DNA from: Candidatus Thermoflexus sinensis
GTDB taxonomy: Bacteria > Chloroflexota > Anaerolineae > Thermoflexales > Thermoflexaceae
Length of the DNA stretch: 36,475 nt
Direction: 5' to 3'
NCBI GenBank assembly: GCA_016842045.1
Contig: JAEVEY010000195.1
Coordinates: 1 to 36,475, forward strand
Shown here: piece after piece, positions 1 to 36,475 of the stretch
Numbering within the stretch: the first letter of the stretch is position 1
How the letters are laid out: every line of letters begins with the position of its first letter
Position numbers and translations under genes: made by a program
The notes under the pieces: model-generated
What the model saw: only the letters and a program-made list of their open reading frames with translations
The model's database searches: none
Told to the model about the DNA's origin: nothing

Positions 1-70
1 GGGCACCTGCCAGTGCCTGGGTGAACGCCTGCTCGTTTTCCAGGGCCTGGATTCGGATGGATTCCCGCAT
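1..70 (-). CDS. Partial unknown gene, N-terminal 23 codons
   Basis: Only the beginning of a minus-strand gene lies in the window. An ATG at 70 is preceded by AAGGAG four bases upstream. The 23 readable codons are open and give MRESIRIQALENEQAFTQAL then AGA, a helix-prone N-terminus that I cannot assign to a family. It follows the molybdenum hydroxylase genes in the same direction after a gap of about 150 bases, so it could be the next gene of that run. The Shine-Dalgarno and open frame are seen; that it is a real gene is inference. Confidence 0.55.
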   Translation of the reverse strand, partial: MRESIRIQALENEQAFTQALAGA

Positions 71-224
71 AGAGCTCCTTTCGCTGGGCCATCGGATGGG
101 GGTGCAGGCGATGGCTTCATCTCTGCTATCCCTATCATAACCCCATCACCACCTTCATGGGAAGGAAAACCTGGTGTGGAGTGCAGCAGCTTTCCATGCG
201 CCGCGTCCCAGGTGAGAGCGGCTG
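71..224. other. Intergenic stretch with no recognised feature
   Basis: This is about 150 bases between the CoxS-like gene and the partial gene at the left edge. I see no convincing promoter, no stem-loop with a U-tract and no small gene. The only clear signal is the ribosome binding site of the edge gene. Confidence 0.4.
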
Positions 225-710
225 TTAGGAGAACCCATGTTGCCGGCCCCGAGCCACTGTACGGACAGCCTTCAGGATATGGAGATAGCTTCCGCACCGA
301 CACAGGTTCCCGGAGAGATATTCACCAAGAACCTGCTCATCCAGGTCCGGTTCCTTCTCGAGCATGGCGACCGTTGAGAGAATAAAGCCCGGGGTGCAGT
401 AAGCGCACTGGAAAGCGAAATGCTCGATGAAGGCCTGCTGCACCGGGTGGAGCACACCATTTCCTCCTAAACCCTCGACGGTCACGATTTCCTGATGGTG
501 AACCTGGGAAACCAGCAGCAGGCAACTGCTGACCGGTCGCCCGCCCATGAGCACGGTGCACGCCCCACATACCCCAATCCCGCATCCCTCCCGCACGCTC
601 GTCAGCCCCAGGTCCGCGCGCAGCACATCGAGAAGCCGGCGTGTGGGTTCCGCTTCCACCACGTGGATTTGGCCGTTAACGTGTAGCGCAAACCGTTCCC
701 TATTCGCCAT
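225..710 (-). CDS. Molybdenum hydroxylase small subunit, two [2Fe-2S] clusters (CoxS/XdhC-like)
   Basis: This is the 161-residue iron-sulfur subunit of a xanthine dehydrogenase/CO dehydrogenase-family molybdenum hydroxylase, which passes electrons from the molybdopterin to the FAD subunit. The plant-type cluster ligands are visible at C43, C48, C51 and C63 (CGIGVCGACT). The second, helical cluster has C102, C105, C137 and C139 (CAYCTPG, LCRCG). Length is normal for the family. The start chosen is the ATG at 710 (MANRERF); a longer frame to 767 would run deep into the large-subunit gene. The gene overlaps the end of the large-subunit gene by 11 bases, which suggests translational coupling. It is the last gene of the medium-large-small order seen here. 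The substrate cannot be told from this subunit. Confidence 0.93.
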   Translation of the reverse strand: MANRERFALHVNGQIHVVEAEPTRRLLDVLRADLGLTSVREGCGIGVCGACTVLMGGRPVSSCLLLVSQVHHQEIVTVEGLGGNGVLHPVQQAFIEHFAFQCAYCTPGFILSTVAMLEKEPDLDEQVLGEYLSGNLCRCGSYLHILKAVRTVARGRQHGFS

Positions 711-2931
711 GGAGCGCCCTCCAGATCTTCTCCGGCGTGATGGGGAGATCGCGAATGCGGACTCCAACGGCGTCGAAGATGGCGTTGGCGATCGCAGGGG
801 CCACAGGCGGCAGCGTCATCTCGCCGAGCCCGTGGATGCTTCCCTCTGGTGATTCCAAAAGCACGCTCTCCAGGACCTCTGGCAGATCCCGGAGCGATGG
901 GATCTGGTAGTCGGACATGTTGGCGTTCAACGGCTGGCCTTGATCGAAAAAGATCTGTTCCATCAGGGCTTGGCCCAGTCCGAAGACCATATTGCCCTCG
1001 TTCTGGAGGGTTGCCAGCGCTGGGTTGATCACGCGCCCCGCATAAGCCGCTGCGCAGTAGCGCAAGATCCGCACCTTCCCTGTTTCGATATCCACCTCGA
1101 CCTCACAGGCCCCAGCGCCCTGATGCCAGTGTGGGGAGGCAATCCCCTGACCGGTCTCAGGATCCAGGCCCCCCTGCGTCTCGAACACGCCATGGGCCTC
1201 CAGGGCTTCGAGGCCATGCCGGCGTAAGACCTCCTCCCAAGCGATCCAGACCTCCGGCCGTCCCCGCAGCGTCACTCCTGCTCCCTGAAGGATCAACTCC
1301 TCCGGGTCCACCTCCAGGAGAGGGGCAGCCCTTCGGCGCATTTCCTCCTTCAGTCGGGCCGCCGCTTCCCGGATGGCCGCGCCCATCATGCTGGTCGCTC
1401 GGCTGGCGCTGGTGGTAGCGTCGTAGGGGACCTGTGCGGTATCCGGCCCTATCACCTGAACCCGCTCCAGCGGGATCTCAGTCTCTGCCGCGGCGATCTG
1501 AGCTAGGGCGGTGTGGGCCCCCTGCCCCATCTCGACCGTCCCAGTGTGGAGCTCCAGCACGCCGTCCGCCCGCAAGACCAGTCGGCACTCGGAGCGGGAG
1601 CGTGGAAGGGTGCTCTTCATCATCACCGCCAGCCCGCGCCCCCGCCGCCGCATCCCCTCCCCTTTTTCGTATGGCTGATCCCATCCCACATGCCGTGCGG
1701 CGGCTTCCAGGCACTCCCAGAAAAAGGCCTCCTCGATCACCTCCCCGGTGCAGAACCGATCGCCTGGACGCAGGAGGTTCCGTCGGCGCAGCTCCAGCGG
1801 ATCCATCCCCAGCGCGTGGGCGATGGTGTCCATATGCGATTCATAAGCCCATGCTCCCTCAAAGCTCATCGTCCCACGGAAGGGTCCGGCGGGGGGCAGG
1901 TTCGTATAAACCCCATAGGCGTCCACATGAACGGCCGGGATCCGGTAAGGGCCGACCACCCGCACGAGGCCAGCGCTACGAAGGAGCCGTGGGGTGATGT
2001 CCGCGTAGGCTCCCGCCCCCCAATACACTTCCACCTGGCGCGCGGTGAGGGTGCCATCGCGCCGGACCCCCGTCCGGATGCGGATCCAAGCGGCATGCCG
2101 GGTGAGGGTAACGAATTCCTCGGAACGCTCCAGGATCAGCCGCACCGGACGCCCACCCACTTTCCAGGCCAGAACGGCAGTCAGGGGCTCTAAGCGCACG
2201 TATCCTTTGCCGCCGTATCCTCCGCCCAGAGGCGGGACGATGACGCGCACGGCCTCCCGCGGCAGCCCAAAGAGCTCCGCCAGCGTCTCCTGGACCACAA
2301 AGGGCGCCTGGGTGGCGCTCCATACGGTGAGCCGGCCATCGGCCCACTGCGCGATGACCCCGTGGGGCTCCAGAGCGGCGTGACACGCAGGGGGGGTGGT
2401 GTAGGTTTCCTCCACAATGAGGTCCGCCGCCGCGAACCCCGCTTCCAGATCGCCATGGCGTAAGCGAGTGTGAAGGAAGACATTGCCCGGACAATCCTCA
2501 TGCACCCGCGGGGCCTCGGGTTTCGCTGCCGTGAGCGGGTCGAACACGGCGGGGAGCTCCTCATACTCCACCTCGATGGCCTGCGCTGCTTCCTCCGCTG
2601 CCTCTGGTGTCTCGGCAGCGATGGCGGCCACTGGCTCCCCCACGTAGCGAACGCGATCGCGGGCGACGACCGGTTGATCCTTTCGATCGACCCCGTAGAA
2701 GAGGCGCGGAGCCCCCGGTCGGTTAAAATCCTCTGCGGTGAGGATGGCCACCACGCCGGGGATCCGCAAAGCGGGCCGCGGATCCAGGTGCCGGATCCGA
2801 GCGTGGGGGAAGGGGCTGCGCACTATCTTCGCCGTTAGCATCCCTGGCAACCGCAGATCGGCGAGGTAGGCGACCGCCCCTCGCACTCGCGCCTCAGCAT
2901 CCCGCACCGGCACTGAACGACCGATGGCCAT
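700..2931 (-). CDS. Molybdenum hydroxylase large (molybdopterin) subunit, CoxL/XdhA-like
   Basis: This 743-residue catalytic subunit should hydroxylate a substrate carbon using molybdopterin cytosine dinucleotide. Seen are the N-terminal hammerhead domain, a GGGYGGKG motif near residue 240, EMGQGAHTAL in the second Mo-binding half, and the C-terminal GLGEM segment with the presumed base Glu at about 704, followed by the conserved PAIANAI helix. The active-site loop reads GPFRGTMSFEG near residue 350. It lacks the Cys of form I CO dehydrogenase (AYXCSFR), so CO oxidation is unlikely and an aromatic, heterocyclic or aldehyde substrate is more plausible. The start is the ATG at 2931, six bases after AGGAGG; the TTG at 2946 lies upstream of that site. 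It overlaps the FAD-subunit gene by 38 bases. Confidence 0.93.
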   Translation of the reverse strand: MAIGRSVPVRDAEARVRGAVAYLADLRLPGMLTAKIVRSPFPHARIRHLDPRPALRIPGVVAILTAEDFNRPGAPRLFYGVDRKDQPVVARDRVRYVGEPVAAIAAETPEAAEEAAQAIEVEYEELPAVFDPLTAAKPEAPRVHEDCPGNVFLHTRLRHGDLEAGFAAADLIVEETYTTPPACHAALEPHGVIAQWADGRLTVWSATQAPFVVQETLAELFGLPREAVRVIVPPLGGGYGGKGYVRLEPLTAVLAWKVGGRPVRLILERSEEFVTLTRHAAWIRIRTGVRRDGTLTARQVEVYWGAGAYADITPRLLRSAGLVRVVGPYRIPAVHVDAYGVYTNLPPAGPFRGTMSFEGAWAYESHMDTIAHALGMDPLELRRRNLLRPGDRFCTGEVIEEAFFWECLEAAARHVGWDQPYEKGEGMRRRGRGLAVMMKSTLPRSRSECRLVLRADGVLELHTGTVEMGQGAHTALAQIAAAETEIPLERVQVIGPDTAQVPYDATTSASRATSMMGAAIREAAARLKEEMRRRAAPLLEVDPEELILQGAGVTLRGRPEVWIAWEEVLRRHGLEALEAHGVFETQGGLDPETGQGIASPHWHQGAGACEVEVDIETGKVRILRYCAAAYAGRVINPALATLQNEGNMVFGLGQALMEQIFFDQGQPLNANMSDYQIPSLRDLPEVLESVLLESPEGSIHGLGEMTLPPVAPAIANAIFDAVGVRIRDLPITPEKIWRALHGE

Positions 2932-3775
2932 CTCGTACCTCCTCAAGGGCCCTTCGCACGTGGACCTCGATCATGCGCTTGCGGTAGGCGGCAGACCCCC
3001 GCAGGTCGTTTAACGTTTCGATCTGATCCGCATAGCCCTGGGCAATGGCCCGGATCACCACCTCAGTGAGAGGTCGCCCAATGGCCAATCGCTCGACCTC
3101 CGGCCGGCGCTGGGGCGTCTCACAAGCGGCGCCCACGGCGATCCGCAACTCCCGACAGATCCCATCCTCAAAGGCCACCAAGGCCGCCACGCCGAGACAC
3201 GGGCGATCCTCAGCGGACCGGGTGCGGAACTTGAGATAAGTCATCCGGGATCCCGGCGGCGGGAACGGGGTCCGGACAGCGGTGATTAGCTCCCCTGGCT
3301 CCAGAGCGGTGGTGTAAGGGCCGCGGAAGAACTCCGAGATAGGGATCTCCCGCGGGCCGTTGGGCCCATGCACCTCGAGGATCGCTTCCAGGGCCATTAG
3401 GGCGATGGGTGGATCTGAGGCGTAATCCGCCTCTGCCAGATTGCCTCCCAGTGTGGCTTGGTTACGGATCCGGATGTTCCCCACTTCCCGACAGGCCAAG
3501 GCTAGCGCCGGCAAGCGCTCACGGATCTGAGGAAAGCGGGCCAGCTCCTGAAGACGAACCATGGCCCCGATCCGGATCCCTTCCTCTGCGAACTGGAAGC
3601 CGCGCAGCTCCCGCACCTCCTCCAGACAGATCAGGACCCGAGGGGCGATCAGGCGGTGATGGAGCAACAGCACCAGGGCCGTGCCCCCAGCCAGGGGGCG
3701 GGCTTCCTCTCCGTAGGCGGCCAACGCGGCCAGGGCATCGGATAGAGTGGAAGGGTGCAGAACCTCAGGGCGCAT
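2894..3775 (-). CDS. Molybdenum hydroxylase medium subunit, FAD-binding (CoxM-like)
   Basis: This 293-residue flavoprotein subunit receives electrons from the iron-sulfur subunit. The two FAD-binding signatures of the family are present: AGGTALVLLL near residue 29 (the usual form is AGGTDLLP, so Asp is replaced by Ala) and TLGGNLAEADYASD near residue 107. The C-terminal CO-dehydrogenase flavoprotein domain follows, ending with a short Ser/Gly-rich tail. Length is normal. Its start overlaps the CoxG-like gene by 11 bases and its end overlaps the large-subunit gene, so the four genes form one translationally coupled block. NAD, oxygen or a quinone as final acceptor cannot be distinguished. Confidence 0.92.
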   Translation of the reverse strand: MRPEVLHPSTLSDALAALAAYGEEARPLAGGTALVLLLHHRLIAPRVLICLEEVRELRGFQFAEEGIRIGAMVRLQELARFPQIRERLPALALACREVGNIRIRNQATLGGNLAEADYASDPPIALMALEAILEVHGPNGPREIPISEFFRGPYTTALEPGELITAVRTPFPPPGSRMTYLKFRTRSAEDRPCLGVAALVAFEDGICRELRIAVGAACETPQRRPEVERLAIGRPLTEVVIRAIAQGYADQIETLNDLRGSAAYRKRMIEVHVRRALEEVRDGHRSFSAGAGC

Positions 3776-4226
3776 GGGGCGACTCCAAAGCCTCCTGCAG
3801 ACGTTGAGCGAACGCGTGGATCATTCGGCGGGCGGTCGCTTCCAGGACGGCGCTCCCAAATTGGGCGAGCCGCCCCCGCAGGGTGAGATCGATCTCGCAG
3901 GCAAGGCGCGTTCCCTCCGCGGCCGGCTCGAGGGTGCCCAGGAAGGAGGCTTTCACCCAGGACGCCGACGTCCCGTCCTGCCCCTCAATCTCTGCCTCCA
4001 AGCGCGCCGGGGGCTCCCGCCGGATGATGCGAACCACCCCCTCGAACCGCGCGCTGATCGGCCCGATCCGCACCGCCAGCCGGCCCCGGTAGCGATCCGG
4101 CCCGGCCTCCTCCACTGCCTCTACCCCGGGCACATACGTGGCCAAGCGCGGCACGTCCTCCAGGAAAGCCCAGACCCGCTCCACCGGCGCGCGCACAGTG
4201 AACGCCTCACGGATCACCACCGCCAC
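3765..4226 (-). CDS. CoxG-like SRPBCC-family protein
   Basis: This 153-residue protein belongs to the START/Bet v1-like (SRPBCC) superfamily, CoxG branch. Seen are the opening beta strand with the VRAPVERVWAFLEDVPRLA motif, the central VRIGPISARFEG strand pair and the long C-terminal helix (FAQRLQEALE). CoxG in aerobic CO oxidizers helps membrane attachment of the molybdenum hydroxylase, and CoxG homologs commonly sit beside non-CO members too. There is no C-terminal transmembrane anchor or Cys-rich tail, so a soluble accessory or ligand-binding role is equally possible. It is the first gene of the four-gene hydroxylase block and overlaps the FAD-subunit gene by 11 bases. Confidence 0.85.
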   Translation of the reverse strand: MAVVIREAFTVRAPVERVWAFLEDVPRLATYVPGVEAVEEAGPDRYRGRLAVRIGPISARFEGVVRIIRREPPARLEAEIEGQDGTSASWVKASFLGTLEPAAEGTRLACEIDLTLRGRLAQFGSAVLEATARRMIHAFAQRLQEALESPHAP

Positions 4227-4335
4227 CTCCGCATATTCTCAGGATTTCTTCGAACGTCAATGGCTTATCCAAACGTGCCGCCGGGCGCGTGAAGCTCTCC
4301 TGCCTGGCCGGCCGAGGGTCATCCGGCTGACCATC
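4227..4335. other. Short intergenic gap with a small stem-loop
   Basis: This is a 109-base gap between the cupin stop and the CoxG-like start. A GGTCA-N6-TGACC inverted repeat lies just past the cupin stop codon. It has no U-tract. Nothing else is recognised. Confidence 0.3.
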
Positions 4336-4677
4336 TTAACTCTCCTTCCCTTCCCAGACGGCCCCGTACAGAATCTCCAGCCCCTCCTCGCCTGCCTGAA
4401 CCTGATAGCGATCGCCCGGCTCCAGCCAAACGATCGTCTCGGGGGCCAGCGGCCACGCGCGGCCGTTGACCCATAACGTCCCCTCGCCGCTCGCGACGTA
4501 GAGGAAGCCCTCGGCCTCCCCATGGCGCTGCTCCGGGCTCTGCGCGCCCGGCTCCAGTGCCCATCGGCACAGACGGACGTTCCCAACGCCAGCTTCGGCG
4601 AGTTCAACCAGGATCATTTCCTCCCAACCCTCGATTGCTCGCTTTGGCATCTTCTCCACCTCAATCCGTGTCGGCAT
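4336..4677 (-). CDS. Small single-domain cupin protein
   Basis: This 113-residue protein has a cupin beta-barrel pattern. The first motif region is SPEQRHGEAEGFLYVASGEG, followed by WVNGRAWPL and a second motif WLEPGDRYQVQAGEEG. In the second motif the usual metal His (PGDxHxF) is Tyr, and the first motif has one His (H52) and Glu residues, so metal binding may be weakened. The function is unknown; small cupins in catabolic runs act as isomerases, dioxygenases or sensors. The start codon is preceded by AGGAGG, but that sequence can pair with CCTCCT lying between it and the ATG (bases 4678-4692), a possible ribosome-site hairpin. Confidence 0.8.
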   Translation of the reverse strand: MPTRIEVEKMPKRAIEGWEEMILVELAEAGVGNVRLCRWALEPGAQSPEQRHGEAEGFLYVASGEGTLWVNGRAWPLAPETIVWLEPGDRYQVQAGEEGLEILYGAVWEGKES

Positions 4678-4710
4678 AGGAGGGAACCTCCTGAGAGGAA
4701 GGTGAACGTT

Positions 4711-5916
4711 TCAGATCCGCACGATCAACGGCTCGAAAGGAACCTGGTGCAGGGAAACGGCGCCCTCTTCGCGGATCAACGTGAGCGCTCCCAGCTGGAG
4801 CCCCATCCGTTCATCCGGCGTGATCGGGTTGGGTTGGATGACGATGGCCATGTTCTGCTCAAAGCGCTGCCCTTCTGGAACCGGACGGTCTTCGTCCCAA
4901 GGCCAGTATTGCGCGCAGGAGCGATCGATCAAGGGCGGCGTGATGTCGATCCCGAAGCCGTGGAGCAGGTCATCGTAGATTGTGTAGCCAGCCTCCCCGA
5001 TGACAGAAGCCGCCCGAACCGCGTCCCTTTCGCAGGCGCCGGGACGGAGCGACGTCGCGATCGGGCGATAAGCATCCAGGGCCACCTCGAACAGCCGCTG
5101 CCACGCCGGGGAGGGATCGGCGCCGACGAACAGGGGACGATGGATTTGCCCGGAATATCCTCCATAGGAGGCGCTGATCTCCGTGAGCACCACATCGCCG
5201 CGCTCGATAACCCGCCCGATTGGGTTCTGGGCCGGCGCGCACCCGTTCGGCCGATCCATCGGCATGGCCCGGATGTAGGTCACGTGGGGTGTGCCCCCCT
5301 GTCCCCGGTAGGCGCTTTCGGCGATCTCCACCAGGGCGTAATCAGGCATCCCCGGGCGGATCTTTTCCCACAGGGCGTAGATCGCTTGGTCGGTCAGCTC
5401 TGCGGCCCGACGCAGCCGGACGATCTCTTCCTCGGATTTCACCATTCGCAACCGAACGAAGGCCGCGGTCACATCCACGAGCTCAATGTCCGGCAGAGAC
5501 TCCCGGAGGTGCAGGTAATGGAGATACGGCATGCCGATCCCAAACTTCGCGTTGACCCCCACCAGGCCCAGGCGTCCCCTGGTGAGACCACGCTGTCGCA
5601 GATGTTCGACGATGCGGGCGGCCGGTTGGTAGCCACCCCACTCCACCCGGCGCACGAAGCTGACCTCCCGTGCGCTCGCAACATGGTTGGCCAGGCCCAC
5701 CCACAGAACGGGCTCCACCGTTTCATCCAGTGGAGCGAAAAGGTAGCAGTGATGCCAGTCCATATAATCGGTAAGCCAGAACACATTCGCCTGATTATGA
5801 CGGTGAAGGCCGGAGTTGCCGTGAATCAATAACCCCACCAGTTCATAGTGCCGCATCAGGTCGCGGGCCAGCTGCCAGCGGCGATTCATTTCGACTCCGG
5901 AAAAAGGCTCCACCAT
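4711..5916 (-). CDS. M24-family (creatinase/prolidase fold) protein lacking metal ligands
   Basis: This 401-residue protein has an N-terminal creatinase-like domain (residues 1 to about 165) and a C-terminal pita-bread M24 domain. Compared with aminopeptidase P, the five metal ligands are nearly all changed. The DxG aspartate is Glu (VVLTEISASYGGY), the second Asp is Gln (SGQIHR), the first Glu is Gln (VIQPNP) and the last Glu is Gly (LQLGALTL). The His of HGFG remains. Loss of metal with retention of this His is the pattern of creatinase, which cleaves a C-N bond without metal. I therefore infer a non-peptidase amidinohydrolase-like activity rather than a prolidase. GGGGAGG lies 10 bases before the ATG at 5916; an internal ATG at 5889 is possible. 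Confidence 0.85.
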   Translation of the reverse strand: MVEPFSGVEMNRRWQLARDLMRHYELVGLLIHGNSGLHRHNQANVFWLTDYMDWHHCYLFAPLDETVEPVLWVGLANHVASAREVSFVRRVEWGGYQPAARIVEHLRQRGLTRGRLGLVGVNAKFGIGMPYLHYLHLRESLPDIELVDVTAAFVRLRMVKSEEEIVRLRRAAELTDQAIYALWEKIRPGMPDYALVEIAESAYRGQGGTPHVTYIRAMPMDRPNGCAPAQNPIGRVIERGDVVLTEISASYGGYSGQIHRPLFVGADPSPAWQRLFEVALDAYRPIATSLRPGACERDAVRAASVIGEAGYTIYDDLLHGFGIDITPPLIDRSCAQYWPWDEDRPVPEGQRFEQNMAIVIQPNPITPDERMGLQLGALTLIREEGAVSLHQVPFEPLIVRI

Positions 5917-6253
5917 CTCTGTGTTTCCTCCCCTTGAGTGCTCAGCGCGTCTTTTGCGCCTTGGAGGAGCGGCTCCATACCTGTCCTGGCCAGGACAAAT
6001 GCCGCTCGCTTTTTATGCCTTTCCACTTCGCACGGCTCTTTTGGCTGTGGGGAGGGGGCCTGTTCCCCACAGAGGCGAAAAAATTTTTCGCCCCTACGGG
6101 GAAGGGACGACGGCCTTCCCAAAATCGGTTTCGAGCCCGGAGTCATCATTCCTGAAATCAGAGGAAGATATCCCTTCGCCCGAAAACCGATATGGGCCAA
6201 GATTTTTAGGTCGGGAAAGTCGCCGAGGGCTGAACCGGGTCCAGCATGTGAGT
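5917..6253. repeat. Hairpin-dense intergenic segment, possible dispersed repeat
   Basis: This 337-base gap has no gene but an unusual number of inverted repeats. They are: a perfect 16-base palindrome TGTCCTGGCCAGGACA (5982-5997); TGTGGGGA/TCCCCACA arms (6046-6071); GGCGAAAAA/TTTTTCGCC with a one-base centre (6074-6092); GGGAAGG/CCTTCCC arms (6099-6120); and ATCGGTTT/AAACCGAT arms 52 bases apart (6124-6191). The GGCGAAAAA palindrome followed by CCCCTAC resembles palindromes I recall as multicopy in Chloroflexota and cyanobacterial genomes; this is from memory, not checked. It could be a non-autonomous mobile remnant or a REP-like mRNA-processing element inside the gene run. Confidence 0.5.
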
Positions 6254-7309
6254 TCAAGCAAGTTGCTCATTCATCCAGTCGGCCACCAGCGGACGATATT
6301 TGTAAGGGATGTTGTTGCACACATGGTTGCCTTCCGGATACATCACCAGTGTTCCATTCGGCAACTCGGCAGCGGTCTGCTCCGCCTGCGTCCATGGGAT
6401 CAGGCGATCCTGCTTGCCAAAGACGACCAGCGCCGGCTGGCAAACTCGATGCAGGAGGCCTTTTAGGGTGAGCTCTGCTGCGCGGCGCTGGCCCTCGGCT
6501 TCATCACGCGCCCCAGCGTGAAGGATGAACACTTCTTTCGTCAGGGCTGGTAGACCAGGCCAGCAGGCCCCAAAATCGTAGGGCCCGCCAATGGCGGCCA
6601 CGGCCCGGATGCGCGGCTCGAAGGCGGCGCTCCGCAGGGCATAATAGCCGCCCAGGCTGACTCCCACCACCCCCACGCGCCCCAGATCCAGATCGGCGCG
6701 ATCGGACAGAGCGTCCAGGGCGGCCTTCACAGCGACCTCATAGTCGGGCCGAATCACGGTGCGCTCCCGGGCCTCCCCCTGCCCCGGTCCGTCCAGGGAA
6801 AATGTCGCCAGGCCCCGAACCCGGAACACCTCCTCCCAGTGGAAGAATTCCTCCTTGGCGGAATCCAGACCGGGGAGCAACAGCACCAGCGGTGGACGGA
6901 CCGCGTTGGGCGGTCGGCGCAGGTTCCCCACCAGGAAGGTGCCTTCGAAGGGGATCTCGACCCGCTCCGCCTTTGGATCCAGATGGCGATGGGCGGCGTA
7001 GAGGGCCTCGATGGCCTGCCGATGAACAGTGCGTCGTCGTTCCAGATCTACCAGCCAAAGGAACTGGGCAAAGTGGTAAGAGAGGGCCGCCCGCACATAG
7101 GCCTCCCCTGCCGTCCGGCTCCGGCCTCGCACCTCCGCCTCGCGCGCCAGCTCCAGGTGCATATCTCCAAGGTCGCGCCAGGCCTCCAGCCACTGGTCCC
7201 AGCGCTCAATCCGGGCAGTCGTGCGGAGGAAATCGTTCACATCCACTCCCTGGGCCGCGAAGCGAGGCATCCAGTGCTCGATCGCCGCCTGAACCCGCGG
7301 ATCGGCCAT
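6254..7309 (-). CDS. Alpha/beta hydrolase resembling 2,6-dihydroxypseudooxynicotine hydrolase
   Basis: This is a 351-residue alpha/beta-hydrolase with an all-helical N-terminal cap (about residues 1-115) before the core. The nucleophile elbow is GVVGVSLGGYYA with Ser218. The acid is probably Asp301 (FGKQDRLIP) and the base His329 (PEGNHVCNN). The architecture and the LDGPGQGEARE segment match the family of 2,6-dihydroxypseudooxynicotine hydrolase, a C-C bond hydrolase of nicotine breakdown, and the FrsA-like esterases. GGGAGG precedes the ATG at 7309. In known nicotine pathways this enzyme follows a molybdenum ketone dehydrogenase, and a molybdenum hydroxylase lies in this same run. Substrate is inferred only loosely. 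Confidence 0.88.
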   Translation of the reverse strand: MADPRVQAAIEHWMPRFAAQGVDVNDFLRTTARIERWDQWLEAWRDLGDMHLELAREAEVRGRSRTAGEAYVRAALSYHFAQFLWLVDLERRRTVHRQAIEALYAAHRHLDPKAERVEIPFEGTFLVGNLRRPPNAVRPPLVLLLPGLDSAKEEFFHWEEVFRVRGLATFSLDGPGQGEARERTVIRPDYEVAVKAALDALSDRADLDLGRVGVVGVSLGGYYALRSAAFEPRIRAVAAIGGPYDFGACWPGLPALTKEVFILHAGARDEAEGQRRAAELTLKGLLHRVCQPALVVFGKQDRLIPWTQAEQTAAELPNGTLVMYPEGNHVCNNIPYKYRPLVADWMNEQLA

Positions 7310-7443
7310 TGGTGTCCTCCCGATTCGTTATTGGGCGCGTCCTTTTTCAGGTGCGCGGCCCGGTCCGAAAAGCCATAAACCATAAAGAGGACAAGAGCAA
7401 CAGAGCTTCGGTTAAGGGCCTCATGGCCGGAGGTCGCCACCTT

Positions 7444-9039
7444 TTAAGAAGCCGGCGCCTTCAGGATGGCTTCCGCGGGCATTCCCAGATCATCCAGAAG
7501 CACCCAGGCCGCATTGCGGCCGGGTCCGGCGGTCACCGAGCCGCCCGGGTGAGTGGTGGCGCCGGTTTGATAGAGGCCGGGGATTGGCATGCGATGGGAT
7601 GCCCAGCCTGGAACCGGCCGCATCTCGTCCGATTGGGCTGGCGAGAGATCCCCGCCGTGACAGGTTCCATGCCAGTTATGAGGATTGCGCCGCTCCAGAT
7701 CCAGCGGGCTTTCCACATAATGAGCCAGGATGTCTTCCGCCTGCAGGTTGGGGGCAAAGCGACGCAGATAATCCAGTAGATGCTGGGCGACTTCCTCCTT
7801 GATCATGTCCCACCGCGAAGGCCCCCCGCCAGCCAGTTCATAAGGGAGGAAAGAGACCACCTTCAGTGTGTGACAGCCTTCGGGGGCGCGACTGGGATCC
7901 GCCACCGATGGAGTGAGGACAAGCAATACGGGTGTGTCCAGATGAAGCTGCCCGCGCTGGAAATCGCTTAGCAATCGCATGAGGTTGTCTGTAGAGCCAG
8001 TGATCCCGGCGGTCACGACTGGAATCCGGTCGCCGTTCACGGGATACAGCGGAGGCTTCCGCAGGGCATAATGAGCGACAAACATCGTGCAGCCCGCCTG
8101 CCACTGGGCAACCATCCGACCGAACTCCTCTCCCCACATTTCCGAGGGGGCCATCTCCACAAGGTGCTTGATGTGAATGGAGGAGACAACCGCCCGACGA
8201 GCCCGGTAGACGTGACCGACGGCTGTCCGTACTCCCACACAGCGCCCGTTTTCGATTAGAAGCTCCGTCACCCACTCGCCAGTTCGGATCTCCCCCCCAC
8301 GCTCCCGGATGAAGCCCGCCAGGAGAGCAGGTAATGTCCCTGCCCCTCCCACCGGCAAGGTCCACGAGTTAGCCTGACGTCCATAAGGCAACGCGTAAGC
8401 CAAGCGCCCGGTATATGGTCGGTCCACCGGCTGGAGTGTCATAAAGGCCAGCCAGAGCATGAACGCGCGGACGTGATCGTCCTCAAAGTATTCCCGGATC
8501 ACCTCCAGGGCGCTCTGGCGATAGCGGCGTTTCCAGTAATTCCCGTTGGGCAATTCCGCCAGCCACTCATCCAGGGAAGGGCCGTAGCCAATGGGGGTGT
8601 AGCGATGGTCATTGAAGATTTCTTTAACCCGGTCGTATTCATTCAGCAGCTCCAGATAGGCCTCCGCGTCTCGTCGGGAGAGCCGGGCGATCTCCGCGGC
8701 GGTGCGCTGCCGATCCCGCCACATCGTGAGGCTGGCTCCGTCCTCAAAGGGCATGGTGACGACAGGGTCCGGATACAGGAACTGGAGGCCTCGCTGCCGC
8801 AGGCCAAGCTCATCATTACGGATAGTGGGACTGCTCTGGAAGAGCTCGAAGGCGGTGGCGCATGGATCATGTCGGAAACCGGGTAGCGTCAGGGCTTCCG
8901 TCGTGGTGTCGCCCCCCAGGATCTCCCGTCCCTCCAGGACCAGCACCCTTAACCCGGCCTTGGTCAGATAGGCGGCGCAGGCCAGCCCGTTATGGCCGCC
9001 CCCAGCCACCACCACATCGAATTCCAGCGCTTCACCCAT
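7444..9039 (-). CDS. FAD-dependent oxidoreductase, phytoene desaturase/PYROXD2-like
   Basis: This flavoprotein of about 531 residues has an N-terminal Rossmann motif (VVVAGGGHNGLACAAYL), then the VLEGREILGGDTTTE segment that binds the FAD ribose, and a C-terminal FAD loop (GLYQTGATTHPGGSVTAGPG). It belongs to the CrtI-like/PYROXD2 amine oxidase superfamily (usual length 500-550). No carotenoid genes are nearby, so oxidation or desaturation of a catabolic intermediate is likelier than phytoene desaturation. Two ATG codons are adjacent; the second (9039) has the better spacing to AAGGAGG, and 9042 is the alternative. It lies between a cupin and the alpha/beta hydrolase in the same direction. 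Confidence 0.88.
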   Translation of the reverse strand: MGEALEFDVVVAGGGHNGLACAAYLTKAGLRVLVLEGREILGGDTTTEALTLPGFRHDPCATAFELFQSSPTIRNDELGLRQRGLQFLYPDPVVTMPFEDGASLTMWRDRQRTAAEIARLSRRDAEAYLELLNEYDRVKEIFNDHRYTPIGYGPSLDEWLAELPNGNYWKRRYRQSALEVIREYFEDDHVRAFMLWLAFMTLQPVDRPYTGRLAYALPYGRQANSWTLPVGGAGTLPALLAGFIRERGGEIRTGEWVTELLIENGRCVGVRTAVGHVYRARRAVVSSIHIKHLVEMAPSEMWGEEFGRMVAQWQAGCTMFVAHYALRKPPLYPVNGDRIPVVTAGITGSTDNLMRLLSDFQRGQLHLDTPVLLVLTPSVADPSRAPEGCHTLKVVSFLPYELAGGGPSRWDMIKEEVAQHLLDYLRRFAPNLQAEDILAHYVESPLDLERRNPHNWHGTCHGGDLSPAQSDEMRPVPGWASHRMPIPGLYQTGATTHPGGSVTAGPGRNAAWVLLDDLGMPAEAILKAPAS

Positions 9040-9096
9040 CATTCCCTCCTTCCCGCATCACGGCAGCAGGGCAGTCCATGGCGTTCGATCGAGGCC

Positions 9097-9126
9097 TGAA
9101 CCTCAGGCCTTGCAGGCCCAGGTTCA
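9097..9126 (-). terminator. Intercistronic stem-loop after the cupin gene
   Basis: Outer arms TGAACCT (9097-9103) and AGGTTCA (9120-9126) enclose inner arms GGCCT (9106-9110) and AGGCC (9114-9118). The arm at 9120-9126 includes the cupin stop codon. On the minus strand no U-tract follows, so it is not a textbook intrinsic terminator. It may be an mRNA-stability or processing hairpin between the cupin and flavoprotein genes. Confidence 0.4.
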
Positions 9127-9498
9127 CTGGTCATCCGTGATCCATACGGTCTCTTTCGGCGGAGGGACCCAGAGCTCAACAAAAGTGAAATCGGCCTCCG
9201 TGTCGTTCTCAAACCAGTGGACCTCCCCTGGTCCGATGATGGCCACCTCGCCAGGGGAAAGACGAATGGTTTCTGTGCCGGTGTGGAGAAGGCCGTGCCC
9301 TTCCAGAATCCAGAACAGGTGGATGCAATCCGTGTGGAAGTGCTTCGCTGACGTATCGCCTGGATGGTAACGGATGCGGTCGGCCCGGAGACGTGTTGCG
9401 CCCACCGGCACATGCTCCGTGATCAAATCCAGGCGATCTCGCGTGTCGCGTGTTGAAACCCAGTTCGGGAGTTGCTCCCTCGAAAATACCCTTGCCAT
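9124..9498 (-). CDS. Single-domain cupin protein, probable metal-binding
   Basis: This 124-residue cupin has an intact first motif, KHFHTDCIHLFWILEGHG (His53, His55, plus His60). Its second motif is GPGEVHWFEN (His94), which together supply a typical metal site. The C-terminus is rich in acidic and Pro residues (WVPPPKETVWITDDQ). Function is unknown; such proteins occur as dioxygenases, isomerases or ligand sensors. The ATG at 9498 lies one base after the amidohydrolase stop codon, so the two are translationally linked. This contrasts with the cupin at 4336-4677, where the second-motif His is missing. Confidence 0.85.
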   Translation of the reverse strand: MARVFSREQLPNWVSTRDTRDRLDLITEHVPVGATRLRADRIRYHPGDTSAKHFHTDCIHLFWILEGHGLLHTGTETIRLSPGEVAIIGPGEVHWFENDTEADFTFVELWVPPPKETVWITDDQ

Positions 9499-9499
9499 T

Positions 9500-10489
9500 T
9501 CATCCCTCCAGGCCCAGCAGCCGGGCTGTGTTCCTTCCCAGAATCGCCTGCTTATGCTCGGAGGAAAGGTTCAAACAGCGGATGAACGCCACAGGCTCCT
9601 GCAGACCCATATCGAAGGGGTAATCGGAGCCCAGGAGCACGCGATCGACCCCGACGAAGGCGATTAATGCGTTCAACATCTCCGGATCATGGGTGACCGT
9701 GTCGAAATAGAATCGACGGAGCGAAGTTTCAGGGGGCTCCTGAAGCCGCTGGCGAGCCTCTGGCCGTTGTTCCCACGCCCGATGAAGGCGGCCCTTCAGG
9801 CTGAGCAGAGCACCCCCGCCGTGGGCCAGCACGATCTTCAGGCGGGGATAGCGCTCCAGCACCCCGGCCATCACCAGATGAGCCGCTGTGAGGGTGGTCT
9901 CTATCGGATTCCCCACTGCGTTCCAGAGGTAGTAATCCTGAAGCCCCCGGAGAGCGATCCCTCGCGTAGTCGGATGGATAAACACCAGGGCCCCCAGCGC
10001 TTCCGCGGCTTCCCAGAACGGTTCAAACGCGTCCTGGCCTAAAGGTTCCCCTCGTACCAGGGCAGGCACCTCCACTCCTACAAGCCCTGGCGCTTGCATC
10101 CAGCGCTCCAGCTCCCGGGCGGCCCGCTTGGGGTCGATGAGCGGCACCGCGCCCAGCGCCCGGAGGCGATCCGGGTATCGTTCAACCAGTCGGACCATGG
10201 CCTCGTTCAGCACATGGGTGATCCGCAACGCCTCATCCAGATCGGCCTCATCTCGCAATAGGGCGATCCACGGGGAGAGCACCGTGAGTTGAATCTCAGC
10301 CGCCGTCTGGGCCTCGAGAATGGCTTCCAGGTCCGTGAAGGGACGAATCACGGAGGTCAGTGGTTTTCCCTCCACTTCGATACGTTCATGCCCGGAATCC
10401 CGGAGCACCCGAGGCCGCCATAGCTCTGCAGGATTTGCTTCCAGGGTCAGCTCGCGGACCAGGATGTGGGCATGGATATCAATGATCAT
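9500..10489 (-). CDS. Amidohydrolase-2 family protein (ACMSD-type decarboxylase/hydrolase)
   Basis: This 329-residue TIM-barrel metal-dependent enzyme has the HxH motif near the N-terminus (MIIDIHAHI, His6 and His8), a third His in VFIHPTTRG, a fourth in VLAHGGGALL, and the metal Asp in LLGSDYPFDMG. This is the pattern of the 2-amino-3-carboxymuconate-6-semialdehyde decarboxylase group, which includes gamma-resorcylate and other aromatic-acid decarboxylases as well as hydrolases. ACMSD-type enzymes act in breakdown of tryptophan and of nitro- or amino-aromatics, in keeping with an aromatic catabolic setting. The exact reaction cannot be read. Its stop is one base from the cupin start and its start follows the second EamA gene closely. 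Confidence 0.9.
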   Translation of the reverse strand: MIIDIHAHILVRELTLEANPAELWRPRVLRDSGHERIEVEGKPLTSVIRPFTDLEAILEAQTAAEIQLTVLSPWIALLRDEADLDEALRITHVLNEAMVRLVERYPDRLRALGAVPLIDPKRAARELERWMQAPGLVGVEVPALVRGEPLGQDAFEPFWEAAEALGALVFIHPTTRGIALRGLQDYYLWNAVGNPIETTLTAAHLVMAGVLERYPRLKIVLAHGGGALLSLKGRLHRAWEQRPEARQRLQEPPETSLRRFYFDTVTHDPEMLNALIAFVGVDRVLLGSDYPFDMGLQEPVAFIRCLNLSSEHKQAILGRNTARLLGLEG

Positions 10490-10498
10490 CCCGGCCTC

Positions 10499-10993
10499 CT
10501 AACCGGAGTAGGCCAGCAGGAGCGTGCCGAAGGTGATCAGAGCAGCCCCTATCCCCAGCCGCATGGTGATCCGTTCGAGTGAGCGCCCGAGGACCAGCGG
10601 GGATAGCATCACCACAAGAGGGACGGATAGCCGTCCCAGGGCCAGCACTACGGCGGCGGGGATCAGCTGGAGGGCCAGCCATTTGATCCACGTGGATAGG
10701 GCCACTAGCAGCCCGGCGAGGATCTGCCACGCCATGATGCGGATAGACGGCGGCGGATCCAATGGGCGCCGGAGCCACAGGAAGAGACCATAGATCCCCA
10801 CACAGGCCGCGAGGCTCAAGACGGCCCCCCATAGCGGCGACGGGAACACGGTCAGCCCCCACCGCACCAGGACTGGATCGATCGCCCAGCAAATCGCAGC
10901 ACCCAGGCCATACCAGATGCCGGGCTCGAGGAATCCGTTTAAAGAATGCGTGTGCTCCGGTTTAATAGATGCGCGCGAGCAGGCTGCTGTCAT
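10499..10993 (-). CDS. Half-size EamA/DMT membrane protein (second of a pair)
   Basis: This 164-residue protein has about five predicted transmembrane segments (near residues 23-48, 52-75, 87-112, 114-136, 142-162). The C-terminal segment GIGAALITFGTLLLAY is typical of an EamA domain. Full-size drug/metabolite transporters carry two EamA domains in about 300 residues; this gene holds one. GGGGAG precedes the ATG at 10993, so it is an independently translated gene. The gene upstream, 136 bases away, encodes the matching half. The two products may assemble as a heterodimer like paired small multidrug resistance proteins. Descent from one split gene is possible. The transported compound is unknown. 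Confidence 0.8.
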   Translation of the reverse strand: MTAACSRASIKPEHTHSLNGFLEPGIWYGLGAAICWAIDPVLVRWGLTVFPSPLWGAVLSLAACVGIYGLFLWLRRPLDPPPSIRIMAWQILAGLLVALSTWIKWLALQLIPAAVVLALGRLSVPLVVMLSPLVLGRSLERITMRLGIGAALITFGTLLLAYSG

Positions 10994-11069
10994 CGATTTC
11001 TCCCCGCCTCAGCCTCATTTTGAGATCCGGAGTGGCATGTGAGTAGCTCCCCTACCCCGCATATGAAGC

Positions 11070-11098
11070 GGGCGAGGCTGCCAGAGGCAGCCCCGCCC
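11070..11098 (-). terminator. Strong stem-loop between the two EamA genes
   Basis: Thirteen-base arms GGGCGAGGCTGCC (11070-11082) and GGCAGCCCCGCCC (11086-11098) pair with a three-base loop and one mismatch or wobble position. No U-tract follows on the minus strand. It lies in the 136-base gap between the paired EamA genes and may attenuate, terminate or protect the transcript. Confidence 0.45.
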
Positions 11099-11129
11099 GC
11101 CCTCGAGAATCCGAAGAGGAGGGGTTTAT

Positions 11130-11549
11130 TCAATCCCTGGAAACCAGATAAACACCTGCGACCACCATCAGCACTCCCAGCAATGCAGGCAAGGGTAGAC
11201 GTTCGCCGATGAGGATCCAGGCAATGACCATGGCGAACAGCGGACTGATGCCCACGAGGGCGCCTGCACGGGCTGCTCCCACTCTTCGCTGGCTGAGCCC
11301 CAGCAGGGTCCATCCGAGGACATAATGTAAGAACCCCGCCAGACTGAAGGCGAGGAGGGCCTGCCCGGACAGCTGGCGCATGGGAGCGAGGCCCTCAGTG
11401 GCCAGGGCCAGGCCGAGCAGGATAAGTGCGCTGACCAGAATTAAAAGAAAAGTAGCGCGAAGCACGTCAATGCCCAGGCCTGCTCGACGGTTTACGACCT
11501 GGAAAAGCGCGAATCCAAGAGCCGAGAGCATCGCCCACAGGATCCCCAA
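11130..11549 (-). CDS. Half-size EamA/DMT membrane protein (first of a pair)
   Basis: This 139-residue protein has about five transmembrane segments (near residues 2-19, 28-50, 60-84, 91-115, 118-137). Its ending, ILIGERLPLPALLGVLMVVAGVYLV, is the classical EamA-domain C-terminus with the GE motif of DMT exporters. It carries a single EamA domain, half of the common ten-helix transporter. It starts 12 bases past the LivM-like gene and precedes the second half-size protein. With five helices each, the pair would give the usual ten. A role in export or uptake of a pathway compound is inference from location. Confidence 0.82.
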   Translation of the reverse strand: MGILWAMLSALGFALFQVVNRRAGLGIDVLRATFLLILVSALILLGLALATEGLAPMRQLSGQALLAFSLAGFLHYVLGWTLLGLSQRRVGAARAGALVGISPLFAMVIAWILIGERLPLPALLGVLMVVAGVYLVSRD

Positions 11550-11561
11550 CTCGTCCCTCCT

Positions 11562-12563
11562 TCAGTCCCAGTCCAGGAGACGTGGGAGACGCCCTCGCTC
11601 TCGCAGCGCGCCGATGATCCCGCCAGGGAAGAAGAGCACGATCAGGATCATCAGTATCCCTGTCACGGTGATGTTCAACTCGGTTGATCCAATCTGATTC
11701 ACCACCAGCTCGTCCAGCCCCACCCTGAGAGCAGCGCCCAGGACCGGACCTGCCACCGTTCCCCGACCACCCACCAGGTTGATCAGCACCAGATCAGCGG
11801 CAGCTCCAATCGTCAGGAAAATCGTCGGCCGGAGGTATGTCTGGTGATAGCCCCACAGTGCCCCGCAAACGCCTGCGAAGAATGCGCTAATAGCGAAAGC
11901 AATAACTTTGCACATGCGGGTATCGATGCCGGCTACCTCCGCCTTGATCTCATCCATGGCAATGGCTCGCAAGAACAGACCCAATTTGGAATGGCGGATC
12001 CGATAGGAGACCCACACAGCGGCCAGGGCGGTAAGGAGCATCCCGTAGTAGAAGGGGATTTTGTAGAACCGGTAAGGCCAGCCGATCATCGGCAGGCTCA
12101 GACCGTTCGATCCCCCGACCCACTCCCAGTTATCCAGCACCAGCCGGGCAAGGAGGAGCAGAGCGATCGTGGAGATCACAAAAGCCGGCCCCCGGGTCCG
12201 AAGTGTAATGAGGCCGAAGGCGAAACCGAATATGGTGGCCAGCAGCCCGGCCAGAGGAGCCGTCCAGAACGGCGACCAGCCCTTGTAAACCAGCAGAACC
12301 CCTGAGAAATATGCCCCAAGGGCGAAGAAGACCGGGTGTCCCAACGAGGTGTAGCCCGCATAACCTCCGATAATGTTCCAGCCGGAGGCCAGAGCAACAT
12401 ACATAAAGATCACCATCAGGACATGCAAAACGTAGTTGTGACCGTCCGAGAGCACCTGCAACACAGGAAGAAGGAGGAGCAAAACTACCAGGCCGGACAG
12501 GATCAGGAATCGGGCCTCCAGCCGTGCAGGCGCTGCGGCTCGCGTCAGGTTGAGCAGGGTCAT
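11562..12563 (-). CDS. Branched-chain amino acid-type ABC permease (LivM-like)
   Basis: This 333-residue inner-membrane permease belongs to the HAAT (Liv) family. It has about nine hydrophobic segments, the early signature GWNIIGGYAGYTSLGHPVFF, the LRTRGPAFVISTIA segment and the late coupling region AVAGIDTRMCKVIAFAISAF, which contacts the ATPases. The ending VGGRGTVAGPVLGA is also standard. HAAT importers carry branched-chain amino acids but also amides, urea, aromatic acids and other organic acids. Its start is one base beyond the LivH stop. With the catabolic genes around it, import of the pathway substrate is the likely role. Confidence 0.94.
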   Translation of the reverse strand: MTLLNLTRAAAPARLEARFLILSGLVVLLLLLPVLQVLSDGHNYVLHVLMVIFMYVALASGWNIIGGYAGYTSLGHPVFFALGAYFSGVLLVYKGWSPFWTAPLAGLLATIFGFAFGLITLRTRGPAFVISTIALLLLARLVLDNWEWVGGSNGLSLPMIGWPYRFYKIPFYYGMLLTALAAVWVSYRIRHSKLGLFLRAIAMDEIKAEVAGIDTRMCKVIAFAISAFFAGVCGALWGYHQTYLRPTIFLTIGAAADLVLINLVGGRGTVAGPVLGAALRVGLDELVVNQIGSTELNITVTGILMILIVLFFPGGIIGALRERGRLPRLLDWD

Positions 12564-12564
12564 C

Positions 12565-13437
12565 CTATGCCTCCTTCTTTCCGAAAAGCCCCTGGGGGCG
12601 AATCATCATGACCATGAATAGGGCGGCATAGAAGGTCACTGGCGACCAGGTGGGGCCCAGGATGGAGCTGACCCACACGGAGGCCACCGATAGCAACAAC
12701 GCCCCAACCACCGTTCCAATCAGGCTGCCCATTCCACCCAGCACCACCAGAGAGAGCAGGCTGGATATCCATTGCCAGTGCTTGCCCGGAAAGAACGGAA
12801 AGAGGAAACTCAGGAGGGATCCGGAAATCCCAGCGGAAGCCATGCCTAACCCAAAGGCCAGCGCGGAGATTCCCTCCACGTTAACTCCGACGATTTGGGC
12901 GGCGGTTCGATTCTGCATGGTCGCCCGGATGGCCCGGCCGATTCGTGTGTTCTGGAGAAAGGCCCATAGCACCAGCAGCATCCCCACACTTATCACGGTC
13001 GCATATAGTTGACCTTCCGGAATGTAAAAGGGGCCGAATGAAATGGAACGAGTTGCATAGACAGGGTTAGCAGCCCGATAAATTCCAGTCCACCACGTCC
13101 CCATCAAACCCTCCACGCCAAGAGCCAGCCCAAAAGAGAGCAGGAGGGTAGCCTCTGTGTAGCGAGGACGTCCGGCCAGAGGAACGAACAGTAGCCGGTA
13201 GAGGCTAACCCCGAGGATGAAAAACAGCGGACCGTTGATCAGCACAGACAGCAATGGGTCGATATGGAAGATCTGCAGCGCCCAGTAGGCCAGATAAGCT
13301 CCCAGAACCATAAAGGCCGCATGCGCCAGGTTCAGGATCCGCATCACGCCATAGGTTAATGAGAGGCCAATGGCCATCAGGGCATAGACGCCTCCCAGAG
13401 CCAGCCCCAGGATCAGGGTTTGAAGCCCGGTGGTCAT
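12565..13437 (-). CDS. Branched-chain amino acid-type ABC permease (LivH-like)
   Basis: This 290-residue membrane permease of the HAAT family pairs with the LivM-like subunit. The N-terminus (LALGGVYALMAIGLSLTYGVMRILNLAHAAF) is the LivH signature. The central coupling helix RAIRATMQNRTAAQIVGVNV and the late VLGGMGSLIGTVVGALLLSV segment are also characteristic. Its ATG overlaps the LivF stop codon as ATGA (13434-13437), which indicates translational coupling within the importer genes. Confidence 0.94.
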   Translation of the reverse strand: MTTGLQTLILGLALGGVYALMAIGLSLTYGVMRILNLAHAAFMVLGAYLAYWALQIFHIDPLLSVLINGPLFFILGVSLYRLLFVPLAGRPRYTEATLLLSFGLALGVEGLMGTWWTGIYRAANPVYATRSISFGPFYIPEGQLYATVISVGMLLVLWAFLQNTRIGRAIRATMQNRTAAQIVGVNVEGISALAFGLGMASAGISGSLLSFLFPFFPGKHWQWISSLLSLVVLGGMGSLIGTVVGALLLSVASVWVSSILGPTWSPVTFYAALFMVMMIRPQGLFGKKEA

Positions 13438-14177
13438 TTCCGCACCTCCAGATTCGAGAGCGCCATTCGCCCCAGATAGAGTTCCTGAAGCCGGGGATCT
13501 TCCATCACCTCCCGGGCAGGCCCTTCGAAGCAGAGACGTCCCATATCCAGCACGTATCCCCGATCCGCATGAGCTAAACCCTTGCGCACATTCTGTTCGA
13601 CGATGAGAACAGTGATCCCCATGGTTTTCAATCGGGAGATTGCCTCAAAGATCCGATCGACGACCAGTGGGGCCAGGCCCAGGCTGGGCTCATCCAGCAT
13701 CATCACCCGGGGGCGGACCATCAGACCGCGCGCGATGGCCACCATCTGCTGCTCGCCGCCGGATAAAGCGCCGGCCCTGCGGTTCAGATACCGGCGGATC
13801 TCCGGGAAAAGATCCAGGACCTCCTCCATCCGCCGGGATACGCGACGCGGATCCCGCTCGATATAGCCGCCCATCAACAGGTTCTCACGAACGGTCATGT
13901 CTGGAAAGAGGCTGCGATCCTGAGGCACCAGACAGATGCCGCAGGCCAGAACCTGATCCGGCCGCAATCCGGAGATCACCTTCCCTTCCAGAAGCACTCG
14001 CCCTGAGCGGGGTCGGAGCAGACCAGCGATCACACGGAGCAGGGTCGATTTGCCTGCCCCGTTCGGACCAATCAGGCAATGAATAAGGCCAGCCTCGAAG
14101 CGGGCGGAGACCTGGCTTAAAATGTCCGGCCCCATTCCATATCCAGCGGTGACATCCTCGATTTCCAGAATCGACAT
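13434..14177 (-). CDS. Branched-chain amino acid-type ABC ATPase (LivF-like)
   Basis: This 247-residue ATPase of the HAAT importer shows Walker A GPNGAGKST, Q-loop VPQD, signature LSGGEQQ, Walker B VMMLDEPSLGL and the H-loop IVEQN with the Gln variant typical of LivF. The C-terminal YLG ending is characteristic. All catalytic residues appear intact. It shares one base with the LivG stop (TGATG) and four with LivH. It energises import through LivH and LivM together with LivG. Confidence 0.95.
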   Translation of the reverse strand: MSILEIEDVTAGYGMGPDILSQVSARFEAGLIHCLIGPNGAGKSTLLRVIAGLLRPRSGRVLLEGKVISGLRPDQVLACGICLVPQDRSLFPDMTVRENLLMGGYIERDPRRVSRRMEEVLDLFPEIRRYLNRRAGALSGGEQQMVAIARGLMVRPRVMMLDEPSLGLAPLVVDRIFEAISRLKTMGITVLIVEQNVRKGLAHADRGYVLDMGRLCFEGPAREVMEDPRLQELYLGRMALSNLEVRK

Positions 14178-14911
14178 CAGGCTGCTCCCAGATAAGCATC
14201 GAGCACGCGAGGATCCTGCTGGATGGCTTCCGGCGGTCCCTGGCAGATCACTTCCCCGTGAGCCATAACCACGACCTGATGGCTAAGGTTCATCACCACA
14301 TCCATGTTGTGTTCAATGATCAGAAAGGTCATACCGGAGCGATTCAACTGCAAAATGCGCTCCAGGATCTCCTCCAGCAGCGCGGGGTTCACCCCAGCGG
14401 CTGGCTCATCCAGCAGAATCAGCCGGGGCTCTGCCATGAGCGCTCCTGCCAGCTCCATCAACTTCCTCTGCCCATAAGAGAGCTTCCCTGCCTTCTCGCG
14501 GGCCATGGCGGCCAGCCCCACAAAGTCCAGCAATGCCATGGCCCGCTCCGCTTCGTGCTGGAGGATGCTGCCCCGGATGAGGCCGGCCAGCCCATCCCGA
14601 GCGGCGTGCACGACGACGTTCTCCAGGACGGTCAGCTCAGCCAGCTCCCGGGTGATCTGGAACGTCCGCGCGATGCCCAGCCGGGTGATCCGGTGGGGCG
14701 GCATGGCGGTGATGTCCCGGCCCTGGAAGTAGATCCGACCGGAGGTCGGCCGAAGCAACCCGGTGATCAAATTGAACACCGTGGTTTTCCCTGCCCCATT
14801 TGGCCCGATCAGAGCCGTGATGCTCCCCTGCTCAACCGTAAAGGAACAGCGGTTCACGGCCCGAAGGCCCCCGAAATCCTTTGTCAGATCTCGAACCTCC
14901 AACAGCGCCAT
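14177..14911 (-). CDS. Branched-chain amino acid-type ABC ATPase (LivG-like)
   Basis: This ATPase of about 244 residues has Walker A GPNGAGKTT, the LivG-type ITRLGIARTFQ Q-loop, signature LSYGQRKLMELA, Walker B LILLDEPAAGVNP and H-loop IIEHNMD. The start is the ATG at 14911, six bases after GGAGG; a GTG frame extends to 14929 but lies upstream of that ribosome site. It follows the binding-protein gene by 40 bases and overlaps LivF by one base. It forms the NBD heterodimer with LivF. Confidence 0.95.
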   Translation of the reverse strand: MALLEVRDLTKDFGGLRAVNRCSFTVEQGSITALIGPNGAGKTTVFNLITGLLRPTSGRIYFQGRDITAMPPHRITRLGIARTFQITRELAELTVLENVVVHAARDGLAGLIRGSILQHEAERAMALLDFVGLAAMAREKAGKLSYGQRKLMELAGALMAEPRLILLDEPAAGVNPALLEEILERILQLNRSGMTFLIIEHNMDVVMNLSHQVVVMAHGEVICQGPPEAIQQDPRVLDAYLGAA

Positions 14912-14951
14912 CGCTGCCCTCCGGATCACCCGAGCTCCGCTGATTCATCGC

Positions 14952-16319
14952 TTACCACCGAGGCCGTGGCCACAACAAATCCACCACGCCCTCAAATTCC
15001 CCGATGGGATAGACGAACTTCAGCTCGCCGTTCTGCCACTGCGTGACCAGATAGTCGCGCCCGATGGGAAGACCCCGCTCATCCCAGTGGAAATCCCCCA
15101 TTATGGTCTTCACCGGGTTGTCCTTGGTGCGCGAGGCCAGCCAATCCCGGATCGCCTTGTTATCCGTCGAGCCAACCGCCCGGACCGCCTGCTCGATGCC
15201 CTGGCAGACCGCGAAGGGGATAGCCTCATCTTCATCCGGCTCCCGGCCATATTTCGCCTTGAAAGCCTGGATGAAATCCTGATTGCTGAAGGGCTCGCCT
15301 GCCAGCAGGCCCACATAACGAACCAGTGGATGCCAGGAGGCATGGATGATGATGCCATTGACGGCATCCCCCAGCGCCTCCTTGAATTCAACCTGTGTCC
15401 CCTGGGAGGTATAGATCATCTTGGGATTGGCCCCTACCGTCTTCAGGGCGCGGACCAGCTGAATGATGTCATCCGGCGAGCCCGAAGCGGCCATGACCAG
15501 GTCAGGATTGCTGGCCTTGATCGCGTTGGCCAGGGTCAGCCAGTCTGTGAAGCCCTCCGGCCATTTTTGAGTGAACACAACCCGAATCCCCGCCTGAGCT
15601 AAGAATCCCGGCGCCAGGTCAATCACCTTGCCGGTCCCCGGGATTTCCACTTTCCCGCCCAGCAAGCCGTTGGCGATGGCATTGCCGAAAAACTCGTCCG
15701 CATGGACCACTGCAGCGGTCTTTGGGAAGTCCTCAGCCGGGATAATGCCCTTATCCCGATATGCGATTAAGGCCCGCAATGGTGCGTTGCCAATGTATTC
15801 CACCGCACCTTGCTGGAAATAGAAGATATACTTGAACCCTCGTTCCCAGATGCGCAACGCTCCGCCTGAGGGGATGGGATAAACATAGCCAGCCTTCTCC
15901 GCCACCGCGGAGGCGGCGAAGTTCAGACGGCTGGCGAAGGTTCCAAACAGGAGATCCACTTTATCCACATTAATGAAGCGCTCATGCTGCGAAACGGTCA
16001 CCTCGTTGTCCGAGCGATTGTCCTGCACGATCAGCTCCACCGGCCGTCCGAGCAGGCCGCCCTTCTGGTTGATCAGATCCACACAGAGCTGATAACCATC
16101 CCGGTGCTTGGTGCCTGCGATCGCGAGATCGCCGGTCAGAGGGATAGAGAGGCCAATGCGGATTGGGCGAGGCGGTGTGGTCGGCGTCGCCGGAGGAACG
16201 GTCGGCGAGGATACCGCTGACGTTGGCGCAGGTGGAGTAGCTGTGGGGGTCGCCGTGGCACCTTCACAGGCGCTGAGGAGAAGGACCAGAACAAGAACGA
16301 TATAACGGAGTTGCTTCAT
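14952..16319 (-). CDS. ABC substrate-binding lipoprotein, Leu/Ile/Val-binding type (LivK-like)
   Basis: This 455-residue protein carries a lipoprotein signal ending in LLLSAC (Cys18). A low-complexity Thr/Pro/Ala/Ser linker of about 35 residues follows, typical of surface lipoproteins in Chloroflexota. The type I periplasmic-binding fold begins at PIRIGLSIPLTGDLA and continues with LVDLINQKGGLLGRPVELIVQDNRSD, the HAAT binding-protein hallmark. It should capture the substrate outside the membrane for the LivGFHM genes that follow. AAAGGAGG precedes the ATG. Specificity is unknown; family members bind amino acids, amides or aromatic acids. Confidence 0.94.
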   Translation of the reverse strand: MKQLRYIVLVLVLLLSACEGATATPTATPPAPTSAVSSPTVPPATPTTPPRPIRIGLSIPLTGDLAIAGTKHRDGYQLCVDLINQKGGLLGRPVELIVQDNRSDNEVTVSQHERFINVDKVDLLFGTFASRLNFAASAVAEKAGYVYPIPSGGALRIWERGFKYIFYFQQGAVEYIGNAPLRALIAYRDKGIIPAEDFPKTAAVVHADEFFGNAIANGLLGGKVEIPGTGKVIDLAPGFLAQAGIRVVFTQKWPEGFTDWLTLANAIKASNPDLVMAASGSPDDIIQLVRALKTVGANPKMIYTSQGTQVEFKEALGDAVNGIIIHASWHPLVRYVGLLAGEPFSNQDFIQAFKAKYGREPDEDEAIPFAVCQGIEQAVRAVGSTDNKAIRDWLASRTKDNPVKTIMGDFHWDERGLPIGRDYLVTQWQNGELKFVYPIGEFEGVVDLLWPRPRW

Positions 16320-16482
16320 GATCCACCTCCTTTCCTGCCGTAGGATTTAATTTGACCTGCGACCTGATCCATCGAAGAGAGGCTTTCATTGGGCCAGGGA
16401 GACGATCTGCGACCATCCCCCTGGCCTCTATCGCTTTCGGACCGCCAGGCAGATGGGGAGGCCGGGATCGTTCCCAGCTGCC
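16320..16482. other. Intergenic gap between LivK-like and aldehyde dehydrogenase genes
   Basis: This 163-base gap holds the LivK ribosome site (AAAGGAGG) and an inverted repeat GGCCAGGG (16392-16399)/CCCTGGCC (16419-16426) separated by 19 bases. I could not find a convincing -35/-10 pair here, although a secondary promoter for the importer genes would fit this position. Confidence 0.3.
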
Positions 16483-17976
16483 CTATCGCCGATTTAGAAC
16501 CATTAACTTTAACTCCGTCATTTCCTGGATGGCGTAGCGCACCCCCTCCCGTCCGAAGCCAGACAGCTTGACACCGCCGTAGGGCATATGATCCACCCGG
16601 AATGTGGGCACATCGTTCACGATCAGGCCGCCGACCTCGATGTGCTCGAATGCCGCTTCGATCAAGCGGAGATCGCTGGTGAAGATCCCAGCCTGCAACC
16701 CATAATCGCTGCGATCGACCGCGCGGATAGCCTCTATCGGATCCGCATAGCGGTAGAGGCCGATCAGAGGCCCGAAGACTTCCTGACAGGAGACTTTCAT
16801 ATCCTCACGGATCGAGGTCAGGATGGTGGGTTCCCACAGGTTTCCGGTCCGCCGTCCTCCGATCAGCACCTTCGCGCCGCCGGCGACGGCCTCCTGAACC
16901 CATGCCTCGATGCGTTCGGCAGCTTCCCGATCGATCACCGGACCGACATCGGTTGTCTCTTCCAGAGGGTCTCCCACGCGGAGGACAGAAACCCGCTGCA
17001 GGAGGCGATCCACAAAGGCTTCATAGATTTCCTCATGGATGTAGACCCGTTGCACGGAGATGCAGGACTGACCAGCATAAGTGAACCCACCCCAGGTCAC
17101 CCGCTCGGCGGCGTAATCCAGATCGGCATCCCGGTGAATAATCACCCCGGCGTTTCCTCCCAGTTCCAGGGTCACCCGCTTCCGGCCGGCACGAGCTTTC
17201 AATCCCCATCCCACCGCTGGGCTGCCGGTGAAGGTCAACATGCGGATCCGATCATCCCGCACCAGGAGCTCCGCATCCTGTGTTGTGCACGGAATCACAG
17301 CGAACCCCTCCGGGGGCCAGCCCGCTTCCAGAACGACCTCACCCAGCTTCAGGGCGCTGATTGGTGTCTTGGTGGAAGGTCGGATCAGAATCGGGTTACC
17401 CGCCGCCAGCGCCGGCGCCACCTTATGGACCACGAGGTTCAGCGGGAAATTGAAGGGTGTGATGCCCAGGATAGGGCCGATAGGAACCCGGCGCACATAT
17501 CCAATGCGCCCCTCCGCCCCAGGGACCCAGTCCAGAGGCACGATCTCGCCGTAGATCCGCTTCGCCTCCTCGGCAGCCACCTTAAAGGTGAAGATCGCCC
17601 GATCCGCCTCCACCCGGGCCGTGCGAATGGGCTTTCCGGCTTCCAGAGCGATGGTTCGGGCAAACTCTTCACGCCGGGCCGCGATCCCCACGCTGATCCG
17701 CTCCAGGATCTCCGCCCGCTTCCAGGAGGGCATCCGCCGCGTGGTCTCAAAAGCCCGGGTGGCAGCGGCCATCGCCGCCTCCAGCTCGTTGGGCCCCGCC
17801 CGATGCACCACAGCCACCGGAGATTCATCGTAGGGGCTTCGCACCTCCACCGCATCTCCAGTGCGGATCCAGCGCCCCGCCACCAGAACTCCGTATTCGC
17901 CCAGAGGAAGTTCTACGGATCGGGCGCCTTCCACCGCCAGCGTCATGGATCCTCGCAACCGCCCCTGATCGCTCAT
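16483..17976 (-). CDS. NAD(P)-dependent aldehyde dehydrogenase
   Basis: This 497-residue ALDH-superfamily enzyme oxidises an aldehyde to the acid or thioester. The catalytic Cys305 lies in AGQSCISVQR, the general base Glu271 in LELGGN and the oxyanion Asn176 in PFNFP. The cofactor loop TFTGSPAVG is intact. The overall sequence resembles the GAPN/lactaldehyde-type branch. The ATG at 17976 follows AGGAGG by six bases and lies 18 bases past the E2 stop. It could oxidise an aldehyde generated by the molybdenum hydroxylase or hydrolase steps; this is inference from context. Confidence 0.93.
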   Translation of the reverse strand: MSDQGRLRGSMTLAVEGARSVELPLGEYGVLVAGRWIRTGDAVEVRSPYDESPVAVVHRAGPNELEAAMAAATRAFETTRRMPSWKRAEILERISVGIAARREEFARTIALEAGKPIRTARVEADRAIFTFKVAAEEAKRIYGEIVPLDWVPGAEGRIGYVRRVPIGPILGITPFNFPLNLVVHKVAPALAAGNPILIRPSTKTPISALKLGEVVLEAGWPPEGFAVIPCTTQDAELLVRDDRIRMLTFTGSPAVGWGLKARAGRKRVTLELGGNAGVIIHRDADLDYAAERVTWGGFTYAGQSCISVQRVYIHEEIYEAFVDRLLQRVSVLRVGDPLEETTDVGPVIDREAAERIEAWVQEAVAGGAKVLIGGRRTGNLWEPTILTSIREDMKVSCQEVFGPLIGLYRYADPIEAIRAVDRSDYGLQAGIFTSDLRLIEAAFEHIEVGGLIVNDVPTFRVDHMPYGGVKLSGFGREGVRYAIQEMTELKLMVLNRR

Positions 17977-17994
17977 TCCGAGCCTCCTGCGCGG

Positions 17995-19272
17995 TTAGTG
18001 AAGAAGTCCTAAGGGCTCTTCAATCAACTCGGCCAGTGTGTCCAGAAATTGTGCCGCCCGCGCTCCATCGACCACCCGGTGATCGCACGCCAGTGTGAGG
18101 GTCAGCATCGGCTGCACCGCGGGTTGCCCATGCATCGGGACGACACGCTCTGCAATTCGTCCCACCGCCAGAATCGCTGCTTGTGGAGGATTGACGACTG
18201 GCATAAAGGCGTCGATGCCATACATCCCCAGATTGCTGATCGTGAAGGTCCCACCCTGCACATCCTCGGGCCGCAGCCGTCCCGCCCGAGCCCGTTCCAC
18301 CAGATCCTGACGTCGGGTTGCGATCTCCTCTAAGGTAAGCCGGTCCGCGTGGTGGATCACCGGCACCACCAGCCCATCCTCGGTCGCCACCGCCAGGCCA
18401 ATGTGGATCTCTTTATGAGTGATGATGGTGCCTTCATGCCACCAGGCATTGATACGCGGATGTTCTCGGAGGGCGGCGGCTACCAGCTTGATCAAAAGAT
18501 CGGTGTAAGTCAGGCGAATGGAACTTCGCTTCTGGGCTCGTTCATGCCAGGTGAGCAGGCGGGCAGCCTGAACCTCCCGCTGCAGGTAAAAATGAGGCGT
18601 TTGGGACCAGCTATGGGTCAGGCGCTCCACCATCGTCCGCCACACGGTGGAAAGTGGTGGAGGGGATGATTCAGCTGCCTGCCGTACGGCGTGGACGGCC
18701 AGTACATCCGCGGCCCGCACAGCCCCTTCCGGGCCGGATCCCTGCACCTGACGCAGGTCGATCCCCAGTTCCTGGGCCAGACGACGGGCTTTCGGCGAGG
18801 CCGGAATCCGTCCTTCAGGATGGGACGGGGACGCCGAGCGCTGGCGCTGTTCCAGATACGCCAGGACATCCTGTTTGCGAACCCAGCCGCCTTCCGGGCG
18901 GATCTCCCGAAGATCAATGCCATGCTCCGCGGCCAGGCGGGCCGCTACAGGTGTCGCCCGAACTTCCGTATCAGCCGCTCCCAAGGAAACGGATCTTTCA
19001 GAGGGTGGAGAACTTTCCGGCTCAGGTGTTGATTCGCCTGGTGCAACAATCCAGGCAATGACTTGGCCGACTGGGGCTTCCTCTCCCTCCCGAAGCCGGA
19101 TCCCCGTGAGGATTCCAGAAGCAGGCGCCTCGATCTCGACCGTCACCTTATCGGTCTCGATCTCCATCAGCGGCTCGCCTGCCTGTACCAGGTCTCCTTC
19201 TCGTTTCAGCCAGCGCACTAACCGACCCGTCCGCTGGGCGGCACCCAGGGCGGGCATGATCACCTCACGCAC
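17995..19272 (-). CDS. Dihydrolipoamide acyltransferase E2 of a 2-oxoacid dehydrogenase complex
   Basis: This is a 425-residue E2. An N-terminal lipoyl domain carries the lipoylated Lys42 in EIETDKVTVE. Two successive peripheral-subunit-binding-like segments follow (about residues 105-140, RATPVAARLAAEHGIDL, and 157-192, PASPKARRLAQELGIDL); most E2 proteins carry one. The C-terminal catalytic domain has the DHRVVDG motif with the catalytic His398. The start is a GTG at 19272 with GGAGG 10 bases upstream, matching the usual start of E2 proteins at xxEVIMPALG. It transfers the acyl group from E1 to CoA. No E3 gene lies in the window. Confidence 0.93.
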   Translation of the reverse strand: MREVIMPALGAAQRTGRLVRWLKREGDLVQAGEPLMEIETDKVTVEIEAPASGILTGIRLREGEEAPVGQVIAWIVAPGESTPEPESSPPSERSVSLGAADTEVRATPVAARLAAEHGIDLREIRPEGGWVRKQDVLAYLEQRQRSASPSHPEGRIPASPKARRLAQELGIDLRQVQGSGPEGAVRAADVLAVHAVRQAAESSPPPLSTVWRTMVERLTHSWSQTPHFYLQREVQAARLLTWHERAQKRSSIRLTYTDLLIKLVAAALREHPRINAWWHEGTIITHKEIHIGLAVATEDGLVVPVIHHADRLTLEEIATRRQDLVERARAGRLRPEDVQGGTFTISNLGMYGIDAFMPVVNPPQAAILAVGRIAERVVPMHGQPAVQPMLTLTLACDHRVVDGARAAQFLDTLAELIEEPLGLLH

Positions 19273-19388
19273 TGGGGCGATTCCTCCTTTCGATCATTCA
19301 CACCATGGGCAATACAGTTGCCTTTGGGTCATGGAATGGGATCAACTACTTTCTATGTCCCAAGGGGCCAGTCCGGTGGAAGGAGAAA
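19273..19388. other. Gap between the interrupted M24 gene and E2
   Basis: This 116-base gap contains the E2 ribosome site. I see no clear promoter, terminator or small gene in it. Confidence 0.3.
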
Positions 19389-20747
19389 TCAGCGCATCGA
19401 CATCCCTTCCCACCGCGCGCTTTCGACCACGGTCTGGACCCGGCTCAAAGCTCCCGGATTGTTGAGGTTTGACTGAGTCTCCCGGATAGCAGAGAGCGGA
19501 CCCGTAGCAGTGTAGTAGCGTGTGCCGGCTACAATGGGCTCTTCCGCCGGGAAGCGGGTGATCACCTCGCAGCCCTCTTTGGTGACCACCACCATCTCCT
19601 CAATGCGAGCCGCGGACCACCCATCTGAAGCTGGCCAGAAAGTTTCGAGGGCGATCACCATGCCCTCTTCAATCACCTCGGGATGATCCAGGGAGACCAG
19701 GCGGCTGAAAATCGGCTTTTCCCAGATCGAAAGTCCCACACCGTGGCCATACTGAAGGGCAAACGCCGCTTCTTCGTTGGGGAAGCCGAACTCCTCCGCC
19801 CTTGGCCAGACCTTCACCACATCCGCCGTGGTCACGCCCGGTCGGATCAGTTCGATGGCCGCATCCAGATAGTCCCGGCATCGCTTGTAGGCATCGATCT
19901 GGGCCTTGGAGGCGCTTCCGACAAAGAAGGTGCGGTAATAGCAGGTGCGGTAGCCGTTATAGCTGTGTAGGATGTCGAAATAGGCGGGGTCGCCCGGCCG
20001 CAGAATGCGATCACTGAAGACGTGGGGATGGGGATTACAACGCTCTCCCGAGATGGCGTTGACGCCTTCCACGTGCTCCGAGCCCAGGTCGTAAAGTACT
20101 TTGGCGACCAGACCGACCAGCTCGTTCTCACGCACCCCCGGCCGCATGGCCCGGTAGAGCTCCTCATAGGCGGCGTCGACCATGGCACAGGCCGTGTTGA
20201 TCAGGATGATCTCGTCCTGTGTCTTGATCTTACGGGCCCCCATCAGCAATTGCTGCCCATCCACCACCTTCAGCCCTTCTTTTTGCAGGGCGAACAGCAC
20301 AGGAGGCTCCACGATGTCCACCCCCAGGGGCTCCCGATGGAGGCCTCGCTCCTCCAGCTCGATGCGGATCTTGCGGGCCACATCCTCCGCCCGCTGGGCA
20401 TCCGGTGGCATCGCACCGCGCAGCGTGGAGATCCCGGCTCGCGAGCGCTCGGGTCCCAGCCAGGGGCAATAGAGCTGATGATGACGGGCTGCCGAACCGA
20501 AATCCCACACAATCGGCTCATCGTCCCGGGGGAGCAGGCAAAAGCGAGCTACCTTGTCCATTGCCCAGGTGCCAATATGGGTGGCACTAAGATAGCGGAT
20601 ATTGGCCATGTCGAAGCACAGCAACGCGCCCAGCTCGGACCGCTGAAGAAGCGTTTGGATCCGATGGAGCCGTTCCCGCCTCAGGCGCTCGAAATCGACA
20701 CGGGCCTACCAATCCACACCCATCGTTCCGAAGGTTTTCAACCCCAT
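19389..20747 (-). CDS. M24 (aminopeptidase P-like) gene with an in-frame TAG at codon 14
   Basis: AAAGGAGG precedes an ATG at 20747, giving MGLKTFGTMGVDW, then TAG (20706-20708), then in the same frame ARVDFERLRRERLHRI and the whole 411-residue remainder. The gene is intact apart from one amber codon, probably GAG to TAG. The family commonly has Glu after this Trp (from memory). Its start lies 16 bases past the E1-beta stop. The M24 domain keeps one Asp (YFDILHS), the His (YGHGVGL) and both Glu (ALETFWP, RIEEMVV); the second Asp is Cys (RTCYYR). It could be a recent pseudogene, a sequencing error, or a gene restarted at TTG 20624 or ATG 20609. Confidence 0.8.
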
Positions 20748-20763
20748 GGCACCCTCCTTTCGT

Positions 20764-21786
20764 TCAGACGCGGCCACACAGGGTTTTCGCCGCTTCCACC
20801 ACCCTCTCCGGGGTGGGAACGGTGAGATCCTCCAGGGGCGGAGAGAACGGAACAGGGACATCCATCGCCCCCAGACGGATCACCGGCGCGTCCAGGTAGT
20901 AAAAGGCACCCTCGGTGATCACAGAGGCCAGCTCGGCTGTCGCCCCATAGCTCTGATGGCCCTCGTCCAGGATGATGACCCGCCCGGTTTTCCTGGCGGA
21001 TTCGATCAACGTCTTCCGATCCAGTGGGACCAGCGTTCGGGGATCTACCACCTCCGCTTCAATACCCAGCTCCGCCAGCCGTTGAGCCGCCTCTATAGCG
21101 ACATGGACCATACGGCCGATGGCCACGATCGTGAGATCCCGACCTTCCCGTTTGATGTCCGCCACGCCGAAGGGGATGGTGTATTCCTCAGCAGGGACAT
21201 ATCCGCGCATGCTATACATCGCTTTGTGCTCGAAGAAGAGGACCGGATTATCGTCCCGGATCGCGGTTTTCAGCAGACCTTTGGCATCATATGGGGTAGA
21301 AGGAATGACCACCTTCAGGCCGGGAATATGGGCGAACCAGGCGTGTAAACTCTGGCTATGCTGAGCCGCTTTCCGCAGCGTGGCACCCATAGTGGCGCGG
21401 ATCACCATGGGGACCTTCCATTTCCCGCCGGACATGTAATGCACTTTGGCAGCCTGATTGACGATCTGATCCATTGCCAGCGTGAGGAAGTCCCCAAACA
21501 TGATGTCCACCACCGGTCGCATTCCGGTCATCGCTGCTCCCACCGCGATGCCGGTGAAGCCAGCTTCTGAAATGGGGGTATCGATCACGCGCTGGGGCCC
21601 GAATTCTTCCACCAACCCTTTCAGAACCTTGAAGGGAGTTCCTGCCTCCGCCACATCCTCGCCCATAATGAATACCCAGGGATCCCGGCGCATTTCCTCG
21701 GCCAGGGCCTCACGGATCGCCTGGGCCATTGAGATCACCCGATCTGTCGTGCTGCTCTCATAGCTGTGCTTCATTGGCGTAGACAT
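20764..21786 (-). CDS. 2-oxoacid dehydrogenase E1 component, beta subunit
   Basis: This is a roughly 340-residue E1-beta of a pyruvate/branched-chain/acetoin-type dehydrogenase. Family hallmarks are FIMGEDVAEAGTPFKVLKGL, VIDTPISEAGFTGIAVGAAMTGMRPV, the FGDFLTLAMDQIVNQAAK helix and the transketolase C-terminal domain (VVDPRTLVPLD, ILDEGHQSYGATAELAS). With E1-alpha it forms the TPP-dependent heterotetramer that decarboxylates the 2-oxoacid. The ATG at 21786 is chosen for a GAGG upstream; ATG 21774 or 21729 are alternatives. It overlaps the end of the E1-alpha gene by 29 bases. Confidence 0.93.
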   Translation of the reverse strand: MSTPMKHSYESSTTDRVISMAQAIREALAEEMRRDPWVFIMGEDVAEAGTPFKVLKGLVEEFGPQRVIDTPISEAGFTGIAVGAAMTGMRPVVDIMFGDFLTLAMDQIVNQAAKVHYMSGGKWKVPMVIRATMGATLRKAAQHSQSLHAWFAHIPGLKVVIPSTPYDAKGLLKTAIRDDNPVLFFEHKAMYSMRGYVPAEEYTIPFGVADIKREGRDLTIVAIGRMVHVAIEAAQRLAELGIEAEVVDPRTLVPLDRKTLIESARKTGRVIILDEGHQSYGATAELASVITEGAFYYLDAPVIRLGAMDVPVPFSPPLEDLTVPTPERVVEAAKTLCGRV

Positions 21787-22786
21787 GCCGCGCCACCTCA
21801 TCCAGATCGGGATAGGGTGCATTCAACGCGAACGCCAGGGCCGCTTCAACCTCCGCGCGGACCTCGCGGTCAATCGCCTCCAGGATCCGTTCATCTGCAA
21901 TGCGTTCCTGGAGCATCCATGAGCCCAGCAATCGAATCGGATCCCGCTCGCTTTTCCACCACTCCTCTTCCTCGCGAGAGCGATAGTAAGAACGATCGAT
22001 ATCTCCCACGTGATGTCCGTAATAACGATAGGTGTTGCAGAGCAGGAAAGCTGGCCCTTCCCCGGCGCGTGCGCGTTCGATCAGACGCTGGGCAACGAAA
22101 TACACCTCTCGCACATCCTGCCCATCCACCGCCTCCGCATGGATCCCAAACGCCCGTGGGCGATCCAGGATCTCTCCAGCCAGGACCTCCTGATAGGGGG
22201 TGTATTCGGTGTAGAGGTTGTTCTCGCAGACATAAATGACGGGGAGCTTCCAGAGAGAGGCCATGTTCATCACTTCGTAGAGCACCCCCTGCCCGAGGGC
22301 GCCCTCCCCAAAGAAGCAGACCACCACCTGGTCGGTCCCCCGCATTTTTGCGGAAAATGCCGCACCGGTGGCGATCCCAACAGCCCCTGCTACGATAGCG
22401 TTGGCTCCCAGATTCCCTGTGTCCGGATCCGCGATGTGCATGGAGCCACCCTTGCCTCGATTATAGCCGGGGGCCTTGCCCAACAATTCGGCAAACATTC
22501 GATCCATAGAGGCGCCCTTTGCCAGACAATGGCCGTGCCCTCGATGGGTGCTGGTAATGTAATCGTCCCGCCGCAACGCCTCGCAGACTCCGACCGCCAC
22601 TGCCTCCTGGCCAATATAGAGGTGGGCCAGGCCTGGCATCTTCGCGCTCACATAGAGCTCATTCACCTGCTCCTCGAAGCGACGGATCCGCAGCATCTGT
22701 CGATACATGTGAAGCCATTGCTCGCCATCGACCGTCAGATAGACAGAACGCTCTGCGCGGATTTTCGGCCCCGAAGATGACATCAT
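21758..22786 (-). CDS. 2-oxoacid dehydrogenase E1 component, alpha subunit
   Basis: This roughly 342-residue E1-alpha has the AHLYIGQEAVAVGV and STHRGHGHCLAKGA motifs. It also has the TPP-binding stretch GEGALGQG through VCENN, with Glu replacing the usual Asp of GDGA. A YRYYGHHVGD phosphorylation-loop-like segment lies near residue 265. The profile resembles the acetoin dehydrogenase/pyruvate dehydrogenase E1-alpha group. The ATG at 22786 has GGGAGGA six bases upstream; the frame extends to a TTG at 22801 that precedes the ribosome site. It starts 22 bases past the reductase gene. Confidence 0.93.
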   Translation of the reverse strand: MMSSSGPKIRAERSVYLTVDGEQWLHMYRQMLRIRRFEEQVNELYVSAKMPGLAHLYIGQEAVAVGVCEALRRDDYITSTHRGHGHCLAKGASMDRMFAELLGKAPGYNRGKGGSMHIADPDTGNLGANAIVAGAVGIATGAAFSAKMRGTDQVVVCFFGEGALGQGVLYEVMNMASLWKLPVIYVCENNLYTEYTPYQEVLAGEILDRPRAFGIHAEAVDGQDVREVYFVAQRLIERARAGEGPAFLLCNTYRYYGHHVGDIDRSYYRSREEEEWWKSERDPIRLLGSWMLQERIADERILEAIDREVRAEVEAALAFALNAPYPDLDEVARHVYANEAQL

Positions 22787-22808
22787 CGACGCTCCTCCCA
22801 ACAGCGGA

Positions 22809-23690
22809 TCAGGCCTCCAGGCCCGACATGCGAGCCAGGACGTGGAAAACGACGGCGAAATCCTGATGAGCCAGCCCCATCCCCCGTGCCGCGGTCAGGA
22901 ACTCGTTGGCCACAGCCGTGGTCGGCAAGGGGACATTCAGGCTGCGCCCCATTTCCAGAGCCAGCAGAAGATCCTTCTGCATCATATTGACGTCAAACCA
23001 GGCTTCCTCCGGCATCCGGAGGACAAAGGGGCCGCGATATTTCAACATGGGGGAAGCGACCACGCTGTTCAGCAGAGCGCGCACGGCGATCTCGCGGGGA
23101 ATACCGCTCTTCTCAGCCAGAAGGACGGCTTCGCTGAAGGCCAGCATCTGAACGGCTAATCCCAGGTTGACAGCAATCTTCATGGCCACCGCCAGCCCAT
23201 TGGGGCCAACATAGGTAACCGTGGGCCCAATGTCCTGGAGAATGGGCAGCACCCGTTCGAAGACCTCTCGATCTCCGCCGACCATGATCGAAAGCTGGCC
23301 AGCCTCCAGGGTGGAGACGCTGCCGGAAACTGGCGCATCTAACATGGCTGCCCCGCGAGCGGCCACCTGAGCCGCCAGCTCCCGGCTGAAGGCCGGGCTG
23401 ACTGTACTCATATCGATATAAACCTTCCCCGGCCCCAAACCGGCCAGGATTCCATCTGGCCCCAGGGCAATAGCTTGCAGGGCCCGGGTGTCTGTAACCA
23501 TAGAGAAAATGATATCCGCCGCTTCGGCCACGGCCCGAGGGCTATCAGCCCATTGCATCCCGGCTTCGATCAGCCAGCGGGCCTTTTCCTTAGTTCGGTT
23601 GTAGCCGGTCACCACGTGGCCGGCGTCCATCAACCGCTTGGCGATCCGGCCACCCATCGTGCCCAATCCGACGAATCCCAGATTGGCCAT
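22809..23690 (-). CDS. NAD(P)-dependent beta-hydroxyacid dehydrogenase (3-hydroxyisobutyrate dehydrogenase-like)
   Basis: This 293-residue reductase has the N-terminal Rossmann motif GFVGLGTMGGRIAKRL. A following YNRT suggests NADP preference, because Arg replaces the acidic residue used by NAD enzymes. The substrate motif DAPVSGS includes Ser122, and the catalytic Lys171 lies in GLAVAMKIAVN. Length is normal for 3-hydroxyisobutyrate, tartronate semialdehyde and glyoxylate reductase relatives. Substrate is unknown. It is the second gene of the leftward run, 12 bases after the GntR gene. Confidence 0.92.
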   Translation of the reverse strand: MANLGFVGLGTMGGRIAKRLMDAGHVVTGYNRTKEKARWLIEAGMQWADSPRAVAEAADIIFSMVTDTRALQAIALGPDGILAGLGPGKVYIDMSTVSPAFSRELAAQVAARGAAMLDAPVSGSVSTLEAGQLSIMVGGDREVFERVLPILQDIGPTVTYVGPNGLAVAMKIAVNLGLAVQMLAFSEAVLLAEKSGIPREIAVRALLNSVVASPMLKYRGPFVLRMPEEAWFDVNMMQKDLLLALEMGRSLNVPLPTTAVANEFLTAARGMGLAHQDFAVVFHVLARMSGLEA

Positions 23691-23702
23691 TCGGACCTCT
23701 CC

Positions 23703-24404
23703 TTAAGGAATTTCACCCAGAATATGCGCGCTGTCCTCCCGGATCTGCTGGAGGTGAGCGATCATAGCCACTCGGGCCGCTTCGGGATCCCGCCGCGTGA
23801 CCGCCTCCAGAATCTGCTTGTGGTAGAACTGGCCCCGTGCTGCTCCACCGACGAGAAATACCTGGATCCGGTGCTCTCGAAGCAGATCAATAATGGGGTC
23901 GATCAAAAGGGGGATCAGTGGGTTCCCAGACCCTTCCGCCAGCGCCAGATGGAAATCCAGGTCTGCCTCTACAAACCGCTCGGGATCATCAAAGGAGGCA
24001 TCCATGATTTCGACCGCGCGACGCATCGCCTCCAGATGCTCCTCGGTGGCCCGTTCAGCCGCCAGGGCCGCGATAGAGGGCTCCAGCAGCTCCCGGACTT
24101 CCATCAGATCGGAGATCCGGCGGGCCTGTTCGCGACGCAGTAGCATACCGAGAGTTTGTCGAACGACCTGATGGACATTGTCCGTTACAAAGGTGCCGCG
24201 CCCAGGATGAACCTCTACTAGGCCTTTTTCCCGCAACGCCTTGATTGCCTCCCGCACCGCCGTGCGGCTCACCCCGAACTGCTCGGCCAGCTCCCGCTCC
24301 GAAGGCAGCTGATCCCCCGGCTTCAGTTCGCCATTGCGGATTCGTGCTTCGATCTGTTCCACGATCTGCTCATAAAGCCTCGCCAGACGCACCGGCGTAT
24401 ACAT
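23703..24404 (-). CDS. GntR-family transcriptional regulator, FadR (FCD) subfamily
   Basis: This 233-residue regulator has an N-terminal winged helix (LPSERELAEQFGVSRTAVREAIKALREKGLVEV) and a C-terminal FCD effector domain. The likely metal or ligand residues of the FCD fold are visible as DLDFH, the YHKQI His and the AHLQQ His. FCD regulators usually bind short organic acids. It heads the leftward catabolic run and its promoter carries a TGGT-N3-ACCA dyad (24485-24507), so autoregulation and control of the whole run are likely. The ATG at 24404 follows a run of seven G residues. Confidence 0.94.
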   Translation of the reverse strand: MYTPVRLARLYEQIVEQIEARIRNGELKPGDQLPSERELAEQFGVSRTAVREAIKALREKGLVEVHPGRGTFVTDNVHQVVRQTLGMLLRREQARRISDLMEVRELLEPSIAALAAERATEEHLEAMRRAVEIMDASFDDPERFVEADLDFHLALAEGSGNPLIPLLIDPIIDLLREHRIQVFLVGGAARGQFYHKQILEAVTRRDPEAARVAMIAHLQQIREDSAHILGEIP

Positions 24405-24484
24405 ATCCCCCCCTTACTGGCCTTCTTCGTCAGGGACTGGATTCAGAGGCTCGACCTCCAGACAGATCATCCGGCCATCATATG

Positions 24485-24507
24485 GTATGGTGGTATGACC
24501 AGCATAC
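24485..24507. promoter_or_regulatory. Probable GntR (FadR-type) operator
   Basis: Imperfect 10-base arms GTATGGTGGT (24485-24494) and ACCAGCATAC (24498-24507) flank a 3-base centre, with one mismatched pair. The core TGGT-N3-ACCA is the recognised operator core of FadR-subfamily regulators such as PdhR and LldR. It abuts the -10 box of the regulator's own promoter and covers the expected transcription start, the position expected for repression. Confidence 0.75.
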
Positions 24508-24536
24508 AGGATACTCGAATTGGGGGATTTTGTCAA
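24508..24536 (-). promoter_or_regulatory. Sigma70-type promoter for the leftward gene run
   Basis: On the minus strand a perfect -35 TTGACA (24531-24536) is followed after exactly 17 bases by TATCCT (24508-24513). Transcription would begin near 24501, about 100 bases before the GntR ATG, directly inside the operator dyad. Confidence 0.72.
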
Positions 24537-24707
24537 GAGCCATTGAGGCGGAAGGACCCTTAGGGATGCGGGGAAAGGGAGGGTGGGACCACGCCTTCAA
24601 TAGCCTCACCTGCTCCCAGGCCTCTCAAAGGGTAATAGAGCCGATTCCATTCCCGCTCCAGCCCATGGACCGGATAAGACTGATTTCCACCAAATTTGCG
24701 AAACCCA

Positions 24708-24736
24708 TTGACGAGTGGCCTGCTAATGCCTAAGAT
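24708..24736 (+). promoter_or_regulatory. Sigma70-type promoter for the rightward gene run
   Basis: The -35 box TTGACG (24708-24713) and the -10 box TAAGAT (24731-24736) are separated by 17 bases. The predicted start is near 24743, upstream of the IclR dyad and start codon. Its -35 lies about 170 bases from the -35 of the divergent GntR promoter; the stretch between holds no other recognised signal. Confidence 0.65.
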
Positions 24737-24753
24737 TCTATATAGAGAAACTT

Positions 24754-24772
24754 TGTTCCAAATAATGGAACA
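24754..24772. promoter_or_regulatory. Probable IclR-family operator
   Basis: This is a perfect dyad TGTTCCA (24754-24760), five bases, TGGAACA (24766-24772). It lies just past the predicted transcription start and before or at the IclR start codon, where a bound repressor would block transcription. IclR-family sites are commonly palindromes of this size with TTCC/GGAA halves. Autoregulation is inferred. Confidence 0.65.
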
Positions 24773-24776
24773 CGAG

Positions 24777-25580
24777 ATGCGACAGAAACACGCCAGGTTG
24801 CGGAAGGATAAGCGCCAGCGTTTGCAGACGATCGATCGGGCATTGGGGCTGCTGGAATTGATTTGCCGGGCCGAAGATGGCTCTTCGATTACAGAGCTCA
24901 GCCGGCAAACAGGCTTACCCAAAAGCACCGTGCATCGATTGCTGGCGACCCTCGGCGCGCATCGGCTGGTAGTTCAGGATCCCCAGACGAACCGTTATCT
25001 CCCAGGCATCAAACTCTTTGAATTGGCTCAGGCGGTCTTGCAAAAACTCGAACTGCGCAAGCAGGCTCTCCCCGAGCTTCGCGAGCTATGCCAGCGAACC
25101 AATGAAACAGTGCACCTGGCCATCCTGGATGACGGCGATGTGATCTACATCGACAAGCAGGAAGGCCAGCAGACGATCCGGATGTTTTCGGCCATCGGCA
25201 AGCGGGGCCCGGCGCATTGCACCGGCGTAGGCAAAGTCCTGCTGGCCGCATTGCCGGAGCATGAGCTGGACGAGCTGATCCGACGCAAGGGGCTTCCTCG
25301 ATTCACGGAAAAGACCATTACAGATCCGGAAGTCCTGAAAGCACATCTGGCCCAGGTGCGGCAGCAGGGATACGCCATCGATGACACGGAACATGAGCCT
25401 GAAATCCGTTGCGTGGCCTGCCCCATCCGGGATCACACCGGTCGGGTGATTGCTGCGGTGAGCCTGACCATACCGGCTTTCCGGGCCACGCGCGAACAGA
25501 TCGAAGCCCTGGCCCCCCTGGTCCGTGAGTACGCCAATCGGATCTCCCGGAAGATGGGCTGGACCGGCGAGAGCCTGTAA
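24777..25580 (+). CDS. IclR-family transcriptional regulator
   Basis: This regulator of about 267 residues has an N-terminal winged helix (LGLLELICRAEDGSSITEL, then GLPKSTVHRLLATL). Its C-terminal IclR effector domain includes the signatures VHLAILDDGDVIYIDKQEG, GKRGPAHCTGVGKVLLAALP and HEPEIRCVACPIRD. The frame is open to 24696, but that start precedes the promoter at 24708-24736. The ATG at 24777 or the in-frame ATG at 24765 fits the predicted transcript better. IclR proteins often control sugar-acid and aromatic catabolism. It heads the rightward run, ending 13 bases before the RraA-like gene. Confidence 0.92.
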   Translation: MRQKHARLRKDKRQRLQTIDRALGLLELICRAEDGSSITELSRQTGLPKSTVHRLLATLGAHRLVVQDPQTNRYLPGIKLFELAQAVLQKLELRKQALPELRELCQRTNETVHLAILDDGDVIYIDKQEGQQTIRMFSAIGKRGPAHCTGVGKVLLAALPEHELDELIRRKGLPRFTEKTITDPEVLKAHLAQVRQQGYAIDDTEHEPEIRCVACPIRDHTGRVIAAVSLTIPAFRATREQIEALAPLVREYANRISRKMGWTGESL

Positions 25581-25593
25581 GGGAGGTGTTCCA

Positions 25594-26271
25594 ATGCGCA
25601 GGCGGATCCAGTCGATGCCGCAACGGCCATCCCCGGAACTCCTGAACGGCTTCCGCGAGTTGCTGAAGATCTACAGCCCCTCTTGTGTGGTGGCGGATTC
25701 GATGGAACGAGATGGTGTCATGCACTCCAGCCTGAAGCCGGTCTTTCCCTGTCGTTTCGTCGGCCCCGCGTTAACGGTGAAGCTCTTTCCGGGAGATCTG
25801 GTGGATTGCCTGGATGCCCTGGCCGTAGCTCAGGAGGGGGATGTCATCGTGGTGAGCGCCGGAGGGGAGACCGAGACCTCTGTTTGGGGTGGCCTGATGG
25901 CTGGCCTTTGCAAGCAGAAAGGCGTTGCAGGGGCTGTGGTGGATGGGGCGATCCGGGACATCGATGAAATCCGCGACCTGGGGTTCCCGATTTTCTCCCG
26001 CGCGGTGGTTCCTCGCTCTACCCACTCCCCTTACTCAGGCCGGCTGGAGCCAATCGAGGTGAACGTTCCGATCATCTGCGGTGGTGTTCTGGTTCGCCCG
26101 GGGGATCTCATTCTTGCGGACGAGATCGGCGTGGTGGCTATACCGCTTGAAGAAGCATGGGACGTCCTGGAACGGGCTCGACGACAGGCGGAAAAGGAGG
26201 AAGCCACCCGCCAGTGGATTCGCGCCGGCAGGACGGTGGAAGAGATCCTACAAGCCTTCGGCCGCCTTTAG
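25594..26271 (+). CDS. RraA-fold protein, HMG/CHA aldolase-like
   Basis: This 225-residue protein belongs to the RraA/HMG-aldolase superfamily. Seen are the substrate-side segment GDLVDCLDAL, GGLMAGLCKQKGVAGAVVDG and the IRD motif with the Arg-Asp pair needed in 4-hydroxy-4-methyl-2-oxoglutarate/4-carboxy-4-hydroxy-2-oxoadipate aldolases. Metal-dependent aldol cleavage giving pyruvate is thus plausible; inhibition of RNase E as in E. coli RraA is unlikely in this setting. GGGAGG seven bases before the ATG at 25594 decides the start; the frame otherwise runs back into the IclR gene. It lies directly upstream of the sugar importer. Confidence 0.85.
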   Translation: MRRRIQSMPQRPSPELLNGFRELLKIYSPSCVVADSMERDGVMHSSLKPVFPCRFVGPALTVKLFPGDLVDCLDALAVAQEGDVIVVSAGGETETSVWGGLMAGLCKQKGVAGAVVDGAIRDIDEIRDLGFPIFSRAVVPRSTHSPYSGRLEPIEVNVPIICGGVLVRPGDLILADEIGVVAIPLEEAWDVLERARRQAEKEEATRQWIRAGRTVEEILQAFGRL

Positions 26272-26286
26272 AAAAAGGAGGAAACC

Positions 26287-27864
26287 ATGGCGAGCAAAAA
26301 GAAGGGATATGGGAAGTTGACGCGCCGCGAGTTTCTGAAGGCCGCCGGGCTCGCGGCTGCTGGGGGACTGCTGAGCACCTGTGCACCGGCACCTACCCCG
26401 ACTCCTGCGGCACCGGCCACCCCCGCGCCAGGCACGTCAGTGCCCCGTGTGGAGGGTGCTACTCCCGAGGAGCGGGCCCTCAACGGAATCAAGGCGCTGA
26501 AGGCAGCCGGGAAGATCAAAGACGGCGATACGTTCGTAATCCTCCACCACTCCGGCCAGCGCAACAACATCGTTCCCGCTCTTGAGGAATGGAACCGGCT
26601 CACCGGCCTGAACTTCGTCAGCGCGGAGGAAGGCCTCGAGGCCAACATCTACACCAAGGTAATGAACGAGGCCGTTACCCGCACCGGGAGCTATGACATC
26701 TTCCTGACCTTCGTGAACTGGATCGCCGACATGGCCGAGGCCGGTCTGATCGTCGATCAGACCGAGTGGTGGGAAAAGTACGATCCCGAAGTCGATCACG
26801 GCCCGAACGCTTATGTCTCCCCGATTGATCGCTTCACTTCCCTGTATAAGGGCCGCCGCTATGCGATGGGAGCAGATAATGACACATTCTCCATGTTCTA
26901 CCGAAAGGATCTGATGGAGAATCCCGACGAGCAGAAACGATTTGAGGATAAGTTCGGACGCAAGCTTGAGGTTCCCAAGACATGGGAGGAATTCGATCAG
27001 TGGGTGGCCTTCTTCGACCGACCGGATCAGGGCATCCGGGGCGTTCACATGTATGCGGAACGCTACTTCGCTTACACCGGATGGGCGGCCCGTTTCATCT
27101 CTCGCGGCGGGGCTTACTTTGATGACAACATGGATCCGCTGATCACCTCCGAGGAAGGTGTCACCGCGCTGGAAGAGATGGTGCGCCTGATTCAAAACCA
27201 TGCCTGGCCGGATGCTGTGACCGGCGACTGGTCAGTGGCCTACACCCGATTCCCAGAGGGATCGGTCTTCTGCGCCTGGGCCTGGCCTTCGCTCGGCAAA
27301 TGGGCGCAGGACCCCAAGACCTCGAAGATTGTGGGCAAGGTCGGCGCGATGGAGATCCCCGGGACGATGCATGATGGCGAGCTGATCCGGGCCGTGCCGC
27401 ACGTTGTCGGGTGGAGCTTCAGCATCTCCCGCTACAGCAAATCGCCTGAGGCCTGCTATTGCTTCATCCAGTGGTTCTGCGGCCCCAAGACCGGGCTGGA
27501 CGCCATCGCCCGTGTGGGCACACTGGATATCTTCCGGCAGCCCTGGTTCAATGAGCCCAAAATGAAAGAAGCTTACGGAGAAGAGTTCCTGCCGGTCCTG
27601 CTGGCCAACTCCAAGAATGCCTTCCCGGATATCTCCCTGCGCGGTGCAAACGAATATCTGGACAAGCTGAACCTTCATCTCCAGCAGGCCTTCGCTGGCC
27701 AGAAGAAGCCGGAGCAGGCGCTGAAGGATGCGGCCGACGAATGGCAGAAGATCACCGATCGCCTGGGCCGGCTCAGCCAGATTGAGGCCTGGCGACAGGA
27801 GCGGAAGAATTATCCCGAGCCTATTCAGCGGCTCTGGCGGAAGAAGGGCATCTTCAAGGATTGA
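26287..27864 (+). CDS. ABC extracellular solute-binding lipoprotein, family 1, Tat-exported
   Basis: This 525-residue binding protein has a twin-arginine signal (LTRREFLKAAG, Arg13-Arg14) and a lipobox-like LLSTC with Cys32. It is therefore probably folded in the cytoplasm, exported by Tat and lipidated. A Pro/Thr/Ala linker (APTPTPAAPATPAPG) follows. The mature part has the type II binding fold seen with CUT1 sugar importers (MYAERYFAYTGWAARF, VVGWSFSISRYSKSPEACYCFIQWF). At over 500 residues it is longer than most (about 420), a size shared with glycerol-type binding proteins of rhizobia. AAGGAGG lies just before the ATG. A 38-base palindrome separates it from the permease genes. Confidence 0.93.
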   Translation: MASKKKGYGKLTRREFLKAAGLAAAGGLLSTCAPAPTPTPAAPATPAPGTSVPRVEGATPEERALNGIKALKAAGKIKDGDTFVILHHSGQRNNIVPALEEWNRLTGLNFVSAEEGLEANIYTKVMNEAVTRTGSYDIFLTFVNWIADMAEAGLIVDQTEWWEKYDPEVDHGPNAYVSPIDRFTSLYKGRRYAMGADNDTFSMFYRKDLMENPDEQKRFEDKFGRKLEVPKTWEEFDQWVAFFDRPDQGIRGVHMYAERYFAYTGWAARFISRGGAYFDDNMDPLITSEEGVTALEEMVRLIQNHAWPDAVTGDWSVAYTRFPEGSVFCAWAWPSLGKWAQDPKTSKIVGKVGAMEIPGTMHDGELIRAVPHVVGWSFSISRYSKSPEACYCFIQWFCGPKTGLDAIARVGTLDIFRQPWFNEPKMKEAYGEEFLPVLLANSKNAFPDISLRGANEYLDKLNLHLQQAFAGQKKPEQALKDAADEWQKITDRLGRLSQIEAWRQERKNYPEPIQRLWRKKGIFKD

Positions 27865-27878
27865 ACGCTTGCCATCAT

Positions 27879-27916
27879 GGGCGGGGGAGCCGAACGCGCG
27901 TTCGGCTCCCCCGCCC
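27879..27916 (+). terminator. Perfect 38-bp palindrome between binding-protein and permease genes
   Basis: The arm GGGCGGGGGAGCCGAACGC (27879-27897) is followed immediately by its exact complement to 27916. The RNA stem would be extremely stable. There is no U-tract, and the permease ribosome site lies 13-20 bases further on. It probably stabilises the upstream message or attenuates read-through so that binding protein outnumbers permease. Confidence 0.65.
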
Positions 27917-27935
27917 GCGTGGGACGGGAGGGAAA

Positions 27936-28844
27936 ATGCGCTTTCCGATTCAATGGAAGCTGAAATGGGCTGAAGAGCGCTGGATGGGACAACTGCTGAT
28001 CCTCCCCATGCAGTTGCTGATCTGGTTCGTCCTGATCATCCCCATGCTCATTGTGATTTATCTAAGCCTGGTCTCCTGGCAGCCTATTATGGGGGTGGAT
28101 TGGTGGCAGGCACCGTTTGCAGGTCTGAGCAACTATGTGCAGGCTGTGCAGGATCCACGCTTTCTGACGGCCATGGGCCGGACGATTGGCCTGGTCCTGG
28201 TCGCTGTCAGCCTGGAGTTCCTCCTCGGGCTGGCGCTGGCGCTCTTCTTCCACCAGCAGGAATTCCCTGGGAAACGGATATTCGCCTCGATCCTTCTTTA
28301 CCCCATGATGCTCCCCTGGGTTGTGGTGGGGCTCTGTTTTTACCTGCTTTTCCTGGATAAGGGTCCGGTCAACTACATCCTGATCAGTCTTTTCGGGCCC
28401 AGTGCATCCGTGCAGTGGTACCAAAATCCGATCCTGGCTCTCATGACGATCGCTCTGGCGGACATCTGGCAATGGACTCCCTTTATGTTTCTGGTCATCT
28501 ACTCCGGATTAGGCGCTCTTCCCCCCGAGCCCGTGGAGGCGGCTATGACCTTGGGGGCCAACCGGTGGGAGATTTTCCGCTACATTGTCTTCCCCATGCT
28601 CAAGCCGGTTATATTGATCGCCCTTATTATTCGCACCCTGGAGGCCTTCAAGATTTTCGATCTGGTTTACATCATGACCGGCGGCGGGCCAGGGACCTCT
28701 ACGGAGAGCCTGTCCCTATATCTCTATCGAACCGGATTCATATATGGACAGCTTTCTTATGCGGCCGCAATGGCCCTGCTGGTGCTGATCCTGGTAGCCC
28801 TGGTGGCCCGACTGGCTGTTCGACCGCTGGAGCGTGAACTGTAA
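27936..28844 (+). CDS. CUT1-type ABC sugar permease (MalF/UgpA-like)
   Basis: This 302-residue membrane protein has about six transmembrane segments. The coupling EAA loop is visible as EAAMTLGANRWEIFRYIVFPML near residue 205, the site that contacts the ATPase. The late IMTGGGPGTSTESLSLYLYRTGF is typical of MalF/UgpA-like subunits. The ATG at 27936 follows GGGAGG; a longer frame to 27861 overlaps the binding-protein gene and the palindrome, so it is rejected. It pairs with the next permease. Confidence 0.92.
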   Translation: MRFPIQWKLKWAEERWMGQLLILPMQLLIWFVLIIPMLIVIYLSLVSWQPIMGVDWWQAPFAGLSNYVQAVQDPRFLTAMGRTIGLVLVAVSLEFLLGLALALFFHQQEFPGKRIFASILLYPMMLPWVVVGLCFYLLFLDKGPVNYILISLFGPSASVQWYQNPILALMTIALADIWQWTPFMFLVIYSGLGALPPEPVEAAMTLGANRWEIFRYIVFPMLKPVILIALIIRTLEAFKIFDLVYIMTGGGPGTSTESLSLYLYRTGFIYGQLSYAAAMALLVLILVALVARLAVRPLEREL

Positions 28845-28861
28845 GCCCGATGGGGGGGATC

Positions 28862-29728
28862 ATGCCGAAGCGCGCATGGACTTCCGTACTCGCTCGCTGG
28901 GGAATTGTCCTGCTTGTGAGCCTGATCACGCTGACCCCTGTGGTCTGGGTGCTCTCCCTTTCTTTTAAGCCGCCACAGGAATGGCTGGCGTATCCTCCTA
29001 CCCTTATCCCTCGACAGCCCACCCTGGAGAATTATCTGGTCCTGTTCTGGCCCGGGAATCCCGTGGGCGTGGTCAGCGAGATGGTGCGCACCGCCGAGCC
29101 GGTCACGCGGGCTTTCATCAACAGCCTGATCATTGTTCCCATCTCCACCGCGCTTTCTATCGTCATTGGATTCCTGGCCGCCTATGGGATCTCCCGCTTC
29201 GGGGCCGGGGGGAATTTCCTGCCCTTCTCGGTTCTGACCACGCGGATGTTTCCGCCTATCGCTTTCGCGGTCCCCTTGCTGGTCTACTACCGATCCCTGG
29301 GACTGATCGACACCCATCTGGGCCTGATCCTGATGTACACGACCTTTACCCTGGCTTTCTCGCTCTGGATGATCAAGGGTTTCATTGATGGAATCCCGCG
29401 CCATATCGAGGAGGCCGCTATCCTGGATGGGGCCTCTCGCTGGCGCGTTATGTTCACCATTACCCTGCCCTTAATTCGAGGAGGCCTGGCCGCTGCTGCG
29501 CTCTTCGTGTTCATCATGAACTGGACGGAGTTCCTTTTCGCCCTGATCTTCACTTCCCGTTTCGCTGTCACTCTGCCAGTTCAGGTGAGCCGATATGCAG
29601 GAGCGGTCGGCCGATATTATGGCCCACAAGCCGCCCTGGGTATTATTGCCTCCATCCCGGTCCTGATCGCCGGCTATCTGATCCAGCGCTACCTCGTTCG
29701 CGCCTTCACCTTCGGACTGGTTAAGTAG
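28862..29728 (+). CDS. CUT1-type ABC sugar permease (MalG/UgpE-like)
   Basis: This 288-residue permease has six transmembrane segments and the EAA loop EEAAILDGASRWRVMFTITLPL near residue 185. It is the second membrane subunit of the importer. Two starts are possible, ATG 28850 and ATG 28862; the G-rich stretch between them may serve the second, which also matches the usual start of the family (short basic N-terminus, then the first helix). It ends two bases before the first ATPase gene. Confidence 0.92.
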   Translation: MPKRAWTSVLARWGIVLLVSLITLTPVVWVLSLSFKPPQEWLAYPPTLIPRQPTLENYLVLFWPGNPVGVVSEMVRTAEPVTRAFINSLIIVPISTALSIVIGFLAAYGISRFGAGGNFLPFSVLTTRMFPPIAFAVPLLVYYRSLGLIDTHLGLILMYTTFTLAFSLWMIKGFIDGIPRHIEEAAILDGASRWRVMFTITLPLIRGGLAAAALFVFIMNWTEFLFALIFTSRFAVTLPVQVSRYAGAVGRYYGPQAALGIIASIPVLIAGYLIQRYLVRAFTFGLVK

Positions 29729-29730
29729 CT

Positions 29731-30852
29731 ATGGCCCACAAAGAGCAAGTCCTGATCCGCCTGGAAGGGATTACCAAGGAATTCAACGGAACGATCGCGG
29801 TCCAGGATCTGAACCTGGAGATCCGGGAAGGCGAGTTCCTGTGCTTCTTGGGACCTTCTGGATGTGGGAAGACAACCACATTGCGGATGATCGCCGGCCT
29901 GGAGCGGCCGACGCGAGGGGAGATCTACCTCCGAGATCAGCGCATCACCGATTGGCCACCTCAACGGCGTAACATCGGCTTCATGTTTCAGAACTACGCG
30001 CTGTTTCAACACATGTCCGTTTATGACAATCTGGCCTTCGGCCTGCGGGTGCGGCGCGTTCCTCCGACAGAAATCGAACGCCGGGTGCGGGCAGTCGCTC
30101 AGGCGCTCGAACTGGAGCCGGTGCTGAACCTGCGGGCTTCCCGGCTGGATCTGAGCACGATGCAGCGGGTCGCCCTGGCCCGTATCCTGGTGATTGAGCC
30201 TCAGGTGCTACTCCTGGATGAGCCCCTTAACAACTTCCGGCCCGGGCTACGAGAGCTGATGCGAGCTGAGCTGAAGCGCTGGCAGTATCAGTTCGGGCGC
30301 ACCATGGTCTACGTGACTCACGATCAGGAGGAGGCCCTGACGCTGGGAGACCGTGTGGTTGTGATGAACGCAGGGCGCGTAGAGCAGGTTGGAACCCCTG
30401 ACGAGGTTTACTGGCGCCCCGCGACCCTCTTTGTGGCCGGTTTTATCGGCCGGCCCCCCATGAACCTGATTCCTGTCGAATACCGGATCTCGGAAGGGCA
30501 TGCTTTTCTGATCTCTCCGGATTTCGAAATGCGGGTGGATGAACGCCGGGCACTCATCGAAGCCAGCTCCTTTCTTCCCCGGCTCATCCTTGGGATTCGC
30601 CCTGAGCAGTTGCTGATCCCGGATCTGCATGCGTCTTCCCACGAGGGGCTTGTTCGGATCCCGGCGAAAGTCGATCTGGTTCGGCCATTAGGCCGAAAGT
30701 TAATCCTGGATTTGAAAACCCGCAGCGGGCTGCTGATTCAGATGGTCACGCCGAGCACGCGACGCTTCGCTGTGGGAGACGATCTGGAAATCGCTTTCCA
30801 TCCGCATCAAGCATTGTTATTCGATCCACACACCGGTCAAGGGCTCTACTGA
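29731..30852 (+). CDS. CUT1-type ABC ATPase with degenerate signature and D-loop (NBD1)
   Basis: This 373-residue MalK/UgpC-like ATPase has an N-terminal NBD and a C-terminal TOBE region. Walker A GPSGCGKTT (41-49), Q-loop Gln87 (FMFQN), Walker B with catalytic Glu164 (VLLLDEP) and H-loop His197 are intact. The signature LSGGQ is replaced by LDLST (139-143, ungapped alignment ending in the conserved QRVALAR), and the D-loop SNLDA by NNFRP (167-171). It can bind and cleave ATP only if the partner supplies a good signature, which the next gene does. It is therefore likely an obligate heterodimer. The stop overlaps the next ATG as TGATG. Confidence 0.93.
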   Translation: MAHKEQVLIRLEGITKEFNGTIAVQDLNLEIREGEFLCFLGPSGCGKTTTLRMIAGLERPTRGEIYLRDQRITDWPPQRRNIGFMFQNYALFQHMSVYDNLAFGLRVRRVPPTEIERRVRAVAQALELEPVLNLRASRLDLSTMQRVALARILVIEPQVLLLDEPLNNFRPGLRELMRAELKRWQYQFGRTMVYVTHDQEEALTLGDRVVVMNAGRVEQVGTPDEVYWRPATLFVAGFIGRPPMNLIPVEYRISEGHAFLISPDFEMRVDERRALIEASSFLPRLILGIRPEQLLIPDLHASSHEGLVRIPAKVDLVRPLGRKLILDLKTRSGLLIQMVTPSTRRFAVGDDLEIAFHPHQALLFDPHTGQGLY

Positions 30853-31928
30853 TGGCTTCCATCGAAGTCCGCCAGCTCTACAAGCGTTATGGACGGATCA
30901 CGGCCCTGCAGGGCCTGGATTTCTCCGTGAAGGATGGGGAGTTCTTCTGCCTGCTCGGGGCTCCGGGGGCAGGAAAAACCACCACGTTCCGGATCATCGC
31001 CGGCCTGGAGAAGCCCGATAGGGGGGAGGTATGGATTGGTGGAGAGTTGATGAACTCGATCCCTCCCCAGCGACGGGATGTGGCGATGGTTTTTGAGGAT
31101 GTCGCTCTTTACCCGCACATGTCAGCGTTTGATAACATCGCCCATCCCCTGCGCCTGCGTCGGCTTCCAGAAGAGGAGATCCGCCGCCGGGTTGGCGAGA
31201 TCGCTGAATTATTGCGGATTTCCCATTTGCTTCATCGCCTGCCCCACACCTACAGCGGCGGGGAGCGCCGTCGGGTCGCCATCGCCCGGGCGATGGTCCG
31301 CAGGCCCCGTGTCCTGCTCCTGGATCAGGCGTTTACAGATCTGGATGCAAAAATCCGCCAGGAGATGGCTGCAGAACTCAAGCGCCTGCAGCGAGAGACG
31401 GGCCAGACGATGATCTATGCCACCCATGACTTTGAAGAGGCGGTGGCTATGGCGGATCGCATCCTGGTGATGCGGGATGGGCGCGGGGTACAGGTCGACG
31501 AGCCCCAGGTTCTTTATGACCGGCCTGCAACCGCGTTCGTGGCCAGCTTTCTGGGAAGCCCGGGGATGAATCTCCTTCGCTGCCAGGCGATCCCGGAACC
31601 ACAAGGCACTCGCTTTGTGCATGCGGATTTCATGCTACTCTCCCCTGTTCAGCTTGGAGAAAACCGAGAGGTTCTTCTGGGCATCCGTCCTGAGCATCTC
31701 CAGATCCTTATGAGCCCGGCCCCCGGATCGGTAGAGGCAGAGGTCGAAATCATTCAGCCTTTGGGCCTGGAACGTATTGTGGATCTCCGGACCGGTCCAT
31801 TTGTGTTGAAAGCGATCGCTTCCATTGATCTGCCCTTGCAGCTGCGCCAGAGGGTGTGGCTGCTGTGGCCTTCGGAGCATCTCTTTGTTTTCGATGCTAC
31901 GACGGAGGAACGGATCTACCCGGGGTGA
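30852..31928 (+). CDS. CUT1-type ABC ATPase with altered Walker B and Q-loop (NBD2)
   Basis: This is a 358-residue MalK/UgpC-like ATPase. Walker A GAPGAGKTT (36-44), signature YSGGE (134-138), D-loop TDLDA (162-166) and H-loop His192 are present. The catalytic Glu after Walker B is Gln159 (VLLLDQA) and the Q-loop Gln is Glu82 (MVFEDVALY). These defects affect the ATP bound by this subunit, the same composite site that receives the degenerate signature of NBD1. Two distinct NBD genes are also known in rhizobial glycerol importers (GlpS/GlpT). The C-terminal TOBE domain is present. Confidence 0.93.
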   Translation: MASIEVRQLYKRYGRITALQGLDFSVKDGEFFCLLGAPGAGKTTTFRIIAGLEKPDRGEVWIGGELMNSIPPQRRDVAMVFEDVALYPHMSAFDNIAHPLRLRRLPEEEIRRRVGEIAELLRISHLLHRLPHTYSGGERRRVAIARAMVRRPRVLLLDQAFTDLDAKIRQEMAAELKRLQRETGQTMIYATHDFEEAVAMADRILVMRDGRGVQVDEPQVLYDRPATAFVASFLGSPGMNLLRCQAIPEPQGTRFVHADFMLLSPVQLGENREVLLGIRPEHLQILMSPAPGSVEAEVEIIQPLGLERIVDLRTGPFVLKAIASIDLPLQLRQRVWLLWPSEHLFVFDATTEERIYPG

Positions 31929-31940
31929 AGGAGGCTTCCC

Positions 31941-33113
31941 ATGATCGATGCCGCTCGACGGGAACGTCTGCTGGGGCTGATGCGAGAGGAAGGCTACGAC
32001 GCCCTGATCTGTCGTTTGCCCGAGCATGTGGTCTATCTGACCAACTACTGGCCCCATCACGGATTCTCTGTCGCCCTGATCACGCGTGATGGATATGTGG
32101 GGCTTCTCGTCCCTGAGATCGAGCTGGATTACACCGACCCGGAGTGGGCGGAGGTGATCCCCTTCGGGTGGGGGCTCCTGAAAGATCCGGATCTCTATAC
32201 TTCCTACCGCGAGCACTTGTCCAGGTTGCGTGATCGCCTGGGGTTGCATCGGTCTATTATCGGGATCGAACGCTCCGCCGAAGTTGTCGCCCCAACATAT
32301 CGTCATGCGGAGCCGGTGGTCCCTGCCGCCCCATGGCATGATCTGCTTGGCGAAGTGTTTCCCAACGCCACTTTAAAGGGGGCGGATGATCTGCTTGCGC
32401 GATCCCGTGCGGTCAAGACCTCCTATGAGATCGAACGGATCCGTCTTGCCAATGAGGTGGCCGCGATCGGACTAGCGCGACTCAAGGAGTTGGTCCTCCC
32501 GGGCCGGACCGAAGCTCAGGTCGGTGCGGCGATCGAAGCCGAGATTCGGGCGCGAGGGCCAGGATATCGTGGAGCGCGTCTGGTCCGCGCCTCTGCGGAG
32601 GTCTGCGCGGGTCCGGAGGGAAGCTATAAGGGCTACCTACTGGTTCCATCGACCCCGCGGGTTATTCAGGAGGGGGATCTGGTGATGGTGGAGCTGGCAA
32701 CTGTGGTAGATGGCTACTGGTCTGACCTCACCCGCGTTGTGGTAGCCGGCGAACCCAACCCTCGACAGCGGGAAATTTACGATCTGGTTCAACAGGCTCA
32801 GCAGGCAGCCATCCAGGCCATGCGCCCTGGAGTGCCCGCGGAAGCGGTTGATGCAGCAGCCCGCAAAGTTATCGAAGAGGCAGGATATGGGGTGTATTTC
32901 AACCATATCACCGGACATGGCGTGGGCTATCGCTATCACGAGTTCATCCCATTCCTTGCTCCAGGCGTTCGGACATCTCTGGAAGCTGGAATGGTATGCA
33001 CTGTTGAGCCTGGCGTCTATATCCCCGGATTCGGCGGGATCCGGATTGAAGACAATGTGGCGGTAACTCCTGGAGGACCTCAGGTTCTTTCTACCGCAGA
33101 CCGCACACTGTAG
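31941..33113 (+). CDS. M24-family Xaa-Pro peptidase-like protein
   Basis: This 390-residue protein has a creatinase N-terminal domain (about residues 1-140) and an M24 domain. Metal ligands compared with aminopeptidase P are: the first Asp replaced by Glu (VMVELATVVDGYWSD), second Asp kept (WSDLTR), His kept (GHGVGYRYHE), first Glu kept (CTVEPGVY) and second Glu kept (IRIEDNV). Four of five ligands with one conservative change suggest an active metallopeptidase or related C-N hydrolase. GGAGG precedes the ATG at 31941. It sits between an importer and sugar-acid enzymes, an odd place for a peptidase, and is the third M24 gene in the window. Confidence 0.9.
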   Translation: MIDAARRERLLGLMREEGYDALICRLPEHVVYLTNYWPHHGFSVALITRDGYVGLLVPEIELDYTDPEWAEVIPFGWGLLKDPDLYTSYREHLSRLRDRLGLHRSIIGIERSAEVVAPTYRHAEPVVPAAPWHDLLGEVFPNATLKGADDLLARSRAVKTSYEIERIRLANEVAAIGLARLKELVLPGRTEAQVGAAIEAEIRARGPGYRGARLVRASAEVCAGPEGSYKGYLLVPSTPRVIQEGDLVMVELATVVDGYWSDLTRVVVAGEPNPRQREIYDLVQQAQQAAIQAMRPGVPAEAVDAAARKVIEEAGYGVYFNHITGHGVGYRYHEFIPFLAPGVRTSLEAGMVCTVEPGVYIPGFGGIRIEDNVAVTPGGPQVLSTADRTL

Positions 33114-33121
33114 GAGGAGCC

Positions 33122-33751
33122 ATGGAGCCCATCCAGGCGATCCGGGAGAGCCGGGCTCTGATCATTATCCGGGGGGACTTCGGAGATCGGCTCGAAAATA
33201 TCACGCGGATTTTGGTAGAGGAAGGGTTCATGGCGATCGAGGTGGCCATGAATTCTCCTCACGCTTCAGAACAGATCACCCGGATCGCGCAAGTTTTCAA
33301 AGGCCGCGCCGCCATCGGCGCAGGGACAGTCCTTTCTGTTGAAGACGCACGGCGCGCACTGGAAGCAGGGGCCTGTTTCATCGTCAGCCCTCACATCGAT
33401 GAGTCTCTTCTCGCTTTCTGTCGGGAAAACAGGATCCCTGCTATTCCTGGAGCCTTTACTCCGTCAGAAATCTGGCGGGCATGGCAGAGGGGAGGTGCGA
33501 TGGTGAAGATCTTTCCAGCCATGCCCGCTGGTCCTGAATATCTGCGAAACCTGCGCGGACCTTTCCCGGATATCCCATTTCTCCCAACCGGGGGGATCAC
33601 TATTGAGAATGCCGTAGCCTTTCTCCGCGCAGGAGCGATCGCCGTGGGTATCGGAAGCGCGCTGGTAGGTCCCTATGTGATGGCCCCGGAGGGTCTGACC
33701 CAGCTTCGGGAAGCCTGCCGTCGCCTTTCCCGATCCCTGCGCGAGCTCTAA
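33122..33751 (+). CDS. 2-dehydro-3-deoxy-phosphogluconate/galactonate-type aldolase
   Basis: This is a 209-residue class I aldolase of the KDPG family, which cleaves KDPG or KDPGal to pyruvate and glyceraldehyde 3-phosphate. Schiff-base Lys129 lies in MVKIFPA, Glu40 in AIEVAMNSP, Arg17 in IIIRGD; IGAGTVL and PTGGI are also standard. The NSP, KIFP and GPEYLRNL features recall DgoA (KDPGal aldolase) more than the TLRTP of Eda. AGGAGG precedes the ATG. Together with the kinase gene downstream it completes conversion of a 2-keto-3-deoxy sugar acid to central metabolites. Confidence 0.92.
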   Translation: MEPIQAIRESRALIIIRGDFGDRLENITRILVEEGFMAIEVAMNSPHASEQITRIAQVFKGRAAIGAGTVLSVEDARRALEAGACFIVSPHIDESLLAFCRENRIPAIPGAFTPSEIWRAWQRGGAMVKIFPAMPAGPEYLRNLRGPFPDIPFLPTGGITIENAVAFLRAGAIAVGIGSALVGPYVMAPEGLTQLREACRRLSRSLREL

Positions 33752-33858
33752 AAGTCATTTCTTCCTGAGGTTTTGAGGCTGGGTGGACTGAGGGTCTCTG
33801 TCCCTGAAACTCAAAGGCAAAAAACCATAAGGCATTAAATCCGGCGAGGCGTCGACCA
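33752..33858 (+). other. Gap between aldolase and kinase genes
   Basis: This 107-base gap is larger than its neighbours. It is locally AT-richer before the kinase start (CATTAAAT). I found no promoter with proper spacing and no terminator. The kinase ribosome site is weak (GGCGAGG). Confidence 0.3.
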
Positions 33859-34809
33859 ATGCCAGATGTGGTGACTATTGGCGAGACATTATTGCGTTTA
33901 ACCGCACCGCCCGGGTTCGGTCTGGAGCAAACCGAGATCCTCCGGCTGGAGGTTGCTGGCGCGGAATCGAATGTGGCCATTGGTCTCTCGCGACTGGGGA
34001 TCTCCAGCGGCTGGATTTCGCGCCTGGTGAATAATCCTCTGGGACGACGGATTGCGAACAAAATCCGCGAGCATGGTGTGGATGTATCGCGAGTGATCTG
34101 GACCTCTGAAGGGCGGGTGGGATTGTATTACCTGGAGCTCGGGCAACCTCCTCGCCCCTATCAGGTGATTTACGATCGGGCCGGTTCGGCCTTCTCTCAG
34201 ATCGACCCTGAGGAGGTGGATTGGAATTACATCCGCCAGGCCCGGTTGATTCACCTCACCGGGATCACTCCCGCTTTAAGCCTGAACTGCTATCGCCTGA
34301 TCTGCCGGGCAATTCAGGAGGCGCAATCCGCAGGCCTGAAAATCTCATTCGATGTGAATTATCGTTCTAAATTGTGGTCCCCTGAGGCTGCCCGCCAGGC
34401 CATCCAGCCGCTCCTGCCTGCTATTGATGTGTTATTCTGCACCACACAGGAAGCCATCCACGTTCTTGGATGGAACGGGGACCCGGAAACCATATTGCGT
34501 GAGGCGGCTCAACGCTATCCGAGGATGACCATTGTGCTCACCCTGGAAGAGGGTGGGGCTCTTCTCTGGTATGAGGGTCAGATCTACACGCAACCAGGCT
34601 ATCCCCTCGAGCCTATCGATCGGGTAGGCGCTGGCGATGCTATGGTGGCCGGTTTCCTCACCGGGTTCCTCCATGGGGATCCCTTGCGCGGGCTGGCCTA
34701 TGGCGTGGCCTATGCAGCCCTGAAGCATACCTTCATCGGTGATATTGCATGGTGCAATCAGTCGGACCTGGAGCAACTGATCCACAACCAGCAGGCTCGC
34801 TGGCGTTAA
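33859..34809 (+). CDS. PfkB-family sugar kinase, 2-keto-3-deoxygluconate kinase-like
   Basis: This 316-residue ribokinase-fold enzyme has the N-terminal GETLLRLTAPPG, the GAESNVAIGLSRLG substrate motif, SFDVNYRSKLWS (which in KdgK contacts the 2-keto-3-deoxy acid) and the C-terminal DRVGAGDAM with catalytic Asp260. It should phosphorylate KDG or KDGal for the aldolase encoded just upstream. The last part (DIAWCNQSDLEQLI) matches the family ending. The start is ATG 33859 with a weak upstream GGCGAGG. It is followed by the SDR gene after about 20 bases. Confidence 0.9.
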   Translation: MPDVVTIGETLLRLTAPPGFGLEQTEILRLEVAGAESNVAIGLSRLGISSGWISRLVNNPLGRRIANKIREHGVDVSRVIWTSEGRVGLYYLELGQPPRPYQVIYDRAGSAFSQIDPEEVDWNYIRQARLIHLTGITPALSLNCYRLICRAIQEAQSAGLKISFDVNYRSKLWSPEAARQAIQPLLPAIDVLFCTTQEAIHVLGWNGDPETILREAAQRYPRMTIVLTLEEGGALLWYEGQIYTQPGYPLEPIDRVGAGDAMVAGFLTGFLHGDPLRGLAYGVAYAALKHTFIGDIAWCNQSDLEQLIHNQQARWR

Positions 34810-34829
34810 ATCCTCAAGGAGGCATGGCC

Positions 34830-35603
34830 ATGCGGCTGAAAGATAAAGTGGCCATCGTAACAGGCGGGGCAATGGGTATCGGCAAAGGGATCGTGACGGT
34901 CTTCGCCCGCGAAGGGGCGAAGGTGGTCATTGCCGATGTCAACGAAGAGGCAGGGCGAGCGACTGAGAAGGAATTGCGTGATCAGGGGTTTGAAGTTTTC
35001 TTCGTCCGCTGCGATGTATCCAGCGAGGAAGATGTGAAGGCTATGATCCAGAAAACTATTGAGCGCTATGGAGCCCTTCACATCCTGGTCAACAACGCCG
35101 GGATTGGGGTGTATAAGAGCATCACCGAAGCAACCCGGGAGGAATTCGAGCGCTGCCTTGCTGTGAACCTGGTGGGCCCCTTCCTGTGCTCCAAATACGC
35201 TATCCCTCACATTAAGGCCTCCGGCGGTGGGAGCATCATCAATATCGCTTCCGTTCATGCCGTTCAGAATGTGGGTGGAACGGCGCCTTACGCTGCCTCC
35301 AAAGGCGGGCTGGCGGCCCTGACACGAGCTGCGGCGATCGATGTGGCTCGGGACAACATCCGGGTAAACGCCATCTGTCCAGGATGGATCGATACCCCCC
35401 TGGTGCGAGGGATCTTCGCTTCCTCGCCGGATCCGGAGGGGATGCGTCGTCAGGTGGAACGCCGTCAGTTGCTGGGCCGTCTGGGGACGCCAGAAGACGT
35501 GGGCTACGCTGCGCTCTTCCTGGCCAGTGATGAGTCCTCGTATATCACTGGTTCCCTGCTCTTTGTGGATGCGGGGATGACAGCCCAGCTGGAGACGTGG
35601 TAA
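34830..35603 (+). CDS. SDR-family dehydrogenase (classical)
   Basis: This 257-residue NAD(P)-dependent short-chain dehydrogenase has the cofactor motif TGGAMGIG (11-18), Asp36 at the end of the second strand (ADVN, favouring NAD), NNAG, and the catalytic Ser141-Tyr154-Lys158. GRLGTPEDVGYAALFLASDES and the C-terminal VDAGMTAQ are typical. AGGAGG lies seven bases before the ATG at 34830; ATG 34824 is too close to it. In this context it may oxidise a sugar, polyol or sugar acid feeding the KDG steps, like gluconate 5-dehydrogenase or KduD. Substrate is inferred. Confidence 0.92.
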   Translation: MRLKDKVAIVTGGAMGIGKGIVTVFAREGAKVVIADVNEEAGRATEKELRDQGFEVFFVRCDVSSEEDVKAMIQKTIERYGALHILVNNAGIGVYKSITEATREEFERCLAVNLVGPFLCSKYAIPHIKASGGGSIINIASVHAVQNVGGTAPYAASKGGLAALTRAAAIDVARDNIRVNAICPGWIDTPLVRGIFASSPDPEGMRRQVERRQLLGRLGTPEDVGYAALFLASDESSYITGSLLFVDAGMTAQLETW

Positions 35604-35614
35604 AGAGCTTCTTC

Positions 35615-35634
35615 TGTCCCCCATCAGGGGGTCA
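35615..35634 (+). terminator. Small stem-loop after the SDR gene
   Basis: CCCCC-ATCA-GGGGG (35618-35631) extends to TG/CA across one mismatch. It lies 11 bases past the SDR stop and has no U-tract. The G-run also serves as the only ribosome-site candidate for the next gene, so the hairpin could mask it. Confidence 0.35.
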
Positions 35635-35639
35635 CATCC

Positions 35640-36251
35640 ATGGCTGCCTGTCAGCTTTTGCAGGGAGCTCCTTCCATTTTGCGCTTATCGCCCGAGCAGA
35701 TCCAGATCACGCGTTGGTGCCCGGCTTGCCAGGCCCCCACCGCAGTGATCCATCAACGGCGGATCCGCCGTGTCTGGGATTTAACGCCAGTGCTGCTGGA
35801 GCAAATCCGCTTTCGATGTAAGCGATGCGGGATGACCTGGACAGCTCAGCCGGAGATGGTCGAGACAGGCCAGCAGCGAAGTCGGAAGCTTCGAGCCCTG
35901 GGGGTGCTTCTCTATCTGGCGGGTTTCTCGGGAGCCGCTGCGGCTTTTATACTGCGCAATCTGGGCATCCGTATTTCGGCGGCTACCATCTATCGAGATG
36001 TGCAGAGCCATCGAAGGCGAATTGGAGATCGAACCTGGGAACAATGGCGACGGGCCCTCCAGGAGAGGCAGGTGGAAGTTCGAGCATCTCCCTTCCGTCA
36101 TGAAAGGAGGAATGTCGCTTCGGAGGCTCTGATCTTTCCAGCAGGTCATCTGATGCTTGAATTAACTTTCGTCCGCTCCCCGTGCTTGGACTCGTTTCTT
36201 CGGATGCTTCCACAGGAACTTCTGGGAAAAGTCTATGGAGCTTTGCTCTAA
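35640..36251 (+). CDS. Zinc-ribbon/HTH protein resembling a transposase N-terminus
   Basis: This 203-residue protein has a treble-clef or zinc-ribbon pair, WCPAC (near residue 27) and RCKRCGMTW (near 59). A helical HTH-like segment follows (about 85-125, LGVLLYLAGFSGAAAAFILR and ISAATIYRDVQSH), resembling the DNA-binding N-terminal half of ISL3-like transposases. No DDE catalytic region is recognisable; the remaining 80 residues are basic, then hydrophobic. It is either a truncated transposase or a domesticated DNA-binding protein. I see no terminal inverted repeats. The start is uncertain. Confidence 0.6.
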   Translation: MAACQLLQGAPSILRLSPEQIQITRWCPACQAPTAVIHQRRIRRVWDLTPVLLEQIRFRCKRCGMTWTAQPEMVETGQQRSRKLRALGVLLYLAGFSGAAAAFILRNLGIRISAATIYRDVQSHRRRIGDRTWEQWRRALQERQVEVRASPFRHERRNVASEALIFPAGHLMLELTFVRSPCLDSFLRMLPQELLGKVYGALL

Positions 36252-36331
36252 GGAAAAGCTGGGGGTGGCAGCCTCGCGGCCCACTCTCAAAATCCCATGG
36301 GGAGATGGTTACCCGGTTACGCGATGTGTGT

Positions 36332-36352
36332 GACGGTGGGTTTTCCACCGTC
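36332..36352. terminator. Stem-loop between convergent genes
   Basis: GACGGTGG (36332-36339) and CCACCGTC (36345-36352) pair around a GTTTT loop. It lies between the end of the zinc-ribbon gene and the end of the partial minus-strand gene, 12 bases beyond the latter's stop, so it could serve both. There is no U-tract on either strand. Confidence 0.42.
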
Positions 36353-36364
36353 GCAAGATACAGC

Positions 36365-36475
36365 TCATCGGTGGAGCGAGGCGGCCATTCGACGCCAGGT
36401 GTGCCGCCGGCCGCGGATCGCGATGGAGAGCGTGTAGATGTTCTCCGGGAAAGCGATGCCCATGAGCCCTGCATC
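36365..36475 (-). CDS. Partial unknown gene, C-terminal end
   Basis: A minus-strand frame is open from the window edge to a TGA at 36365-36367. It gives 36 residues including GLMGIAFPENIYTLSIAIRG and ending in a basic WRRMAASLHR. The composition looks protein-like, and a stem-loop follows its stop. The family is not recognisable from this fragment. Confidence 0.4.
   Translation of the reverse strand, partial: DAGLMGIAFPENIYTLSIAIRGRRHTWRRMAASLHR

Follow-up and report, generated by a model that had tools for sequence, protein, structure and literature searches.

A TAG at a conserved glutamate codon interrupts an M24-family gene in a draft genome of Candidatus Thermoflexus sinensis

An M24-family gene in a 2-oxoacid dehydrogenase operon

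We analysed a stretch of 36,475 nucleotides from Candidatus Thermoflexus sinensis, an uncultured bacterium of hot springs (GenBank assembly GCA_016842045.1, contig JAEVEY010000195.1), called the window throughout. Its minus strand carries, at 16483–24404, an operon in the order GntR, hydroxyisobutyrate-type dehydrogenase, E1-alpha, E1-beta, M24 and E2. The features discussed below are:

20764–21822, minus strand: upstream operon gene, E1-beta of a 2-oxoacid dehydrogenase
20748–20763, minus strand: intergenic spacer between the E1-beta stop and the M24 ATG, with the Shine-Dalgarno (SD) sequence AAAGGAGGG, which is kept in the sister species
19389–20747, minus strand: M24-family (DddP-like) gene, 452 codons before the final stop, broken at codon 14
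20706–20708, minus strand: in-frame TAG, codon 14 of the M24 gene, Glu in all 80 orthologues
20607–20624, minus strand: first possible in-frame starts downstream of the TAG, TTG 20624 (codon 42) and ATG 20609 (codon 47), with no usable SD
17995–19272, minus strand: downstream operon gene, E2 acyltransferase, possibly under polarity

Read on the minus strand, AAAGGAGGGTGCC is followed by the ATG at 20747, the 13 codons MGLKTFGTMGVDW, the TAG (20708–20706) and then ARVDFERLRRERLHRI onwards. The initial annotation, made from the sequence alone, had described this arrangement as a strong SD and an ATG 16 bases after the E1-beta stop, thirteen codons, a TAG and 27 further codons in the same frame. 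Coordinates, spacing and frame all held: the E1-beta stop occupies 20764–20766, 16 bases 5′ of the ATG; the SD duplex energy at that ATG is −12.4 kcal/mol, where the background averages −3.5; and the next in-frame ATG, GTG or TTG, TTG 20624, lies 27 codons downstream of the TAG. Past the TAG the frame continues for 438 more codons, open up to a TGA at 19389–19391, and this post-stop part scores 137.9 bits against Peptidase_M24 (PF00557; gathering score 23).

The operon is kept in whole or in part across genomes of Chloroflexota, Acidobacteria and Deltaproteobacteria (loci L002–L081). At about 60 of these 80 loci the M24 gene lies near E1-alpha and E1-beta, mostly directly after E1-beta; an E1-beta match falls within 6 kb in 61 of the 80, and E2 was detected in 53. 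A literature search on an operon combining M24 and 2-oxoacid dehydrogenase genes returned nothing relevant, and in the literature searched an M24-like protein encoded between E1 and E2 seems to have no described role. We regard this conserved operon, with its M24-like gene between E1-beta and E2, and the M24 subfamily itself as more interesting than the TAG, and the operon as worth study. Of nine genomes of the genus, only three yielded an M24 orthologue, so the gene is accessory there. No second intact copy turned up in the present genome, which holds only distant M24 paralogues. Between the M24 stop and E2, the spacer (19273–19388) exceeds that of the sister species by about 70 nt. Elsewhere in the window, an EamA-type transporter (10490–11550, minus strand) apparently consists of two half-length open reading frames (ORFs) in different frames; the split is identical in both sister species and is therefore not an error.

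The best match to the M24 protein, in sequence as in fold, is the dimethylsulfoniopropionate (DMSP) lyase DddP (M24B; PDB 4rzy, 4b28 and 4s00), with an E value of 3.4e-25 over nearly the full length and a TM score of 0.67, but identity is only about 24%, and the score against the NCBIfam model for DddP DMSP lyases (NF043017) is 124.7, where the curated cut-off is 600. Canonical M24 dinuclear metal sites use the ligands D, D, H, E and E. The full set is not present here: the position of the second Asp ligand in DddP and other M24 proteins is taken in this subfamily by an invariant cysteine, Cys255 (post-stop numbering), in the motif GYRTCYYR. His226 and His228 (PHPH) are likewise invariant in the subfamily. 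Cys255 and His226/His228 suggest that the metal site is altered or that the protein is not a peptidase.

Codon 14 in orthologues and constraint on the frame

A scan of a collection of species-representative genomes yielded 80 orthologues with 72–96% identity. Codon 14 specifies Glu in every one of them (GAG in 51, GAA in 29). Both sister species, the candidates Thermoflexus tengchongensis and T. japonica, use GAG: their GAC TGG GAG GCC CGT corresponds to GAT TGG TAG GCC CGT in the window. The window codon thus differs from the orthologous GAG by one G-to-T change, and the proposal that a glutamate codon had been replaced is borne out. None of the 80 has a TAG at this position or an internal stop in the conserved body, and all are open through codon 14; three apparent stops among them all fall within the variable C-terminal tail. 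Together with the ORF comparison against a sister genome given below, these orthologues show that the interruption goes beyond chance.

The segment 5′ of the TAG is conserved as well. Orthologues share an in-frame leader with the consensus M-x-x-K-T-x-G-x-M-x-V-D-W-E-x-R-V and, in nearly all cases, the same start; residues G7, D12, W13, E14, R16, R21 and L22 are invariant in an alignment of 19 sequences. Because the segment upstream of the TAG is conserved, we take the start at 20747 to be real and the TAG to lie inside true coding sequence. A misplaced start, with the true one downstream of the TAG, was rejected on the same leader and on the retained SD; the initial annotation had reasoned that orthologues starting further downstream without this segment would speak against an interrupted gene, and they do not start there. 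In a model of the full-length sister protein, residues 1–15 have low confidence, with a short helix at 13–16.

The remainder of the frame is intact. Over 1,372 nt the M24 region aligns to the two sisters gap-free at 87.3% identity; for the gene, dS is 0.73, dN 0.018 and dN/dS 0.024, with zero indels, and 140 of 157 fixed differences are at third positions. Neighbouring genes give dN/dS values of 0.025–0.050 in the same sister comparison. Codons 15–415 hold seven fixed amino-acid differences, both lineages summed. The low dN/dS, the lack of indels and these few replacements indicate that the stop is very recent. Taking about 900 non-synonymous sites and about 0.35 dS for the window branch, some 320 changes would be expected had that branch been neutral throughout; by this rough estimate, any constraint-free period of the gene takes up no more than about 4% of the branch leading from the sister-species split to the window. 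Two earlier claims, that the frame shows no decay and that the change is very recent, are upheld, the second within this rough bound. The observed constraint predates the TAG and is no proof that the stop is tolerated.

Explanations for the stop codon

Four explanations had been offered for the TAG: a very recent nonsense mutation, a sequencing or assembly error, natural readthrough and an internal restart. The first two stand, whereas the release factor, tRNA, PylS and SD data lend no positive support to the others. The probable reading, in our view, is that a nonsense allele arose very recently and the M24 protein was lost; its main rival is a single-base consensus error. A single G-to-T substitution would have turned the Glu14 codon GAG into TAG in this genome or population. 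RF1 would then end translation after 13 residues, making the allele null or nearly null; ordinary near-cognate misreading might leak a trace of full-length protein, and mild polarity on the downstream E2 gene is conceivable. With the gene accessory in the genus, its loss may be tolerable, at least for a time. We infer from a single draft genome of 212 contigs that the organism itself carries the T and makes no functional M24 protein.

Such an allele has precedents. Belinky et al. (2021, PMC7918605) described bacterial in-frame nonsense alleles, or incipient pseudogenes, which likewise combine a single in-frame stop of single-substitution origin with a constrained gene and a short life. Their set comprised stops common to at least two species, limiting artefacts, whereas the M24 TAG comes from one draft genome. 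Since bacteria are already known to carry short-lived in-frame stops in constrained genes (PMC7918605), the finding is ordinary. A lone nonsense allele carries little weight; automatic annotation would split the M24 gene or start it at a false TTG. The TAG allele does suggest that the accessory M24 gene can be lost.

If instead the organism has GAG and the T is a sequencing, library or consensus error, one base accounts for everything, and the rest of the gene is pristine. The assembly is a draft in 212 contigs, and G-to-T is the change typical of oxidative library damage. On the other hand, consensus base errors are rare in short-read assemblies of normal depth, and we saw no sign of a generally poor assembly with many stops. 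When the ORFs of a sister genome (G008) were compared with 256 kb of this genome, made up of the window and eleven stretches of 20 kb, no conserved body among 71 matched ORFs (79 kb) contained a stop other than the M24 TAG, so the assembly is not generally error-prone. This comparison speaks against a bad assembly overall and is still compatible with a single wrong base; we consider such an error possible, and less plausible than the nonsense allele. Other apparent stops proved not to be nonsense codons in conserved bodies: a multi-stop match (L152) was non-coding sequence upstream of a start, a further stop lay five codons from the end of its match, at the extreme C-terminus, and one in E1-beta of a sister (L002) reflected an over-extended start. 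A synteny search with locus L155 gave little overlap.

Natural readthrough, with decoding of the TAG frequent enough to maintain the enzyme, if perhaps at a lower level, would fit the strong constraint downstream of the TAG, and bacteria have been proposed to harbour in-frame stops that tolerate readthrough (PMC7918605). That constraint, however, is older than the TAG and is no evidence for the period after the change, and a readthrough stop shared with relatives is not seen at this position in any orthologue. The decoding machinery also argues against it. RF1 is intact (539 bits; cut-off 423); no CUA anticodon occurs among 50 tRNA genes typed with ARAGORN, in a genome 94.5% complete and so possibly missing a tRNA; and the sole match resembling PylS in that same 94.5% scored 27.8 bits, far under the cut-off of 178. 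The 28 gene stops in the window comprise 14 TGA, 9 TAA and 5 TAG. Genome-wide recoding of UAG was rejected on these grounds, UAG being in use as a terminator. We judge readthrough improbable. The recent age also fits an allele still working through low readthrough; a leaky TAG, regulated or tolerated, through which the population keeps making a little full-length M24 protein, and which would give a thermophilic Chloroflexota bacterium a nonsense allele buffered by readthrough, strikes us as more improbable still.

An internal restart past the TAG, giving a shortened functional protein, is unlikely and the explanation to which we give least credence: the 13-codon ORF with its strong SD could load ribosomes able to restart, and TTG 20624 and ATG 20609 are in frame, but their SD duplex energies (−4.0 and +0.9 kcal/mol) fall short of the −8 to −13 of most real starts and provide no positive evidence for initiation. 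Judged by a structure model of the post-stop frame, whose pLDDT averages 72.8 and exceeds 90 at residues 11–30, a restart product would lack helix 5–22 and part or all of strand 27–30, the first of the N-terminal domain, and with them residues invariant in relatives (R21, L22, R23, R26, L27, L34 and G40 lie in the part lost).

The tRNA survey gave two further observations. A tRNA-SeC gene (contig C44 of this genome, G000, 16493–16584; locus L134) reads UGA, not UAG, and the organism probably makes selenoproteins. Two contigs carry, near their ends, a tRNA-Thr/tRNA-Tyr/tRNA-Thr cluster with differing spacers (C113, 22629–23040, and C193, 61305–61624; loci L091 and L092), which points either to a real duplication or to strain mixture in the draft genome.
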